From: Methanobacteriales archaeon HGW-Methanobacteriales-1 | GTDB lineage: Archaea; Methanobacteriota; Methanobacteria; Methanobacteriales; Methanobacteriaceae | NCBI GenBank assembly: GCA_002839705.1 | Contig: PGYO01000002.1 | Span: 124,001 to 188,000 of the forward strand | Length of the DNA stretch: 64,000 nt | Direction of reading: 5' to 3' | In this document: positions 1-64,000 of the stretch, in pieces | Layout: every line of letters starts with the position of its first letter | Numbering within the stretch: position 1 is the stretch's first letter | Translations under genes and position numbers: made by a program | The notes under the pieces: model-generated | The model's input: only the letters and a program-made list of their open reading frames with translations | Databases searched by the model: none | Told to the model about the DNA's origin: nothing

Positions 1-20
1 ATTAAACAGAGGTTAACAAA

Positions 21-683
21 ATGAATAACAAATACCTTATCTTAATTTCAGTTTGTCTGGCCATCATTGTATTGGCCACATCTTTATATGGGCTTTCTAA
101 AACCCCAAACATTTCTACAAGCCCAATAACATCATGGAATTCACAAATTACGTCTCCACAAATCAGTGCCACTTCATTTGTGGATCCTTCAGCCAGAGTA
201 ATCGGAGACGTGACTATTGGAAGTAATGTTTTCATTGGTCCATTTGCATCAGTGCGTGGTGATGAGGGATCACCTATTTATATTGGTGATAGTTCAAACA
301 TCCAAGATGGTGTGATTATACATGGTCTTAAAGACCCCCGAGTAACTGTTGGAGGTAAAAACTATTCTGTCTACGTTGGAAAAGAAGTTTCAATGGCACA
401 TGGCAGTATAATTCACGGTCCTGTCTTTATTGACGACAAAAGTTTTATTGGCTTTGGTGCAGTGATATTCAAAGCAAATATAGGTAAAAATTGTGTGATA
501 CTACACAATGCAGTGGTGACAAATAACGTAAATATAGCCGATGGTAAATATGTACCAGCCGGTGCAATAATCGACGACCAAGCAAAAGCAGATGCACTAA
601 CAGAAGTTCCAGAAACTCTCAAAGAACTACCTCCAGACGTAGTAAAAGTCAATAAAGAACTGACAAACACATACAAACGCTAA
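21..683 (+). CDS. Gamma-class carbonic anhydrase, membrane-anchored or secreted
   Basis: This 220-residue protein should interconvert CO2 and bicarbonate outside the membrane. Residues 5-24 form a hydrophobic signal or anchor segment, followed by a Ser/Thr-rich linker to about residue 50. Residues 55-190 show the hexapeptide periodicity of a left-handed beta-helix. The expected metal ligands are visible as H101, H127 and H132, and an acidic D81-E82 pair sits in the active-site region. It resembles Cam of Methanosarcina, but the acidic loop after H101 is shorter. The ATG is preceded by GAGGTTAA. The stop codon lies inside a large inverted repeat that probably ends transcription. Family assignment is firm; activity and exact location are inferred. 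Confidence 0.88.
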   Translation: MNNKYLILISVCLAIIVLATSLYGLSKTPNISTSPITSWNSQITSPQISATSFVDPSARVIGDVTIGSNVFIGPFASVRGDEGSPIYIGDSSNIQDGVIIHGLKDPRVTVGGKNYSVYVGKEVSMAHGSIIHGPVFIDDKSFIGFGAVIFKANIGKNCVILHNAVVTNNVNIADGKYVPAGAIIDDQAKADALTEVPETLKELPPDVVKVNKELTNTYKR

Positions 684-775
684 TGGGATATTAACTCAGT
701 TTAACATGTTCCCCCCATTATTTTTTTTAATGATAAATGAGTTAATAATATCCCATTAGTTTTTTAGTTTTTTTG
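681..775 (+). terminator. Inverted repeat plus T-tract, probable terminator
   Basis: Arms at 681-698 and 738-758 are complementary over 18 pairs, with a 3-nt bulge in the right arm and a loop of about 39 nt. T-rich sequence follows at 760-775. The left arm begins with the carbonic anhydrase stop codon, so the stem starts within the gene end. The loop holds a short palindrome (AACATGTT). Probably an intrinsic terminator or 3' stabilising hairpin. Confidence 0.6.
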
Positions 776-1277
776 GCATGATCTTATTTTAATTGACTTT
801 AAAAGTGAATGAACTTCGTAAATAATAGATTTGATAATAAAAATTCTAAAACATCTCAGAATATAATTCTCAAAAAAAGCCCCCTAAAAAAAGGATGATT
901 CAAAAATTATTAATTAGATAAGACTTTTTTATAACAATGCATTTAAAGTATTTATAACCGATAGTATCTGCTTAAACAGTAAAATTATACCTTAAAATAT
1001 GTTTTTCCTAATCTAAACTTTAAATAAATAACTGATAAAAAAAATTAATCTCAAAATTCAAGATACACTATTACTAAATTCAGTATCCTTACTTAAATTT
1101 GTTAGATATATATACATTGAACAATTAATAATATGACTAGAATCTGATTAATATCATAATCAAAAATAAATAATATTTGGATTTCTATTTACATATAATA
1201 ATTTTCATTATTAAAAAATAAGTTATATACTTTTTCAAAATAATAGTGTTAGCAGCCATGATTTTGGTTTTGTTATT
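776..1277. other. AT-rich intergenic region
   Basis: About 500 bases with no supported gene. Sequence is strongly AT-biased with many stops in all frames. A TATA-like element (TTATATAC, around 1220) lies about 50 bases before the PAS-protein start and may be its promoter. Nothing else is recognisable. Confidence 0.6.
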
Positions 1278-3830
1278 ATGCAGTATAAAAAAAAGAAAAA
1301 ACGTCAAGATGTAGATGAATCTAAGAAATCAGAAGACATCTTTGTAGAAGATGATAATTTCAATGAAAAAATGCATTTAAATGAGGTTTTTAAAGAATCT
1401 GAAGGAAGATATAAGTTTCCTATTAATAATTCTAAAGTTCCAATGAACATCTTCTCTGAAGATATGAAGATTTTGGATGTAAATAAAAGACTAATTCAAC
1501 TCTCAGGATATTCTAAAAAAGAGCTTTTATCCATGAAATTGAAAGATATATACCCTGAATCAGCTGAAATCTTGAGTGAAGGAATAAAAAAGATAATTGA
1601 AGCTAAAAAATTTCCTATTTTTGAAGTTAATTTACATACTAAAAAGGGGAAGATTATACCTGTTGAAATAGTTGTCACTGAACTTAAAAATTATGGTCCA
1701 AAAAGTGTTTTCCAAGGTACTGTGAGAGATAGTGACGCGCTTATACAAATAGAAAAAGCTTTAACTGATATTGAAAAAAGTTTTAAAACGTTAGTTGAGA
1801 CTTCCTTTGATATTATCCTGCTTTTTGATCGAGACTGCAGAACTCTTTATGTGAATCCAACAATTGAAAAGCTAAGTGGTATTCCTCCAGAGGATTTTAT
1901 TGGCAAAAAGTTTGTACAACTTGGTTTATCTGATGATTTAGTTAATCTGTATAAAGAGACTGTTTATAAAGTTTTTGAAACCAAAACCGATGATCGTGTT
2001 GAATTAAAACTTCCTAAAGGTATTTGGATAGATGCGTTTTTAGTACCTGAATTTGATGAAAAAGGTGATGTAAAGTTTGTTATAATTACTGCACGAGATA
2101 TCACTGAACGTAAGCATGCAGAGGAAAGATTAAGGGAAAGTGAAAATAAGTATCGTGGACTTGTCAATAGTTGTGTTGATGCTGTGATATCTGTTGACAT
2201 GCAAATGAGGATCACTATGTGGAATCCTGCAGCAGAGAGATTATTTGGTTATAATGAAAAAGAAATACTGGGAAAAAGCTTAATGACAATTGTTCCAAAA
2301 AGCTATAAAAAAGAAAAAGAAAAAGAAAAAGGATTTGATGAATATAGGAAAACTGGTGCAAGTATTGTTATAGAAAAAACTGTAGAACTTGAAGGACTAA
2401 GAAAAGACGGGATGAAAATTCCTATAGAGCTTTCAATTTCATCAACAAGAGTGGGAGAAAACGAAAATCCTACTGCAATTATTAGAGACATCACTGAACG
2501 TAAAAAGATGGAAGAAACCTTAAAACATAGTGAAAAATATCAAAGAACTATTTTTTCTTCAGTCCACACAGGAATTATTGTAGTTGATGAGAAAACCCAT
2601 GAAATACTTGATGTTAATCAAGTAGCCGCCGACCTCATAGGTGTTTCAAAGGAAAAAATTATGGGGAATATATGTCACAGATACATATGCCCTGCTGACG
2701 AAGGTAAATGCCCCATCAGTGACCTTGATCAAGTTGTAGATAATTCTGAACGTGTCCTTTTAGATGTTAAAGGTAATAAAATACCCATATTAAAAACTGT
2801 GATTCCAATAAAATTAGTAGGACGTGAATGCCTCCTTGAAAGTTTTATTGATATGACTGAACGTAAAAAAATGGAAAATGCCTTAAAACATAGCGAAGAA
2901 AGTTTCAGGGCTTTATCTGATGATTCAATTGACCTTATCATGCGCCATGATAGGGAGCATAGACATCTTTATGTGAACCCCATTGTTGAAAAGTTTATAG
3001 GTATTCTGCCTGAGGACTTTATAGGTAAAACACTTAAGGAAATGGGGTTTCCAAAGGATTTAGTGAAATTGTGGGAGAAAGCTATTGACAAAGTATTCAA
3101 AACAAAAAAAAATAACCACATTGAATTCGAACTCCCGAAGGGTATATGGATAGATGCATTGTTAGTGCCAGAATTTGATGAGAAAGGTGATGTAAAAATT
3201 GTTTTAACTTCAGCACGTGACATCACTGAACGTAAAAAGATGGAAACCGCCTTGTCATGGGAAGTTTCAATTAACAATGCTTTGGCTAAATTATCAAGAA
3301 ATCTCCTGTCTCAAGCCTCAATTGATGATATTTCATATCTTGTTTTAGAACATGCCAAAGATCTAACCTGCAGCCAATACGGTTTTGTTGGATATATAAA
3401 TCCTAAAACAGGTTATCTAATGGTTCCTACCCTCAAACGAGATTTCCGGAAAGAATTAAAGAAAAAAAATAAGAAAACAGTTTTTAAGAAATTTAAGGGA
3501 TTGTGGGGTTGTGTGTTGAATAATAAAGAGTCAATCTTCACCAATGATCCTGCTTGGGATCCAAGATCAACTGGAACTCCTGAGGACCATATCGCAATTA
3601 ACAATTTTGTATCCGCCCCTGCGATGATAGAAGACAAATTAGTAGGGCAAATTGCTTTAGCTAACGCAGACCATGATTATACTAAAAAAGATTTGGATTT
3701 AGTAGAACGTTTAGCTGATCTCTATGCCATTGCTATTAATCGTGAATTATTAGAAGAAAAAATTCGTGGAAGTGAAGAAAAACATAGAAAAATAGTTGAA
3801 AAATTTTTAGAAACTGTGTCAGAGGATTAA
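1278..3830 (+). CDS. Multi-PAS/GAF sensor protein without an output domain
   Basis: An 850-residue cytoplasmic signalling protein with no membrane segment. About five PAS domains are visible (roughly residues 45-150, 169-279, 290-410, 418-530 and 543-653), most ending in the PAC signature DITERK or a close variant. A GAF domain covers about 665-825. PAS2 and PAS5 are near-duplicates sharing LPKGIWIDA and LVPEFDEKGDVK, so the array grew by internal duplication. PAS4 has a Cys triad, C466, C471 and C478. No histidine kinase, receiver, GGDEF or DNA-binding domain follows; the chain ends in a short charged helix. It may act through a partner kinase or be a truncated kinase. A weak TATA box near 1220 precedes it. 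Confidence 0.82.
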   Translation: MQYKKKKKRQDVDESKKSEDIFVEDDNFNEKMHLNEVFKESEGRYKFPINNSKVPMNIFSEDMKILDVNKRLIQLSGYSKKELLSMKLKDIYPESAEILSEGIKKIIEAKKFPIFEVNLHTKKGKIIPVEIVVTELKNYGPKSVFQGTVRDSDALIQIEKALTDIEKSFKTLVETSFDIILLFDRDCRTLYVNPTIEKLSGIPPEDFIGKKFVQLGLSDDLVNLYKETVYKVFETKTDDRVELKLPKGIWIDAFLVPEFDEKGDVKFVIITARDITERKHAEERLRESENKYRGLVNSCVDAVISVDMQMRITMWNPAAERLFGYNEKEILGKSLMTIVPKSYKKEKEKEKGFDEYRKTGASIVIEKTVELEGLRKDGMKIPIELSISSTRVGENENPTAIIRDITERKKMEETLKHSEKYQRTIFSSVHTGIIVVDEKTHEILDVNQVAADLIGVSKEKIMGNICHRYICPADEGKCPISDLDQVVDNSERVLLDVKGNKIPILKTVIPIKLVGRECLLESFIDMTERKKMENALKHSEESFRALSDDSIDLIMRHDREHRHLYVNPIVEKFIGILPEDFIGKTLKEMGFPKDLVKLWEKAIDKVFKTKKNNHIEFELPKGIWIDALLVPEFDEKGDVKIVLTSARDITERKKMETALSWEVSINNALAKLSRNLLSQASIDDISYLVLEHAKDLTCSQYGFVGYINPKTGYLMVPTLKRDFRKELKKKNKKTVFKKFKGLWGCVLNNKESIFTNDPAWDPRSTGTPEDHIAINNFVSAPAMIEDKLVGQIALANADHDYTKKDLDLVERLADLYAIAINRELLEEKIRGSEEKHRKIVEKFLETVSED

Positions 3831-3901
3831 GTGAGACCAAAAATCTAAAGGCATATTTCAAATATTTTTGTCTTTTTTTAGATAGTCCCTCTTAAAAGTA
3901 A

Positions 3902-6082
3902 TCATTTCCCAAGCATTGCAATTTCTTCCGCAAATGCCCCCAGAACCTTTTTAGATAATCCCTCTACATATTTAAGAGATCCTGCACATTCATGTCCTCC
4001 ACCGTCTATTCCTGCTTCTGGAATTTCTCCATCAAGTTTTGTGATTATGGTGTTTAAATTGAATCCAAACATTTGATTTACAGCATCCGTAGCCCTTATC
4101 ACTCCAAAATCAGGACCGTAAGAAAGGGTTACTATTGGTTTTTCTTCACCATATTTTTTAACCATTGTATCATGCACATAACCTGTTGTTTTACCTGGTG
4201 CTGGATATGTGAATTTAAAAGCGAATTTTTCAACATCTAACACGTTGAATATCACGCCATTTGGTAATTTCTGGGTTTTAAGGTTGGGAAGGGCTGCTCT
4301 AAGCTGGTTTTTAACCCTCTTTTCAGATTCATTGTAAAGTGCTTCAATGAGTTTTGCATGTTTATCTCTATTTCCAATACCAAGAATTGTGTCCATTATT
4401 CCCCTACCATTCATGAATCTCAGATAAAACGCTTCAAAGTCTACACATGTGGCTATTTTTTCAAGATCTTCCCTATCATAACCTTTAGAATCTGATATTT
4501 CTATATATTTTTGAGCCTCATCAGAGCTTGCATGATCACCTACAGCTGCAATTCCTGGTAGATGCATCAATTGCTCTTTAACTTCAGGATTTATCATTTT
4601 TGCAACTTCAAATGCTAGTGCACCTGCTGTTATTTCTGAATTACCCCCTACAAGATAAGGATTCACATGTACATCCACATAATCGTCTACAATCACTCTT
4701 TCATCAATCACTTCGCCAGGATAATGATGATCGATAACTACAATCTCTATATCATAAATTTTAGCTTTTATAAGGGCTAAAACATCTTCTTCTGTTGATC
4801 CATTATCTAATAAAACTATTAATGGTAATTTCTGGCCGTGTCTTTCCCTATCTTCAAGTGCAAATGATAGATCTTTTACAACATCTTCAATTTCATAGAA
4901 TGGTGCTTTACTTGGTGCTCTTTTAAAGAAATGCCATTCTGCATCGCTCCCGGGATTTATATCTCTTATAAGTGGCACTACTGCTTTTTCTATGGCAACA
5001 CCTGCACATATTCCATCTGCATCTGCATGGTGCCTTACAAGAACGGATCTCCCATCAAAAATAGCTCTTCTTATGGCTTTTGCAGCTAATCTCATCCTTT
5101 CTTGAAGTTTATTAAGGACTTCACTTTCAATCATTAGTTCTGTGGTTTCAGGTTCTGCTTTTTTGTCTATTGCTTCATCGATTAGTTTTCTTGCTTCAAT
5201 TGATTCTTTTCCATGGAGTTTTTCAATAGATTCTGATTCTATCTGTATTTTTCCACTGTGAATATTTACTTCACCAAGGACTTCCACTATGTTTCCAACA
5301 TTAATATGTGGATATACTCTGATTCCAGGCTCATCAAATGCTGCAGCCCATGTTGTAGATGTTTCATCCGATATTGTAAATATGGTTGGTCCTGAAGTCT
5401 GTTGAATTTGAATTACTTCGCCCACAATTCTGACATTTCTTCCCAGAGTTTTGGTAGTTATATCTCCAATTAAAGTACGGGCAAAATCCTTCTTGAGTGT
5501 AACCAGTTCATAATCTCCTTTTATGTTGGCTGGTCCTAAGTCCACTTCTCTTCTTTGAGGCTTTAATTCGATGACTCGGACAAATATTTCATCCCCTACA
5601 TTGTAACCAGAAGCTCCAGTTCTCATTAGTCCCCATACTTGGTTAGAAAGACTAACAAAGACTCCATATTTTTCTACTCGAGTAATTTTTCCCTTATAAG
5701 CAGATCCAACTTCTAAATCAGACATCTCACAAGCTGCTTGAAGGACGTAAACTATTTCCTTTTTATCCTTACAATCATCACAGTATTCAGTATCGTTATT
5801 TAAAATTTTACCACATTCCCTACAAACATTTATTTCTCCTGCTCCTTTACAGAGAGGACAGCTTTCATGTAATTCAATTTCCCCTTTTCCTTTACATACT
5901 TCACAGGGGACGTCATGATCCTCTTCCAGGTCAAATCGCTGGCGAGCATTAGTAGATACTCCTTTAAAATGGCTTTTAACATCTTCAGAAGATGCATAGC
6001 CAGTTCCGCCACAAGCATCACATTCTTTGTGGCCTGTAACTTCATAACCTTTCCCTTTACATCCTATACAAGTTTTATTCAT
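3902..6082 (-). CDS. Archaeal RecJ-like DHH nuclease with DnaJ-type zinc finger (COG1107)
   Basis: A 726-residue putative single-strand nuclease or phosphoesterase. The N-terminal ~115 residues carry repeated CxxC(x)GxG zinc motifs of DnaJ type plus a further zinc ribbon. An S1-like OB fold follows (about 125-190), then a second OB domain (about 205-290). The DHH catalytic region has DADG near residue 350 and DHHYPG near 450. A C-terminal DHHA1 domain has GGGHECAG near 693. I chose the ATG at 6082 because GAGGAA lies just upstream, rather than an in-frame codon four residues earlier. The order of domains matches archaeal COG1107 proteins, implicated by family in DNA or RNA processing; the exact substrate is unknown. 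Confidence 0.88.
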   Translation of the reverse strand: MNKTCIGCKGKGYEVTGHKECDACGGTGYASSEDVKSHFKGVSTNARQRFDLEEDHDVPCEVCKGKGEIELHESCPLCKGAGEINVCRECGKILNNDTEYCDDCKDKKEIVYVLQAACEMSDLEVGSAYKGKITRVEKYGVFVSLSNQVWGLMRTGASGYNVGDEIFVRVIELKPQRREVDLGPANIKGDYELVTLKKDFARTLIGDITTKTLGRNVRIVGEVIQIQQTSGPTIFTISDETSTTWAAAFDEPGIRVYPHINVGNIVEVLGEVNIHSGKIQIESESIEKLHGKESIEARKLIDEAIDKKAEPETTELMIESEVLNKLQERMRLAAKAIRRAIFDGRSVLVRHHADADGICAGVAIEKAVVPLIRDINPGSDAEWHFFKRAPSKAPFYEIEDVVKDLSFALEDRERHGQKLPLIVLLDNGSTEEDVLALIKAKIYDIEIVVIDHHYPGEVIDERVIVDDYVDVHVNPYLVGGNSEITAGALAFEVAKMINPEVKEQLMHLPGIAAVGDHASSDEAQKYIEISDSKGYDREDLEKIATCVDFEAFYLRFMNGRGIMDTILGIGNRDKHAKLIEALYNESEKRVKNQLRAALPNLKTQKLPNGVIFNVLDVEKFAFKFTYPAPGKTTGYVHDTMVKKYGEEKPIVTLSYGPDFGVIRATDAVNQMFGFNLNTIITKLDGEIPEAGIDGGGHECAGSLKYVEGLSKKVLGAFAEEIAMLGK

Positions 6083-6450
6083 ATTATTCCTCATATTTTA
6101 AAAAATGATTTAATAAATTTATTTAAATTAATAAAATATCTAATAAAATATCTATTAATCGAGTATAATTTAATAATCTTTATTTAAATTAATAAAATTA
6201 GCAAATTAAAATTATCATGTAATCTATTAATCAAAATAAATTAATTGAAATTATATATTATTAAATTTTTATATTTAATATAATATTTGTTTTATTGATT
6301 ATTAGTATATTCATTGGACTATATACTATTTTAAGTATTTGTTTAGTTGATTTAGAACTAATAAAATTTTCAAATCTGAGTAATTTAATTCATTCAAATT
6401 TTAAATTCAATTAGAAAATATAAAATAAAATTTTTATTAATTTTATTTAA
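6083..6450. other. AT-rich intergenic region with short repeats
   Basis: No gene is supported. The region serves as the upstream sequence of the minus-strand DHH nuclease. It contains two identical 20-bp copies (6118-6137 and 6179-6198) and a tandem 12-bp repeat (6129-6152). Composition is almost entirely A/T. Confidence 0.6.
6118..6198. repeat. Pair of 20-bp direct repeats
   Basis: TTTATTTAAATTAATAAAAT occurs at 6118-6137 and again at 6179-6198, start-to-start 61 bp. A tandem 12-bp unit TAATAAAATATC (6129-6140 and 6141-6152) overlaps the first copy. They lie 36-116 bases upstream of the DHH nuclease start, where promoter elements are expected. Low complexity makes chance a real alternative. 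Confidence 0.45.
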
Positions 6451-6942
6451 TTATTTAAATTTATTTGGATTCTCTTTAACCAACTGCTCTTTCTGCTTTT
6501 GGAAATCCTGAGCATTTACCATCATACTGTTAGCAGAACGTAAATTACTGTTTGCAGTTTCATTATCTCCTGTTTGGAACAACTGTCCTGCAGTTCTAAG
6601 CTCAGATGTAGCATTTAATTTAGCATCTATTTCTGATAAAACAAGCTGCAAATATTGAATATAAACATCATCCTGAGCGCTTTGAGCATAAGATTGTGCC
6701 TGGGAGGTTAATGTTCTTGCAGAATTATATTCAGTAAAAGCACTATCGCACTTATCCAGACTGGCATTAATATCATCGTTATTAATGTCTTTTGCTGATT
6801 GATTGTAATAGTCATCTCCTTTCTGGAGGTGGCTATTTATCTGAGAACTCAATTGATCTATTTTAGTGATATCTGATTGAGTACACCCACAGATCAAAGT
6901 TATAGAAATGAAAATAATTAGAATCATTAACTTGGTCTTCAT
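6451..6942 (-). CDS. Small putative lipoprotein, function unknown
   Basis: A 163-residue exported protein. Residues 1-19 are a signal peptide with a lipobox-like ICGC ending at C20, so lipid anchoring is likely. The mature part is predicted mostly helical, polar and rich in Asn, Gln, Ser and Asp, with runs such as SAQDD and SEIDAKL suggesting a coiled-coil-like helical bundle. It has no further Cys. GTGGAAT precedes the ATG. No family recognised; neighbours give no clear functional hint. Confidence 0.7.
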   Translation of the reverse strand: MKTKLMILIIFISITLICGCTQSDITKIDQLSSQINSHLQKGDDYYNQSAKDINNDDINASLDKCDSAFTEYNSARTLTSQAQSYAQSAQDDVYIQYLQLVLSEIDAKLNATSELRTAGQLFQTGDNETANSNLRSANSMMVNAQDFQKQKEQLVKENPNKFK

Positions 6943-7190
6943 CTATTCCACTTCTTCTTTTTATGATATTTAAAAATTATGAACATTATAACAAAATAAG
7001 TAATATTCATCGTCATTTAATAAAATAATTTCCCATATTTATTTACTGGAATCTATAATTTTGAATTAAAAATAATTCTAATTTAAAATTTTATCAAAAT
7101 TAAATTTAATTGGATTTAATTGAACTGAAAATAGGAACTAAAATTAAAAATAAAGAATTTATTTTGAAAATAGTAGGAATAAGTAATTAA

Positions 7191-7574
7191 TTAACCATGC
7201 CATAGGCCATGGATTATACAGTATTCCCTAACTTTTAAATCCTTAATTTCATCTTCTTCTAATTCAAATTCGGCAGAAGGTTCATCTCCAGGATTTAATG
7301 TTTGTCTGTAAACTTTTCCATCCACAATCACTTCTATTAAATGAATGTAGTGGCTTTCCTCCATAGGGTGTGGAACTTCGCCTACTTTAACTTTAACCCC
7401 ATCTTCTGTTTTTTCAACAATTGGAATATGTTTTTCAGGGCCTACATCAGTTTGGCGTTCTATTAAAAGTTCCATGGGCTGACCACAGCAAACTAATTCT
7501 CCGCCACCAACTTTAACAACTTCAACCATATTTCCACAAACATTGCACCGGTAAATTTGATTAAGTTCAACCAT
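7191..7574 (-). CDS. Desulfoferrodoxin / superoxide reductase
   Basis: A 127-residue superoxide reductase that reduces superoxide to peroxide in anaerobes. The N-terminal desulforedoxin iron site is complete: CNVC, then adjacent CC in CCGQPM. The catalytic non-haem iron site has EKHIP, the [10 protein letters not shown] histidines and the C-terminal CxxH ([11 protein letters not shown]). I chose ATG at 7574, nine bases after GGAG; an upstream in-frame TTG would add five residues. It lies beside rubrerythrin on the same strand, which removes the peroxide it makes, although a gap of about 110 bases allows separate promoters. Confidence 0.95.
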
Positions 7575-7686
7575 TTTTCTTTTCTCCAATTAATTAATTT
7601 CAATTTTATTAGTATTTCAAAATTATTCGAAATTTGAATAGAACTAATTCTTAAATCATGATTTGATTAAAATGTACCTATCAAAG

Positions 7687-8268
7687 TTAGTAAGTTTCAC
7701 TGAGTATTTGATAGTACTTGGAAGGGTGATCACAGGCAGGACATTTAGCAGGAGGTTTTTTGCCTTCTTGGAAATATCCACACTTACGGCAAAACCAGGT
7801 AACTTCTTCGTTTTTCTGGTAAACAGTTCCAGTTTCCACTAATTTCAATAAATTCATGTATCGAGCTTCATGATGTTCTTCTGCCTTAGAAATGGCTAAT
7901 AATCGCTCTGAAATTTCTGGGTATCCTTCTTCTTTGGCAGTGGCCGCAAATCCAGGGTACATCTCTGTATTTTCGTAGTGTTCTCCACCTATGGCTGCAA
8001 TAAGATTTTCATCAGTGGTTCCCAGAATAAGTGGGGCTTCGGCTTCCACGGTCAAATCTTCTAATGATTCATCAGCTTCCCTTAATTCTTGAATTAGTCT
8101 AAAGAGCCATTTGGCGTGTTCTCGTTCGTTATCTGCCGTGGCAAGGAAAATTTCAGAAATCTGCTCGAACCCTTCATTTTTAGCAACTTTGGCATACATT
8201 GTATACCTGTTACGGGCTTGACTCTCTCCAATGAATGCTTTGGCCAAATTTTCAATGGTTTTTGTCAT
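7687..8268 (-). CDS. Rubrerythrin
   Basis: A 193-residue peroxide-scavenging protein. The N-terminal ferritin-like diiron domain (about 1-145) has the helices with ESQARNRY, DNEREHAKW and AKEEHHEARY ligand motifs. A C-terminal rubredoxin-like domain follows, with WFCRKCGY and CPACDHP. The ATG at 8268 is preceded by GAGGTG at good spacing; an in-frame codon six residues earlier lacks this. With the adjacent desulfoferrodoxin it forms the oxygen-defence pair of a strict anaerobe. Its electron donor cannot be read from the window; a thioredoxin reductase-like gene at 61 kb is not adjacent. Confidence 0.95.
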   Translation of the reverse strand: MTKTIENLAKAFIGESQARNRYTMYAKVAKNEGFEQISEIFLATADNEREHAKWLFRLIQELREADESLEDLTVEAEAPLILGTTDENLIAAIGGEHYENTEMYPGFAATAKEEGYPEISERLLAISKAEEHHEARYMNLLKLVETGTVYQKNEEVTWFCRKCGYFQEGKKPPAKCPACDHPSKYYQILSETY

Positions 8269-8409
8269 AATATGCACCTCAAACATTTTTTTATATTACC
8301 TTTTTTATTCTTCATGCATTATAAGTTTATTTTATTACATTTTGCTCTGTATTTTGGGCTGGTTTTAAATATTTTTTAGTAAAAACTTTTCTTAAAAAGA
8401 TTAAAATAG

Positions 8410-9321
8410 TCAATTATTTCTTAAAATATCTTCTATTAGTATAATATCTTCTTCAGAGTCTTGGTTCAAACCTATTAATTCAATTTCAGATGAAGAAGAT
8501 ACACCAATATTTAATTGTACTGCTCTTTTTAATTGAGCTTGTTTGAAAATTTTTCCTTTAGCCACGGGACCTTTAACTCCATATGCTCGTAGAATAGCCA
8601 CACCCACGGCATCCATGGCCACCCTATCTGAGGAAGCTAATAATAAATTAGGTTCTATTATCTGGCCTTTGTCAGGTCCTTGGGTTACAAATCCTTTTAT
8701 AGCATCCATAATAATCATATCGGTCTTAAAATGCTGATTTATCTCAGCAATTATCTGTCTTTGAAAAGGAGAGACATGGAGTTCGGCCATATAATTGTAC
8801 CGGTCACCAGGAACATTTTTGGCCACCCATCCCACGAAATTTTTTAGCGATAATGTGAAATGACCACCAAACCTATGAGTTTTCAAACAGCAAGTTTCAA
8901 CGATTCTGTCAGCATCCAAAACTAATTTTGGCATATAAAACCCCTTCATCCAGTGATTTTCGGCCCCGGATATTTTGACCCAGCCTGTTTTATCCAATTC
9001 ATCGAGAACTAATGTCTCAAATCCTAATTCTTCGGATAAAGAAAAAACACCTCTTTTCTCCAGTACGGATCGTGTATTTCCCATTCCACTACGTTCGGCC
9101 AGTGTTAGTTTCGCAGGAGAATATTTTTTAAGTTCAGAAACGATATTCCTCATAGTTTCAATATGTGTAGATGCAGGATAATCATCGGAACTATTATAAT
9201 TTGCTTTTAAGGCAATTTTATCTCCAGACCATTTTTCAGTACTGAATTTTTCCATTAATTTTGGTATTCCATGGTTTCTATCTTCTGTTTTTAAGATGTA
9301 AACTTGGGATTTTCCTGACAT
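8410..9321 (-). CDS. DUF362 family protein
   Basis: A 303-residue protein of the DUF362 family. Recognisable parts are the N-terminal strand-turn with KANYNSSDD, the central RIVETCCLKTHRFGGHFTLS with its paired Cys and His, and a C-terminal AMDAVGVAILRAYG. Some family members are fused to ferredoxin domains; this one is not. Its ribosome binding site, AAGGAGGTGATT, is the best in the window, so strong translation is likely. The family's reaction is not settled; iron-sulfur binding through CC is possible but unproven. Confidence 0.82.
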   Translation of the reverse strand: MSGKSQVYILKTEDRNHGIPKLMEKFSTEKWSGDKIALKANYNSSDDYPASTHIETMRNIVSELKKYSPAKLTLAERSGMGNTRSVLEKRGVFSLSEELGFETLVLDELDKTGWVKISGAENHWMKGFYMPKLVLDADRIVETCCLKTHRFGGHFTLSLKNFVGWVAKNVPGDRYNYMAELHVSPFQRQIIAEINQHFKTDMIIMDAIKGFVTQGPDKGQIIEPNLLLASSDRVAMDAVGVAILRAYGVKGPVAKGKIFKQAQLKRAVQLNIGVSSSSEIELIGLNQDSEEDIILIEDILRNN

Positions 9322-9399
9322 CTAATCACCTCCTTATTCTTTAAAATAATATTTTTAAGAAATATTAAATAATCTTTTTTTAAAAATTTTTTAAAAATA

Positions 9400-11649
9400 T
9401 TAAGTTTTTGGAGTGGATGATTTAAATTTAAATAATCGAGCATTCACGGCTACGATTACTGTACTTAATGACATTAAAACAGCACCCATAGCTGGACTTA
9501 GTAATATTCCCTCCGAATACAGGACACCAGCTGCTAAAGGAATAGCAAACGCATTATAAGCTGTAGCCCAGATCAAGTTTTGTCTCATTTTATTATAACT
9601 TGCCTGTGCCAAATCTAGAATAGCAATAACATCCAGAGGGCTACTTTTTACTAAAACCACGTCTGCAGTGTCCATGGCTACATCAGTACCTGCTCCAATA
9701 GCTATTCCCAAGTCTGCTTGTGCCAGTGCAGGAGCATCATTCACACCATCCCCAGTCATAGCCACTTTCAGACCTCTAGATTGTATTTCTATGACTTTTT
9801 CAACTTTATCACTTGGTAAAAGTTGAGAGAAGTGTTCATCCAGACCTATTTCATCTGTCACCCATTGGGCGGTGCTTTCATTATCTCCGGTGAGCATAAT
9901 ACATTTAATATTTCTTTTTTTTAGCTCAGCAATCGCAGCATATGATTCTTCTCGTATAATATCCCCTAATGCTATACATCCCTTTAATTGGTCATTAAAA
10001 AGAACAAAAACAACAGTTTTTCCCTGTGAAAATAATGAATTCATGTGTTGAGAATCTAAATTGGATTTTAAATCTGATTCTAAACTCGCTTTGAAGTCCA
10101 ATTCTGAATTTTCTCTTTCTTCATTTTTCAAGTCATTTTTTAGATAATCTAAATATTGGGGGCTGATTACTTGAATTTTAATTTCACCCACTTTACCAGA
10201 AACGCCTTTTCCAGTAATTGATTTGAAATCCGTACTGGGCAAAACTTCTTCTACGGAATTAACTATTCCTTTAGCAAGTGGATGTTCGGATTGTACTTCA
10301 ATAGAAGCAGCATACTTTAAAAGTTCTCCTTCATCAATATTTTCGTCAAAGGAAATCACATCACTTACTCCCAGCTCCCCCCGAGTAAGAGTGCCGGTTT
10401 TATCGAAGATAACTGCGTCTATTTCTCGGGCGTTTTCAAATGCATCTCTTTGCCGGATTAAAAGTCCTTCTCGAGCAGATATCGCGGTTGAAACTGCAAC
10501 TACTAATGGTATGGCTAATCCTAAAGCATGAGGGCAGGTAGTTACCATTACGGTCACGGTACGTTCCAATGAAAAAGCTAAATCCATTTTAGCAATTCCT
10601 AGCCACACAACTAGGGTCATGGTTCCACCTAACAGTGCTATTATGGTTAACCACATGGCTGCTTTGTTGGCCAGGTCTTGAGTTTTTGATTTTCCCTGTT
10701 GGGCTTCGCTAACCAGTTTTATGACTTGTGAAATAAAAGACTCTTCCCCAGTTTTTTTAACTTCAATGGTCAGTGACCCATTTTCATTAATAGATCCACC
10801 AATAACGCTTTCCTGCGGGAATTTTTTAAGGGGAGTAGATTCTCCGGTTAAAAGTGCTTCATTGACTGAACTTTCACCCTTAATAACTATTCCGTCTGCT
10901 GGTATTTTTTCACCTGGTTTAATGAGAATTCGATCATTAATTTTTAATTCAGAAATAGGAACGTCCTGTAATCTTCCATGAACATTAATTAAATGGGCTT
11001 TTTTTGGTAAGAGCTTAACCAATTTTTCTAGAGCATTTGATGCTCCCATTACAGACCTCATTTCCACCCAATGCCCTAAAAGCATGATATCAATTAAAGT
11101 AACCAACTCCAGAAAGAAAACCATACCCATCAATCCCAAAGTGACAGCGAAACTGTAAATATAGGCGGTGCTTATGGCCACGGTGATTAAGGTCATCATG
11201 CCTGGGATTTTATTTCTTATTTCATCTAAAAATCCTTTAAAAAATGGATATCCTCCATAAAAGAAAACAATAGATGAAATAATTAGCAAAATATATTCTT
11301 CACCATAAAAATTAATGAAAATATTTAATTGTAGGGCTTCCTGGACTAAGGGAGTTAAAATAAAAACAGGTATGGTTAAAAATAAACATATAAAAAGTCT
11401 TTTTTTGTAATCCGCCATCATACTCTCTCCATGAGAGTGGGAGGTATGGGTTGTGTGGCTATGATTAGAGTTATGCTGCGGTTGTGTTTGTGATTGCGAA
11501 TGATGGTGATTTGGTGACTGTTCTGGATGATGGTGCTGTGTATTGTGCAAGTTATTATTATTTACCCTAGATTTTTCCATTTTCTCATTATGATGGTGTT
11601 TCTCATGCTTTTTTAAGCTATTTTTACTTTTATCCTTACTTTCTTTCAT
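9400..11649 (-). CDS. CopB-type P1B heavy-metal ATPase with His-rich N-terminus
   Basis: A 749-residue membrane pump, probably exporting copper or silver. The N-terminal ~70 residues are packed with His, Asn and Gln and replace the usual CxxC metal-binding domains. Membrane helices flank an actuator domain with LLTGESTPL. The transport-helix motif is CPH (TTCPHALGLAIP, near residue 370), which marks the CopB/P1B-3 subgroup rather than CPC. The phosphorylation loop has DKTGT near 414, SEHPLAKG, and the hinge GDGVNDAPALAQADLG. ATG at 11649 follows GAGAGAT; an upstream TTG would add four residues. No metal regulator or chaperone gene is adjacent. Confidence 0.93.
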   Translation of the reverse strand: MKESKDKSKNSLKKHEKHHHNEKMEKSRVNNNNLHNTQHHHPEQSPNHHHSQSQTQPQHNSNHSHTTHTSHSHGESMMADYKKRLFICLFLTIPVFILTPLVQEALQLNIFINFYGEEYILLIISSIVFFYGGYPFFKGFLDEIRNKIPGMMTLITVAISTAYIYSFAVTLGLMGMVFFLELVTLIDIMLLGHWVEMRSVMGASNALEKLVKLLPKKAHLINVHGRLQDVPISELKINDRILIKPGEKIPADGIVIKGESSVNEALLTGESTPLKKFPQESVIGGSINENGSLTIEVKKTGEESFISQVIKLVSEAQQGKSKTQDLANKAAMWLTIIALLGGTMTLVVWLGIAKMDLAFSLERTVTVMVTTCPHALGLAIPLVVAVSTAISAREGLLIRQRDAFENAREIDAVIFDKTGTLTRGELGVSDVISFDENIDEGELLKYAASIEVQSEHPLAKGIVNSVEEVLPSTDFKSITGKGVSGKVGEIKIQVISPQYLDYLKNDLKNEERENSELDFKASLESDLKSNLDSQHMNSLFSQGKTVVFVLFNDQLKGCIALGDIIREESYAAIAELKKRNIKCIMLTGDNESTAQWVTDEIGLDEHFSQLLPSDKVEKVIEIQSRGLKVAMTGDGVNDAPALAQADLGIAIGAGTDVAMDTADVVLVKSSPLDVIAILDLAQASYNKMRQNLIWATAYNAFAIPLAAGVLYSEGILLSPAMGAVLMSLSTVIVAVNARLFKFKSSTPKT

Positions 11650-11779
11650 ATTATCTCTCAATATATTATTTTGATTAATATGATGAAGTTAATCTGTATT
11701 TTTTAATTTTAAGATCAATGTAAACCTTAGCTGAATATTATAAGTTCATAAAATTGGTATTGGAATATGCATCTCCATT

Positions 11780-13930
11780 TTATTCTTCAATAACTTTTAA
11801 TAATTCATTAATCTCAGTTAAAGGAGGTTTACAGTCTTTATCACTACATGCATAGAATGTACATTTATTTTCCAAAGATTTTTTAGATTTCAATGATTCT
11901 GAAACTTCAAATGGTAATTCTAAACTATTATTATTATTATCGTCAGAATTCTTTTCATTTCTTTCAATTGTACTTATATCCAGCAGGGTAAGATTGGGAA
12001 TGTATCTTATAGATAAATCAGCTCTCAGTTTTTCGTGCATCACCAATGATTGGCTTTTTTCTTTACAAACAGCAACAACATTGTAAGAAGGCCCCAATCT
12101 AAAATCAATAGCATTTATCATATTGGTGTGGGCCAAAGGGGATCTTTTTATCTTTTCGGTGAAATAACGCTCTATTCCTAAGGCCATTTCTTTTAAAGAT
12201 TCATCTTCACTCATATGGGCCATTTTTAGTAAATTCATCATTTGCACTGAATTTCCAGATGGAATGGCACTATCATAACTTTCTTTTTTCCTTAAAATTA
12301 TTTCTTCTGCATCATCTGAAGTAAAATAGAATCCTCCTGATTCTTCATCTAAAAAATGATTAACCAGAGTTTCATTTAAACTAAAAGCATATTCTAAATA
12401 TTTAATTTCAAAATTAGCAGAGTATAGTTCCATCAGGCCCCAAATTAGAAATGCATAATCATCTAAGTTCCCATCAATTAATGATTCTCCATCTTTATAT
12501 CTGTGCATTAATTTTCCATTTTGATATAAATTCTTTAAAATGAAATCAGCAGCTTTTTGGGCGGATTCTAAGTACTTTTTATTTCCTGTAACTTTAAATC
12601 CACGGGCTAAAGCTGCAATCATGAGCCCATTCCAATCAGTCAGGATTTTATCGTCTTTTTGAGGATGTATTCGATTTTTTCTATGATTGAAAAGTTTTTC
12701 TCGGCTTTGGGCCACAGTTTTCACTAGATCATCAATTTCAAGACCTTTTGCATTAGCAAAATCATTTAAAGAATTTTTTAAATGGATTATGTTCTTCCCA
12801 TTCTGTTTTCCCGTAGATTCTTCTTCAAAATTTCCGAAAGGTGAAATATTGAATAATTCACAGATTAAAGGAGCATCATCTCCTAAAAGGTGATCTATAT
12901 CGTTTTTTGTCCATAGATAAAATTTACCTTCCACACCTTCACTGTCAGCATCCTCTGCAGAATAAAAACCACCTTGTGGTGATTGCATATCTCGAATTAC
13001 ATATTCAAAAACTTCTTCGGCAATATTTTGATAGAGAATATTTCCAGTTGCTTGAAATGCATCTAAATAAGCCATAGAAATCAAGGCCTGATCATATAAC
13101 ATCTTTTCAAAATGAGGAATTAACCAATGGGGGTCTACGGTGTAACGGTGAAATCCAAACCCTATATGGTCGTGAATTCCACCATAATACATGTTATTCA
13201 GCGTAATTATGGCCATATTTAAAGAATTAGGATTTAAAGTCCGTTTCCAGTGCCTTAATAAGAAAAAAATATTATTAGGGCTTGGGAATTTTTGTATCAT
13301 TCCAAAACCACCATATTCATAATCAAAACTTTCTTCTAGAGATTGATAGGTTTCATCAAAAATTTCTTCACTGAGCAGTCCCCCCGGAATGTTTTCAGAG
13401 ATCTGCTTTAACACAGCAACAACTTTATCTGCTGATTTTATAGCTTCTTGAGGATTTTTTTTCCATAGGACCTTTATCTTTTCTATGATTTCTTTAAGGC
13501 CTATGCGCCCATATTGACTTTCTTTTGGAAAATAAGTTCCAGCAAAAAAAGGTTTTTTCTCTGGAGTTAATATTATGGTTAATGGCCAGCCACCACTTCC
13601 GGTCATCATTTGACAGACATTCATGTAGATATTATCTATCTCGGGCCTTTCCTCTCGATCGACCTTAATGGGAATAAAAACTTCATTAATTAATTTGCCT
13701 ATTTCCGGGTCTTCAAATGATTCATGGGCCATCACATGGCACCAGTGGCAGGTTGAGTATCCAATGGATAAAAAAACGGGTTTGTTTTCTGTTTTTGCTT
13801 TGTTAAATGCTTCTTCGCCCCATGGATGCCAATCCACAGGATTGTAAGCATGTTGTTGAAGATACGGGCTTTTTTCTTTGATTAATCTATTTTGGTACTT
13901 ATTTTTTGATTCTCGATTGGGGTAAGACAT
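11780..13930 (-). CDS. DUF255 thioredoxin-domain protein (YyaL / SPATA20 type)
   Basis: A 716-residue protein. The N-terminal thioredoxin-like domain (about 15-175) starts with [17 protein letters not shown] and carries the redox motif C61-H-W-C64. The rest is an alpha/alpha-barrel like N-acylglucosamine epimerases, with [13 protein letters not shown] and [16 protein letters not shown]. Length matches the family (about 650-720). TTGAGGAAT precedes the ATG. The enzymatic role is unknown in prokaryotes. An Asn/Asp stretch near residue 665 is a low-complexity insertion. The gene lies 130 bases upstream of the CopB-like pump on the same strand. Confidence 0.9.
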
Positions 13931-14066
13931 TTTTATTCCTCAATAGATTCTAAAATCTAATTTATATGGAATAAGAATAATTTAAAGTGTTAAAACGGAA
14001 TAATCATCAATGATAATCAATTTGGAGAATTAAATGGTATAATAATGAAATGAATGAATTGTTGAA

Positions 14067-14609
14067 TTAGGTATCATTTAGTCTTTTGAGAATCCGATTA
14101 ACAGTTTTCCAAGTTCTGGTTGTCACATTTTTACTGAATTCCTTTTCCATCCAGCGCATTAAATCTGGCGTTTTTGTCTTTGTTAAGTCAACTATGCTGT
14201 AAATAGCATTCTCATGCATTCCTAAAATGATAAATCCATCATTTGCAGAATGGTATGGGAATTCGATGGCGTTTTCAGTTTTATTCTTTAAAAAAGTGAC
14301 ATTCAATTTGCACTGAGAATTATCCTTCTGACTATTAAATGGCTCTGAATTAACCAGAGATTGTAATTCATCTCTGCTACGAACAATGGTTGTGCTTGTA
14401 AAATTTAGCTGCTCTGGAAGTGATTTTTCAATTATATCTTCGATTTCGGCCGTATTGGAGTTTTGACTTTCAAAAAAGACATTACCACTGGAGAGAACTG
14501 TCTGAACATTTTGAAAACCAATATCTTCAAAAAGACTCCTTAACTTATTGTTATGCATATTGGTGTTAGAAGGAGTTATTCCTCTAAGTAGAGCTACATA
14601 ATGAGTCAT
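14067..14609 (-). CDS. DUF1697 family protein
   Basis: A 180-residue protein with the features of DUF1697: N-terminal YVALLRGITPSNTN, then LRSLFEDIGFQNVQTVLSSGNVFF and a C-terminal region with TTRTWKTVNRI. Members are small alpha/beta proteins of unknown function, more common in bacteria than in methanogens. GGATGT precedes the ATG. It is monocistronic by spacing. Confidence 0.85.
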   Translation of the reverse strand: MTHYVALLRGITPSNTNMHNNKLRSLFEDIGFQNVQTVLSSGNVFFESQNSNTAEIEDIIEKSLPEQLNFTSTTIVRSRDELQSLVNSEPFNSQKDNSQCKLNVTFLKNKTENAIEFPYHSANDGFIILGMHENAIYSIVDLTKTKTPDLMRWMEKEFSKNVTTRTWKTVNRILKRLNDT

Positions 14610-14982
14610 TTTTTTACATCCATTTATATATCTATTTGATTAGCTAAATTCTAATTTTTGGCTTTATTCAATTCATATATGGTCTGATATAGTATTGTCC
14701 ATATTAATTTGCTCATTGATACTTAGTTAGTAATTTGTATTTAAATTAAAATAAATGTATCCTTATTTACCAAGCTTAAATGAAAAATATAAAAACTAAA
14801 GAACTTAAATAGAAATAGAAACTTTAAATGGTGAAATAATTTAATTCAAATTTATTTAATTTAATTAATTCATTAGATAGTATTTTTAAATAAAAGTTTA
14901 TAATTAAGTTATTTCATTGTGAATTTTGAGTTTAACAATTTATAATCATAATAATGAATAATAATTGTACGGATGTGTTTTT
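14610..14982. other. AT-rich divergent intergenic region
   Basis: No gene found. The stretch separates the divergent DUF1697 and DUF2121 genes, so it should contain both promoters. Several A/T-only segments could act as TATA boxes, and none stands out. Confidence 0.5.
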
Positions 14983-15909
14983 ATGAGTCTTATAATGTCG
15001 TATATTGGCAGTAAAGGTTGTGTAATCTCTGCTGATAAGAGAAGAATTGCTTACTTTGGAGATAAATCTAATAGGGAACAATTAGAAGAAGAATTGTATG
15101 CTGGGGCAATTATTAATGATAAAGAATTACAGGCCAGGGCATTAGATTTGGGAATAACCCTAAAAATTAGTGATGATGTTTGTAAGGTTCGCAGTGTGGG
15201 CGAGGTTGTAGTTGGTGAAGTAAGTGTTAAAAGCCCATTTGAAACTAAAAGAAGGCGTATTTATGGAACAACTAATGGTTATCAAATTGTTGAATTGTCT
15301 GGCTCAGACATAGCTAAAATGGAAAAAGGTGAAATTTCCATTGTTGTTTTTGGAAATAAGAAAACAAAGGAAGTGGCCAATGAAATTATTAAAAAACGCT
15401 GGGAAAATAAAACTAGCTTGAAGGGAATAGCTGATATTTTTAAAGAAGTAATGGTGGAAGTAGCTAAAGTATCTCCTTCAATTAGTTCTGAAAATGATAT
15501 TTTTATTAAACATCCTAAATTAGACAAAAGGGAAGCTCAAAAATTATTAAGAGAAACTATACTGCGAGATGTTAAACTTCTCAAAAAATGGAGAGAAAAA
15601 CTTCAAAATGATCTCTTGGAAAAGGCAGAATCCATTAAAATGGCAGCTAATATTCTCACTGAAGGTGAAATTGGTCGTGTTGTTTCCATTGATGAAGACA
15701 TGTTAGAAATTATTTTAGGCAAAAATGTGAGGGCTTTTGACACTAGATGGAAGCCTGTGGCCGGGTCTGGTGAAAAGATTTTGATGTATTCTGATAAACC
15801 TAATGATGTTTTGGTGGGTGATGTGGCAGTTATAGAAAATGAAAACCTTTGCCTAAAACGCAATAATTCTGCACTTCGCTGTGATGTTATCCTTTGTAAA
15901 ACAGAATAA
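14983..15909 (+). CDS. DUF2121 family protein (methanogen-specific)
   Basis: A 308-residue protein starting MSLIMSYIGSKGCVISADKR. This start resembles the N-terminal strands of proteasome-like (Ntn) folds, in which a protein polices its own bond, but I see no proof of such activity. A central helical, Lys-rich part (about 175-225) is followed by a beta-rich C-terminus with GEIGRVVSIDEDMLEI, reminiscent of an OB or barrel domain. I chose ATG at 14983, with GGATGTG just upstream, over a TTG six codons earlier. DUF2121 proteins occur in methanogens; function is unknown. Confidence 0.75.
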   Translation: MSLIMSYIGSKGCVISADKRRIAYFGDKSNREQLEEELYAGAIINDKELQARALDLGITLKISDDVCKVRSVGEVVVGEVSVKSPFETKRRRIYGTTNGYQIVELSGSDIAKMEKGEISIVVFGNKKTKEVANEIIKKRWENKTSLKGIADIFKEVMVEVAKVSPSISSENDIFIKHPKLDKREAQKLLRETILRDVKLLKKWREKLQNDLLEKAESIKMAANILTEGEIGRVVSIDEDMLEIILGKNVRAFDTRWKPVAGSGEKILMYSDKPNDVLVGDVAVIENENLCLKRNNSALRCDVILCKTE

Positions 15910-16178
15910 TTCTACAAGATATTTTTGAAAAATAAATACAAAAACTAATACAAAATTTTATTATTTATAATATTATATAATCTTATAAATAATTATTAAG
16001 ATTATATTTAATTATTAAATTTATAAAAATAAATATTTTATTAATTAATACATAATTTTAAATTAAATAACATTTCAGGATCTTAATAATACTTATTTAA
16101 AAATTAGATTCATTTTATAATGAATTAGATTAATCAACAGATTCTGATAAGATAAAATAAAAATTAATAGGTGAAGAG
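15910..16178. other. AT-rich intergenic region
   Basis: Almost pure A/T over 270 bases. It ends in the GGTGA ribosome binding site (16170-16174) of the following gene. No small gene or structured element recognised. Confidence 0.5.
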
Positions 16179-16980
16179 ATGGAACTTAATTTCTTGGGAA
16201 GTGGTGGTGGACGATTTCGCTACCATTACCCAGAAACGGATGACTGGTGGATTTAGAATAGATGATATTGATGGAAAAAATATCCACATTGATCCTGGAC
16301 CTGGAGCATTGGTAAGGAGTTACCAATTTGGATTAGATCCTCTGAAATTAAGTGGAATAATGGTTTCCCACTCACACACGGACCATTACACTGATGCAGA
16401 GGTTCTAATAGAGGCATTCACAAAGGGAATGACTCGGAAAAAAGGAGTTGTTTTAGGCAGCCTGAGCGTTATTGAAGGATATAAAGAATGGGGCCCGTGT
16501 ATCTCATCTTATCACCTTAATAAACCAGAAGTATCTATTCTAGGCGCAAATAAATTAATAAAATGGGATAATTTAAAAATTAGGGGTACTAAAACGGTTC
16601 ATGGAGATCCAACTGGGGTGGGTTTCAGAATACAGGACGAAAATCTAACTATTTCCTACACTTCAGATACAGAATACTTTGATAAATTACACAAGTATCA
16701 TGATGGTGCAGATATATTAATTGGAAGTGTTATTAGGCCCCATGCTGAAAGGATTCGGGGCCATATGTGTGCCAATGATTTTGCTAAATTGATAGGGGAA
16801 GTTAAACCTAAAATGGCTATTATGACTCATTTAGGTATGAAAATGATAATGAATAATCCTGAAGATGAGGCCCGCCGAATTAGTGATGAAACAGGAATCC
16901 GTGTTTTAGCAGCCCGTGATGGGATGAAAATTAATCTTGATGAATTTTCCTATTCACAGCAAAGTCTGGATGAATTTTAA
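16179..16980 (+). CDS. MBL-fold metal-dependent hydrolase, frameshifted near its N-terminus
   Basis: A metallo-beta-lactamase-fold protein of about 266 residues. The metal motif HSHTDHYTD is intact, as are SYTSDTEYF and MTHLGMKM. The 5' end is broken. The ATG at 16179, four bases after GGTGA, reads [13 protein letters not shown], the expected first strand of the family, and then leaves frame at an apparent extra C (16218), meeting a stop at 16254. The other frame resumes [15 protein letters not shown] and continues to 16980. The only in-frame alternative start, GTG at 16171, gives an N-terminus unlike the family. Either a real inactivating insertion or a sequence error. Substrate unknown. Confidence 0.8.
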
Positions 16981-17123
16981 CTGTATTGAATACCATTTTC
17001 TGGATTTTATGTAAATAAGTGTAATCAATTTCTATTTTAATAAACTATTTTAATAAACATTATATGGATAAATATTAGTATAATTAATATATATTTTAAA
17101 ATTAATTGATAATAATATTGTGT

Positions 17124-17196
17124 GCCTCGATAGCTTAGTAGGTAGAGCGCGGGATTCGTAATCCCGAGGCCGCGGGTTCAATTCCCGCTCGAGGCT
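17124..17196 (+). tRNA. tRNA-Thr (anticodon CGT)
   Basis: A full cloverleaf can be folded. The acceptor stem pairs GCCTCGA with TCGAGGC and a T discriminator follows. The D-arm is GCTT...AGAGC. The anticodon stem CGGGA/TCCCG encloses the loop TTCGTAA, giving anticodon CGT, which reads ACG. The T-arm has GGTTCAATTCC. CCA is not encoded and no intron is present. No integrase or duplicated 3' end is seen nearby, so there is no sign of use as an integration site. Confidence 0.95.
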
Positions 17197-17372
17197 TAAA
17201 ATTTTTTATTTAATCATATTTTTTTGTAAATTTTAAGATATTCTTTTAGATATTCTATTTATTTTAATAAAATTAGCTAAATAATAAGATTATACTAAAA
17301 GGACTAATTAAAAAGCAATTGTATAAATTAAATCATTATATTAATTAAAAAAAATCTTGAATGGGGGATTAA

Positions 17373-17513
17373 ATGGGTATAATGTTTAAAAAAGGATATG
17401 TGATGTGTCAAGATTCATACAAATGTTCTCATGAAACTTGTATGCATCATGATCGGCATAGCAAAAAAAGTTCATGTAAATCAAGAGTTTGCAATAAAAC
17501 TGAAATAATGTGA
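17373..17513 (+). CDS. Small Cys/His-rich peptide, 46 residues
   Basis: An ORF of 46 residues with a strong GGGGGAT ribosome binding site eight bases before its ATG. It has five Cys (C12, C18, C23, C35, C40) and a His/Lys-rich centre, MHHDRH. The pattern KCSHETCMHH recalls the C-x4-C-x2-[YH] part of the 40-kb peptides, though the similarity is slight. Possibly a metal-binding microprotein. It lies between tRNA-Thr and a converging kinase gene, followed by the palindrome GTGTGGCCACAC (17517-17528). Coding status rests on the ribosome site and Cys density only. Confidence 0.5.
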   Translation: MGIMFKKGYVMCQDSYKCSHETCMHHDRHSKKSSCKSRVCNKTEIM

Positions 17514-17516
17514 GAT

Positions 17517-17528
17517 GTGTGGCCACAC
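17517..17528. repeat. GC-rich 12-bp palindrome after the Cys-rich ORF
   Basis: GTGTGGCCACAC is a perfect palindrome four bases past the stop of the 46-residue Cys-rich ORF. It stands out in very AT-rich surroundings. It could be part of a 3' hairpin or a protein-binding site. It lies about 65 bases before the end of the converging kinase gene. Confidence 0.4.
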
Positions 17529-17593
17529 CACGTGAAAAATGATGTTTAATATTGAAGATTTCTATCTAAAAATTAAATAATATCAAATTGTAA

Positions 17594-18970
17594 TTAAATT
17601 TCAAATTCAACTTTTATCTGAGTTCCATCTTCGCTTTGAATAGTTAATTTTCCTGCAATCTGCCGAACTAATGTATTTACTATCTCAAAACCAAGTGAGT
17701 TAATATTAGTTATATCAAAACTTTCAGGAAGGCCCTTTCCATTATCTGAAACTTCTAGAGTTACAAATTTATGATCACGTTCACTTAGGCTTATTTGTAC
17801 TGTGCCTACAGTATCGTCTGGAAAAGCGTGTTTTAATGCATTTACAACTAATTCATTTAATATAAGGCCCAGGGGTATAGATATATTGACATCTAATGGT
17901 ATGTCTTCTAATAGTAGCTCTAATTTAATGCTTTTATTTTTATTTTGATGTCCGCGTAGGAGATCTGTAGCAATAGAGCTTGCATATTCTCCAAAGTTTA
18001 AATTTTTCAAATCAGAGGACTTGTAAAGTCTTTCATGAACTAATGCCATAGATCTGGCTCTATTCTGACTATCCTCCAAAATTTCCTTAGCTTCTTCATT
18101 ATCAATGTATCTGGCCTGTAAATTTAATAAACTGGAAATAACCATTAAATTATTTTTAACTCGATGATTAACTTCTCGAATAAGCATTTTTTTCTCTTTA
18201 AGAGATTTTTTAAGTTCTTCTTCAACATTTTTTCTTAATGAGATGTCTCTGCTGGTACCAATAATCTGTATCAAATCAGAATCTTTATCAACGATTTTTT
18301 TGCTGGTTGTTTCTAACCAAACATAATTTCCATCTTTATTTAATATCCTAAATTCAATAGTAAGACTTTTATTGGTTTTTGATAGTTTAGAAAAAGATTC
18401 TTGAACCATCTCATGTTCTTCAGGGTGAATGACATTAGCACAATCTTTCCCAATGATTTCAGAAGGCTTGTAACCTAAAAGGAACTCACAAGATGGTGAA
18501 ACATATTGAATCAATCCTTGATTATCATGAATTGATATCAGGTCCGTGGAATTATCTGCCAGTAAACGGTAACGTTTTTCACTGTCCTTAAGCTTTTTTT
18601 CTAAATAGCTTTTGGTTAAGGCCAATTCTATGGCAAATTTTAATTCATGACGATCAAAAGGTTTACTAATGAAACTATGTGGGAGAGTATATTTGGCCCT
18701 TTCTTGAGTTTTTTCATCATTATACGCAGATAAATAAATTACAGGCACATCATAACTTTTTTTAATGTTTTCGATAGCTTTTACGCCATCCATTTCACCT
18801 TCTAAAACAATATCCATTAAAATAAGTTCTGGATGATGTTCTAAAGCTATTTCAATGGCTTCCTTACCTGCTGGAGCTAATAACGGCTCATAACCCCATA
18901 TTTGGAGATTTGCCTCTAGTTCCATTGAAGTCAGTGCTTCATCTTCCACAATAAGAATCTTTTTTTTCAT
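17594..18970 (-). CDS. Receiver-PAS-histidine kinase hybrid
   Basis: A 458-residue soluble signalling protein. An N-terminal receiver domain (1-120) has the acidic pair near E9/D10, phosphoacceptor D53, S81 and K103. A PAS domain covers about 130-245. The kinase core is of the HisKA_2 type, with EVNHRVKNNL at 267-276 (phosphorylated H269), then HATPase_c with NELVVNALKHAF and NGKGLPESF. Having the receiver first suggests an upstream kinase phosphorylates it and tunes its kinase. Such hybrids are common in Methanobacterium. AAGGGGA lies close before the ATG. No dedicated output regulator is adjacent. Confidence 0.9.
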   Translation of the reverse strand: MKKKILIVEDEALTSMELEANLQIWGYEPLLAPAGKEAIEIALEHHPELILMDIVLEGEMDGVKAIENIKKSYDVPVIYLSAYNDEKTQERAKYTLPHSFISKPFDRHELKFAIELALTKSYLEKKLKDSEKRYRLLADNSTDLISIHDNQGLIQYVSPSCEFLLGYKPSEIIGKDCANVIHPEEHEMVQESFSKLSKTNKSLTIEFRILNKDGNYVWLETTSKKIVDKDSDLIQIIGTSRDISLRKNVEEELKKSLKEKKMLIREVNHRVKNNLMVISSLLNLQARYIDNEEAKEILEDSQNRARSMALVHERLYKSSDLKNLNFGEYASSIATDLLRGHQNKNKSIKLELLLEDIPLDVNISIPLGLILNELVVNALKHAFPDDTVGTVQISLSERDHKFVTLEVSDNGKGLPESFDITNINSLGFEIVNTLVRQIAGKLTIQSEDGTQIKVEFEI

Positions 18971-19213
18971 GGTCCCCTTACCAAATCTATTTTGTCACTT
19001 TGAATCGTTAATTGCTAATTAATATGATATAATTTAAAATAGATAATAAAACTAATTCATTATCATAATATGATTATCATTGATATCATTAATAATATTT
19101 GACAATCAAAATACGTATTATTCAAAAAATATGCTGTATAACTCGAGTTTTGTATCATTATTTAAAAGTTTTACTATGTCCTTATAAATATCGAACATAA
19201 CTAAAAATAAGAA

Positions 19214-20302
19214 TTAAATTTGGCAAGGGTGAATAAATCCGCTTCTAATCAGATGATCCACCATTACCATGGCCGTCGCGGCTTCTGCAACAGGAACAAC
19301 TCGTGGACAGATGCATGGGTCATGGCGACCTTTTATTTCTATTTCAACATCTTCCATAGACTCTAAATCAACGGTTTTCTGTAATGTAGAAATGGATGGT
19401 GTAGGTTTAACCGCCATGCGCAGCATTATGGGCATGCCATTACTCATACCTCCTAAAATACCACCTGAAGTGTTGGTAGTTGTTTTAACTTTTTCATTAT
19501 CTAAATAATATTCATCATTTATTTCTTTAGCAGTGTATTCAGGGACCTTGAAACCAAAACCTACTTCTACTCCTTTTACTGATCCAATTCCCATTAAAGC
19601 CCCGGTCAGATCCGCATCTAGTTTTCCAAAAACAGGTTCGCCTAGTCCAGCAGGAACTCCCAAAACAATTGTTTCTACAATACCGCCCACAGAGTTTCCT
19701 TCCTTTTTTGCATTGAGAATTAATTCTTCCATTTTCGCTGCTGCTTTTTTATCAGCACACCTCACAGCATTTTCCTGAGAATATTCTTCAATTAGATTTA
19801 AATTTACAGTATTTGCTTTTATTTTCCCAACCTGAGTTACATGGGCCACTATTTTAATGTCTAGTGTTTTTAGAAGCTTTTTGGCCACTGCACCACCAAT
19901 TACATGGCCTATGGTGTTTCTTCCACTGCCTCGGCCACCTCCTCGGTAATCATAGTTACCATAACGGCTTATCCAGCAGTAGTCTCCATGCCCTGGTCGA
20001 GGTTTATTTTTTAGATTTTCATAGGCTGAAGAATCAGCATCTTTGTTGAAAACAACGGCCGTAATCGGAGTCCCATCAGTTTTACCTTCAAATATACCGG
20101 AAAGAATCTCAACTTGGTCAGTTTCGCCACGGGATGTGGTAAGCTGGCTTGTTCCAGGCCTTCGCTTGTTTAATTCAATTTGAATATCGTTTTCACTTAA
20201 TTCCAGTCCTGCGGGGCATCCATCCACTACAGCACCCAGGGCCCGGCCATGGCTAGAGCCAAAGGTAGTAACAGCGAACATTTTTCCTGTGGTGTTTCCC
20301 AT
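19214..20302 (-). CDS. aroC: Chorismate synthase
   Basis: A 362-residue enzyme converting 5-enolpyruvylshikimate-3-phosphate to chorismate with reduced FMN, the last shikimate-pathway step. Typical blocks are [14 protein letters not shown] at the start, [40 protein letters not shown] and [18 protein letters not shown] chose ATG at 20302 (MGNTTGKMF) because family members start there; an upstream in-frame ATG at 20326 has no ribosome site. A perfect tandem 17-bp repeat lies about 105-138 bases upstream and may be regulatory. No other aro gene is adjacent. Confidence 0.96.
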
Positions 20303-20406
20303 ATAATCGCGTCCATAATTGTTCATAGGTGATTTAGATTAATTTAATCAATTAATATGTATTTGCCTATATTTTCTTAATGGTTTAATTTAAACTAGTT
20401 AATTAT

Positions 20407-20440
20407 TTTATATTTAATACAAGTTTATATTTAATACAAG
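20407..20440. repeat. Tandem 17-bp repeat upstream of aroC
   Basis: TTTATATTTAATACAAG occurs twice head to tail, at 20407-20423 and 20424-20440. Each copy contains a TATA-like core. It lies upstream of aroC (minus strand) and could be a duplicated operator or promoter element, or a recent slippage duplication. Confidence 0.6.
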
Positions 20441-20558
20441 TTAGATTTTATTAATTAAGCTTTAATTACTTTATTTAATATATTATGATTATTGAATTTA
20501 ATTAGAGGAATATTGTATTTGAATAAAATTCCTATTAAAAATAGTAAAATTATTAAGA

Positions 20559-21089
20559 TCAATATTTCAAATAATCTTCTCTAATAATGGAATATAATGC
20601 TTTATTATAAATTTTACCCGATTTAATAACGCTATTTCGCATTATACCTTCCAAAAAAAATCCATTTTTTTCTAAAACTTTTCTAGAAGCAATATTATGG
20701 TCAAAAGGTGTAGAAAAAATCCGTTCCAGCTTTAAATTATTGAATCCGTATCCTAAAAGTCCTTTCAATGCATAAGCAGTGATACCCTGGCCCCAGTATT
20801 CTTCAGCTATCCAGTAACCTGCTTCGGCAGATATTCTCTCAATATCTCTTCCAACTTCTAGACCAACGCCACCCACGGCTTCATTATTTATGGTTATTGC
20901 AAAATTATGGGTTGTATTGCTCCTTTTGGAGAGTTTTAACCATTCTTCTCCTTTTTTCATGGTGTATGGGTTGGGAAATGAATCACGCATATTATTGGCT
21001 ATTTTAGGATTATTGGCGTATTTAACTAAATTCGGGAGATCAGAATGTTGCCATTTTCGCAATACGCATTTTTCACACTCAATTATCAT
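20559..21089 (-). CDS. GNAT N-acetyltransferase (RimJ/RimL-like)
   Basis: A 176-residue acetyl-CoA-dependent acetyltransferase. It shows the RimJ/RimL pattern: LRKWQHSDLPNLVKYANNP near the N-terminus, AGYWIAEEYWGQGITAYAL with the Q/RxxGxA-like acetyl-CoA loop, and FDHNIASRKVLEKNGF near the end. AGAGGAAT precedes the ATG. The acceptor (protein N-terminus or small amine) cannot be deduced, and the gene stands alone. Confidence 0.87.
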   Translation of the reverse strand: MIIECEKCVLRKWQHSDLPNLVKYANNPKIANNMRDSFPNPYTMKKGEEWLKLSKRSNTTHNFAITINNEAVGGVGLEVGRDIERISAEAGYWIAEEYWGQGITAYALKGLLGYGFNNLKLERIFSTPFDHNIASRKVLEKNGFFLEGIMRNSVIKSGKIYNKALYSIIREDYLKY

Positions 21090-21248
21090 TTCTAAAATTC
21101 CTCTTTAATTTTTTTAATATTCTAATTTATTTTTCTAATTATTTTAATGTTTATTGAGTAAATTAATTATACATTTAAATTAAGTTAATTATTTAATTAA
21201 ATTTTATAAATGGATATATTTTATATAATGTTTTTTTAGAATTATATT

Positions 21249-21956
21249 ATGATAAAAAGACCAGGCGATTTGCTGATGGATATCTATGGGAGATTATATT
21301 CTCTCTATGGCCCGCAGGGATGGTGGCCTTTAATGGATTTTCAGGGTGAAAATCCTGCTAAAACTGGATCTATAAAAGGATATCATCCTGAAAATTATTA
21401 TTTGCCTCAAACTGATAATCAAAGATTTGAAATCATGATGGGGGCCATTTTGACACAGAATACTGCTTGGACTTCTGCAGAAAAGGCTATAGCAAACCTT
21501 CATGAATTAGGGACCATAAATCCTGAAAAAATACTTAATATGGATTTGAATGATTTAAAAGAGGCCATTCGATGTGCAGGATTTTTAAATCAAAAATCGG
21601 TTTATATTCAAGAAGTTGCGAAATTTTTCATTGCATTGGAGGGTGATATTCCTACCAGAAAAGAGATATTAACAGTTAAGGGTGTGGGGGATGAAACAGC
21701 GGATTCGATTCTTCTCTATGCCTATAAAAAACCTGAATTTGTGGTTGATACCTATACTAAGAGAATATTTTATCACTTGGGCCTTATTGGGGAAAATGCC
21801 AAATATCATGAGGTCAAGAAATTATTTGAATCTAATTTGCCAAAAGAGGTTCCACTTTTTCAGGAGTATCATGCTCTTATTGTGGAACATGCTAAAAGAT
21901 ATTATCAGAAAAAGCCATATGGTGTGGGTGATCCTTTAATGGAATTAAGGAAATAA
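21249..21956 (+). CDS. MagIII-like HhH-GPD DNA glycosylase
   Basis: A 235-residue endonuclease III-superfamily protein. The HhH-GPD core is clear: [20 protein letters not shown] (hairpin) and then FVVDTYTKR with catalytic Asp D167. At the position of the Nth lyase Lys there is E149, and the C-terminal four-Cys iron-sulfur loop is absent. Both features match monofunctional MagIII-type 3-methyladenine glycosylases rather than Nth. GWWP and AILTQNTAW also fit that group. A TATA-like element (TTTATATAA, about 21221) is about 26 bases before the ATG with no ribosome site, so the transcript is probably leaderless. Substrate specificity is inferred. Confidence 0.85.
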
Positions 21957-22080
21957 TTAATTAAATGAAATGAATATTTTACCTATTATTAATTTTTTAA
22001 TTAATTATAAATTGAATAAATTACTTAAAACATTATATATACATTTTAATAAATTTTCTTCAGGAATCAGGTGATTTAAA

Positions 22081-23055
22081 ATGGAATTCCCCATTACCCG
22101 AATGCGTCGTTTGAGAAAAAGTCCACAGATAAGGAATATTCTACGAGAAACAACTCTTAGAAAAGAGAACTTCATTTACCCTATGTTTATAAAGGAAGAT
22201 CTCAAAAATGGCCAAATCGAGCCTATTAAAACCATGCCTGGTGAAAATAGATTTTCTTTAAGTAGTGCAGTGGAAGAGGCCAAAATCATGGAAGAAAAGG
22301 GCCTTTCATCAATTTTATTATTTGGGATGCCTTCTAACAAGGATCAGTATGGAACATCTGCCTTTGATGAGAATGGAATTGTTCAAAGAGCTGTAAAGCA
22401 AATTAAAGAAGAGACAAATCTTGTAGTTATGACTGATGTATGTCTTTGTCAGTACACCACTCATGGACACTGTGGAATCATTGAAAATGACCAGATACTC
22501 AATGATGAATCTCTGGAAAACCTGGCTAGAACTGCCCTATCTCATGCAGAGGCCGGTGCTGATGTAGTGGCCCCTTCAGATATGATGGATGGTAGAGTGG
22601 AGGCTATAAGAGATTTACTTGATATTAATGACTTTCAAGATACAATTATCATGTCTTATGCGGCCAAATACGCATCTGCTTTTTATGCACCATTTAGAGA
22701 AGCAGTTTCGTCTGCTCCATCATTTGGAGATAGAAAAACATATCAAATGGATCCATCCAATTCATTGGAAGCATTAAGGGAAGCTGAACTTGATTTAATG
22801 GAAGGTGCAGATATATTGATGGTTAAACCTGCGTTAGCCTACCTGGATATTATAAAATCAGTTAAAGAAGAATTCAATGTTCCAACTGCAGCATATAGTG
22901 TTAGTGGTGAGTATTCCATGCTAAAAGCAGGAATTGAAGCAGGATATCTAACTGAAGACGCTATTTTTGAATCTATCCTCTCTATTAAACGTGCGGGGGC
23001 CGATTTAATAATTTCTAACTTCACTCCACACTTTTTAGAAATTTTAAAAAAATAA
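22081..23055 (+). CDS. hemB: Porphobilinogen synthase (delta-aminolevulinate dehydratase)
   Basis: A 324-residue enzyme that condenses two 5-aminolevulinates to porphobilinogen, feeding tetrapyrrole synthesis (F430 and corrinoids in methanogens). Catalytic lysines are K196 (in [11 protein letters not shown]) and K249 (in [10 protein letters not shown]). The zinc-type Cys set is C121, C123 and C131. AGGTGATTT precedes the ATG. Other tetrapyrrole genes are not adjacent. Confidence 0.97.
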
Positions 23056-23157
23056 TATTAAAAATATTAGTATCAATTAATTCATTCAAAAATACTCATT
23101 AAATAATTAAAATATTGTAGAAAACGCTTTTAAATAACCAAAAAACGAGTGATAACT

Positions 23158-24072
23158 ATGGATCCAGATTATATTGCTAAATCGGCCCAGATTGCTTCGG
23201 TTCTGGAAGTTAGTGGCCATCCTAAACCAGGTAATGTTCACCGAACCCAGGATTTCCATGACATGGTATTTGAAGATTTTCTTATTAGTGGTGTGGTTAT
23301 TGGAGATGTAATGCGTAAAGCTGCTTTAAGAGGTCAAAAAGCCAATAAAAATCTTGATTTTTCCCATATAAAACTGGGGGAATTGATACTAGATGCGGTG
23401 AAGGAAACAAATAAATGGGTGGATAATAACACTAATTTGGGAATTATAATGATGTTAACACCACTATCTGCTGCTGCAGCCATGAATGATGATTTTTTCC
23501 ATCTTAGAACCAATTTTACCAAAATAATGGCTTACACCACCCCTGAAGATGCAGTTAATCTATATAAATCAATAGCTCTGGCCGATGCTGGGGGTATGGG
23601 TGAGCGTGAGAATCTGGATGTTACCAGTGACCAGTCACAAATTGAATTGCGGGAAAATAAAATAAATATGTTTGATATTTTAAAGATTTCGGCTGACTGG
23701 GATCTTTTGGCCAGTGAATTAACCACTTCTATGCCAGTCACATTCGAAACGGGTTTTCCAACTTTTAAACGGATACAAACTAATTATGGAACAAATTCTG
23801 CCACGGTACAAACATTTTTAACTATATTGTCTCAATTTCCAGATACCTTAATCTCTAGAAAATATGGCCACCAAAAAGCCCAGCAAGTATCTCGTGAGGC
23901 TAAAAAAATATTGGACCTGGGAGGCATACTAACTCCTGATGGTGAGAATGCCCTTAGAACGTTTGATAAAGAACTATCCAGTAATAAATTAAACCCCGGA
24001 ACAACTGCAGATATAACTGCGGCTACCATAATGGTTGCACTTTTAAGCGATTACCAGAATTATAAGGATTAA
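23158..24072 (+). CDS. CitG/MdcB-like triphosphoribosyl-dephospho-CoA synthase family protein
   Basis: A 304-residue protein of the CitG family. The conserved HPKPGNVHR lies near the N-terminus, with [14 protein letters not shown] in the centre and a C-terminal [12 protein letters not shown]. In bacteria this family makes the prosthetic-group precursor of citrate or malonate lyase from dephospho-CoA and ATP. Methanogens lack those lyases, so the true role is probably related phosphoribosyl chemistry and is unknown. I chose ATG at 23158, with GAGTGAT upstream, over a GTG three codons earlier. It follows hemB by about 100 bases on the same strand. Confidence 0.85.
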
Positions 24073-24234
24073 TCCCTAAAGAATTAATTTGCAAATTATT
24101 CATGTTTTATAACAAATTTATTAAAATTGAATTCATAATTTAAAAAAATATTTAATTAATTATATTTACTAAATAACTAAGATAATAACTTAAATTAGTT
24201 ATTTTATAATCCTAATTAAAATGGAGTCAATCAC

Positions 24235-25785
24235 ATGGAAGACATTGACAGAATTATCAATGAATTACACCTTTACGAAAAAAAGGTTTTAAAATCTTTA
24301 GAATCATCAAAAAAATCACTTACCCCTGAAGAGGTTGTAAATACTCAAAAATTGGATATAAAGTCTGTTATGAGTGCTGCCGGTTCTTTAGCCTCTAAAG
24401 ACATTATTGATGTTAGAAAGGATATCGAAGAAACTTTGAGTCTCTCTGACGATGGTGAAAATTATGCCCAAGAGGGCTTACCTGAGAGAAAGCTTTTAAA
24501 CCTTCTCCAACAGGAGGGTTCTGTGCATATGAAAGATCTGGGTGTGAAATCTGGATTAAATCCTTCTGATGTTAAAATTGGTGTGGGTTGGTTGGTTAGA
24601 AAGCAGTGGGCTAAAATTAACCAGGGAGAAGTTACCATAACTGATAATGGTAAAGAAATGGCTGATAATTTACAGGAAGATGAAAAATTATTATCCTCCC
24701 TTTTAGAAAAAGGCCAGATGTCTCTGAATGTTCTTGATCATGATCTTCAGCAAGGTTTTAAATTACTAAAAAGCAGGAAAGGCTTGATTGATATTGATAA
24801 AAATACATCTCACACTTTTATTTTGACTGATAAAGGTCAAGATATTCTAGCCAAAGGAATTGTCATTCAGGAAGAGGCTACTCAACTCACCCACCAACAA
24901 TTAAAATCCGGTGATTGGAAAAGTCTTAAATATAGGGGATATGATGTAAAAGCAGAATATCCAGAATTCAATCTTGGTAAAATGCATCCTTTAAGAAGAA
25001 TAATTGAAGAAATACGGAATGTATTCCTTAATTTAGGTTTTGACGAATCAAAAGGACCTATTCTTGAATCTGCTTTCTGGAACTTTGATTGTTTATTTCA
25101 GCCTCAGGATCATGCTGCTCGGGAAATGCAGGACACATTTTATATTAAAAATCCTTCTCATTCTCAGCTTCCTGATGAAAATCTTGTCTCTAAAGTGGCC
25201 CAGGCCCATCAGGACGGTGGAGATACTGGTTCAGAAGGTTGGGGCTATTTATGGGATAAGGAAGTGGCCCGGCAATCTGTTTTAAGGACCCATACCACTG
25301 GTGTTTCTGCAAGATTTTTAGCAGAAAATGAACCTCCTTTAAAGATGTTTTCAGTTGGAAAAGTATTTAGACGAGAAACTATTACTTACAAGCATCTTCC
25401 AGAGTTTCATCAAGTAGAAGGAATTGTAGCCGGGGATGAAATTAACTTTAGAAATCTTTTAGGCATACTGAAAGAGTTTTACAAAAAATTAGGATTTGAA
25501 GTTAGATTCAGGCCGGCATATTTTCCTTACACCTATCTCTCTACTGAATGTGAGATTTATCTGCCTGAAAAAGAGAGCTGGATAGAATTAGGAGGCGCGG
25601 GAATGTTCCGTCCTGAGGTTCTGGAACCATTGGGGATAGAAACACCGGTAGCTGCATTTGGTTTAGGAATCGAAAGATTGGCTATGATTAGATTAGGTAT
25701 AAAAGATATCAGAATGCTTTATAAGAGTGATATGGGATGGCTTAGAAAGCTGCCTATTACTCAAGGCGTTGATATTGAAGATTAA
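24235..25785 (+). CDS. pheS: Phenylalanine-tRNA ligase alpha subunit
   Basis: A 516-residue catalytic subunit charging tRNA-Phe. The N-terminal ~210 residues are repeated winged-helix units with NGKEMADNL and DKGQDIL, as in archaeal/eukaryotic PheS. The class II core follows: motif 2 in [20 protein letters not shown] and motif 3 in [20 protein letters not shown] lies upstream of the ATG. The beta subunit gene is not adjacent in this window. Confidence 0.97.
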
Positions 25786-25819
25786 GCCAAAATTAGTCTT
25801 TAAATAAATTTTCTTTAAT

Positions 25820-25875
25820 TTAATAGCTATGAGATAGTCGTGATTAGATAAAAAACTTCATCTCAAATATTCTTT
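25820..25875 (+). terminator. Possible terminator after pheS
   Basis: A short stem (TGAGAT paired with ATCTCA) with a loop of about 27 bases is followed by a T-rich run, 35-90 bases past the pheS stop. The stem is weak and the call tentative. Confidence 0.35.
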
Positions 25876-25992
25876 TTTTATTCTTTATTTCGAATACAAT
25901 TTAATTTTAATATTTTTATTATAAATTAGAAATTGTAATTTAAAATTAATATTAAATAATTATAATTAAAATAATTATAAATTAAATTAAAA

Positions 25993-26466
25993 TTAAACTT
26001 CTGCAGTGACTTGATAATATTCTCCGTCACTTTTTTTAATTTTTTTCAAGATTCCTTTATTTTCAAGGGATATTATTATATGGTACATTCTAAAATTACT
26101 TACTTTTAGTTTTCCGTATAATAAATTTCCTTCTAAAATGTATCTGGAAACCAAACCATCTTCTTTAGATAAATTTCGGATTATATCCAGGGCATCTAAT
26201 TCCATTTGATCTAATTCTGCAGTTTTTACTTCTTTACGGGTTTCAACCACGGAAATTTTTTTACTAACCGGTAAAGCTTTGATCTTCCCATCTTCACGAA
26301 TAATGAGATTTTTCTGCTCTAAATCGTCTAAAACATCTTTGAAATGGTGTTCGGTAATATCAATTTCCATTTTAAGTATATTTTCAGATATACCACCTGT
26401 ATATTCCATTTGAAGATATTTTATCTGGTTGAAAACCACGTTTTCTTTTTTGGTTATGGTTATCAT
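25993..26466 (-). CDS. Tandem winged-helix-like protein, unknown function
   Basis: A 157-residue protein. Two halves (about 5-65 and 88-155) each look like a small winged helix: VLDDLEQKNLIIREDGKIKA and then IISLENKGILKKIKKSDGEY. A charged linker joins them. It may bind DNA, but no family name is recognised. It converges with pheS and lies just downstream of the OB/HD nuclease gene. Confidence 0.7.
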   Translation of the reverse strand: MITITKKENVVFNQIKYLQMEYTGGISENILKMEIDITEHHFKDVLDDLEQKNLIIREDGKIKALPVSKKISVVETRKEVKTAELDQMELDALDIIRNLSKEDGLVSRYILEGNLLYGKLKVSNFRMYHIIISLENKGILKKIKKSDGEYYQVTAEV

Positions 26467-26595
26467 GTCTGCCCCGGTATTTAATCCATTAAATCTATTG
26501 TATTCTTAAATCAAATTTAATCACGATATAAAAACTTTTACTTAGTTTTTATTAGTAAAATAATCTAATTTTTCTTTTATTAATTGTTTTGGTGA

Positions 26596-27492
26596 TTATT
26601 TTTGTTTATCCAGTGCTATTTTCACTTTAGCATCCAAATTATCAGCGTAATGCAAAGCTGTGGCTTCTGGTAAAAATGGACTTACTGCTGAACCCCAACC
26701 ATTACTCACATCTCCATGATGGCTTAAAATAAGATGGATTGCCTTTTTTACAGTTTCTTCATTAATTAAAATTTTATTTGCCCGTTCTTTAACCATCTGG
26801 GCTGAAATGTATATATGTTCCAGGAGAAGCCCATCTTCAGTGTATTCTATGCTGAATCCATTCTGTCGGTAAATTTTCATTTTACCAATGTCATGCAAAA
26901 TAGCTCCTGTAAAAAGGAGATCCTTATCAAGTTCTGGATAATTTTGGCATATAGTTTTACATAATATTAAAACTTGAGATGTATGCTCTAAAAGGCCACC
27001 AATATAATTGTGATGCATTCGCACTGCTGCAGGGGCACTGCAAAATTCATTTTTGAATTTTTCATCATCAAAAAATAGTTTTAGAAGATTTTTTAGCTGT
27101 GGATTTTTCATTTGGTTAATGGTGTCTGCAATAACTTCCATTAGTTCATCTGTATTTTTTTCGGATGAATGTAGAAAATCTTTGTTATCAAATTCTTCTG
27201 TAGTGCATTTTATTATTTCTGAGATTTTTAAATTAAGTCGGCCCTGATATTCTTCTACATTTCCTTTTATACGGCAGATATCTCCATTTTCAAGGTTTTG
27301 TACGGTGGAATTTAGCTTACCATTAGAAAACATTCTACCTGTTATTTCACCAGTTTTATCTGAAAGTGTGACATCAAGATACTCATTTCCATGCTTGGTT
27401 AGCTTAATGGATTTATTAGAAATGGCAAATTTTGAGAGTATTGAACCACCCTTTAAATTCTTTACAAATTCATCTGGTAATTTTTGGCTCAT
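26596..27492 (-). CDS. OB-fold plus HD-domain 3'-5' exoribonuclease (YhaM-like)
   Basis: A 298-residue protein. An N-terminal OB fold (about 18-95) contains VTLSDKTGEITGRMF and GDICRIKGNVEEYQGR. A C-terminal HD domain has HHNYIGGLLEHTSQ, the metal-binding HD in GAILHDIGKM, and LILSHHGD. This layout is that of YhaM/CBF1-type 3'-5' exoribonucleases. AAGGAGAAT precedes the ATG. RNA substrate and preference are unknown. Confidence 0.9.
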   Translation of the reverse strand: MSQKLPDEFVKNLKGGSILSKFAISNKSIKLTKHGNEYLDVTLSDKTGEITGRMFSNGKLNSTVQNLENGDICRIKGNVEEYQGRLNLKISEIIKCTTEEFDNKDFLHSSEKNTDELMEVIADTINQMKNPQLKNLLKLFFDDEKFKNEFCSAPAAVRMHHNYIGGLLEHTSQVLILCKTICQNYPELDKDLLFTGAILHDIGKMKIYRQNGFSIEYTEDGLLLEHIYISAQMVKERANKILINEETVKKAIHLILSHHGDVSNGWGSAVSPFLPEATALHYADNLDAKVKIALDKQK

Positions 27493-27626
27493 TCAAATTC
27501 TCCTTAATTCGTTTATATAATTAGTTTATTTTAGAAATTAATGTTTTATAATATGTTTGTAACTTAGAATAAGTATAAACTTGAATATTATTAATTAAAA
27601 ATAGATAATAGTATTATAATTTGGAT

Positions 27627-28028
27627 TTAAGAAGGAACTAAAAGTTCTGCAGCTACCATTCGACAAATATCGGTTTTTGTTATAACACCAACTGGATTTT
27701 CATCTTTCATTACTAAAAGGCCTGAAATATCTGCCCTTAACATTAAATTGGCGGCATCTTCTATAGCATCATCGGCAGATATAGTTATAACATTTTCTAC
27801 CATAATTTCTGACACCTTAATATCTTCAGCTTCTTGAGGACCGGGTTTTATGGTTCCTAATATTCCAATAAGGTCAGTATATGACACAACACCAATAGGT
27901 TTATTTTCATCATCCAATACAAATAGCCTTCTCACGCCATGTTTATACATTTTCTCAAATGCTTCCAGAGGCAGGGTATAAGGGCTTATAGTAATAACTT
28001 CGTTATTCATTGCTTCTTTAACCTTCAT
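27627..28028 (-). CDS. Paired CBS-domain protein
   Basis: A 133-residue protein that is almost entirely two CBS domains (about 1-60 and 70-130), with KPIGVVSYTDLIG and NPVGVITKTDICR marking the ends. Stand-alone CBS pairs bind adenosyl ligands such as AMP, ATP or S-adenosylmethionine and regulate partners. GAGGGATAAA lies before the ATG. It is divergent from nikR across 307 bases. Partner unknown. Confidence 0.9.
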   Translation of the reverse strand: MKVKEAMNNEVITISPYTLPLEAFEKMYKHGVRRLFVLDDENKPIGVVSYTDLIGILGTIKPGPQEAEDIKVSEIMVENVITISADDAIEDAANLMLRADISGLLVMKDENPVGVITKTDICRMVAAELLVPS

Positions 28029-28207
28029 TTTATCCCTCAGTTTTAATCTGTTTCATTTCACCTTTATATTTTGCTTTAATGGATTTTCCCTCAAAAATTT
28101 TCAATTGAAAAAGGTTTTATATGAGTTGATTTCTTAAATGGAGTTATCTGATTATCGAATTTTTTCAATAAATTGAACGAATTATTTATATAGTACAACC
28201 ATACACA

Positions 28208-28244
28208 AATATTATTACTGCACACTAATATGCAGATTAATATT
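28208..28244. promoter_or_regulatory. Candidate NikR operator (inverted repeat upstream of nikR)
   Basis: Arms AATATTATTACTGCA (28208-28222) and TGCAGATTAATATT (28231-28244) are nearly perfect inverted repeats with one base gap and an 8-bp centre. Imperfect symmetry continues outward (CCATAC on the left, ATGGTAT on the right). A TATA-like element, TTATTTATATAG, lies just upstream near 28180, so the dyad would cover the transcription start. Autoregulation by NikR is the simplest reading, but it differs from the E. coli GTATGA-N16-TCATAC operator. Confidence 0.5.
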
Positions 28245-28335
28245 ATGGTATTGTTTGCTTTCAGCAATATTGCTTTAGAAAGAAAGTATAAATATGATGA
28301 TAGATTATTAATATAATAACCTACGGGGGAACATT

Positions 28336-28755
28336 ATGATGAGAATAAGTATGTCATTACCCAAGAAACTATTAAGTGAATTTGATGAAGTATTAAAAGA
28401 TCGAGGTTATCAATCCCGATCAAAAGGTATAAGAGACGCTTTAAAAGATTATATTGTCCGTTATCAATGGATGAATGAAATGGAAGGCGAACGTATTGGT
28501 ATTATCGCAGTGATATATGACCACCACTATACTGGTGTCATGGAAGATTTAGCGGATATTCAGCATGATTACCGAGATTATATTAATGCTGTAATGCACG
28601 TGCACATGACTGACAAGTATTGTCTGGAAGTTGTTGTTGTTAAAGGAGATGTGGGATACATTAGAAACCTAACCGAAAAAATGATGAGGTTAAAAGGTGT
28701 AGACCATGTGAGATTAACCAGTACTGCAACTGGACAACACATTGATCACGACTAA
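28336..28755 (+). CDS. nikR: Nickel-responsive regulator NikR
   Basis: A 139-residue ribbon-helix-helix transcription factor. Residues 2-45 are the DNA-binding domain with MRISMSLPKKLLSEFDE. The C-terminal ACT-like domain keeps all four high-affinity nickel ligands: H77, H88, H90 and C96. GGGGGAA lies before the tandem ATG codons; the second ATG at 28339 is an equal alternative start. In methanogens it should control nickel uptake, vital for F430, hydrogenases and CO dehydrogenase. A methyltransferase and a nickel-hydrogenase protease follow on the same strand, 41 and about 820 bases later, which supports a nickel theme. Confidence 0.95.
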   Translation: MMRISMSLPKKLLSEFDEVLKDRGYQSRSKGIRDALKDYIVRYQWMNEMEGERIGIIAVIYDHHYTGVMEDLADIQHDYRDYINAVMHVHMTDKYCLEVVVVKGDVGYIRNLTEKMMRLKGVDHVRLTSTATGQHIDHD

Positions 28756-28796
28756 TTTCACAATTTGATTGTTTTAAATTTAAACCAATAAAATCA

Positions 28797-29582
28797 ATGA
28801 AATTTTTCACTACTCCCTATCATTATGATCTCTTAAAAGATACTGAGAGATTATCGGCCTTTTATGAGGCTATTTTTGATAATAAGTGGGATGTAGTATA
28901 TGACCTTGGTACGGGGAGTGGAATTCTTTCTTATTTCGCTGCTCCTACCTCTAATTTTATTTTTGCATTAGAAAAGAATCCTAAATCATCTGAATGTGCC
29001 AAAAAAAATCTTGAAAAATGGCATAATGTCCAGGTGATTAATACGGACATAATGGATTTTGAATTTACCCAAAAAGCAGATTTGATTATCTGTGAAATGT
29101 TAGATACTGCTTTAATTGATGAAGAACAGATTCCTGTTTTAAATAAAGCTTTAAATTATCTAAAACCATCAGGCACTGTAATACCTTGTGGTGTTTTAAA
29201 TGGGGCCGAACCTATATTCATGCAAAGCCCGAGAATTTGCTATCAGGATGTTGATGATATAAATTTTCCAAAGTATCAAAATAGGGGAAATTTAGTTATT
29301 TTTAATAAGATTATGTTTGAACCGGATATGGAAGAACATGTTAATGTGGATATTGAATTAACAATTTTGATTCCGGGAAAAATAAATGCCATAAAACTTA
29401 CATCTTTCACATTAATAGGGGCTAATTTGATTTGTGGCCCTACTCCTATGCTTAATCCACCTCTATTTGTGCCCATAGAAGAAATAGATTTAAATAAGAA
29501 TGAAAAACTTAAATTGAATTTATCTTATGTTATGGGAGGTGGTTTAGATACAATTAGAACCAAAATTAAAGATATTTCTTGA
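28797..29582 (+). CDS. SAM-dependent methyltransferase, PRMT-like
   Basis: A 261-residue protein with a Rossmann SAM-binding domain: VYDLGTGSGILSYFA (motif I), FALEKNPKS (motif II), and a double-E-like loop, LIICEMLDTALIDE. The pattern resembles protein arginine methyltransferases, and the C-terminal half is beta-rich as in those enzymes. There is no clear ribosome site; it starts 41 bases after nikR and is probably cotranscribed. Its substrate is unknown; the link to nickel enzymes is inference from position. Confidence 0.8.
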   Translation: MKFFTTPYHYDLLKDTERLSAFYEAIFDNKWDVVYDLGTGSGILSYFAAPTSNFIFALEKNPKSSECAKKNLEKWHNVQVINTDIMDFEFTQKADLIICEMLDTALIDEEQIPVLNKALNYLKPSGTVIPCGVLNGAEPIFMQSPRICYQDVDDINFPKYQNRGNLVIFNKIMFEPDMEEHVNVDIELTILIPGKINAIKLTSFTLIGANLICGPTPMLNPPLFVPIEEIDLNKNEKLKLNLSYVMGGGLDTIRTKIKDIS

Positions 29583-29604
29583 AAACTGCCAAAAGCTTGT
29601 AATT

Positions 29605-30045
29605 TTGACCATTGGGAACGAATTACGGGGTGATGATGGTTTAGGTCCTTTATTTGCTAATAAATTTTCTAAAATAACTAAAAACGCCTCTAAAGTGATT
29701 TTAATTGATGGGGGAATTGTTCCAGAAAATTTTACAGGAACTATACGTAAGGAAAATCCGTCCCATGTTATTTTAATTGATGCAGTGGAAATGAATGCCG
29801 CTCCGGGAGATATGGAAATCATAGCAAAGGAAAAAATTTCCCAATATAATGTATCTACTCATTCAATGCCTATTTCATTTTTAATTAAATATTTAGAGAC
29901 GACTTGTTCTTTTAAAATTATTTTATTAGGTATACAACCTCAAAAAATGGCACTTGGTGAAGAAATAACAGAAAACGTTCAAATAAGTGTTAATAAATTA
30001 GTAGACGTTTTTAAAAATATTTTCAATGATTTAAATCTAATATAA
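29605..30045 (+). CDS. Hydrogenase maturation protease (HycI/HoxW family)
   Basis: A nickel-dependent endopeptidase that trims the C-terminus of [NiFe]-hydrogenase large subunits. The family GNELRGDDGLG motif, D in LIDAVEMNAAPGD and H in STHSMPI supply the nickel ligands. The first normal start codon is TTG at 29605, which gives 146 residues but cuts into the first strand: the frame upstream encodes KLVIL directly before it. Open frame extends back to 29548, after a TAG, with no ATG, GTG or TTG. A strong GGGAGGTGGT lies at 29534-29543, just before an ATA at 29548. True start is unresolved. The gene probably overlaps the methyltransferase. Confidence 0.85.
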   Translation: MTIGNELRGDDGLGPLFANKFSKITKNASKVILIDGGIVPENFTGTIRKENPSHVILIDAVEMNAAPGDMEIIAKEKISQYNVSTHSMPISFLIKYLETTCSFKIILLGIQPQKMALGEEITENVQISVNKLVDVFKNIFNDLNLI

Positions 30046-30271
30046 ATTGTTAATATATATTTTAATTATAATTTCAAATATCCACTAAGTATTCAATTAA
30101 ATCTAAGATATCAAATAATATATTAAAAAATTTTATATTGAATAAGCTATTAATTTATTAAGAATGGGATGGCTTAATTTAATAAAAATATCTATTATAA
30201 AATATCTTTATGACCAAATATTTTATTTTAATTCATTAATAACGGATAATATTTCTTTTAAAAGTGATATA

Positions 30272-31429
30272 ATGAAAATTTTATTTATCGGAGCAAGATT
30301 ATACCATGGAGTAGCAGATTATGTCCAGGAAAAGGGCATTATCAGCATAATGTCGGAATCAAATCCAGATTCACCTAATCTAAAACTTCCCAACAAAGTT
30401 CATATAGTACCTCGAGGAATGGATGCACCTATGGAACTGGCCATTAAAGAAGATGTGGACGCAGTTTTACCACTAATTGGAATTGATGGACCTTTAATGG
30501 ATGTAGGAAAAATGAAGAATGTGCTGGAAAAAGAATATGGAATTCCAGTAGTTGCTTCGAATGAATTCGCAGCTTCTATGGCCACCAGCAAAATAAAAAC
30601 CAAGGAATTTTTCACTAAAAATAAGATAAATACTCCCGATTATCAAATCATATCTAATTCAGAAAATTCAGATAAAATACATAATTCTGAGTTTTTAGCA
30701 AGTAAATCCTCTAAAATTAAATTTCCATGCGTATTAAAACAAAGTGAGGGCCAGGGTGGAGTAGGAATAATGGTGGCCAAAAATAAGGAAGATGTGGAAA
30801 ATTACTTCCAAAAATATGATGGGGCTATTATAGAACAATTTATTGATGGATTTGAAATTTCGGTAGAGGTTTTAAGGTGGAATGGAAAATCAGTACCCTT
30901 GGCTGTTGTCTGTAAGGGTAAAACTACTTTAAAAGGCCTTCATCCCTTGGATAAGATTAAATATGCTCCTGCGGATATCTGTGGACTTTCTAATGAACTG
31001 GCCATAGACCTGGCTCTTAAAATAACAAACTTAATGGGATCTGAAGGTAATACTGATGTTGATATGATATTCGAGCCTTCATCTGGGAAATTATATGCTA
31101 TAGAAATGAATACTCGTCCTAGTGGTACTAGATACCTTACTGCTGCCAGTTCTGATATTAATCCCCTTAATGAAATGGTGGATATGGCCTTAGGGAAATG
31201 GGATGTTAATGATGTTAAAAACAGAATGAAAAATTATTATTCCCTTGAAATTCCAGTAGGTGAATTTAAGGGCCCAAATTGCGATAATTCATCTCAAAAC
31301 TTTAGAGGCTTTGATTCATGGGTTGTTCACGGCCCAAAAAATTATGAACGAGTCACTATTCGAGGTAAAGATCAAAAAAGTACTTATAAAACCGCAGAAA
31401 TGCTTAAAATAGATTTAAATAAATTTTAA
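30272..31429 (+). CDS. ATP-grasp ligase (CarB-like), probable pseudomurein pathway
   Basis: A 385-residue ATP-grasp enzyme. An N-terminal Rossmann-like part starts MKILFIGARLYHGVADYVQ. The ATP-grasp fold has KQSEGQGGVGIMVA (ATP loop), IIEQFIDGFEISVEVL and a metal site in AIEMNTRPSGTRYL. I start at ATG 30272, with AGTGAT nearby, rather than an upstream ATG that adds 36 unrelated residues. It precedes an MraY-like transferase and a Mur-ligase-like gene on the same strand. CarB-like ATP-grasp genes are known to accompany these in pseudomurein clusters, so it may join an amino acid to a wall precursor. Specificity unknown. Confidence 0.82.
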   Translation: MKILFIGARLYHGVADYVQEKGIISIMSESNPDSPNLKLPNKVHIVPRGMDAPMELAIKEDVDAVLPLIGIDGPLMDVGKMKNVLEKEYGIPVVASNEFAASMATSKIKTKEFFTKNKINTPDYQIISNSENSDKIHNSEFLASKSSKIKFPCVLKQSEGQGGVGIMVAKNKEDVENYFQKYDGAIIEQFIDGFEISVEVLRWNGKSVPLAVVCKGKTTLKGLHPLDKIKYAPADICGLSNELAIDLALKITNLMGSEGNTDVDMIFEPSSGKLYAIEMNTRPSGTRYLTAASSDINPLNEMVDMALGKWDVNDVKNRMKNYYSLEIPVGEFKGPNCDNSSQNFRGFDSWVVHGPKNYERVTIRGKDQKSTYKTAEMLKIDLNKF

Positions 31430-31781
31430 TTTTTATTCTAGTTTAATTTTTCTATATCTTATTTTCATCTTATTTTATTTTTATAATTAATTTAATCAAT
31501 AAACTCTAAATTGTCAAAACTTAAATAAATGATGAATAAAAGATTATCATAAAATATTTAAATTATTGTTTTATCAATTAGTTAATATATGAAAATTACT
31601 ATTGAATAATAACTTCTTTAAAACATTAAGTTATTTATAATATTAATCAAAATTTGGTCTTAATAAGATTAATTGGTTACTAAGACTAGGTTAAATAAAA
31701 TTTTAAATAGAAATAATTCATATTTCAATTACAAACTGGATAATGATATCAGTTATCAATTGTATTTAATAAGGTGATAAT
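31430..31781. other. AT-rich intergenic region
   Basis: About 350 bases of AT-rich DNA without a gene. It presumably holds the promoter of the MraY-like gene and ends with the AAGGTGATAAT ribosome site. Confidence 0.5.
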
Positions 31782-32858
31782 TTGGATTCTCTTCAAAATG
31801 GATGGGTGGTGCTAGCATTAGCTCTATTAGCATCCCTCTTTTTCACAGCATTTATAAAAAAAATTCTTAAAAACGCTAATATATCGGACAGTCCTATTGT
31901 AACAGAACATCGCCACAAAGCAGGCACTCCTACCATGGGAGGTATTGGAATCCTCATGGCAGCACTTTTTGTATCTTGTATATATTTCAAAAACACTTAT
32001 TTGATTATAACTTGTTTTATAATGATGACTGCAGGCTTAGTGGGCTTACTTGATGATTTAATTGGCTTAAAAACCAAAGAACTGCAAAAAATTGTTAAAA
32101 ACATCTCAAAATCTCCTGTTGAAATTGGTCAACTATCTCTAAAACCTGGTGAAGAAGCTCGTGCTGCCACTGAAAAAGCAAAAAATGATCTAGATGGACT
32201 TTTAAAAACTGGAAATGTTGAAGTTGTTGGGCAGGCCCCTATTAAAAGCGAAGTTAAGGAGAGCGAAAAAATACTGGCTCAATTTATCATCGCACTATTC
32301 TTAGTAGGTACTGGTGCAGTAACCACAATTGGTGGATTTTCTCTGGGATTTTTGGTTATTCCTATTGTTATAATTGGAATTATTGGAGCAATAAATGCAG
32401 TTAACCTTATAGATGGTATGGATGGCCTGGCTGCAGGAATAATAACCATTGTGTCAGCTTCATGTGCCATTTTCCTGAATTTAAATGGTAATTTTACCTC
32501 TTCCGTCCCATTTATTGCTTTAACAGGATTAAGTTTAGGTTTTTTGGCCTTTAATCGCTATCCTGCAAGTATTTTCATGGGAGATACTGGATCTTTTGCT
32601 CTAGGTGGAGGATATGCGGCAGCAGTTATGCTCACCGATACGGCTTACTTTGGAGTTATTGCTCTTGCAGTCCCTATTGTTTCCGTAATTATAAGCTTGA
32701 TGCACCGAGCTCATATTATAAAACTTCCTGTAGAACCATTACACCATACTTTACATTATAAAGGACTTTCTGAAAAGAAAATTGTTCTTATTTACTGGGC
32801 TTTAACTCTGATAATCTGTGCCATAGGTCTTTATTTTTATCAATCTTTCCCTAACTGA
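31782..32858 (+). CDS. MraY-like phospho-sugar transferase, probable pseudomurein lipid step
   Basis: A 358-residue polytopic membrane enzyme of the MraY/WecA family, transferring a sugar phosphate to an isoprenoid phosphate. Family motifs are GTPTMGGIGIL, the DDLIG aspartates, NLIDGMDGLAAG, FMGDTGSFALGG and a C-terminal HRAH...EPLHH loop. About 10 hydrophobic segments are visible. An insert of roughly 65 polar residues (about 103-168) after the DD motif is unusual compared with bacterial MraY. Start is TTG, with AAGGTGATAAT upstream. It ends 11 bases before a Mur-ligase-like gene, so the two are cotranscribed, likely for pseudomurein precursor assembly. Confidence 0.88.
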   Translation: MDSLQNGWVVLALALLASLFFTAFIKKILKNANISDSPIVTEHRHKAGTPTMGGIGILMAALFVSCIYFKNTYLIITCFIMMTAGLVGLLDDLIGLKTKELQKIVKNISKSPVEIGQLSLKPGEEARAATEKAKNDLDGLLKTGNVEVVGQAPIKSEVKESEKILAQFIIALFLVGTGAVTTIGGFSLGFLVIPIVIIGIIGAINAVNLIDGMDGLAAGIITIVSASCAIFLNLNGNFTSSVPFIALTGLSLGFLAFNRYPASIFMGDTGSFALGGGYAAAVMLTDTAYFGVIALAVPIVSVIISLMHRAHIIKLPVEPLHHTLHYKGLSEKKIVLIYWALTLIICAIGLYFYQSFPN

Positions 32859-32869
32859 GGTAAAATTTC

Positions 32870-34456
32870 ATGGAAACACGTCCTATCAATTCTAATTCAA
32901 ATTTTTTAGTCTCTACCCTTGCTGATAAGATTTCAGGGAAATTGTTTGGCCCAGATAATCTTTTCACTGGGATTTTCAATACATTAGGTGATTCTAATTG
33001 CGGGGATATTATTATAAGGCACTGGATCGACGAGGAAGGAATTAGAATTGCTTTTAAAAAGGGAGTTTCTGGTATAATAACTCAAGATGCTCGAGAAGGA
33101 GCTACTGAGCTGGCCATAAAATATGGGATGTCTTTAATTGTAGTTGAAAAAATAGAAATTGCTAATGCATTTGCTTTAAAATGGGCCATTAAGGAATTTG
33201 CTCCGGAATCTCACAGGGTGGTAATTACGGGAACTAATGGTAAATCAACAACGACTCATATGATTTATCACATTCTTAAAACTGCTAAATGGAATGTTTA
33301 CACTAATACTGACTCTAAATCTGAATTTAACACGTTAATTGATCCTATGGTATCTAAACAGATATCTGAATTTGCACAAAATCTAGAAAAATCTAGCTTA
33401 AAATGTTATGATAATCAAATTAATGGACGTTCGGGTCCGGGAATAGATGCTTTAATAATTGAAGTTTCTGAAGTTCAGGGATGGTTGGATAATGTAATGA
33501 AAGACCATGCTTATTTAATGACTCAAGCTATAAATCCTGAGGTTTTAGTTATTACTAATGTGGCCATGGACCATATCGGTCTGGTTAATTCTATGGATGA
33601 GGTATTTGATGAGATTTATGGCGCGGTCAGGGCTATGGAATCTGGAGTGGTGGTCCTGAATTTCAATGATGCACTGGTAAGAAAAATGGGTGAGTCTTCA
33701 AATTCCCATATAAGTCCTTTTTATCATGGAAATGGCTGTAGTCTGGAATTTGATGATTCTGATGTTAATTCTGGAGGTATTTTCTTTAAAAGAGAACTAT
33801 TAATTGAAACTAAAGATTTACCATTTAAAAGCCAGCACTTTATTGAAAATACATTAGCTGCTATTTCGGCATGTATTTCTTTGAAAGTTCCTTTGGAGGA
33901 TATTACTCAGGGTATTATTTCATATCATGCTTTAAATAGGAGATTTTCCATAATTAACGAAAACCCACGGATAATTGATGATTTTGCCCATAATCCTGAC
34001 GGAATAAAAGCCACTATTAAAAGTGCCGCTGATTTTGTATATGCTCATAACTCATCTAATTCAAATACTACGTCCCCTGATGAATTTCCAGTATCTCCGG
34101 CTATGAAAAGTAAATTATGGGTTGTTTGTTCTATTAGGGGATCTAGAGGTGATGAAATTAATCAAATTAATTCTCAAGCTCTAGCTGAATCTTTAAATGA
34201 ATTAGAATTAGATTATGGTCTAATTGTTTCTGCTAGCAGTGATGTAGTTGATAATTTAAACACGGTAAAAAAACATGAAAAGAAAATCTTTTTGGAAACC
34301 CTAAAAGCACAGCAGATTGAGTACATTTTTGAGGAAACATTGAACGCATCCTTAAAAAATGTATTGGATATAGCGGATTTTCAGGATACGATTTTATTAA
34401 TTGGTGCTCAGGGAATGGATCCTGCTTTAGATTTAATTAGGACTCAAAGTAATTGA
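32870..34456 (+). CDS. Mur-ligase-like enzyme, probable pseudomurein peptide ligase
   Basis: A 528-residue ATP-dependent ligase with Mur-ligase layout. The ATP loop is VVITGTNGKSTTTHM (about residue 118-132), followed by ALIIEVSEVQGWL and NVAMDHIGLVNSMDE. C-terminal domain features include NRRFSIINENPRIIDDFAHNPDG with the DxAHNP motif. GAGGTAAAA precedes the ATG and the MraY-like gene is 11 bases upstream. Methanobacteriales use MurE/F-like homologues to build pseudomurein peptide; which amino acid this one adds is unknown. Confidence 0.88.
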   Translation: METRPINSNSNFLVSTLADKISGKLFGPDNLFTGIFNTLGDSNCGDIIIRHWIDEEGIRIAFKKGVSGIITQDAREGATELAIKYGMSLIVVEKIEIANAFALKWAIKEFAPESHRVVITGTNGKSTTTHMIYHILKTAKWNVYTNTDSKSEFNTLIDPMVSKQISEFAQNLEKSSLKCYDNQINGRSGPGIDALIIEVSEVQGWLDNVMKDHAYLMTQAINPEVLVITNVAMDHIGLVNSMDEVFDEIYGAVRAMESGVVVLNFNDALVRKMGESSNSHISPFYHGNGCSLEFDDSDVNSGGIFFKRELLIETKDLPFKSQHFIENTLAAISACISLKVPLEDITQGIISYHALNRRFSIINENPRIIDDFAHNPDGIKATIKSAADFVYAHNSSNSNTTSPDEFPVSPAMKSKLWVVCSIRGSRGDEINQINSQALAESLNELELDYGLIVSASSDVVDNLNTVKKHEKKIFLETLKAQQIEYIFEETLNASLKNVLDIADFQDTILLIGAQGMDPALDLIRTQSN

Positions 34457-34892
34457 CTTATGAATCTATTCAATTTAAATCCAATAGTGTGATTCTTGAT
34501 ATTATTTTTAAACTTATCATACAAAATAATAAAATGAATAACGAAAAATACTTATATGTTAAATAGATAATCATTTGCAATATAATATATTTATCAATAT
34601 TTAATTTATTATCATTTTTATCCTTAATTACCAGTTTATAGCATTATTTGATTAAAAAAATTAAATCAAAAATCAATTAATAAATTGATTATAAATCTAA
34701 AAATTCTTCTATACTTGAAAAATCTTTAATTAAGCATATATCTTTAATAAAAGAATATTTAAATTTAAATAATTGAATAAATAGATAAAATTAAGATAAT
34801 TCTTAGATTATTAAATATTATTTAGAATTAATTAAAGTATAACTAATTATAATCTCAAATTTATATTAACACATTTTAAGGGTGAATATTGA
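34457..34892. other. AT-rich intergenic region
   Basis: A 436-base stretch with no gene recognised. Many A/T runs; promoter elements of the next gene are expected near its 3' end, before GGTGAATATT. Confidence 0.5.
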
Positions 34893-35330
34893 ATGTTTTT
34901 AAAAATTAGAAGGGATACATTAATAATATTATTATTGGCCTTCATGCTTATTGTATCTGGTCGTACTATGACTTATATGGCTTATGCTTCATCCACTGAA
35001 GATGCACAGGGGACACCGATAGCAGGAGTTATAATTAAAGGAAATGATATTGTTCCTTTGCTTTCCATAAAAAATAATATTGCTGCAGCGGGATTTAGAT
35101 CTGGTAGTTATATTAAAGGTGATGTTCTAGTTACTACTAAGCGCCAAGTTCCTTTAAATGAGGCTATTTCAAATGCTGAGACATTTGTGAAACGAACTAC
35201 TATTCCGGGAACACAAGTTTCTCCTATTGTGGCGGCTGACATAAAAGTTGATAAAAAAACGGGTATTGTCACGGTTAATGTAATTGAGGACTTTTCTACA
35301 GTCACTGTTAAAAATACGACTTCGGGGTGA
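34893..35330 (+). CDS. Secreted small protein, function unknown
   Basis: A 145-residue exported protein. Residues 10-34 form a signal peptide or anchor. The mature part includes TPIAGVIIKGNDIVPLLSIK and a repeating beta pattern ending FSTVTVKNTTSG. No Cys in the mature chain. GGTGAATATT precedes the ATG. It overlaps the ribosome site of the next gene, so the two are an operon; both lie downstream of pseudomurein genes, hinting at the cell envelope. No family recognised. Confidence 0.72.
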   Translation: MFLKIRRDTLIILLLAFMLIVSGRTMTYMAYASSTEDAQGTPIAGVIIKGNDIVPLLSIKNNIAAAGFRSGSYIKGDVLVTTKRQVPLNEAISNAETFVKRTTIPGTQVSPIVAADIKVDKKTGIVTVNVIEDFSTVTVKNTTSG

Positions 35331-35335
35331 TTATG

Positions 35336-36589
35336 ATGCGAAAATTAAAAATTGCCCTATTTTTTCTTACAATTATAATGCTAACTAGTACAGTTTCTGC
35401 AACTATGAACGTTATAGTTATCACTGATCCTACTGGAAAAGATCCTAATGGTGCTGCCGCAGGTAGTATGTCTTTTGCAGAGAACATGTTTCAATCTACT
35501 TTTATAATGTCTAAGGATCAGCAGTTTGCAGTTCTATCTGGTGGGGAAGGTAATTCCTATCAAAGACTTTTAGCTATTGTAAAGGCCATATCTTTACTTG
35601 AAAATGGTGCTACACCTTCAGAAGCTGCAGGATCTGCTAACTCATACAGTGGAATACGTGTTGTGGTGGGAGGACCTACCATTGGGGCTGCAGTCGGAGG
35701 ATCTTTTGATGCATATGTGGTTACTGTAGATGATAGTGGGGTTATAACAGCTTCTTTACGTTCTAGCGGCCTCGCTGTTTTACCTGCAGGCCAACGAGGA
35801 GCGATTATCCACCTGCGTAATACTCATGGGAATCCTCAATATGGCACAGCTACCCGGGTTAGGCAGGAGACAGCAATTAATATTGGTAAAATGATTCGTG
35901 ATGGATATTCTTCCACTTATATTATGGGAAAAGTATTTGAAGAAGTATCAAAAGATTCTGGTGAAAAATACGGTGGAGGGGCTGTTAATTTAGTTTCAGG
36001 AATATCTACCGGGGACATGTTCACTCCCGAAAAGCTGAATGAAACGGGTTTTCCAATGAATGAAGCATATACTAAGGTTTGCCCGGTTGATGGATGGAGT
36101 GTAGGTTATCCTGAAGCAGAAAATTATGAAAGGTGCCCTATAGATGGAAGTGCTTTAAAAACAGTTTATGCATATGAGGCATTGGCCAGTGCTATTACAG
36201 TCACTCAAAATACGGTTCTGGTTTCGGTTTATGGAACTGATGAAACTGGAGTGGTGGAAACAACTCAAGAAATTGTAAAAGCTTCTGTTAAAAAGAATGG
36301 ATATAGTGCTAATGCCATTGCTGCTTCAATTAATAAAGGAATTGGTAATGGATTGCTGGTAGGGGTAAATTATGTAGAACCTAAAGATATTAATATAAAA
36401 CAAAATTCTAAGGCTGTAGGCGTTTATTTCACACCCTTACCTAATTCAAGAACTTCACCAGCTTGGAATTTGCCGGTAAGTGCTGGATTACTGAATATTC
36501 TAGGGAATATTCAAACAGCCATTGGTTTTGTAATGGTTCTTCTGGTTCTATTTAGAAGTACTTTAATAACTTCATTTAAAAGGAAATAA
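35336..36589 (+). CDS. Secreted protein with C-terminal membrane anchor and CPxDG pair
   Basis: A 417-residue exported protein. Residues 5-22 are a signal peptide and the last ~30 residues are a membrane segment ending in SFKRK, so the bulk faces outside. Two four-Cys-like knuckles (CPVDGWSVG and CPIDGSALK) about 25 residues apart may bind zinc or form a disulfide. The rest is Gly-rich alpha/beta with GGPTIGAAVGGSFDAYVV. ATG at 35336 follows GGGGTGAT, which spans the stop of the previous gene; nearer in-frame codons are possible. Function unknown. Confidence 0.78.
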   Translation: MRKLKIALFFLTIIMLTSTVSATMNVIVITDPTGKDPNGAAAGSMSFAENMFQSTFIMSKDQQFAVLSGGEGNSYQRLLAIVKAISLLENGATPSEAAGSANSYSGIRVVVGGPTIGAAVGGSFDAYVVTVDDSGVITASLRSSGLAVLPAGQRGAIIHLRNTHGNPQYGTATRVRQETAINIGKMIRDGYSSTYIMGKVFEEVSKDSGEKYGGGAVNLVSGISTGDMFTPEKLNETGFPMNEAYTKVCPVDGWSVGYPEAENYERCPIDGSALKTVYAYEALASAITVTQNTVLVSVYGTDETGVVETTQEIVKASVKKNGYSANAIAASINKGIGNGLLVGVNYVEPKDINIKQNSKAVGVYFTPLPNSRTSPAWNLPVSAGLLNILGNIQTAIGFVMVLLVLFRSTLITSFKRK

Positions 36590-36660
36590 CAGAATAACAA
36601 ATTCAATATATTATAATAATTAAATTATTAACTAATTCCATATTTTATACGGAGAAAAAA

Positions 36661-37026
36661 ATGTCATTAATTCTTTTAAGAGCCGATAATCAGGCAAAAC
36701 TTCTAAACTCACTTGCAGATATTGAAAGACATGCTGGATTGAAAATTAATGGAAAACCTAGATTGATTGAGAATGAATTTGCAGATAATCTTGCTGAAAG
36801 CATTTTAAAGAAGAAATTAAAGAAGAAAGCTGTTATTTCAGCAGTCATCACGGTTCAGGAAAATGCCACTAAAAGTATAATGCAGGCCAAAAAAATTCAT
36901 CCTCCTGCTCATGTTATCATTGTAAGTGATGAATATCCTGAATTTAAAACTTTAAAAGCAGAATTCAGTCGTGCACCTGCACTAAAAGGTTATTATTCCC
37001 ATAAATTGAATAAAGGTAAGAAATAG
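36661..37026 (+). CDS. DUF356 family protein
   Basis: A 121-residue protein, start MSLILLRADNQAKLLNSLAD, matching the methanogen DUF356 family in length and in the opening strand-helix. A Lys-rich centre (LKKKLKKKAV) is followed by HPPAHVIIVSDEYPE. GGAG precedes the ATG. Function unknown. Confidence 0.75.
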   Translation: MSLILLRADNQAKLLNSLADIERHAGLKINGKPRLIENEFADNLAESILKKKLKKKAVISAVITVQENATKSIMQAKKIHPPAHVIIVSDEYPEFKTLKAEFSRAPALKGYYSHKLNKGKK

Positions 37027-37242
37027 TTATTTTAATACTATTTCATTATTTTAATAATTCATTTTTTTTACTAAAAAATATTTTAACAGATTTTTTTCAT
37101 ATAATTATTTTTTATTTGAATTTTTAAGAAATTATAGAATTTTTACAAAATTAATCTCAAAAAAATAGGAATTGAATAATTTTATAATTATTAAATCTTT
37201 AATTAACTAAAAATAAAAAAATAATATTTAAAATAAGTTTTT

Positions 37243-37731
37243 TTAGTGTTTTTTAATTCGAGCTATATCTCCAATAGTAGATCCTTTTAAGGAATTCGCT
37301 TTAAATTCCTCACCAGTAGTATCTTCTATTTTTTCTAAAAGATCTATCTTGAGAATTTTCTCAATTTTTCGGGCCAGTTTTGTGTCTGGTGCCATATGAG
37401 CAGTTTCTAATCTAGAAACCACAGATACTTTTTCATTAATTTTTCTTCCTAAATCTTCACGAGACCAGCCTTTCTTTTCTCGGGCCTGTCTAATAATGGT
37501 GTTATAATCTTCAAGTAACTCGTAAGTTGTTTCTCTTCTTCTAGGGCGGCTTTGAGGTATTCTTCTTCCTCGTGCTGTTCCTTGAGGCCCTCGAGCGTGG
37601 GCTGGTTTGGATGGTGGTCTCTGGATTTTACCGAATTTAGAGCAGTCTTTGCAAACTTTCATGGTAGATCCGTCGATTTTTGTAATAATTGGTTCATCAA
37701 TAATTTTTTTCCCGCAAATCTCGCATCTCAT
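37243..37731 (-). CDS. Archaeal MBF1-like transcription factor (aMBF1, TIGR00270-type)
   Basis: A 162-residue protein. An N-terminal zinc ribbon has CEICGKKI and CKDCSKFG. An Arg/Pro-rich linker (about 40-65) is followed by an HTH (about 70-130) with IRQAREKKGWSREDLGRKI. This order is that of archaeal MBF1, which links activators with the basal machinery in eukaryotes. GGGATC precedes the ATG. It is divergent from PAN by 105 bases, an arrangement that may share control. Confidence 0.93.
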   Translation of the reverse strand: MRCEICGKKIIDEPIITKIDGSTMKVCKDCSKFGKIQRPPSKPAHARGPQGTARGRRIPQSRPRRRETTYELLEDYNTIIRQAREKKGWSREDLGRKINEKVSVVSRLETAHMAPDTKLARKIEKILKIDLLEKIEDTTGEEFKANSLKGSTIGDIARIKKH

Positions 37732-37836
37732 AAAGATCCCTTTGTTTTTATATTTATTTAATTCTTACCTCAATATTTAAATATTACTAAAACAAATGTA
37801 GTATCAATAAAATTTATATAGGAGTGTTCTAAGCTC

Positions 37837-39069
37837 ATGGAAAATTCCTCTCAAAGCACACTAAAAAAGATTGAAGACCTTAAAAAAGAAATAAGAATAC
37901 TTAAAGAAGATAATACGAAAACAAAGAGAAATCTGATGTGGAAAGTCAGAAAACTCGAAAAAGATAAGGTTTTAATCGAAAATGAAAAAATTCGACTGGA
38001 CCGAGAAGTTAAATCCCTTCGAGGAGAAGTTGAAAGATTCAGATCACCCCCTTTAGTCATTGCCACAATTACTGAAGTGCTGGACGACCATAGAATTGCT
38101 GTTAAAAGTAGTACTGGCCCACACTTTGTTATTAATTACTCAAGATTCCTTGATGATAAATTACTAGAACCTGGCTCTCGTGTAGCACTAAATCAACAGA
38201 CTTTCAGCATTGTAGATGTTTTACCTTCTGAAAAAGATCCGGTGGTTACTGGTATGGAAGTTGATGAAAAACCTAATGTTTCCTATGAACAAATTGGTGG
38301 TTTAGAAGATCAAGTTGTTGAAGTAAAGGAAACTGTGGAATTACCACTTAAAAAACCAGAATTATTTAAGAAGATTGGAATCGAACCTCCGAAAGGAGTT
38401 CTGTTTTACGGTCCTCCAGGTACTGGAAAGACTCTGCTGGCCAAAGCAGTTGCTCACGAGACTAATGCTACTTTTATAAAAATAGTGGCCTCTGAATTCG
38501 TTCGAAAATATATTGGTGAAGGTGCTCGTTTGGTAAGGGGAGTATTTGAACTGGCCAAAGAAAAATCGCCAAGTATAATATTTATTGACGAAATTGATGC
38601 TGTGGCTGCCAAAAGACTTAAAAGTTCAACCAGTGGGGACAGAGAAGTTCAAAGAACTCTCATGCAACTCCTAGCAGAACTTGATGGATTTGAAGACCGT
38701 GGAAACGTGGGAATAATTGCTGCAACCAACCGCCCAGATATTTTGGACCCTGCCTTACTACGTCCTGGTCGTTTTGACCGATTTATAGAGGTCCCCATAC
38801 CAAATGAAGATGCTAGGCGTGCAATTTTAAAAATTCACACTAAACGAATGTCCTTAGCTGAAGAAGTTGATGTAGAACTTTTATCCAATCTAACTGATGG
38901 TACTTCTGGTGCGGATCTTAAGGCAATTTGTACCGAAGCCGGTATGTTTGCCATTAGAGAAGAACGAGAAGAAGTAACCATGAATGATTTTATGGATGCT
39001 GTTGATAAAATAATCGGTGTGGAAAACGAAGAAGGCTATAATAAAGAAGCTGGAGTGATGTTTGGTTAA
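37837..39069 (+). CDS. pan: Proteasome-activating nucleotidase PAN
   Basis: A 410-residue AAA+ ATPase that unfolds proteins and feeds them to the 20S proteasome. An N-terminal coiled coil (about 5-75) is followed by the OB domain (about 75-135). The AAA core has GPPGTGKT (Walker A), [10 protein letters not shown] (Walker B) and [10 protein letters not shown] (arginine-finger region). The usual HbYX tail is represented by the C-terminal residues VMFG, not the classical three-residue form. A perfect 20-bp palindrome spans the stop codon. GGAGTG lies upstream of the ATG, with a TATA-like TTTATATA close to it. Confidence 0.96.
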
Positions 39070-39080
39070 TATTAACCAAA
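39061..39080. terminator. Perfect 20-bp palindrome at the end of pan
   Basis: TTTGGTTAAT followed by ATTAACCAAA forms a perfect palindrome from the last codons of pan through the stop and seven bases beyond it. A T-rich run follows (39087-39098). It may form a short terminator hairpin. With no loop, the hairpin is weak, so the role is uncertain. Confidence 0.45.
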
Positions 39081-39142
39081 TAACCTATTTTTTATTTTTA
39101 GCTTGAAAATAATTTTTTTATTTTATTAAATGATTATTTTTT

Positions 39143-39200
39143 AGCCAGTGATGAACCCTATGAGCTCTGAACTGTGATGAATGATGGGCGATCTGAGGCT
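39143..39200 (+). ncRNA. C/D box sRNA (2'-O-methylation guide)
   Basis: A 58-base element with all four boxes in order: C box GTGATGA (39148-39154), D' box CTGA (39067+100, i.e. 39167-39170), C' box GTGATGA (39174-39180), D box CTGA (39193-39196). The ends AGCC and GGCT pair as a closing stem. Both guide spacers are 12 bases, the usual archaeal length: ACCCTATGAGCT before D' and ATGATGGGCGAT before D. It would guide methylation of RNA bases pairing with the fifth guide base before each D box. It lies downstream of pan and converges on a phosphoesterase gene. Targets not determined. Confidence 0.88.
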
Positions 39201-39343
39201 AACTTATATTCATTATTTAAAATATTTTTTTGATTTAATTTTTGTTCTATATAATTTTTAGATTTATTTTTAATCTGCTATTTGCAATTAGTGTGAACTT
39301 ATTTTAGAGATTTATTTTTAATCTATAATTTAAATGGGATGAA

Positions 39344-40183
39344 TTAATATTTTACTACTTGATAAATCACTTTATTTCCATTTAAATGTACAATAACATA
39401 ATTAAAGAAGAAATTCTTAGGATTTGTTCCTGCTAAATCTACTCCTGCCCCACCAGTAATTATATACGGAGTTTTATGCCATTTTCCTCTGAAATAACCA
39501 TGTATATGGCTTGAAAATATCATAGTAACATTATATTTATCAAATAAATTGTTCATGTCTTGTGCGGCCTTTAAATTAGTCAAACTGTGACCTTGAACAT
39601 ACTTTCCTTTCCTAGGATCATATAATGGTGTATGTAAAAAAATAAATCTATGCCTATATTTTTGGCTCTTTTTAAGCTCTTTTTGTAACCATTGCCTCTG
39701 AACACTACCTAATCCCTGGTTATTGGAATCATCTAATATGATGAAATAGGCATTTTTGGTAGTAAACGAATAATAAGTTGGCCCAAATATCTGGCGGTAA
39801 TATGTTGATCCCTTATTGGGATAGAGCTCGTGATTTCCGATAATAGTTATGGTTGGGATTTTAGATATTTTAATTTGATTTATAAATCCGTATAACTCAC
39901 TTTTACTTCCAATTGATACCAAATCACCATTGGCCATGGCAAAAACAACATTTCTTTTATTAATGTCCAGAAGCATTTTATTAAAACGCCCTTTAGAATC
40001 ACGATTATCTCCATAAACCACAAAAGAATAACTAGAACTTGATTTATTTATCTTAGCTAGCTGTTGTTGGTTGAAATAGGATGATGTAGTGGTTGTTGTG
40101 CTATGATCCATGAAAAATATGGCTGTCACTGAAACTGCAAAAATAATTAGAAAAATAAATATTAAAAAATATTTTTTGGACAT
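39344..40183 (-). CDS. Membrane-anchored calcineurin-like metallophosphoesterase
   Basis: A 279-residue protein with an N-terminal membrane segment (residues 2-25), so the catalytic domain is outside. Metal motifs are YGDNRDS, ANGDLVS, IGNHELYP, LHTPLYD and SSHIHGY, the full calcineurin-like set. ATG at 40183 has GTGA nine bases before it; a codon three residues upstream is an alternative. It is divergent from the small Cys-peptide cluster and may be unrelated. Substrate unknown. Confidence 0.9.
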   Translation of the reverse strand: MSKKYFLIFIFLIIFAVSVTAIFFMDHSTTTTTSSYFNQQQLAKINKSSSSYSFVVYGDNRDSKGRFNKMLLDINKRNVVFAMANGDLVSIGSKSELYGFINQIKISKIPTITIIGNHELYPNKGSTYYRQIFGPTYYSFTTKNAYFIILDDSNNQGLGSVQRQWLQKELKKSQKYRHRFIFLHTPLYDPRKGKYVQGHSLTNLKAAQDMNNLFDKYNVTMIFSSHIHGYFRGKWHKTPYIITGGAGVDLAGTNPKNFFFNYVIVHLNGNKVIYQVVKY

Positions 40184-40323
40184 AAATTTCACATTTTTAA
40201 AAATTTTACATTTTTAAATCTAACATATAATATATTTTTTAGAGATTTTAATTTTTGCTAAATTTCTCATTTTGAATTAGTTTTGATTATTTTAAATTTC
40301 CATTTTAAATTTAAAAGTAAAAC

Positions 40324-40351
40324 TTTATATATTTAAAGGTTACTATATATT
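40324..40351 (+). promoter_or_regulatory. TATA-like promoter for the Cys-peptide cluster
   Basis: TTTATATA (40324-40331) and a second TATATATT-type run (about 40344-40351) are the only TATA-like boxes on the peptide side of the intergenic region. Initiation about 25 bases downstream would leave a leader of roughly 110-140 bases before the first peptide gene. Confidence 0.45.
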
Positions 40352-40395
40352 AATAGAAATATAACAAAGCGTGGGTGGGAATTTGGATGATTTAA

Positions 40396-40488
40396 TTGAA
40401 ATGGGGAAAAACAATTGAAAGTGTAATGTGTGTTCTGAAACCGGTTGATAATAAAAAATTGATATTTAATAAATTGGAGGGGAAATAA
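40396..40488 (+). CDS. Possible 30-codon leader ORF overlapping the first peptide gene
   Basis: TTG at 40396 follows GGATGAT (40385-40391) and opens a 30-codon frame (an internal ATG lies at 40426). Its TAA shares a base with the ATG of the next gene (TAATG at 40486-40490), an arrangement typical of translational coupling. The product has one Cys and no resemblance to the peptides. It may be a leader, a fourth peptide or chance. Confidence 0.3.
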   Translation: MKWGKTIESVMCVLKPVDNKKLIFNKLEGK

Positions 40489-40631
40489 TGATTGAAAATG
40501 ATGTTACTAGAAAAGGTGTTTGTCAGAAGGAAATTGAAGCTAATTCTGGTGTGACAACTTCTAATTGGGCCTGTGATCGTACTGATTGTCCATCTTATGG
40601 TAAATGGTACTGTCCATTTACGGGATGGTAA
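40488..40631 (+). CDS. Four-Cys peptide 1 (47 aa), exported-peptide cluster
   Basis: A 47-residue peptide with an excellent GGAGGGG ribosome site. Cys are C12, C29, C34 and C42. The C-terminal 21 residues are WACDRTDCPSYGKWYC plus PFTGW: aromatic and Cys-rich, quite unlike the polar, charged N-terminal ~26 residues. This leader/core split is typical of ribosomally made modified peptides or bacteriocins. It lacks a hydrophobic signal peptide and a double-Gly site. It is the first of three tandem peptide genes before an ABC exporter. Strong resemblance to peptide 3. Function inferred. Confidence 0.75.
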   Translation: MIENDVTRKGVCQKEIEANSGVTTSNWACDRTDCPSYGKWYCPFTGW

Positions 40632-40678
40632 TAAACTAAAATAAAATATTTTGTTTATTTATATTTGAGGTGTTTTTT

Positions 40679-40834
40679 ATGGTTGATGTGCTTGGAATTG
40701 GTGAATTGAGTAAAGTTGAAAGTAAAAGGACTAATTCTGGCCCTGTACTTGTTTACTGTGACGAAACTTGCGTTTCTTATGATAATTGTTTTTTCAAGCT
40801 TTTTTCGAATGGTATTTGTCCTTTAGCCATCTAA
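40679..40834 (+). CDS. Four-Cys peptide 2 (51 aa), exported-peptide cluster
   Basis: A 51-residue peptide preceded by TGAGGTG. Cys are C27, C31, C37 and C47. The C-terminal part VYCDETCVSYDNCFF shares the C-x(3,4)-C-x2-Y pattern with peptides 1 and 3, but W-Y-C is replaced by CFF and the tail is hydrophobic (KLFSNGICPLAI). An NSG lies shortly before the first Cys, as in peptide 1. It starts 47 bases after peptide 1 and has its own ribosome site. It could be the second component of a two- or three-peptide set. Confidence 0.7.
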   Translation: MVDVLGIGELSKVESKRTNSGPVLVYCDETCVSYDNCFFKLFSNGICPLAI

Positions 40835-40898
40835 TAGAATAAAACTTGAATTTATTATTTAAAACAATTTCATAATTAAATCAAAAAAGGATGATAAT

Positions 40899-41045
40899 AT
40901 GGATTCTATGATTATAGGGAAAGTAGAAACTCAACAATCTGATTGTAGACTACTAATTCCTTCGGTAGCAGTTAAAGAAGGATGGAAATGTCCAAATACT
41001 AGTTGCTTTGCTTATGGTCAATGGTACTGTATGTATAACTGGTGA
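40899..41045 (+). CDS. Four-Cys peptide 3 (48 aa), exported-peptide cluster
   Basis: A 48-residue peptide preceded by GGATGAT. Cys are C16, C31, C36 and C44. The C-terminal region reads GWKCPNTSCFAYGQWYC then MYNW, aligning with peptide 1 as W-x-C-x4-C-x2-Y-G-x-W-Y-C-x(3,4)-W. The N-terminal 27 residues differ, so selection acts on the C-terminus. It lies 64 bases after peptide 2 and 49 bases before the ABC exporter. No signal peptide. Confidence 0.75.
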   Translation: MDSMIIGKVETQQSDCRLLIPSVAVKEGWKCPNTSCFAYGQWYCMYNW

Positions 41046-41094
41046 TTTATTTTAATCTGTCTTCTACTTTATTTTAGCATAAATAATTTAAATA

Positions 41095-42759
41095 ATGGAA
41101 ATATTAATGAAAAACATGGTAAAAGAGAGTTTAATTAAAGAAAGTTTCAGATTTTTCTTTAATAAATTTATAAAACAACATATTCTAACATTAATAATTA
41201 TACTTGGTTTAAGCTTTTTTACTTTACTTTTCTCTTTTATCAGCCCATTATTGATAAAGGCCCTGGTTGATAACGTTTTTATTGGAAGAGAACTGGGTTT
41301 ATTTCATTATATCGTCATGGGCATTATTTTAATGTATTTGGTATCTTCAGTTTCTAACTATTTTAATAGCTTTGTAACAGGTAGACTACAATTAGTTTTA
41401 CTAAAAAATGTTTCTGAGAGCTGTTTTGAAGCTGTTCAAAATGCTTCCTTAAAAAGTTCCAGTGAATTTAAAGTTGGAGATTTAATTACTCGTATTATAA
41501 GCAATACTCAAATTGCCATAAACGTACCAGTGCGTCTTATTCCCCAACTTTTTATGAGTATTGTGGGCATATTTGTTCCTTTTGCAATAATGTTTTCTTT
41601 AAATGCTCAATTAGCATTGATAGTCATGAGTCCTGTAATTTTGTTTGTATTATCCTCCAAATTTTTTGGAAAAAGAATGGAAATAATTCAAAAATCATTT
41701 TTAGAAATTAATGCCTCAGCCTATTCTTTCTTAAAGGAAAATTTAGCGATTATTCCCATTATTAAAGTTTTCAATCTTGAAAAATGGTCTCAAAATAGAT
41801 TTAAAAATCAAATGGATGACTATTTTGATATTTCTCTTAACTACACCAAGACTTCCTCCTTAAACTCATCTTTAGCATCCCTTATTTTTGCAGTTCCCAC
41901 AGTTTTACTAATTATTTTTGGTGGATACATGGTTATTGATGGCAGTTTAAGTCTAGGATCATTCACCGCTTTCATTTCATATGTGTCTCTATTTTTCTCT
42001 CCAATTTCTCAACTTTCCACTCTCTGGACATCCTATAAAAGTGCCCTACCTGCCTTTGATAGAGTAAAAGAATTGTTTGACATGGAATCTGATGATAATG
42101 GGTCCCATGAGCTAAAAATTTCCAATGGAGAAATAAAATTAAAGAATGTTTCCTTTTCTTATGATAATAGGCCTATTATTAATGATTTCAATGCTACCTT
42201 GGTCAAAGGGTTGAATTACATTGTGGGTGACAATGGAACCGGAAAAAGTACCATTCTCAAATTAATCTGTTCACTTTACCCTATGGATGGTGGAAATATC
42301 CAAATTGATGGGCAAGACATTAAAGAAATAAAAAAAGACTCTTTAATCCATAATATTTCTATGATATTTTCAGACCCATTTCTATTTGATGGTTCTATTT
42401 ATGATAACATTAAAATAGGTAATTTAGGAGCATCTAAAGAGGAAATTATCCAGGTTGCAAAAATGGTTAAAATTCATGATTTTATTGAAAAAACGTCTGA
42501 AGGATATAATACCCAAGTAGGAGAAGATGGAATGTCACTTTCCAGCGGAGAAAAACAGAAAATTGCACTGGCCCGGGCAGTTTTAAAGGATTCACCCATT
42601 ATTCTTTTGGATGAAGTAACTAAATCCATAGATGCTGATTCCAGAGAGGCCATTAATGAAGTCATTAATTCCCTAAAAAATGAAAAAACAATGGTTATTG
42701 TGACCCATAATGCCCATGAAATCCATGAAGAAGGTCACGTTGTATATATGGAAAAATAA
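41095..42759 (+). CDS. ABC exporter (fused permease-ATPase) of the peptide cluster
   Basis: A 554-residue half-transporter working as a dimer. About six membrane helices fill residues 25-300, followed by an ATPase domain. Walker A is GDNGTGKST near 378, the signature is LSSGEKQKIALARA near 481 (LSSGE rather than LSGGQ), Walker B is IILLDE near 502 and the H-loop is VTHNAHE. There is no N-terminal C39 peptidase, so any leader must be removed elsewhere or kept. It directly follows three small Cys peptides on the same strand with no other gene between, so it probably exports them. No obvious ribosome site at the first ATG; ATG at 41107 is possible. Confidence 0.88.
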   Translation: MEILMKNMVKESLIKESFRFFFNKFIKQHILTLIIILGLSFFTLLFSFISPLLIKALVDNVFIGRELGLFHYIVMGIILMYLVSSVSNYFNSFVTGRLQLVLLKNVSESCFEAVQNASLKSSSEFKVGDLITRIISNTQIAINVPVRLIPQLFMSIVGIFVPFAIMFSLNAQLALIVMSPVILFVLSSKFFGKRMEIIQKSFLEINASAYSFLKENLAIIPIIKVFNLEKWSQNRFKNQMDDYFDISLNYTKTSSLNSSLASLIFAVPTVLLIIFGGYMVIDGSLSLGSFTAFISYVSLFFSPISQLSTLWTSYKSALPAFDRVKELFDMESDDNGSHELKISNGEIKLKNVSFSYDNRPIINDFNATLVKGLNYIVGDNGTGKSTILKLICSLYPMDGGNIQIDGQDIKEIKKDSLIHNISMIFSDPFLFDGSIYDNIKIGNLGASKEEIIQVAKMVKIHDFIEKTSEGYNTQVGEDGMSLSSGEKQKIALARAVLKDSPIILLDEVTKSIDADSREAINEVINSLKNEKTMVIVTHNAHEIHEEGHVVYMEK

Positions 42760-42781
42760 AATATTTAGGAGAGTCTATTGA

Positions 42782-42812
42782 ATTTCAGATCATGCACATT
42801 TTAATCTGAAAT
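42782..42812. terminator. Bidirectional hairpin between convergent genes
   Basis: ATTTCAGAT (42782-42790) pairs perfectly with ATCTGAAAT (42804-42812), with a 13-base loop. It sits between the ends of the ABC exporter (+) and the 4Fe-4S gene (-) and could end both transcripts. Confidence 0.55.
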
Positions 42813-42815
42813 GAA

Positions 42816-43634
42816 TTATTTTATCTCTCCATTAATGGAAATAGTATAATCCTTGATATTTATGTTCTTCTGGGCTTTTTCCAGTGCTCTTTTAATTATA
42901 ATTTCAATTCCAGAGCAACATGGAACTTCCATATGCACAATCGATATGGATTTTATATTCTGAGTTTCAAAGATCGCTGCTAATTTATCAACGTAATCAT
43001 CTATGGTTTTATCTAGTTTAGGACAGAAAATAATCAGAACTTTATCTTTTAAGAATTTCTGGTGGAAATTAGGATAAGCAAATGGTGCACAATCTGCAGC
43101 AATTAATAAATCTGCATTCTTTAAGTAAGGTGCTTGGGGATGTAAAAGCTGTAATTGTATGGGCCAATTTCGTAGCTCAGCACTTAGAATAGTTGATTCA
43201 CTTTTATCATTTCCAGAACTATTTGAACAAATTTCTTGAGCCATGGATCCGGGACAGCCACAGGCCAAGGGTTTTTCTTCATAATCTGGGATACCAATAT
43301 TTCTTTCTTTTAAAAAATCAAGGGCTTCATTTAGAAATTTATCTTCGCCGTGTTCCTGTAGATGTTGTAAATGGGCCTTTATAACATGGGGTCCGCCTTT
43401 GATAATATTTTCCATGGTTTTAGACTCATCATAAGGAACTGCTTCTCTTTGTTCAATTTCTATGGCTCCCTGAGGGCATGTTCCAATACAGGCCCCTAAA
43501 CCATCACAGAAAAGGTCGCTGATAAGTCTGGCCTTACCATCAATTACTTGTAATGCTCCTTCGGGACATCCGGTGATACAGTCGCCACATCCAGTACATT
43601 TTTCTTCATTAATTTTGATAATATCCCTTTTCAT
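42816..43634 (-). CDS. 4Fe-4S dicluster protein with C-terminal Cys-rich domain
   Basis: A 272-residue cytoplasmic iron-sulfur protein. Two ferredoxin motifs lie at the N-terminus: CTGCGDCITGCPEG and CDGLGACIGTCPQG, enough for two 4Fe-4S clusters. The later part has CGCPGSMAQEIC, ADCAPFAYPNFH, IFCPKLD and PCCSGIE, a further Cys-rich region. I chose ATG at 43634, with AGGGAT upstream, over an ATG ten residues earlier. It is followed 70 bases later by a converging... in fact same-strand UPF0280 gene upstream at 43736. Electron carrier by family; partner unknown. It is not a radical-SAM enzyme, so it is not an obvious peptide modifier. Confidence 0.85.
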   Translation of the reverse strand: MKRDIIKINEEKCTGCGDCITGCPEGALQVIDGKARLISDLFCDGLGACIGTCPQGAIEIEQREAVPYDESKTMENIIKGGPHVIKAHLQHLQEHGEDKFLNEALDFLKERNIGIPDYEEKPLACGCPGSMAQEICSNSSGNDKSESTILSAELRNWPIQLQLLHPQAPYLKNADLLIAADCAPFAYPNFHQKFLKDKVLIIFCPKLDKTIDDYVDKLAAIFETQNIKSISIVHMEVPCCSGIEIIIKRALEKAQKNINIKDYTISINGEIK

Positions 43635-43735
43635 AGTAATCCCTGCATTTGAATTTATTATCAACTCAAATTTTTAAATTAATATCTAAACATCTATAAT
43701 TTAATATGATTTTTATGTTTAAAATAATTTAAGCA

Positions 43736-44461
43736 TTAAATTTCAAATAAATCACCTAAAACGGCTTTTTTATCAGTTTTTACTAATTGGGGTATTTTAC
43801 CCATAGTCCCTGCATTTTCCCCTACAACGACCATTACTCCTTTAAAATGCTCTTTAAAATCATCTGCATGATTCAAAGAATTTTGAACTGCATCATGATC
43901 ATTGATTCCTTGGGCAGTATTGGCAATTGATGTGGCCAGAGCATCTGCAGTACTGGCCTCGGAAGCAAATACCGTCACTGAATCGGACCTTCCAAAACTA
44001 ATGGAATGGCCCACGGTCCCTGAAGAAGTGCATATGCCTAATGGCGTTTTATTTGCCTTGATTTTAAATCCAATGCTTCCTGAAAGGGAAGATGTTCCAG
44101 CATAAAGGCCAGTATTAATATCTTTATTTACTTTAAGGGCAATATCTCCCCCATTATCAATAATACTATAATTTGATCCTTTTTCTAATAAAAAAGAAAG
44201 TGAAAGCTGGGAAATGGTCCCGGCCACTGCAGCCATAGGTCCTACTTCTGCTTTTCTACCAGCGCGAGCCATTAATTTCACAACTAAAGGCCCATCATTA
44301 ATTACTAGTGGTTCGAGTGATGTCAAAAATTCAGGATTTCTGCGAGAGAAGTTTATAATTTCCATTCTTTGCTTTAAAATAAATCCAGAAAGCTGGTGAT
44401 TATTTAAGTCAGTTACCAGGTTTATTTGGGTTTCCTGAATGTTTATTTTTTCTCTGAACAT
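43736..44461 (-). CDS. UPF0280 family protein (ApbE-like fold)
   Basis: A 241-residue protein matching UPF0280, distantly related to ApbE flavin transferases. Characteristic stretches are [39 protein letters not shown] and [14 protein letters not shown]. Function is unproven. It lies upstream of the 4Fe-4S gene on the same strand with about 100 bases between, so the two may be cotranscribed. GTGA precedes the ATG. Confidence 0.88.
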
Positions 44462-44804
44462 TATTTCACTTTTAATTGTTTGAATTCCTTTAAAGCGATG
44501 ATTGGTTTTTATTTATAATTTTCATTAATTTTTCTAATTATAAATTAACCTCTATTTTATATTCTTAATTCTATTATATTTTATATATTCAATTATTTGT
44601 TTAATCATTTGAATATTAATATCAATTTATTACATTAAATTGTTTTATTAAAAACTCTATTTTAATATTAAGGAGATATAATAAGTTTTATAAAGATATA
44701 AATCATATAAAAATAAATTTATTTAAAGATAATTTGAGTTTTTAATATTCTAAAAATCTGGAAATAAGTTATTTAAAGATATTTTTCATAATTAAAGTGA
44801 TACA
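44462..44804. other. AT-rich divergent intergenic region
   Basis: No gene recognised over 343 bases between divergent UPF0280 and PH-domain genes. It should contain both promoters. AGTGAT at its right end is the ribosome site of the PH gene. Confidence 0.5.
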
Positions 44805-45545
44805 ATGTTTGGTAGAAGTAGAAAATCTTATCACGCTGGTGAGAGAGTTCTTTCAAGATGCAGACCCCGGATATTTTTACATAGTAAATCTGCTATTATT
44901 AAAATAATCTTTTTTCTGATTTTAGTATACTTCTTTAGGTCAGTAGTAAATTTAGCAGTAATTATACAAAATGAAATAATTAATACAGTTAAGGTGCCCT
45001 TAGTTGAAACTACAGTCATGATAATGTTTGGTTTAATGTTTTTACTCATTTTATGGGCTATTCTGGATATAATTTCATGGAAATATACGGAATATCAACT
45101 CACCACTCTAAGAATTATCACTAAACGAGGAATATTCAGTAAAAAAAGGGCCTATGTTTATTACGATAAAATTGAGGATATTAGCATTTACCAAAGTTTC
45201 CTGGAGAGAATGCTTTCTTCAGGTGATATTGAAGTATTTAGTGGTCATGAGAACACCCATGTAGTTCTGACTAATGTCCCTCACCCCGAAGTTCTGGAAG
45301 ACAAGATAAATCAGATTATGAATGGCGATTGGAAGTCTTTCAGATCCAAAAACAGCCGTAAGAATTACTATAATCCTGAAAAAAGTTTTAAGAAAAAACT
45401 ATCCTTTAGTGATCCAGAATACTGGGAAACTGAAAAAAGTTCTAATAAGCCTGAAATAAAACCTGAAGCAAAAGAAGATAAAAATTCTCCTAAAAAGGAA
45501 AAACACGTCATGGAAAGACATTCTGAGAGATTTAAAAGAAGATGA
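44805..45545 (+). CDS. Membrane PH-domain protein (bPH2/YdbS-like)
   Basis: A 246-residue membrane protein. Two hydrophobic segments (about 28-50 and 65-90) are followed by a bacterial PH domain (bPH2) with YTEYQLTTLRIITKRGIFSKK and VYYDKIEDISIYQSFLERML. The C-terminal ~60 residues are highly charged, Lys/Glu-rich and likely disordered. AGTGAT precedes the ATG. Function unknown; family members sit at the cytoplasmic face. Confidence 0.83.
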   Translation: MFGRSRKSYHAGERVLSRCRPRIFLHSKSAIIKIIFFLILVYFFRSVVNLAVIIQNEIINTVKVPLVETTVMIMFGLMFLLILWAILDIISWKYTEYQLTTLRIITKRGIFSKKRAYVYYDKIEDISIYQSFLERMLSSGDIEVFSGHENTHVVLTNVPHPEVLEDKINQIMNGDWKSFRSKNSRKNYYNPEKSFKKKLSFSDPEYWETEKSSNKPEIKPEAKEDKNSPKKEKHVMERHSERFKRR

Positions 45546-45884
45546 ATGACATAATTCTATTTTTATTTAAATAGATTAAATATTTTTATTCATTAAATTC
45601 AAAAAATTTAATTTATAAAAAGTTTTATTGAATTAGCACATATTTTATTTATCTATAGTTTCATACTAATATTTATACTAAAATTTTTATTTAGAAATTT
45701 TATTGAGTTTAATCATAGATTCTATTCTTCATATTTTAAAAATAAGACTTGAATATTTATCCAATAAAACAAATTTGTTAATTAAAAAGAATTCCATCTA
45801 ATAGTTCACAATATAATCTTATCCCGTTGATAATTTCAATTGGATTTTTTATTGTTATTTAAATTAATATCTGGAAAAGATAAA
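45546..45884. other. AT-rich intergenic region
   Basis: About 340 bases before the FAD-dependent reductase. No gene or RNA recognised; an in-frame extension of the reductase up to 45840 lacks resemblance to the family. Confidence 0.5.
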
Positions 45885-47066
45885 ATGAGTGATTATGATA
45901 TTTTAATAGTTGGGGCAGGTCCGGCAGGATCTACTTTTGCCAGACACATGGCTAAAAATGGTTATAAAGTAGGCATTCTTGAAAAGAAAAAAGAAGTGGG
46001 CTTACCTTTACAGTGTGCAGGGCTTTTAGGAAAAAAAATAAAAAATTTAAATACCCTTCCTGAAGAATTCATTTTAAATGAGATTAATGGAGCTTATCTT
46101 CACTCACCTTCAAATCACATTATGAAAGTATCTAAAAAAGATACGCAGGCCTATGTTTTAGATAGAGTTGCTTATGACAAGTATTTAGCAGAAACAGCTG
46201 CTGGTGAGGGTGCTGAAATTTTATTAAAGCATAATGTAAAGTCTGTTAATTCTGAAAGAGGAACTGTTAAACTGGCTAACCAGGGCCAAAAAGAGATATC
46301 GGCCAGAGTTATTGTAGGAGCGGATGGCCATTCATCTTCAGTTTCCAATTCTTTCAATAAAAGCTCTAATACGGTTAAAGCTTCACAATATCTGGTTGAA
46401 ACTTCAAAACCACTGGAAACGGATTTTGTAAATCTTCATGTGAATTCTGCTCTTTCGCCTGGTTTTATCTGGTCCATTCCTATATCTGAAAATCAGGCCA
46501 GGATCGGATTATTTGGTAATCACGATTATCCGTCTCTAAAACAGATTTTATCAAAATTTATGCCATCTCAAAATTATTTACAAGATATAAAAATTTTAAA
46601 GAAGTATCATGGTGAGATACCAGTCTTTGATTCTAAAAAAGCTCTGGTAAATAAAAAATCTCTTCTTTTAGGAGATGCTGCCTCCCAGGTAAAACCAACT
46701 ACTGGTGGTGGATTGCTTATTGGATTTGCCTGTGCTAAAATTGCGGCAGATGTGGTTACTAAAGCATTGGATAATGATAAAACTTCTATTTTAAAAGAAT
46801 ATGAAGTTCAATATCGGAAAGAATTTGAAAAAGAGCTTAAAACTCAGTTAATGGTTCAAAAAACTTTTGAGCTATTGAGTGATAAAGATCTGGATGAAAT
46901 GTTTATTAAACTAAAAGAAAAGGGTGCAGAAGATATTATTTCAACATATGGGGACATGGACTCACAGTCGCCTCTGGTGAAAGAACTTTTAAAGAGGGGA
47001 TTGATCTTTTCTGTGCTACCTAAGGTTTTATACAGGAGTGTGTCCCAAATATGGAAATTTTTCTAA
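45885..47066 (+). CDS. FAD-dependent reductase, geranylgeranyl reductase family
   Basis: A 393-residue flavoprotein, probably saturating isoprenoid chains of archaeal lipids or quinone-like compounds. The FAD-binding start is DILIVGAGPAGSTFARHMA, with GLPLQCAGLLG, a second nucleotide motif VIVGADGHSS and the C-terminal GDAASQVKPTTGGGL. I start at ATG 45885 because the FAD strand follows immediately. Its end overlaps the next gene by 16 bases, so the two are cotranscribed. Substrate is inferred from the family. Confidence 0.88.
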   Translation: MSDYDILIVGAGPAGSTFARHMAKNGYKVGILEKKKEVGLPLQCAGLLGKKIKNLNTLPEEFILNEINGAYLHSPSNHIMKVSKKDTQAYVLDRVAYDKYLAETAAGEGAEILLKHNVKSVNSERGTVKLANQGQKEISARVIVGADGHSSSVSNSFNKSSNTVKASQYLVETSKPLETDFVNLHVNSALSPGFIWSIPISENQARIGLFGNHDYPSLKQILSKFMPSQNYLQDIKILKKYHGEIPVFDSKKALVNKKSLLLGDAASQVKPTTGGGLLIGFACAKIAADVVTKALDNDKTSILKEYEVQYRKEFEKELKTQLMVQKTFELLSDKDLDEMFIKLKEKGAEDIISTYGDMDSQSPLVKELLKRGLIFSVLPKVLYRSVSQIWKFF

Positions 47067-48079
47067 TTTTATCACGAGAACATGAAACATTGCCTTTAGC
47101 CGAGCTCAGGGCTATTTTAGATGCTGAAAATATTGACTATGATTTAAAAGAAGTCGAAATGGGGATTGTAAAGCTTAAAACTGATAATGAGGATGCTGCA
47201 GATATTATTTCCAAAAGAATTGCATATGGTCATGAAATCTGCAGCTTAATTAAAGATACGGATATAGATAACTTGGAAAATGATATTTTATCAATTGATT
47301 GGAAAGAGATTATTGATGAAAACTTTGCCTTGCGGGTTAAAAAGATAGAATCTCCGGAAAACGATTCCCAAATAATGGAAAAAAAATTCGGAGCTTTAAT
47401 AAAAGCCCAGGCCGGGGAAGAAATTAAGGTAAAACTGGAAAAGCCCCAGACATTTATTAGAGTACTGGTTGTTGGATCACGGGTGCTGATTGGGAAAAGG
47501 GAAACAAAAATAGATAAAAAACACTTCTTTAATCTTAAACCCCATAAAAGACCTTTCTTTTATCCGGGATCAATGAGTCCTAAGCTGGCTAGGTGTATGA
47601 TTAATTTATCCCGGGCAAAAGCCGGAGATTTACTACTGGATCCCTTTTGTGGGACTGGTGGAATTCTCATTGAGGCTGGAATTATAGGAACTCGTATATT
47701 AGGCACGGATATTGATGAAAAAATGGTGAAAGGAACTGCCAAAAACCTTGAATATTGCGGGGCCCATGATTTCCACATTTTTCAAGCAGATGCTCGAAAA
47801 TTGGATCTGGAAGAAAAAGTTAATGCGGTGGTAACTGATCCTCCCTATGGTATTTCTGCTTCAACTGCAGGTGAAGAGAGCAGTACCATTTTCAGGGACT
47901 TTTTAAAATCAATCAGTAACAATTTACTGGAAAATGGCCTGATTTGTCTGGCCAGTCCACACTATGTGAGTGTTAATGACCTAATTCAAGGCACGGAGTT
48001 TAAAATATTGGAAAGGCATGAAATTAGGATGCACAAAAGTCTGACTCGTGTGATTTCTGTTCTGGGAAGAGCAGAATAA
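47051..48079 (+). CDS. tRNA (guanine10-N2)-dimethyltransferase (TrmG10/TRM11-like, TIGR01177)
   Basis: A 342-residue SAM-dependent tRNA methyltransferase. The N-terminal ~150 residues form the THUMP-like RNA-binding part, ending in the linker KRPFFYPGSMSPKLARCM. The methyltransferase core has LLDPFCGTGGILIEAG (motif I) and the catalytic VVTDPPYGIS (motif IV). AGGAGTG lies nine bases before the ATG inside the upstream flavoprotein gene. It modifies G10 of tRNA in related archaea; this is from family knowledge. Confidence 0.9.
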   Translation: MEIFLILSREHETLPLAELRAILDAENIDYDLKEVEMGIVKLKTDNEDAADIISKRIAYGHEICSLIKDTDIDNLENDILSIDWKEIIDENFALRVKKIESPENDSQIMEKKFGALIKAQAGEEIKVKLEKPQTFIRVLVVGSRVLIGKRETKIDKKHFFNLKPHKRPFFYPGSMSPKLARCMINLSRAKAGDLLLDPFCGTGGILIEAGIIGTRILGTDIDEKMVKGTAKNLEYCGAHDFHIFQADARKLDLEEKVNAVVTDPPYGISASTAGEESSTIFRDFLKSISNNLLENGLICLASPHYVSVNDLIQGTEFKILERHEIRMHKSLTRVISVLGRAE

Positions 48080-48394
48080 ACCATCTTTTTTTATTTATAT
48101 TTCTTGTATTTTCACAATTTTAAAATATTTACAATCATAATTAAAAATTATGATACCCATTTACTATAATTAAATTCTTAAATAATACTTTAAACCCAAT
48201 CCATTAATTAATTCCATCATTAAAATATTGTTAAAATATAATAGGATTGAATGCACATATTAAAATGATATAAATTATAAGTGATTAGTTAAATTGTAAA
48301 TCAGCAAAATCATTAAAATATCTTAATTGCTATTAAAACAGATTTTTATATCATTAAATGACTTTTATACTATGAAATTAAGAAGGGGATATAA
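48080..48394. other. AT-rich intergenic region upstream of cimA
   Basis: 315 bases without a gene. The 3' end carries AAGGGGATATAA, the ribosome site of cimA. No attenuator or riboswitch recognised. Confidence 0.5.
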
Positions 48395-49888
48395 TTGAAG
48401 GTCAATGTACTAGATACAACACTTAGAGATGGGGAACAGACTCCTGGGGTTTCATTAACTCCTGATGAAAAACTAAGAATAGCTTTAAAGCTGGATTCTA
48501 TGGGAGTTAACATTATTGAGGCCGGTTCGGCTATAACTTCTCCTGGTGAAAAATTAGGAATAAAAAAAATTACCAGTGAGGGCCTTTCCGCAGAAATCTG
48601 CAGTTTTGCCCGTGCTGTAAAAGTGGACATTGATGCTGCCCTGGAATGTGACGTGGACAGTGTACATTTGGTAGTTCCTACTTCTGATCTTCATATTGAG
48701 CATAAACTCCGGAAAACTCGAGAAGAAGTCCTGGAGCAGGCCATAGAATCTACCCAATATGCGGTGGATCACGGGCTTCTGGTAGAACTTTCTGCAGAGG
48801 ATTCCACCAGAAGTGACATGGAATTTTTAACTAAAATCTTTGAAGAAGGAATTAAAACAGGTGCAAAGCGAATCTGTGCCTGTGACACGGTGGGAATGCT
48901 TACACCTGAGAAATCAATGGAATTTTATGGCCAGTTAAGCAAAATCGGGGCACCTTTAAGTGTCCACTGCCACAATGACTTTGGCCTGGCCGTAGCCAAT
49001 TCACTATCTGCCCTCAGGGCCGGCGCAACTGAAGTTCATGCTACAATTAATGGTATAGGTGAGCGAGCAGGTAATGCATCCTTAGAAGAGATTGCGGTGG
49101 CTTTACACTCATTATATAATGTAAAAACAGATATCAATATTCAGATGCTATATGAAACCTCTCGGATGGTTGCCCGGCTTACTGGTGTTTACCTACAGCC
49201 TAATAAGGCCATTGTAGGGGAAAATGCATTTGCTCATGAATCTGGAATACACGCGGATGGTGTAATTAAGAAAGCAGAAACTTATGAACCTATTACTCCA
49301 GAACTGGTAGGCCATCAACGTAGATTTGTCATGGGGAAACACATAGGTACTAAACTTCTACAAAAACGTGTGGATGAGCTAGGATTGAAGGTAAATCAAG
49401 ATCAATTAATGCAAATATTCAATCGGGTTAAATCTTTAGGAGATATGGGTAAATGTGTTACTGATATCGATTTACAGGCCATAACTGAGGACGTTATGGG
49501 TATTGTTCAGGAAAAAGTGGTTGATTTAGAAGAAGTTACCATCGTTTCCGGTAATAAAGTAATCCCTACCGCATCAGTTAAGCTTAAAATTAATGATAAG
49601 GATATTTTAGAAGCTGGAGTGGGATTGGGGCCTGTGGATGCAGCAATAGTCGCTATAAAGAAAAGTATCTCTGATTTTGCAGATATTGAGCTGGAAGAAT
49701 ACCACGTAGATGCTATCACGGGAGGTACTGATGCGCTTATTGATGTGGTGGTAAAACTAAGACATGAAGATAAGCTTATAAGTGCTCGAAGTACTCACCC
49801 AGACATTATCATGGCCAGTGTAGAAGCTTATTTAAGTGGAGTAAATAGACTTTTAGCAGATAAAAAGGAAAGAGAAGCTTTAGAATAA
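48395..49888 (+). CDS. cimA: (R)-citramalate synthase
   Basis: A 497-residue enzyme condensing pyruvate and acetyl-CoA to citramalate, opening isoleucine synthesis in methanogens. The TIM-barrel begins [19 protein letters not shown], then [10 protein letters not shown]-like [16 protein letters not shown] with metal ligands, and [23 protein letters not shown] matches methanogen CimA rather than LeuA or AksA. The C-terminal ~130 residues form the LeuA dimer domain used for feedback control. Start is TTG after AAGGGGATATAA. No other branched-chain gene is adjacent. Confidence 0.9.
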
Positions 49889-50054
49889 TTTTATTTAATA
49901 GGTATAAATAAAAATAGAATATTCATGAATTTGAATTATTTTATTTCTAAAAACTTCTAAATTTTTCTTAATATTTTTATCGGTGTATCTAAAATTATTT
50001 CAAATAATAAATAAAAATCAAATAATTTATAACTAGGACATTTCCTGTGATTTC

Positions 50055-50603
50055 ATGATTTTAAATGATAATATTCCTCAAATTAAGATTATAGGATTCA
50101 AATCCGAAATTAAAGATGTAGCTATAACTTTAAAATTAATTAATGAATTAAATGATAATGATTCTAATTTTACAGTTCAACTTTTAGATGCTCGAGGTAT
50201 AGCTAGTGAAAAACACATTTTAAATGCTACTATTCATGCTATCAATGCTTTTAAAAGAAAAAACAATATTGCAAAAGATTTGGGAATGGAAATATGTCTT
50301 CGTGCATCTGCCCAACGGCAAATCTCACGGGCCATAGAAATTCTAGGACTTAAAGAGGGGCCCATGGATATTTGTGCTGTTTTAGTGGGCTGCAATTCTG
50401 ATGAACGCGGTTCTTCTATGGATATTGCCCAGAGCATTGAAAATAAATTAAATGAGATGTTTACTAGGGATGATAGTGTATTAGAAGCAAATGAGCAAAT
50501 TCTTAAAAAAATTTACAATATTGAAAATGAAGAAATGGAAGTTTTGGGAAGTGTCACCTACACACTCATAGAAAGAACTACCATTTTAATTTTGGATGCA
50601 TAG
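50055..50603 (+). CDS. KEOPS complex subunit Cgi121
   Basis: A 182-residue protein of the Cgi121/TPRKB family, which supports the KEOPS complex in making t6A37 on tRNA. The central block is typical: HAINAFKRKNNIAKDLGMEI, RASAQRQISRAIEILGLKEG and ILVGCNSD-like VLVGCNSDE. GTGATTTC precedes the ATG. Its 3' end overlaps the convergent PLP gene by 26 bases. Other KEOPS genes are not in this window. Confidence 0.88.
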   Translation: MILNDNIPQIKIIGFKSEIKDVAITLKLINELNDNDSNFTVQLLDARGIASEKHILNATIHAINAFKRKNNIAKDLGMEICLRASAQRQISRAIEILGLKEGPMDICAVLVGCNSDERGSSMDIAQSIENKLNEMFTRDDSVLEANEQILKKIYNIENEEMEVLGSVTYTLIERTTILILDA

Positions 50604-51603
50604 GATATTCATTATTACTTGTGTTAAACACTGTAGTTTCAACATGTTCCTTAATTTCTGAAAGGTTTTCTTTGTTTAAACAATCAGTATCCAGATTCTT
50701 AATTTCTATACAAACCGCTTTTTCCATCAGACGATCATAAAGGGGACAATTTGTTATAATACTACGACCATCAAGGTTTATTTTTTCTCTTAGAGTTCTA
50801 CCATGGGTTTTAGGGTCATTGGATGGGACAATTACATTAATTCCTCTTTTATCTTCATGAAAAGTGTTTGGAATATTATTTTTAAGGATTTTACAAGCAT
50901 GCATAGTTTCAAATAGATTAAATGAGGCCTTTTGTATTTCGGTGGCAATTCCCGCCGCAGTAATTGGATCAGCTCTAAGTGTTTTCAAAAGAAAACGGGA
51001 ATTATCCAATATTTTCTTTTCATTGGTGGAAATAAAGCCCCCATTGCCTACATTAACAATTTTGGGAGAGCCGGTAGATGCTATTATAATATGGGCATGT
51101 TCACCATTGCAGAGTCTTTTTTCTGGATCCCCTACACTGCCTGAAGCGTCCTCCACTAAAATGATATTATTTTCACAACAGACTTCAAATAATTCTTTAA
51201 CTGGTTGTTCTGCGGTGTATCCTGCAAAACTAGTAATAAATATGGCAGAAGGATTTGTTTTCAGTTGTTTTAAGTATTCTTCCAGCAAATCGGGGTAAAT
51301 TATTCCCTTTTCAGTGGGTATGAAATAAACTTCTCTTTTTAGAAATTCAGCGATTTTTTTCAAGCCACTCCATCCGCCCTGATCTGGAAGAATAAATGGG
51401 CCTTCTAGAGCATTCATAACACTTATTATAGCAGAATTGCCACTGTTAACTAATTTAATATATTCATGACCAGTTAGCTTTTTTATTCCTTCTTCGGCAG
51501 CTTTAATTTCTGGATTAATTCCTCTTCCGGTAAATGGATTTAAAGCAGCGTGACTCATGGCCTTTTGAGTTTCAATAGATGGTTTCTTGAATATCAATTT
51601 CAA
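50578..51603 (-). CDS. PLP-dependent aminotransferase-like protein (DegT/DnrJ-like)
   Basis: A 341-residue fold-type I PLP enzyme. YIKLVNSGNSAIISVMN lies near the start, FITSFAGYTAEQPV and LVEDASGSVGDP supply the cofactor Asp region, and IIASTGSPKIVNVGNGG holds the likely Schiff-base Lys. This matches DegT/EryC1-like enzymes, with unclear substrate. The start is TTG preceded by GGAAGGATAATA. The 3' end overlaps cgi121 tail-to-tail by 26 bases. No sugar gene cluster is nearby. Confidence 0.8.
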   Translation of the reverse strand: MKLIFKKPSIETQKAMSHAALNPFTGRGINPEIKAAEEGIKKLTGHEYIKLVNSGNSAIISVMNALEGPFILPDQGGWSGLKKIAEFLKREVYFIPTEKGIIYPDLLEEYLKQLKTNPSAIFITSFAGYTAEQPVKELFEVCCENNIILVEDASGSVGDPEKRLCNGEHAHIIIASTGSPKIVNVGNGGFISTNEKKILDNSRFLLKTLRADPITAAGIATEIQKASFNLFETMHACKILKNNIPNTFHEDKRGINVIVPSNDPKTHGRTLREKINLDGRSIITNCPLYDRLMEKAVCIEIKNLDTDCLNKENLSEIKEHVETTVFNTSNNEYPMHPKLKW

Positions 51604-51746
51604 TATTATCCTTCCTTAAATCGCTATTTTCTGTAAATTCTACATTTAATAAATTTTTCATTAAAAATCTAAAATTCAATTAATTAATTATTCCATCTCA
51701 ATTTAATTCTAATACGACTATTATGAATTTTATTTTTTAAAATAGA

Positions 51747-52916
51747 TTATTTTTTTAAAAAAGCATCCAGAGTGGTTTGTCGAGACTGCAAAATATCTTT
51801 TAAAAGGTCGCTTTTTTTAACAAATTTATTCAATGGAATCTTTAACTTTGTACCAACATAACTCAGAGAAGATTTCAAATCTTCAAATTCTTTACATGGT
51901 TGTTCCATGGCATATTTAACATTTTCTCTCACATTAAAAACACCTAATGGCACATAACCGGAGTAAGCTTCTCTTAATACAATGGCTCCGGCCTGTTTTT
52001 GTTCTCGATTAAGGGCATCCAGCACTCCCATTTTACAGGTGTAATAGCATCCTCCCACACGAGAATATTCTTTTTTACCGGCATTGGTTTCATAATCAGA
52101 GAAAATAAGCTCTTCTTTACCTAAAACTCTTATAAATGCCTCCATCCATTCGTATTGCCACTCAGTTGGTATTAAAATAACTGCATAATAATTATTCAGA
52201 CTGGAAAATTCATAAACACGGTGGGTGTCAATAATTTCATAATTTCTAACATTCTTAAGTAAACTATCGGCCAGGGTACTGTCACAAGCAGTTATAGACC
52301 ATCGGGTGGGTACCAATTTTCTTCGCTTTCCAGTACCAATGGCTCCTACTGAAAATGCCTTTTGAACATTTGAAAATGGAACTCCATTGTTATGTAATTC
52401 TGTTAAGGCCTCTCGAGCTCTTAAATCACTGTCATAGAAAACTTTTTCCAGCTCCCGATCCCATTTAACTGCATCTATGTCAAATTTTTCTATGAGTGCA
52501 CTGGGCCCATGTGGTGTTGTTTCTTCACTAAAAGATAATCCTCGGGGTCTTTTATTGAAAGTAGCTTCACTGTCAATAGAGGTAGATGATAAAGATATTT
52601 CCTGAAGTTTTTCTACAAAAGAATTGTTAATATCATCAATACTCACTGTTTGCTTTCCACGCACCAGTGATAAACGGTAACCAATTATGTCGTTTTGGCT
52701 TTTTTCACCAGGAATCCATGATTCCGGAGAGTCCATGATGGCAGTATCTCCCTGCATAGGAACCATCATCGGTCCAGCATAGACTTTGGGATAATTCCAG
52801 CTTCCAATAAAAACCGATGGTGGTGTACTTCCATCTAATTCTTGACCAATCTTAATGGATTTCATTTTCATATTGGCCGTTAATTTTTGAAGATAAGCAT
52901 TTTTACTTCTTATCAT
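51747..52916 (-). CDS. nreA: NreA DNA-repair protein with PIP box
   Basis: A 389-residue Nre-family protein, archaeal DNA repair factor. The N-terminal [17 protein letters not shown] and the central [16 protein letters not shown] are family hallmarks. The C-terminus ends in [10 protein letters not shown], a PIP box for binding the sliding clamp PCNA. NreA without an N-terminal zinc finger is the shorter form. A later in-frame ATG is possible, but the first is kept. The gene stands alone. Confidence 0.9.
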
Positions 52917-53037
52917 GAGTTTAAAACCTTTAAAAACGTTTATGTGCTTGAATATTATTTAATTTTTATTTTTTATAAAATGAATTAAATTTTATCTCTT
53001 AATTAAATCCCTTCCATTTACCTCGTCAATTAACACA

Positions 53038-53517
53038 TCAATCATGTTTTTTCTGGGGAACAAACTTCAATGAAGCGGAATTCATACAGTAACGTTTGTA
53101 AGTAGGTTCCGGCCCGTCATCAAAGACATGTCCTAGATGTGCATCACAACGTGCACATAAAACCTCGGTTCTGACCATAAATAAGCTGCGATCGGTGATA
53201 AAGTTCACGTTTTCAGGAGCAACAGCATCCCAAAAGCTAGGCCAACCAGTTCCAGATTCAAATTTAGTTTTCGATTCAAAAAGATCAGTTCCACAGCAAA
53301 CACAACGATAAATACCGTCTTCATGACAATCATGGTATTTCCCAGTAAAGGCCAGTTCAGTGCCTTTTTTCCGAGCAACTTTAAATTCTTCTCGTCCCAG
53401 GATGGATTTCCATTCATCATCGCTTTTGATAATTTTTTCTACCATTTCTATTTTCTTTGATTTTATAAAATAGATAGGTATTTCATTATTTTTATTTTCA
53501 GATTTTTGAGAGGCCAT
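53038..53517 (-). CDS. msrB: Peptide methionine-(R)-sulfoxide reductase
   Basis: A 159-residue MsrB repairing oxidised Met residues. Zinc Cys pairs are CVCC and CARC; the catalytic Cys lies in KRYCMNSASL. The family usually starts around MVEKIIKSDDEW (ATG at 53445), so the first 24 residues are an extension. No strong ribosome site at either ATG; a TATA-like element about 35 bases upstream of the outer ATG suggests a short leader. Fits with the oxygen-defence genes elsewhere in the window. Confidence 0.93.
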   Translation of the reverse strand: MASQKSENKNNEIPIYFIKSKKIEMVEKIIKSDDEWKSILGREEFKVARKKGTELAFTGKYHDCHEDGIYRCVCCGTDLFESKTKFESGTGWPSFWDAVAPENVNFITDRSLFMVRTEVLCARCDAHLGHVFDDGPEPTYKRYCMNSASLKFVPQKKHD

Positions 53518-53749
53518 AATTCTAACTATACTATGTTTTTAATTTCATATATTTTTATTTTATTTCTCTCTCAATTTCATCAACTTTAATTCATAACTCA
53601 ATTCACTAACATTATAATTCCTCGAAATTAATAAAGAAATTTTTATGGATGAGGATTAAATAAATAATTCTTTATATCCTAACTCTTTATATCCACCAAA
53701 ACAAGACTTAATTCTATCATTAAGATTCAATCAATTAAGGTGTAATTAT

Positions 53750-54388
53750 ATGAAAAATATTTTATGTTATGGTGATTCTAATACATGGGGCTTTGATCCT
53801 ACCACTGAAAATCGCATAATTCATAATAAAAGATGGCCGGGTGTTCTTCAAAATAATTTAGGGGCTGATTTCAATGTTATTGAAGAAGGTTTAAATGGCC
53901 GAACCACAGTATGGGATGATCCACTTCATGGAGGATTTAAAAATGGGAAGGAATATTTAACTCCTTGCCTAGCTTCTCATAAACCGCTGGACCTGGTTAT
54001 TTTGTTTTTAGGAACCAATGATCTTAAAACCAGGTTTTCATTAACTGCTTCTGAAGTTACCAGTGGAATTCAGATCCTGATTAATATGGTATTAAATAGT
54101 AATTCTGGTATTGATGAAGATTCACCTCAGCTACTTCTGGTTTCTCCGCCATTAATTGGTGAGGTTCCACCATCTTCCAGATTTTGTGAAGAATTTGAAG
54201 GAGCTTGTGAAAAATCCAGGAAATTAGGGCCTTATTTTAAAGAGGTAGCTCGGGAATATAATTTAGAGTTCTTAGATGCTTCAGATATAGTTAAAGCCAG
54301 TGAAATTGACGGTATTCACCTGGATATAGATCAGCATATTAAATTGGGCCATTATATGGCTGAAAAAGTTCTTAAAATATTAGAATAA
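53750..54388 (+). CDS. SGNH/GDSL-family hydrolase
   Basis: A 212-residue esterase-like enzyme. Block I is ILCYGDSNTWG with nucleophile S9, block III is LFLGTNDLKT, block V is DGIHLDIDQH with catalytic Asp and His. GLNGRTTVWDDP supplies the Gly of block II. No signal peptide, so it is cytoplasmic. AAGGTGTAATTAT precedes the ATG. Substrate unknown; such genes are often bacterial in origin. Confidence 0.92.
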   Translation: MKNILCYGDSNTWGFDPTTENRIIHNKRWPGVLQNNLGADFNVIEEGLNGRTTVWDDPLHGGFKNGKEYLTPCLASHKPLDLVILFLGTNDLKTRFSLTASEVTSGIQILINMVLNSNSGIDEDSPQLLLVSPPLIGEVPPSSRFCEEFEGACEKSRKLGPYFKEVAREYNLEFLDASDIVKASEIDGIHLDIDQHIKLGHYMAEKVLKILE

Positions 54389-54426
54389 AAATGTCTATAT
54401 ATTCAATTTGAAAGATTATTTAAAAA

Positions 54427-55083
54427 CTATTCCTGATTTATTTTATTTTCCACTAGAAATTCCTCCCAAAGATTTCCTCTTTCTATGGGAACTCCATGGG
54501 CAGGGCATATCCATTTAAAAGATAATTTATCTATTTTTGCAATGGATTCATGTATTATGGAATCATTCCAGTTCATAAGGGATATCATGGGTTTTATTTT
54601 ATCTGGTGAGGTTCTTAACAGGTCCCCCGCAAAAAGCACATTTTCAAAAAGAATACACACATGGCCCGGTGTATGTCCAGGAGATGATATAATTTCCATC
54701 TGGTTGTTGATTATTCCATTTTCAGGGTATGGATTTATCTTTTCAGGTAATTTTGGCTTCATAAATAAGGATAATATTCTCTTTATTCCATGCCGTGCTT
54801 TTTCACCATAGATATAAGGAATATCTTCTTTAGAGGCCCATACTTTGGCCCCGGTGGCCTTTTCTAATAGGGCCACATTGCCAATGTGGTCTATATCATG
54901 GTGGGTTAGCATGATGTGTTTAATATCACTTAATTCCATATTTAATGATTCTAATTCTTTTAAAAGGGCTTTTCCCTGGCGGGGCATTCCAGTATCAATT
55001 ACTGTGATTTCTTCATCTAAAACAAGATAAGCATAATTCCCTTTTGTTGATTCTAAAGCATGAACTTTTTCAGTTACTTTCAT
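54427..55083 (-). CDS. MBL-fold hydrolase
   Basis: A 218-residue metallo-beta-lactamase-fold enzyme. The metal motif is HIMLTHHDIDHIGN, with H in SSPGHTPGHVC, D in VLFAGDLL and H in CPAHGVP. No signal peptide. I start at ATG 55083, with GGTCTTGGAT just before, over a TTG three codons upstream. It converges with the SGNH gene. Substrate unknown; glyoxalase II or a quorum-quenching lactonase are possible. Confidence 0.9.
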   Translation of the reverse strand: MKVTEKVHALESTKGNYAYLVLDEEITVIDTGMPRQGKALLKELESLNMELSDIKHIMLTHHDIDHIGNVALLEKATGAKVWASKEDIPYIYGEKARHGIKRILSLFMKPKLPEKINPYPENGIINNQMEIISSPGHTPGHVCILFENVLFAGDLLRTSPDKIKPMISLMNWNDSIIHESIAKIDKLSFKWICPAHGVPIERGNLWEEFLVENKINQE

Positions 55084-55241
55084 AGTATCCAAGACCTTTT
55101 CTTAATGATTAAGGTATCTCTAATTTAGATTATTATTCTGGAAATTAAATATAACTAATTAATTTGTTTCCATAATTAATATAAAAAGATTTATTTCTAT
55201 AATTAATTAGAATTTTAATTAAAAGCATTTCAGGAGTAAAA

Positions 55242-56099
55242 ATGTCACAAATGGAAAATAAAAAGAAAACAGGCCGAGAAAAGAGGGGAGAAATTAATAA
55301 ATTAGATTCGACTCCCTATCTTGATTACTCCACCAATCAATTGATTGAAATGCTGGAAAGCCATGAGGCCCAGAAGAGAACAATCGCGGCCACGATTTTA
55401 AGGGATAAAAGAGAGAAAGAAGCGATCGAATCACTTGCTTACGCCTTAAAAATTGAAAAAGCACTATATTCCAGAATCGCTATTTCTGAAGCTCTGGGAG
55501 AAATGGGAGAATCTGCAGTTGTCCCTGTTGCAGATTTACTGGGCCAAATAGGATCCAATCAAGAAACAGAATTACCTAAAAAATATTTTAATAAGAAAAG
55601 TTATCCTCTGGTGCGGGACATGGCGGCCAGAACTTTAGTTAAAATTGGAAAACCAGCCACACCTTATTTAATTGAAATTTTAGAAAGTGAACAAGACATT
55701 TTTATCAAACAACAGGCCATTGATACTTTAGGTGCAATTGCTGCTAAAACTGGCGATTATCGTTCTTTAAAGCCAATCATTAACTGCTTTGATAATATTG
55801 TGGGAATTAATCAAGAGGATATTAATTCAGATGAAAATTTGGATAAAGTTACATTGTGGAAAATAATCCGGTCTTTAAGTGCTTTTAAAAATTCCAAAGA
55901 AGCTGTAAAATGTTTAATACTTGTTTTAAATAGTTACTCAGATTCACCATTACAATGGGAATCGGCCCGAAGTTTAGGCCAGATTGGTGTTTCATCTCCA
56001 GAAGTCTTGGAAATCCTGAGTAAAATGGAAGAATCTAACAATGTAGAGATTAAAAAAGCTGCTAAAAATGCAATCATATCTTTAGAAAAAGATTTATAA
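55242..56099 (+). CDS. HEAT-repeat protein
   Basis: A 285-residue all-helical repeat protein. At least five HEAT-like helical pairs run from about residue 30 to 280, including VRDMAARTLVKIGKPA, FIKQQAIDTLGAIAAKTG and QWESARSLGQIGVSSPE. The N-terminus is basic. GGAG precedes the ATG. Possible scaffold or PBS-lyase-like role; no catalytic motif. Function unknown. Confidence 0.86.
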   Translation: MSQMENKKKTGREKRGEINKLDSTPYLDYSTNQLIEMLESHEAQKRTIAATILRDKREKEAIESLAYALKIEKALYSRIAISEALGEMGESAVVPVADLLGQIGSNQETELPKKYFNKKSYPLVRDMAARTLVKIGKPATPYLIEILESEQDIFIKQQAIDTLGAIAAKTGDYRSLKPIINCFDNIVGINQEDINSDENLDKVTLWKIIRSLSAFKNSKEAVKCLILVLNSYSDSPLQWESARSLGQIGVSSPEVLEILSKMEESNNVEIKKAAKNAIISLEKDL

Positions 56100-56187
56100 A
56101 AATTTATTAACTTACAAGTAGATATTATTTATAGATACAGACTCTAAGTTTCAGAACTTAAATATATCCTCATAAGGAGTGGATTTA

Positions 56188-56739
56188 ATGAAAAAAGCTT
56201 TACTGGTAATAGATGTGCAAAATGAATATTTTGATGGTAAATTACCAATTGAATATCCAGAAAATAGTTTTGAAAACATAATACTGGCCATAGATTCAGC
56301 CAATCAAAAAAATATTCCTGTAATTCTTATTCAACACACCAGTTCTGATGAATATTCTTTTACTTTTAAAAAAGGATCCAAAGAATGGGAAATTCACGAA
56401 GATGTCCTTAAAAGGGATCATGACATTATAATTGAGAAAAATTTACCTGGAAGTTTCACCGGAACTCAATTAGAAGCATATTTAAAAGAAAATGATATAG
56501 AAAACGTGGCCATTTGTGGATACATGACTCATATGTGCTGTGATACCACGGCCCGTCAGGCCATGCATCTGGGCTTTGATGTGGAATTTATAGATGATGC
56601 CACGGGAACTCTTGATTTATCAAATTATGCCGGAGATATTAGTGCTGAGGAACTCCATAAGGCCATTTTAATTGTTCAGGCCATGAAATTCAGTGATGTA
56701 ATTTCTACTGAGGATTGGATTAGGAGTTTAGAATTGTGA
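56188..56739 (+). CDS. Cysteine hydrolase (isochorismatase superfamily)
   Basis: A 183-residue hydrolase. The catalytic triad is visible: D in LLVIDVQNEYF, K in IIEKNLPGSF and C in GYMTHMCCDTTAR. AAGGAGTG precedes ATG 56188; a GTG three codons earlier is less likely. Nicotinamidase-like or other amide hydrolase; the partner pathway is not visible. Confidence 0.92.
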   Translation: MKKALLVIDVQNEYFDGKLPIEYPENSFENIILAIDSANQKNIPVILIQHTSSDEYSFTFKKGSKEWEIHEDVLKRDHDIIIEKNLPGSFTGTQLEAYLKENDIENVAICGYMTHMCCDTTARQAMHLGFDVEFIDDATGTLDLSNYAGDISAEELHKAILIVQAMKFSDVISTEDWIRSLEL

Positions 56740-56767
56740 TTGTTCTTTAAAATAAATTCCCTAATAT

Positions 56768-57436
56768 TTACTTTTTTAATTTACCCATATAATAAAATCC
56801 ATTTGATTTATTACCATTCATGGTATCATATATAGTTTTTTCAAATATTAATTCTTGGTAATCTTTTGTTAGATTTGAAATGTATTCTGATGAATGATGT
56901 CTTAAAACAGCACCTTCTGGAAGTTCAAAAACACCATATATTCCGTATTTATTTTTATATTTTTCATATCGTTTTAGATTGCGCGGGTCATCATTTAAGG
57001 AATAATCATTAATGTATAAGATTCCACCTTTCTTTAAAACCCTTGAAATCTCGGAGATTAAGTTTTTCTGCATTTTTTGATCGGCGGTGCAGGTTAAAAC
57101 TGCAATAAGGAGCACGGCATCAAATTCATTATCAGAAAATGGTAATTTTTCACCATTATGCTTGGAAAGATTCAGGTGGGGATGTAATTTCAATCCACGA
57201 TCTATCATAGCCTGGGAGAAGTCTATGCCCCTTAAATTCTTAAATCCATTCTCATGGAGTTCATTCAATGTCCGGCCATAACCACAGCCCACATCCAGGA
57301 TTTTCATATCCTTGGAGACATATTTTTCAAACTCTTTTAATTGAAAAGGAGTGGGGAATTCTTTTTTATCTGCTACTTCGTCCCAGTATGGTTCTTGATT
57401 AGGAATCTTAGCCATATAATCATTTTTTAGATTCAT
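56768..57436 (-). CDS. Class I SAM-dependent methyltransferase
   Basis: A 222-residue methyltransferase. Motif I is ILDVGCGYGRTLNELH, followed by LRGIDFSQAMID and FDAVLLIAVLTC, and the post-IV motif near LKKGGILYINDYS. I start at ATG 57436, with AAGTGATAAT upstream; an upstream GTG would add three residues. It converges with the cysteine hydrolase. Substrate unknown. Confidence 0.88.
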   Translation of the reverse strand: MNLKNDYMAKIPNQEPYWDEVADKKEFPTPFQLKEFEKYVSKDMKILDVGCGYGRTLNELHENGFKNLRGIDFSQAMIDRGLKLHPHLNLSKHNGEKLPFSDNEFDAVLLIAVLTCTADQKMQKNLISEISRVLKKGGILYINDYSLNDDPRNLKRYEKYKNKYGIYGVFELPEGAVLRHHSSEYISNLTKDYQELIFEKTIYDTMNGNKSNGFYYMGKLKK

Positions 57437-57620
57437 TATTATCACTTGAGATAAATATTTTATTTAAAGATATTATAATTCATGTTTAATTTTAAAATAA
57501 GATAATTTAATAATTTTTTATTTAATTAATATCAACTATCTGGAATATTTCATAACAATTTATATTTATAATGATTAATCATGGTAAAATATATATACGT
57601 TTAAGTCAATTTTAGTAATA

Positions 57621-57725
57621 ATGGAAAAAGTGAAATGGTGGTACTAAATTGACGAAGTAGCACTTATAGGAGATATAGTGCAGGTTGATGCACTTCCCAA
57701 ACCAGAAGTGGTAAATTATGTGTAA
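57621..57725 (+). pseudogene. Possible interrupted mini-ORF or small RNA upstream of the panE-like gene
   Basis: ATG at 57621 opens MEKVKWWY, stops at TAA (57645), and the same frame then reads 25 more codons (IDEVALIGDIVQVDALPKPE and four more residues) to TAA at 57723. A GTG at 57678, after TAGGAGA, could restart translation. AGTGCA and TGCACT around the GGTTGA loop (about 57677-57694) form a perfect 6-bp hairpin. A TATA-like run (TATATATACG, about 57590) precedes it. It may be a decayed small gene, a structured leader or a small RNA. Confidence 0.35.
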
Positions 57726-57790
57726 TATACTTTTACATTAGAAGAATATGATTGAAATTGAATTAAATAAAATATAATTGGGGTTACCAA

Positions 57791-58741
57791 ATGAATCAGA
57801 AAGCTGAAATAAAAAATATTTGTATTTATGGAACTGGGGGTGTGGGAGGATTTTTTGGTGGCCAAATCGCACATAATCTGGAAAAATTAGGAGATGAATC
57901 CTTAAAAATAAGTTTCATAGCTCGGGGAGAGCATTTAAGAAAAATTCAAGAGGATGGACTAATTCTAAAAACACCTAAACAAAAGATCACGGCCCATCCA
58001 AACATAGCCCTAGATAATTTTAAAGAACTTGAATCTCCGGATTTAATTTTAATCGCTGTAAAAGGTTATGATCTGGATGAAGTCTTGGATGAAATTTCTA
58101 AAAATATTAATGAGGATACTATAATACTTCCTTTATTAAATGGAGTTGATATATATTATCGAATTAGAGAAAAAATATCTAAATGCATCATTTTGCCAGC
58201 TTGTGTATATGTGGGGACTCATATTGAAAAACCCGGTGTGGTTACCCAAAGTGGAGGGGATGGAAAAATAATATTTGGCCAAGATCCAGAATTTCCAGAC
58301 TATCCGGTTAATTATGTGGTTAAATTGTTTAATCAGCTCAATATTAATTACGAATACCAAGAAAACTCTTTACCTGCAATTTGGGAAAAATACTTATTCA
58401 TTGCTTCGTTTGGATTAGTTTCTGCAGCCTATAACAAAACTTTAGGAGAAATAATGGAAAATAACGAACTTAAAGCTTCTGTTAAAATTATAATGAAAGA
58501 AATTGTCGCTATTGCAGAATTTGAGGGCGTAAATTTGCGTAAAACTATTATTGCAGACTCTCTGGAAAAAGGAAATAATTTCCCCTATGAAACCACTACT
58601 TCTTATCATAAGGATATAATGAAAGGTAAAAATAATGAAGGAGATCTTTTTGGAGGGACAATTATTAGATTAGCTAAGCAATATGGTGTTAAAACTCCAG
58701 TTACTGAAAAATTGTACTCTAAAATTCAAAATAATGATTAA
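57791..58741 (+). CDS. panE: 2-dehydropantoate 2-reductase
   Basis: A 316-residue ketopantoate reductase. The NADPH-binding start is ICIYGTGGVGGFFGG, with LPLLNGVDIYYRI and the C-terminal SYHKDIMKGKNNEGDLFGG carrying catalytic residues. Role: making pantoate for coenzyme A, or a related branched acid reduction, since archaeal pantoate synthesis is only partly shared. GGGGTTA lies before the ATG. Family firm; exact substrate assumed. Confidence 0.88.
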   Translation: MNQKAEIKNICIYGTGGVGGFFGGQIAHNLEKLGDESLKISFIARGEHLRKIQEDGLILKTPKQKITAHPNIALDNFKELESPDLILIAVKGYDLDEVLDEISKNINEDTIILPLLNGVDIYYRIREKISKCIILPACVYVGTHIEKPGVVTQSGGDGKIIFGQDPEFPDYPVNYVVKLFNQLNINYEYQENSLPAIWEKYLFIASFGLVSAAYNKTLGEIMENNELKASVKIIMKEIVAIAEFEGVNLRKTIIADSLEKGNNFPYETTTSYHKDIMKGKNNEGDLFGGTIIRLAKQYGVKTPVTEKLYSKIQNND

Positions 58742-58807
58742 TAAATAAGTATTTAAAATATTATTTTAGAAAACTATTAAATAATTTTTTTAAAAAAAGA
58801 AAATTTT

Positions 58808-58837
58808 AATCAAACTTATTTTAAAATAAGTTTGATT
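58808..58837. terminator. Perfect 30-bp palindrome between convergent genes
   Basis: AATCAAACTTATTTT followed directly by its reverse complement (58823-58837) forms a perfect 15-bp-arm palindrome. It lies between the ends of the panE-like gene (+) and the GMP synthase subunit B gene (-), touching the stop of the latter. A bidirectional terminator or protein-binding site is likely. Confidence 0.6.
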
Positions 58838-59763
58838 TAAGCAAACTCAATGGTACTAGGTGGTTTATCACTTACTGAAAGTGAAACATGAGTTACTTCG
58901 GGAATCTCGGCGGTTATTCTCCGTGAAATGGTCTTAACCATGTCCCACGGTAATTCTGGCACGTGAGCAGTCATGGCATCCATGGAGGCCACCATTCTCA
59001 GCACGACCAGGTAACCATAATCTCTAATGTCTCCTTTAACACCGGTAACCTTGGTATCAGTTAAAACGGCGAAGTACTGCCATAGTTCTTTATCTACACC
59101 GACCTTTTGAACTTCTTCTTCCACAATAGCATTGGCCTTTCTGCAAATAGATATTTTCTCGTGGGATAATTTACCCACGACTCTTACGGCCAGGCCAGGC
59201 CCCGGATAAGGCTGACGATTTACTAGCTCATCTGGAATCCCCAGTTCGCTGCCAACTATCCTTACTTCGTCTTTGTAGAGTTCTCTTATTGGTTCAACTA
59301 TTTCTAAAACCAGTCCGTGGGGTAAGGCCACATTGTGGTGGGATTTAATTTTCCCTTCACTTTCAATCCAGTCGGGAGCGATGGTTCCCTGAACCAGGAA
59401 TTTGGCCCCTACTTCTTCGGCCACTCTTTCAAAGACGTCAATAAATATTTTCCCGATTATTTTCCGCTTTTCTTCAGGATCGCTTACCCCTTCCAGGGCA
59501 TCTAAAAACTCTTCAGAAGCATCTACGCACCGGAAATTTAAGCGGGGTTCAAATGTTTTTTGAACGTATTCTGATTCTCCTTCTCTTAAAAGTCCGTGGT
59601 CAACAAAAACAGCGATTAAATTATCTCCCAAGGCTTCTTTAGTCAGAACTGATGCAACAGAACTGTCAACGCCTCCAGAAAGTCCTATTACTGCAGTTTC
59701 GTCCCCAACAGTTTTCTTTATCTCTTCAATAGATTCTTTAATAAAATCAGATGGATTCAACAT
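58837..59763 (-). CDS. guaAB: GMP synthase subunit B (ATP-pyrophosphatase domain)
   Basis: A 308-residue subunit that adenylates XMP and accepts ammonia to make GMP. The ATP loop is SGGVDSS (29-35), then [17 protein letters not shown] and the C-terminal dimer part with [15 protein letters not shown]. Archaeal GMP synthase is split into this and a glutaminase subunit; both are here in the same direction, separated by 237 bases, the glutaminase gene upstream. GGTGAAAAT precedes the ATG. Confidence 0.96.
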
Positions 59764-60000
59764 ATTTTCACCAAAAAAGTAGATTTAAGTAATTTTGAAA
59801 AATACTTCCGTATTATTTCATATTATAATGAATTTATAAAATTACATTAGTTCTTTAAATATATTATTTTAACTTATTCTTAATTTGTAATCAGGATATT
59901 TAAATATATTATAAAGTCATTAGAAGAATTTGATACAACAAGTAGATTAACTGATAAAAATAGTAAAAATAGAATTAATTTAGATCATTGAAAAGTATTT

Positions 60001-60561
60001 TTAAACTTTTTTACAAACTTCGTAAAAGTTTTCAAATACTTTAGGCCCGTTTTCAGTGTGTTGAACTTCGGGGTGGAATTGAATACCGTAAATTGGTTTG
60101 TTATGGTGTTTCATGGCTTCCACATCACATAGGGTGGATTGAGCCAGCACATCAAAGTTTCCAGGCATTTTTTTAATCTCATCCTGGTGAGATGCCCACA
60201 CATTCATTTTGGGACCTAATCCATGGAATATATCATTTTCATCCATAATTTCCAGTTCTATTTGGGCGTAACTTTGAGCGTCTGCTGTGGCTACTTCTCC
60301 GCCGAATGCTTGGGCAATTAATTGATGGCCTAAACAAATTCCCAGAACCGGAAGATCCAATTCTTCAATGAATTCTATACAATTTCCCACGCGATCTATA
60401 GATGGGCCTCCACCTAGAACCAGGCCAGCAGGTTCTTTTTCTTTTATTTCATCTAAAGAAAGTTCATTAGATACTAATTCTGATGGAATCTTCAAATAAT
60501 GAAGTGTTCTATGAATTCGGTGATTATATTGGCCGTGATTATTTACAACCAGGATTTTCAT
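60001..60561 (-). CDS. guaAA: GMP synthase subunit A (glutamine amidotransferase)
   Basis: A 186-residue glutaminase supplying ammonia to subunit B. The class I amidotransferase core has GLVLGGGPS, the nucleophile C76 in VLGICLGHQ and His-Glu in [19 protein letters not shown] precedes the ATG. Split form is typical of archaea. Confidence 0.96.
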
Positions 60562-60686
60562 GTCTCATTCTCCTTTTTATTCTAATTTTAACCTATTTTT
60601 ATTGATTAGTTTAATTTTTAGAGTTATACAATTTTTAAGAATTTTATTCCAGAAATTATTTATATTAAAATCTTCAATTTCTTATT

Positions 60687-60839
60687 ATGGAACTTATAGA
60701 TTTAGCATACATAATAATTGCCCTTTTAGTAGCAGTGGCACTGGTTTATGTATTCTTCTGGCTGCTACCAATAATTATAGTGCTTATAATAGCCTATGCA
60801 ATATATGTGTACTTAAAAGGCCGGTCCTTAGATCTTTAA
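60687..60839 (+). CDS. Small membrane protein, 50 residues
   Basis: A 50-residue ORF. Residues 8-42 are almost all hydrophobic, making one long or two close membrane helices, with a central Pro (WLLPIIIVLI). The tail KGRSLDL is polar. TATA-like TTTATATT about 28 bases before the ATG and no ribosome site suggest a leaderless transcript. No Cys. No family recognised; too small to be sure. Confidence 0.55.
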   Translation: MELIDLAYIIIALLVAVALVYVFFWLLPIIIVLIIAYAIYVYLKGRSLDL

Positions 60840-61097
60840 ATTAATTATTAAACTATTTTTTATTAATATTTAATTTAATGGGCATGAAATTGATTTTTTA
60901 TATAACTAATTTTATTATTAATTAATTTGTTATCAAAATTATAATTGAGGTTTTTTCAATTAATTTAAATTATATATTTTATTTTAATTCATTTAATTTT
61001 ATAGGATGGAATTGTGTTTAATAAATTATTTGATTTTATAATAATTAATTTGAAAAAGAGTTTGAGATTAATTAAAAATTAAATTTAGAAATTTAAT

Positions 61098-62009
61098 TCA
61101 CATTTTCTGTAAATCTTCAAAGGCAGCTGTTGCCGCAACTGCACCTTCACTACAGGCCACAATCCACTGATTCACACCACCAGTAATGTCTCCCGCAGCA
61201 TAAACACGTTCCAAGTTAGTTCTCTGAAATTTGTCAGTTATTATGTAACCCTTGTGATCAATGTCTAAACCTAAATCCTTAGCCAGTTGATTAATAGGTT
61301 CATCACCAATGGCAATGAAAACACCACTTACTGAAACCTCAGTTTTTTGGGAAGTATTTTTATTATTTAAAACCACACTTTCCACAAAGACATTTCCTTT
61401 TATTTCTTCTACATCAGAATCCCAAATTATTGGTATTTCATGTTCTTCCAGTTTTTCCTTTAGATATTTATCTGCTCGAAGCTGATCCCTTCTGTGGACA
61501 ATTGTTACATTGCAGCCAATATTTTTAAGAAATAGGGCCTCTTGGGCTGCACTATTGCCACCACCTATCATTAAAACATCTTTTCCAGCGAATAATGGCC
61601 CATCACAGGTTGCACAGTAACAAACTCCTTTGCCTAAAAATTCTGTTTCTCCGGGAACATTTAGAGGCCGATGACGACTACCGGTGGATAAAATGATAGC
61701 ATTGGCATGATATTCCTGTTTGGTGGTTGAAATTTTATAAATTCGTCCTAAAGGTTCAATGGAGGTAACTTCTTCCATTTCATGGAGTTCAGCTAATTTT
61801 AAGGCCTGTTTTTTCTTTTGAGCTATTAAACTCACCCCCGCTATTATTTCATAACCAGGATAGTTCTCCATCATGGGAACTTCCAGCCCCTGACCACCAG
61901 CAGGCCCTTTATCCAGCATTAAAGTTTTACTGCCCTGTCTACCACCATATATTCCTGCAGTAAGGCCACCTGGCCCAGATCCAATGATAATTAAGTCGTA
62001 TTTTTCCAT
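61098..62009 (-). CDS. trxB: Thioredoxin reductase (FAD-dependent)
   Basis: A 303-residue flavoprotein reducing thioredoxin or a similar disulfide carrier. The FAD motif is [15 protein letters not shown], the redox pair is C132-A-T-C135, the second nucleotide motif is [14 protein letters not shown], and the end has [25 protein letters not shown] precedes the ATG. Methanogen members may prefer F420H2 over NADPH; not decidable here. It fits with the peroxide and Met-oxide repair enzymes in the window. Confidence 0.93.
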
Positions 62010-62286
62010 GTTGTCCCTCTGATTTGTGTTATTAAATTGAATTTGATTATTTAGTTATTATGTTTTAAGAGTATATATTTTTAAAAAATTTATTTACTCG
62101 TAATAATCTGTTTATTTAGATAGATTTTTTTAGATAATATTATATTTTTAAAGAACACTCAGGTGAACAGTCAAGGAACCACTAATAAAAAAATGGCTGC
62201 TAATAGTGAATAAAGTAAAAAAATACTTAAAAATAAGGATATTAATTTCTAATTTTTTTTAGTATAAAAAATTAAAATATGAATTT

Positions 62287-62730
62287 TTATTTACTATAAA
62301 CTTTAACGATATAAGGAATCCAATTAGTAGTATATGTTTTTGCGTAAGCTTTTCCATAATGACAATAGGAAGTTCTGGTTTTATATTTGTTAGTATATTT
62401 ATACCCATTCCAATATCTGTATTTTACTACTGCTTTAAAGTCCACATATATTGTTTTTTTATGAGCTACTCTCAATGTTGAGTATTTTTTAACTTTTTTA
62501 CCTTTTTTATACATATATATTTCAGCACTTGCTTGATATTTTCCTTTTTGCCCAGATCTCCATTCTTTTTTATAGCCTGTTATGTCATAACCAGCCATAT
62601 AAGTATCGTGTTTTAATTTGAAAGATCCTTCATATTTATTATATCCGTTTGATGCTGAAACTGGGCTTAATGCTAAACCTGAAACAAAGATTATCAATCC
62701 TATTATTATTAAAATGTTTCTTGTTTTCAT
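62287..62730 (-). CDS. Secreted small basic protein, function unknown
   Basis: A 147-residue exported protein. Residues 7-26 are a signal peptide ending in PVSASNGY. The mature chain is unusually rich in Tyr and Lys, with repeated motifs such as YKKGKKVKKY, RYWNGYKYTNKYK and YGKAYAKTY, so it may bind an anionic surface or the cell wall. One Cys. No strong ribosome site. No family recognised. Confidence 0.7.
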   Translation of the reverse strand: MKTRNILIIIGLIIFVSGLALSPVSASNGYNKYEGSFKLKHDTYMAGYDITGYKKEWRSGQKGKYQASAEIYMYKKGKKVKKYSTLRVAHKKTIYVDFKAVVKYRYWNGYKYTNKYKTRTSYCHYGKAYAKTYTTNWIPYIVKVYSK

Positions 62731-63278
62731 GGTTAATATTATTAAGGCATATATTATTTATATTTGTATTAATTTATAGTATTAAAAATATGAAATAATA
62801 TCTTTTTTAGATATAATAGTTTAATGGATAACCTCTGTAATGAATAGAATTTTAATATTGGAATAAATAAAAATTTAGTCCTTGTTTTAATGGCTAATTA
62901 AGATAAAAAATTTAGAAGGCAGTTATAGTAAATTGGCAGTAATATGTCAGTATTGTGTCGATTTATTGAGATTCTTGCGCTTTCTTCCATTATTTGATAT
63001 TATTTTCATGAGCGTTTCATTCAATAACATTCAGGTTTCGTACACTTTTCATCAGTTTTATTGAAAAATTTGTAAGGAAGTAACTTCCAGATTTCTTACT
63101 GCTTATTCTATTCAAGAGATTTAAACTACCTATTTTTTTCTAAACCCAGGTTTTTAGAGTTTTTAGAAGCATAAAAAAAGAAATTTTTTAGAAAATATTG
63201 TATTTTTAATTCTATTACAATAGCAAATAATAATAATACCAGAATAAATACTATATAAAAAGTGTTTGGGGGACAGCC
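62731..63278. other. Long intergenic region, possibly with a decayed gene
   Basis: About 550 bases with no supported gene. The centre (62920-63150) is less AT-rich than other spacers. A 41-codon open frame lies on the minus strand (63017-63139) without a start signal. GGGGGACA near 63268 is the ribosome site of the next gene. Confidence 0.4.
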
Positions 63279-64000
63279 ATGATAACATTTACAAATATTG
63301 ATTTAGAAAAAAAAGAACCAATTCGTAGAGGTAAATCGATATATATTTTAGATAATGAGGAATATTTCGCTGAAGAAGTAGCTATTAAATTTTACGAAGA
63401 TTTGGGTTATCATGCTATTTGGGCTGAAAATGATTACTGGTGGGAGATTATGGCATTGTTATTTTGGGAGATAATATTTGCCAGAATCCCCGGTGCTGTT
63501 ACTGAAATATATAATGGAATTGAAATAGAAGTTGATCCGAATGACAAAACATTTGATCAGAAGTATAATTTCATGTTAGAAATAAGTGGAATGCCTAATG
63601 ACTTTTTTACACCAGAGTTTTATCAAAGACGAAAAAATCTGATAGATAATAGGATAATGGAATTAAAAAATGGTGATTTAGAAAAAACTATTTCAGAATC
63701 TTTTAAAAGAAATTATGGGAAGACCTGCAGGCCTATTGAAAGATGGGACAAATTTTCTCTTGAGCAATTGTTAATTCCTATCAATAAAATTAGTAACGAA
63801 CTCTGTTTAAAAATACTTGAAAGATTACTTTATAATTTCAGCTATAATCGTTCTGGATTACCTGATTTGATTGTTTATAATGGTAATGAATTGTTTTTTT
63901 CTGAAGTAAAAAGTGATAATGATCGTGTTTCTGAAAAACAACGTGAATGGCATAGCTTTTTGTCAGATGAACTTAAATTAAGGGTTGAATTATTCCTTAT
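63279..64000 (+). CDS. VRR-NUC domain protein (partial, cut by window end)
   Basis: An open frame of at least 240 residues running off the window. The end contains a VRR-NUC nuclease core: RSGLPDLIVYNGNELFF, the SEVKSDNDRVS strand and KQREWHSFL. These give the D, E-x-K and Q catalytic pattern of PD-(D/E)XK enzymes. The N-terminal ~180 residues have no recognised domain. GGGGGACA precedes the ATG. VRR-NUC proteins occur in repair, restriction and phage contexts. The isolated position beyond a long spacer suggests an accessory gene. Confidence 0.78.
   Translation, partial: MITFTNIDLEKKEPIRRGKSIYILDNEEYFAEEVAIKFYEDLGYHAIWAENDYWWEIMALLFWEIIFARIPGAVTEIYNGIEIEVDPNDKTFDQKYNFMLEISGMPNDFFTPEFYQRRKNLIDNRIMELKNGDLEKTISESFKRNYGKTCRPIERWDKFSLEQLLIPINKISNELCLKILERLLYNFSYNRSGLPDLIVYNGNELFFSEVKSDNDRVSEKQREWHSFLSDELKLRVELFL

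Follow-up and report, generated by a model that had tools for sequence, protein, structure and literature searches.

Genome mining of the archaea has recovered many RiPP clusters, radical-SAM types and clusters from Methanobacteriota among them, and few of the products have been characterised (PMC12144867; for archaeal RiPP mining see also PMC10105419). Class II lanthipeptides are reported to be confined to the Haloarchaea, the only group from which LanM-type clusters have been described (PMC12144867). The archaeal peptide literature that was found centres on the haloarchaea, competition or signalling by peptides has seldom been documented in methanogens, and literature searches under the names of methanogen peptide models found nothing. 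Among described systems, sactipeptide or RiPP-like clusters of the same archaeal family (CcpM-like in genome G142; AlbA-like in G132, G133, G136 and G137) share an exporter clade with the locus reported here, and several have small Cys peptides nearby, as it does; they carry radical-SAM maturase genes, whereas this locus has none, and their peptides are unrelated to the present ones in sequence. In class II bacteriocin systems with a peptidase-containing ABC transporter, short leader–core peptides likewise stand in tandem with the exporter, but the pump found here has no C39 domain and the leaders end in NSG or KEG, with no double-glycine site. Haloarchaeal lanthipeptides and halocins are secreted archaeal peptides, as is predicted for the peptides described below, although no LanM-type cluster adjoins their genes.

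The window analysed here is a stretch of 64,000 nucleotides from Methanobacteriales archaeon HGW-Methanobacteriales-1, and all positions given are those of the window. It was compared with the genomes of two other species of the same genus, G140 and G139. With moderate confidence, the locus is read as a self-contained exported-peptide cassette whose pump comes from a RiPP-exporter lineage and which works without a dedicated radical-SAM maturase.

Gene content of the cassette

The features of the locus are as follows.

39241–42815: stretch missing in G139 (empty site), covering the cassette and the metallophosphatase gene
39344–40192, reverse strand: metallophosphatase gene, between the PAN ATPase gene and the cassette; absent at this site in G140 and G139
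40324–40331, forward strand: archaeal TATA-like box TTTATATA, a putative promoter element
40352–40487, forward strand: 5' leader of the array, roughly 130 nt, conserved on alignment with G140
40488–40631, forward strand: pep1, 47 aa, four Cys (MIENDVTRKGVCQKEIEANSG / VTTSNWACDRTDCPSYGKWYCPFTGW), preceded by TTGGAGGGG
40679–40834, forward strand: pep2, 51 aa, four Cys, all within the C-terminal half, preceded by TTGAGGTG
40899–41045, forward strand: pep3, 48 aa, four Cys, preceded by AAGGATGAT
41107–42759, forward strand: ABC half-exporter (TMD and NBD), 550 aa, probable start revised from 41095

The preliminary description had reported three tandem genes for four-Cys peptides of 47, 51 and 48 residues with strong ribosome sites, and both the frames and a good Shine-Dalgarno motif ahead of each were confirmed. 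Its start of the feature, 40396, lies about 90 bases before pep1 within the 5' leader; the genes themselves are where it had placed them. When both strands of the window were searched for frames of 40–60 aa with an ATG start, a Shine-Dalgarno motif and at least four Cys, only pep1, pep2 and pep3 were returned. Alignment of pep1 with pep3 scored 71; shuffled sequences averaged 23 (sd 4.9), none of 2000 scoring as high, and on this comparison the two are clearly homologous. The similarity of pep2 to either, a shared CDxTC-x-SY, is weak (7% of shuffles scored as high) and does not demonstrably indicate homology; its membership of the array therefore rests on position, size and Cys count. With E values of up to 10 allowed, none of the three had a match among the Pfam and NCBIfam models. 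These models included TIGR04165, the methanogen Cys-peptide model that the preliminary description had proposed searching, and membership of that family was rejected.

A leader/core layout is suggested by conservation across five peptides, three from the window and two from G140. At the expected place the leaders end in NSG, NSG, KEG, NTG and NSG, with no double-glycine-type end in any of the five. In four of the five the putative core that follows holds three Cys, not four; pep1, pep3 and both G140 peptides have their fourth Cys in the N-terminal part, so that the uncleaved chain has four. The C-terminal motif of pep3 reads WKC-x4-C-x2-YGQWYC-MYNW. AlphaFold predictions for pep1 with pep3 gave no confident fold (pLDDT 56) and were too weak for use.

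Upstream of the array, the TATA-like box and what follows it are conserved in G140. A structured RNA leader was considered and rejected, since the Rfam scan was empty and the fold was not unusually stable (z-score +1.25). A frame starting from TTG at 40387–40486, MDDLIEMGKTIEIVMCVQKQIDNKKINI, is open in G140 and is broken in the window by one extra A; the region at 40396 was rejected as a fourth precursor, showing no significant similarity to the peptides.

The exporter is the next gene after the array and is read in the same direction. Its translation probably begins at 41107 or 41116 and not at 41095, since the ATG at 41095 is ATT in G140 and is followed there by an in-frame TAA. The product has the ABC_membrane and ABC_tran domains only, with no N-terminal C39 peptidase, and it retains intact Walker A, Walker B, signature and H-loop motifs. 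Its best matches among solved structures are general ABCB pumps, bacteriocin transporters ranking lower, and its substrate would not be fixed by sequence alone.

Occurrence in related species

A profile of the peptides was run against 152 Methanobacteriota genomes and matched only the window genome and G140, two peptides in each. The cassette is known from only two species. The G140 homologues (L063:4677-4823 and L063:4871-5011) lie at the same site and run straight into the first codons of the exporter, where the contig ends; the next contig opens with the rest of the exporter, 97% identical, followed by the same right-hand neighbours as in the window. In G139 the left flank (window 37243–39240) and the right flank (42816–45596) are joined over 22 bp, and the rest of that genome yielded neither the peptides nor the exporter. 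As G140 carries both and G139 neither, array and exporter occur together or not at all. The metallophosphatase gene, missing from this site in G140, is therefore not part of the cassette.

These comparisons bear out conserved synteny with the exporter, which the preliminary description had named as support for the system, and the dedication of the pump to the peptides. The methanogen host first proposed is likewise supported. Absence of the frames from close relatives, which the preliminary description had named as counting against the system, holds for G139 with its clean empty site and not for G140. Searches of IMG/VR, phages and plasmids for relatives of the peptides gave only matches judged to be chance: a 13-residue match on a GC-rich IMG/VR contig (L157), so judged after its region had been read, and phage and plasmid matches at E 6–7.

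Phylogeny of the exporter

In a maximum likelihood tree the window exporter falls within a 15-row clade of Methanobacteriaceae (support 100/100), as sister to the exporter of G142 (100/97); some members of the clade are on long branches and are less surely placed. A Gln-to-Ser change in the Q-loop is common to nearly all members. Nine have a radical-SAM gene near the exporter, none was seen near the exporters at L040 and L041, and the neighbourhoods at L067 and L071 are cut by contig ends. In G142, two radical-SAM genes of maturase-like type (best models TIGR04068 CcpM and TIGR04193, both under cut-off) and a Cys-rich 55-aa peptide come immediately before the exporter; AlbA-like radical-SAM genes are found near the exporter copies of G132, G133, G136 and G137, and the G031 exporter is about 2 kb from a CcpM-like one. 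From its placement inside this clade, together with the radical-SAM genes near the clade's members, the window pump is by descent part of a lineage associated with RiPP-type clusters.

Several of these neighbourhoods were also noted in their own right. The G142 locus (L065:5382-10004) appears to be a radical-SAM RiPP cluster, with FCRACRCSCSCGWW in its 55-aa peptide and with CcpM-like and SPASM-with-grasp-like enzymes. AlbA-like radical-SAM clusters of genus g14 are found at L066, L068:178-5026, L070, L073, L074:3212-7944, L075 and L076, and some of them include 38-aa three-Cys peptides (MDPKIDGGIECIVCVWC..., MNPEMNSTPWCFACAGC...) that resemble subtilosin-type precursors. At L080:6650-11369 in G031, a CcpM-like radical-SAM gene and a Cys-rich peptide (KCTTCSCSSCKCGSGLRWW) lie near an exporter and a flippase-like gene.

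Search for a modifying enzyme

No maturase or protease gene adjoins the window cassette, as had first been described, and the SPASM sactisynthase that marks a sactipeptide cluster of the subtilosin type is likewise missing from it. From this absence the preliminary description had taken either a remotely encoded modifier or a disulfide-only peptide to be implied. The former would make the peptides RiPPs modified in trans, an unlinked radical-SAM enzyme (the TIGR04083 family member on another contig) or some other maturase adding thioether or C–C crosslinks before export. Most sister exporters are near AlbA- or CcpM-like maturases, and a core of three Cys with Tyr and Trp would suit crosslinking chemistry. 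The window genome does encode a TIGR04083 enzyme, its single Pfam SPASM match (622.7 bits, cut-off 300), but the same enzyme occurs in all three species and is 96% identical in G139, which has no cassette. TIGR04165 peptides, the partners of TIGR04083 enzymes in methanogens, are like those of the window Cys-containing and about 50 aa long; they too occur in all three species regardless of the cassette. In the window genome the matches above cut-off, like the TIGR04083 enzyme, are encoded away from the cassette, on other contigs, and the window peptides are unlike them.

The three radical-SAM complements argue the same way. There were 23 matches in the window genome and 19 in G140, an assembly about 94% complete in which a gene may have been missed, and all 19 have an orthologue in cassette-less G139 (about 87–98% identity); none, therefore, co-segregates with the cassette, and no candidate trans enzyme emerged. 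All three species encode PqqD and YcaO, whereas none was found to have MNIO. Across these four families (radical-SAM, PqqD, YcaO and MNIO), no modifying enzyme of the kind that defines a RiPP, adjacent to or co-segregating with the precursors, was seen. Modification in trans is accordingly weakened and is considered unlikely.

A SPASM-like radical-SAM gene confined to the window genome (L109) was rejected as a trans enzyme, having no orthologue in G140. At L162:7248-8300 (reverse strand), a 350-aa SPASM-like radical-SAM protein, for which neither G140 nor G139 has an orthologue in its radical-SAM set, is encoded near an ABC transporter and ferredoxin/nitrogenase-like genes. C39-like domains present in the window genome and G140 and not in G139 include those of L172 and L173, very large repeat-rich surface-type proteins of 1600–1700 aa, and no connection of these domains with the cassette emerged.

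Substitution rates and recombination

Between the window genome and G140, the exporter gave dN 0.015 and dS 0.145, a dN/dS of 0.10 that indicates purifying selection (the flanking PAN ATPase, used for comparison, gave 0.04). For pep1 and its G140 counterpart dN was 0.20 and dS 0.21, and a ratio of about 0.9 over 47 codons would not by itself separate diversifying from relaxed selection. Such a ratio, with substitutions spread evenly over codon positions (9/8/8), would fit a former RiPP cluster that has lost its maturase and whose peptides are now drifting, as would the maturases retained in sister clusters and the possible upstream frame, open in G140 and broken in the window. Decay of this kind sits poorly with an exporter under purifying selection, with five intact peptide frames in which a 3-nt indel stays in frame, and with strong ribosome sites and a conserved TATA box and leader region. 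Moreover, Cys12, Cys29, Cys34, Cys42, Tyr37, Gly38, Trp40 and the terminal Trp (pep1 numbering) are fixed in four of the five peptides, which are otherwise only 36–74% identical to pep1. A relic is accordingly judged quite improbable.

Intracellular micro-proteins that bind metal through four Cys, and whose operon with a general exporter is incidental, would account for the four-Cys set of the uncleaved chains, but are likewise quite improbable given the absence of a confident fold or family match, the fast change and differing number of tandem copies, and an exporter from a RiPP-associated clade to which they are strictly linked.

The head of the second G140 peptide resembles that of pep1 (88% nucleotide identity), and its tail and 3' flank resemble those of pep3 (92%). 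From this pattern of matches, its halves were probably joined by recombination between tandem copies.

Predicted working and role

In the favoured reading, that of an exported-peptide cassette without its own maturase, one transcript from the TATA box at about 40324 would yield two to three short precursors. Each would begin with a leader of about 21 residues (for example MIENxxxRKGVCQKEIEANSG), followed by a C-terminal core whose framework is C-x4-C-x2-Y-G-x-W-[YW]-C and which ends in a variable aromatic tail. Acting as a homodimer, the exporter encoded downstream would carry the precursors across the membrane, and the peptides would leave unmodified or be closed by disulfides outside. Because the pump has no C39 domain, trimming would fall to a general protease. 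The disulfide-only peptide first suggested is not a simple case, since a cleaved three-Cys core could not pair all its Cys internally; this argues that one Cys is free, that the peptides dimerise or that the Cys of the leader is kept.

Once secreted, the peptides would probably serve antagonism or signalling among closely related organisms. Patchy occurrence, fast change of the core and changing copy number are consistent with antagonism; signalling is structurally just as possible. The cassette is real and linked, its peptides are probably exported, and it represents a known kind of system in a form that lacks a maturase. Since it is enzyme-free, it would probably escape genome mining that takes a maturase gene as its starting point. 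It is small, its predicted products are short, and one genus offers both natural carriers and a natural empty site, so that production, export and effect are directly testable. More tentatively, the peptides may represent a methanogen-specific secreted family, in which a RiPP exporter has been recruited for unmodified Cys/Trp-rich peptides that need no dedicated maturase, recombination between tandem copies at the YGxWYC core they share exchanges heads and tails to give new products, and the whole is gained or lost as a cassette for competition or signalling among methanogens.

What the first reader, a model, noticed from the sequence alone, without database searches (positions are those of the whole stretch)
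40488..41045. Shared C-terminal core W-x-C-x4-C-x2-Y-G-x-W-Y-C in peptides 1 and 3
Peptides 1 and 3 differ over the first 26-28 residues but align over the last 20-21 through W-x-C-x4-C-x2-Y-G-x-W-Y-C-x(3,4)-W. Conservation of Cys and aromatics against a free N-terminus points to a leader plus functional core. Three Cys in the core and one in the leader is odd for simple disulfides and could suggest dimers, a metal site or thioether links.
Basis: seen in the sequence. Interest (0 to 1): 0.75.

Follow-up and report, generated by a model that had tools for sequence, protein, structure and literature searches.

The report
Exported cysteine-rich peptides of methanogens
A methane-producing archaeon carries tandem genes for tiny cysteine- and tryptophan-rich peptides next to their probable export pump, and the same peptide core is nearly unchanged in methanogens of another phylum, so these are probably secreted signal or antagonist peptides of a family with no match in the protein-family libraries searched.

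Summary
In detail: peptides 1 and 3 share W-x-C-x4-C-x2-Y-G-x-W-Y-C-x(3,4)-W well beyond chance (0 of 20,000 shuffles). It belongs to a real gene family. Homologues occur in a second Methanobacterium-group genome and six Methanomicrobiales genomes. The core differs from peptide 1 at 1 of 16 residues although 10 codons changed silently (Methanoregula), so it is coding and strongly constrained. The two other exporters there, and relatives in Methanobacteriaceae, belong to radical-SAM peptide clusters with other Cys-rich precursors. Their CcpM-like maturase is absent from all peptide-bearing genomes. Best reading: a secreted-peptide system (Cys/aromatic peptide plus dedicated RiPP-type exporter) without a dedicated radical-SAM maturase, acting outside the cell as a signal or bacteriocin-like antagonist. 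Secretion, processing, Cys state and activity are inferred. Thioether links are not supported; disulfides or a metal site remain open. Peptide 2 is not demonstrably homologous.

The parts
40316..40340 (+). Putative archaeal TATA/BRE region of the operon (TTTATATATTTAAAG), conserved in the second genome
   Evidence: Seen in sequence; conserved in the alignment with G135; not tested experimentally
40488..40631 (+). Peptide 1 (47 aa), W-type: leader Cys12 in C-Q-K-x-x-E, core WACDRTDCPSYGKWYCPFTGW
   Evidence: ORF with SD; homologues in 8 genomes incl. this one; core 10 synonymous: 1 nonsynonymous codon differences vs Methanoregula
40679..40834 (+). Peptide 2 (51 aa), Cys-rich, same operon, no demonstrable homology to P1/P3; absent from G135
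   Evidence: ORF with SD; shuffles not significant; DNA alignment
40899..41045 (+). Peptide 3 (48 aa), W-type core WKCPNTSCFAYGQWYCMYNW with a different leader
   Evidence: its 3' end is shared with the second peptide of G135
41095..42759 (+). ABC exporter (ABC_membrane + ABC_tran, 554 aa, no C39 peptidase domain), probable export pump of the peptides
   Evidence: Pfam/NCBIfam; orthologues adjacent to the peptide in five Methanomicrobiales genomes; phylogeny

Best explanation
The locus is a small secreted-peptide operon: one to three genes for 46-52-residue Cys/aromatic-rich peptides with a dedicated ABC exporter. Steps shown: the W-type peptides are real, constrained coding genes; the family spans two archaeal phyla of methanogens; it sits next to orthologous exporters; those exporters belong to the clade that serves radical-SAM peptide (RiPP) clusters in relatives; the CcpM-like RiPP maturase is missing from all peptide-bearing genomes. 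Steps inferred: the peptide is exported by this pump, the N-terminal part serves as recognition segment and may be trimmed by an unlinked protease, the Cys are unlinked in the cell and form disulfides or hold a metal outside, and the near-invariant core binds a conserved partner in other methanogens or syntrophs, as a pheromone or a narrow-spectrum antagonist.
For: Core conserved across phyla with synonymous turnover: P1 vs Methanoregula 5 codons same, 10 silent, 1 replaced. SD-like sequences before the peptide starts. Exporter orthologues directly beside the peptide in L063, L064, L065, L067 and L069 and in the window; in G135 the peptide contig ends at the exporter start, and the exporter resumes at another contig end. 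In Methanomicrobiales, exporter orthologues in 7 of 232 genomes, 5 of them peptide-positive; only one further genome (G346) has a core-bearing ORF. The other two exporters (G313, G325), and G137 in Methanobacteriaceae, lie in [Cys-rich short ORF - CcpM-like radical SAM - second SPASM protein - exporter] clusters. Exporter tree: W-type exporters fall in both phylum lineages, each near radical-SAM-type exporters. CcpM-like maturase absent from peptide-positive genomes, only weak generic hits. G000's one SPASM hit is TIGR04083, also present in peptide-negative G134.
Against: No direct evidence of secretion, processing or activity. No C39 peptidase domain, no immunity or receptor gene recognised. 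Two genomes carry an extra copy away from any exporter (L062, L068); G346 has a core without the leader or the exporter; the G139 linked locus looks decayed (exporter split, leader truncated). Strong core conservation is unusual for a bacteriocin under an arms race. Non-SPASM radical SAM or other trans-acting modifiers were not excluded.
Confidence: 0.55

Rival explanations
1. A true RiPP whose maturase is encoded elsewhere: an unlinked enzyme (for example the methanogen radical SAM protein TIGR04083, or a non-SPASM enzyme) installs thioether or cyclophane links among the Cys, Trp and Tyr of the core before export.
For: The exporter clade serves radical-SAM RiPP clusters. A TIGR04083-type orthologue is in every peptide-bearing genome checked.
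Against: TIGR04083 is also in peptide-negative G134; G000 carries two matches above cut-off to TIGR04165 (the NCBIfam peptide family I recall as its target), and the one read is unlike the W-type peptides. The CcpM-like maturase is absent. The precursors in maturase clusters have dense CxxC-type cores, not this core.
Confidence: 0.2
2. A metal-handling peptide: four Cys (one in the leader, three in the core) bind Zn, Cu, Ni or an Fe-S centre, and the ABC protein exports the loaded peptide (metallophore or detoxification).
For: Four Cys in copies with an intact leader; spacing C-x4-C-x7-C invariant in 12 sequences. An anaerobic habitat disfavours simple disulfides (general knowledge).
Against: No metal-uptake, regulator or metallochaperone gene recognised beside the window peptides; spacing is not a classical zinc or Fe-S knuckle; no His in the core; AF2 gives no fold.
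Confidence: 0.12
3. Intracellular small proteins (regulatory or subunit-like) whose neighbourhood with an ABC transporter is incidental.
For: Unlinked copies exist in G331 and G139 (L062, L068) and a core-only copy in G346.
Against: Linkage to orthologous exporters recurs in two phyla while other neighbours change; the peptide is in 5 of 7 exporter-bearing genomes versus 1 of 225 others in the order.
Confidence: 0.1

Closest known systems
Radical-SAM RiPP clusters with CcpM/AlbA-like maturases (sactipeptide/ranthipeptide type) in methanogens
   Same: Orthologous ABC exporter; short Cys-rich ORF in the same operon
   Different: No radical SAM gene beside the peptides and no CcpM-like maturase in the peptide-bearing genomes; the core motif is unrelated to the CxxC-dense cores of those precursors
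Unmodified or disulfide (class II-type) bacteriocins / peptide pheromones with ABC export
   Same: Tandem small peptide genes plus an exporter; leader-like N-terminus and conserved core
   Different: No double-glycine leader motif, no C39 peptidase domain in the exporter, no immunity gene recognised, no activity known; host is an archaeon
Archaeocins (halocins, sulfolobicins)
   Same: Would be small secreted peptides of archaea
   Different: A review describes them from haloarchaea and Sulfolobus (PMC4609331); no sequence relation was tested here
TIGR04083/TIGR04165 methanogen radical SAM and Cys-rich peptide families
   Same: Short Cys peptide in methanogens; both families present in this genome
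   Different: TIGR04165 (e.g. MKCENLSQVCPECGCKDKRI...) is unlike the W-type peptides, which gave no NCBIfam hit

Membership tests
Radical-SAM RiPP (sactipeptide/ranthipeptide) | Radical SAM/SPASM maturase encoded with the precursor | tested here: not met
   No such gene beside the peptides in the window and none seen in the ORF lists of the related loci (by eye); CcpM-like maturase absent genome-wide from peptide-bearing genomes
Radical-SAM RiPP (sactipeptide/ranthipeptide) | Thioether crosslinks in the mature peptide | not testable with these tools
   Needs mass spectrometry
Radical-SAM RiPP (sactipeptide/ranthipeptide) | Exporter of the RiPP-exporter clade | tested here: met
   Exporter orthologues within radical-SAM clusters; tree
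Class II-type bacteriocin / peptide pheromone | Small peptide gene with dedicated ABC exporter | tested here: met
   Window plus five Methanomicrobiales loci
Class II-type bacteriocin / peptide pheromone | Double-glycine leader and C39 peptidase domain in the exporter | tested here: not met
   Exporter has only ABC_membrane and ABC_tran; no GG motif before the core in P1 or P3
Class II-type bacteriocin / peptide pheromone | Secretion and biological activity | not testable with these tools
TIGR04165 Cys-rich methanogen peptide | Match to the NCBIfam model | tested here: not met
   No NCBIfam hit for P1, P2, P3 at E up to 1

The most novel reading that the evidence does not exclude
A previously undescribed family of secreted peptides (signal or antagonist) shared by methanogens of two phyla, with a core nearly frozen in sequence and exported by a pump of the clade that serves radical-SAM peptide clusters; a candidate peptide communication or antagonism system of methanogens.
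Probability: 0.4. Interest if true: 0.75.

Novelty: new variant of a known kind. Interest (0 to 1): 0.55.

Why it matters
Little is known about peptide signals or antagonists in methanogens. A 16-residue motif kept across two phyla, with a dedicated exporter, gives a synthesisable peptide whose effect on methanogens and syntrophic partners can be tested directly. It also shows RiPP-type exporters associated with peptides that have no dedicated radical-SAM maturase.

Tried and rejected
Pfam and NCBIfam scans of the three peptides: no hit. Viral contigs: no relative by protein patterns, exporter patterns or DNA pattern. Wider search: only the known genomes in 392 drawn Halobacteriota and 151 Methanobacteriota. 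Weak hits (E above 0.002) were dropped: short, often with stops or inside long unrelated ORFs. AlphaFold2 of the peptide alignment: mean pLDDT 48, not used further, no fold search. Upstream mini-ORF as a fourth peptide: rejected, frame broken and no similarity. Peptide 2 as homologue: not supported. TIGR04083 as specific maturase: not specific. One search used a wrong motif filter and was repeated. Literature: no paper found in the held library describing this peptide; most subscription papers are not held.

Full report
What is there. The window lies in a Methanobacteriaceae genome (G000, contig C2). The family name is inferred from the named relative of the same genus, L033, titled Methanobacteriaceae archaeon. 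Between a metallophosphoesterase gene on the other strand and a ferredoxin-like gene lie three short + strand ORFs and an ABC exporter, all in one direction. P1 and P3 share the reported core; the match is far beyond shuffles. P2 is Cys-rich but not demonstrably related. All three have Shine-Dalgarno-like sequences.

Relatives. A profile of P1 and P3 found two copies in a second genome of the genus (G135) and none in 136 other family members at convincing scores. A pattern scan over the species-representative collection returned only that genome, a Methanoregula MAG and an uncultured Methanomicrobiales MAG as relatives. A search of 232 Methanomicrobiales genomes then gave G138, G139 (2 copies), G331 (2 copies), G332, G333 and a core-only copy in G346. 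Draws of 392 Halobacteriota and 151 Methanobacteriota genomes added nothing.

Conservation. C-x4-C-x2-Y-G-x-W-[YW]-C and the last Trp are invariant. P1 and the Methanoregula core have 5 identical codons, 10 silent and 1 replacement difference: purifying selection on the protein. Leaders in Methanomicrobiales are also related (MC[QLEI][KQ]xGES[VIL]...), and the leader Cys with following K/Q and E is shared with P1. Leader differences there are about as often replacing as silent, so the leader is less constrained than the core. Within the genus the exporter is 97% identical while P1 and its G135 counterpart are 74% identical, and the second G135 peptide joins a P1-like 5' part to a P3-like 3' end, with P2 missing: local recombination is the likely cause.

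Exporter. The 554-aa protein has the ABC transmembrane and ATPase domains and no C39 domain; its relatives of known structure include SAV1866, the TM_0288 exporter half and peptide exporters such as the ABC-type bacteriocin transporter. Orthologues (39-44% identity) stand beside the peptide in L063, L064, L065, L067 and L069. In Methanomicrobiales, orthologues occur in only 7 of 232 genomes: the five linked ones, plus G313 and G325. Those two, and G137 (60% identity, Methanobacteriaceae), carry a short Cys-rich ORF, a CcpM-like radical SAM enzyme, a second SPASM protein and the exporter in a row. Several further Methanobacteriaceae exporters sit beside AlbA-like radical SAM genes. The tree puts the W-type exporters in two separate lineages that follow the phyla (the support joining the window exporter with G137 is moderate, 80/84). 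So the exporter clade is RiPP-associated and the cargo differs. Whether the peptide gene moved between lineages or is ancestral cannot be told.

Maturation. The CcpM-like maturase model finds full-length genes only in G137, G313 and G325; in peptide-bearing genomes it is absent or gives only weak generic hits. The only SPASM radical SAM found in G000 is TIGR04083, which also occurs in peptide-negative G134; the genome also has two TIGR04165 matches, and the one read is unlike the W-type peptides. Dedicated thioether chemistry is therefore not supported, though a trans-acting enzyme is not excluded.

Mechanism. Most likely the peptides are exported and act outside the cell; the recurring linkage is the main evidence. 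Near-invariance of the core suggests a conserved partner, which fits a signal or a narrow antagonist better than a fast-evolving toxin. Which of the two cannot be decided here. The Cys state is open: four Cys in the full peptide allow two disulfides; three remain if the leader is removed.

Novelty. I found no description of the family in the libraries or papers searched. As a kind, a small peptide with a dedicated ABC exporter is known; the family, its hosts and the pairing of a RiPP-type exporter with a peptide without a dedicated maturase are new to me.

Noticed in passing
L101:5382-10004, L161:10166-14827, L162:3435-7934: Conserved cluster of Cys-rich short ORF, CcpM-like radical SAM enzyme, second SPASM protein and exporter in methanogens of two phyla: a candidate uncharacterised archaeal RiPP system.
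   Followed up: partly
L105:3212-7944, L107:178-5026: Short ORFs MNPEMNSTPWCFACAGCFVLPPG... and MDPKIDGGIECIVCVWCLFAPG... near AlbA-like radical SAM genes, an ABC-2-like pair and a related exporter in Methanobacteriaceae.
   Followed up: no
L069:7221-7805; L066:5901-7150: TATA-binding protein genes lie just upstream of the exporter in G138 and near the core-only copy in G346 (two TBP genes; Pfam confirmed).
   Followed up: partly
window 40488-41045 vs L033:4677-5011: The second G135 peptide looks like a chimera of a P1-type 5' part and the P3 3' end, with P2 absent, suggesting recombination between tandem peptide genes.
   Followed up: partly
L067:9524-11621: In G139 the linked locus looks decayed: exporter split into two ORFs and peptide leader truncated by an upstream stop, while an orphan intact copy exists elsewhere (L068).
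   Followed up: partly
window 40339-40488: Well conserved 5' stretch upstream of P1 (GCGTGGGTGGGAATTTGGATG...) with a broken mini-ORF; could be a regulatory leader.
   Followed up: partly
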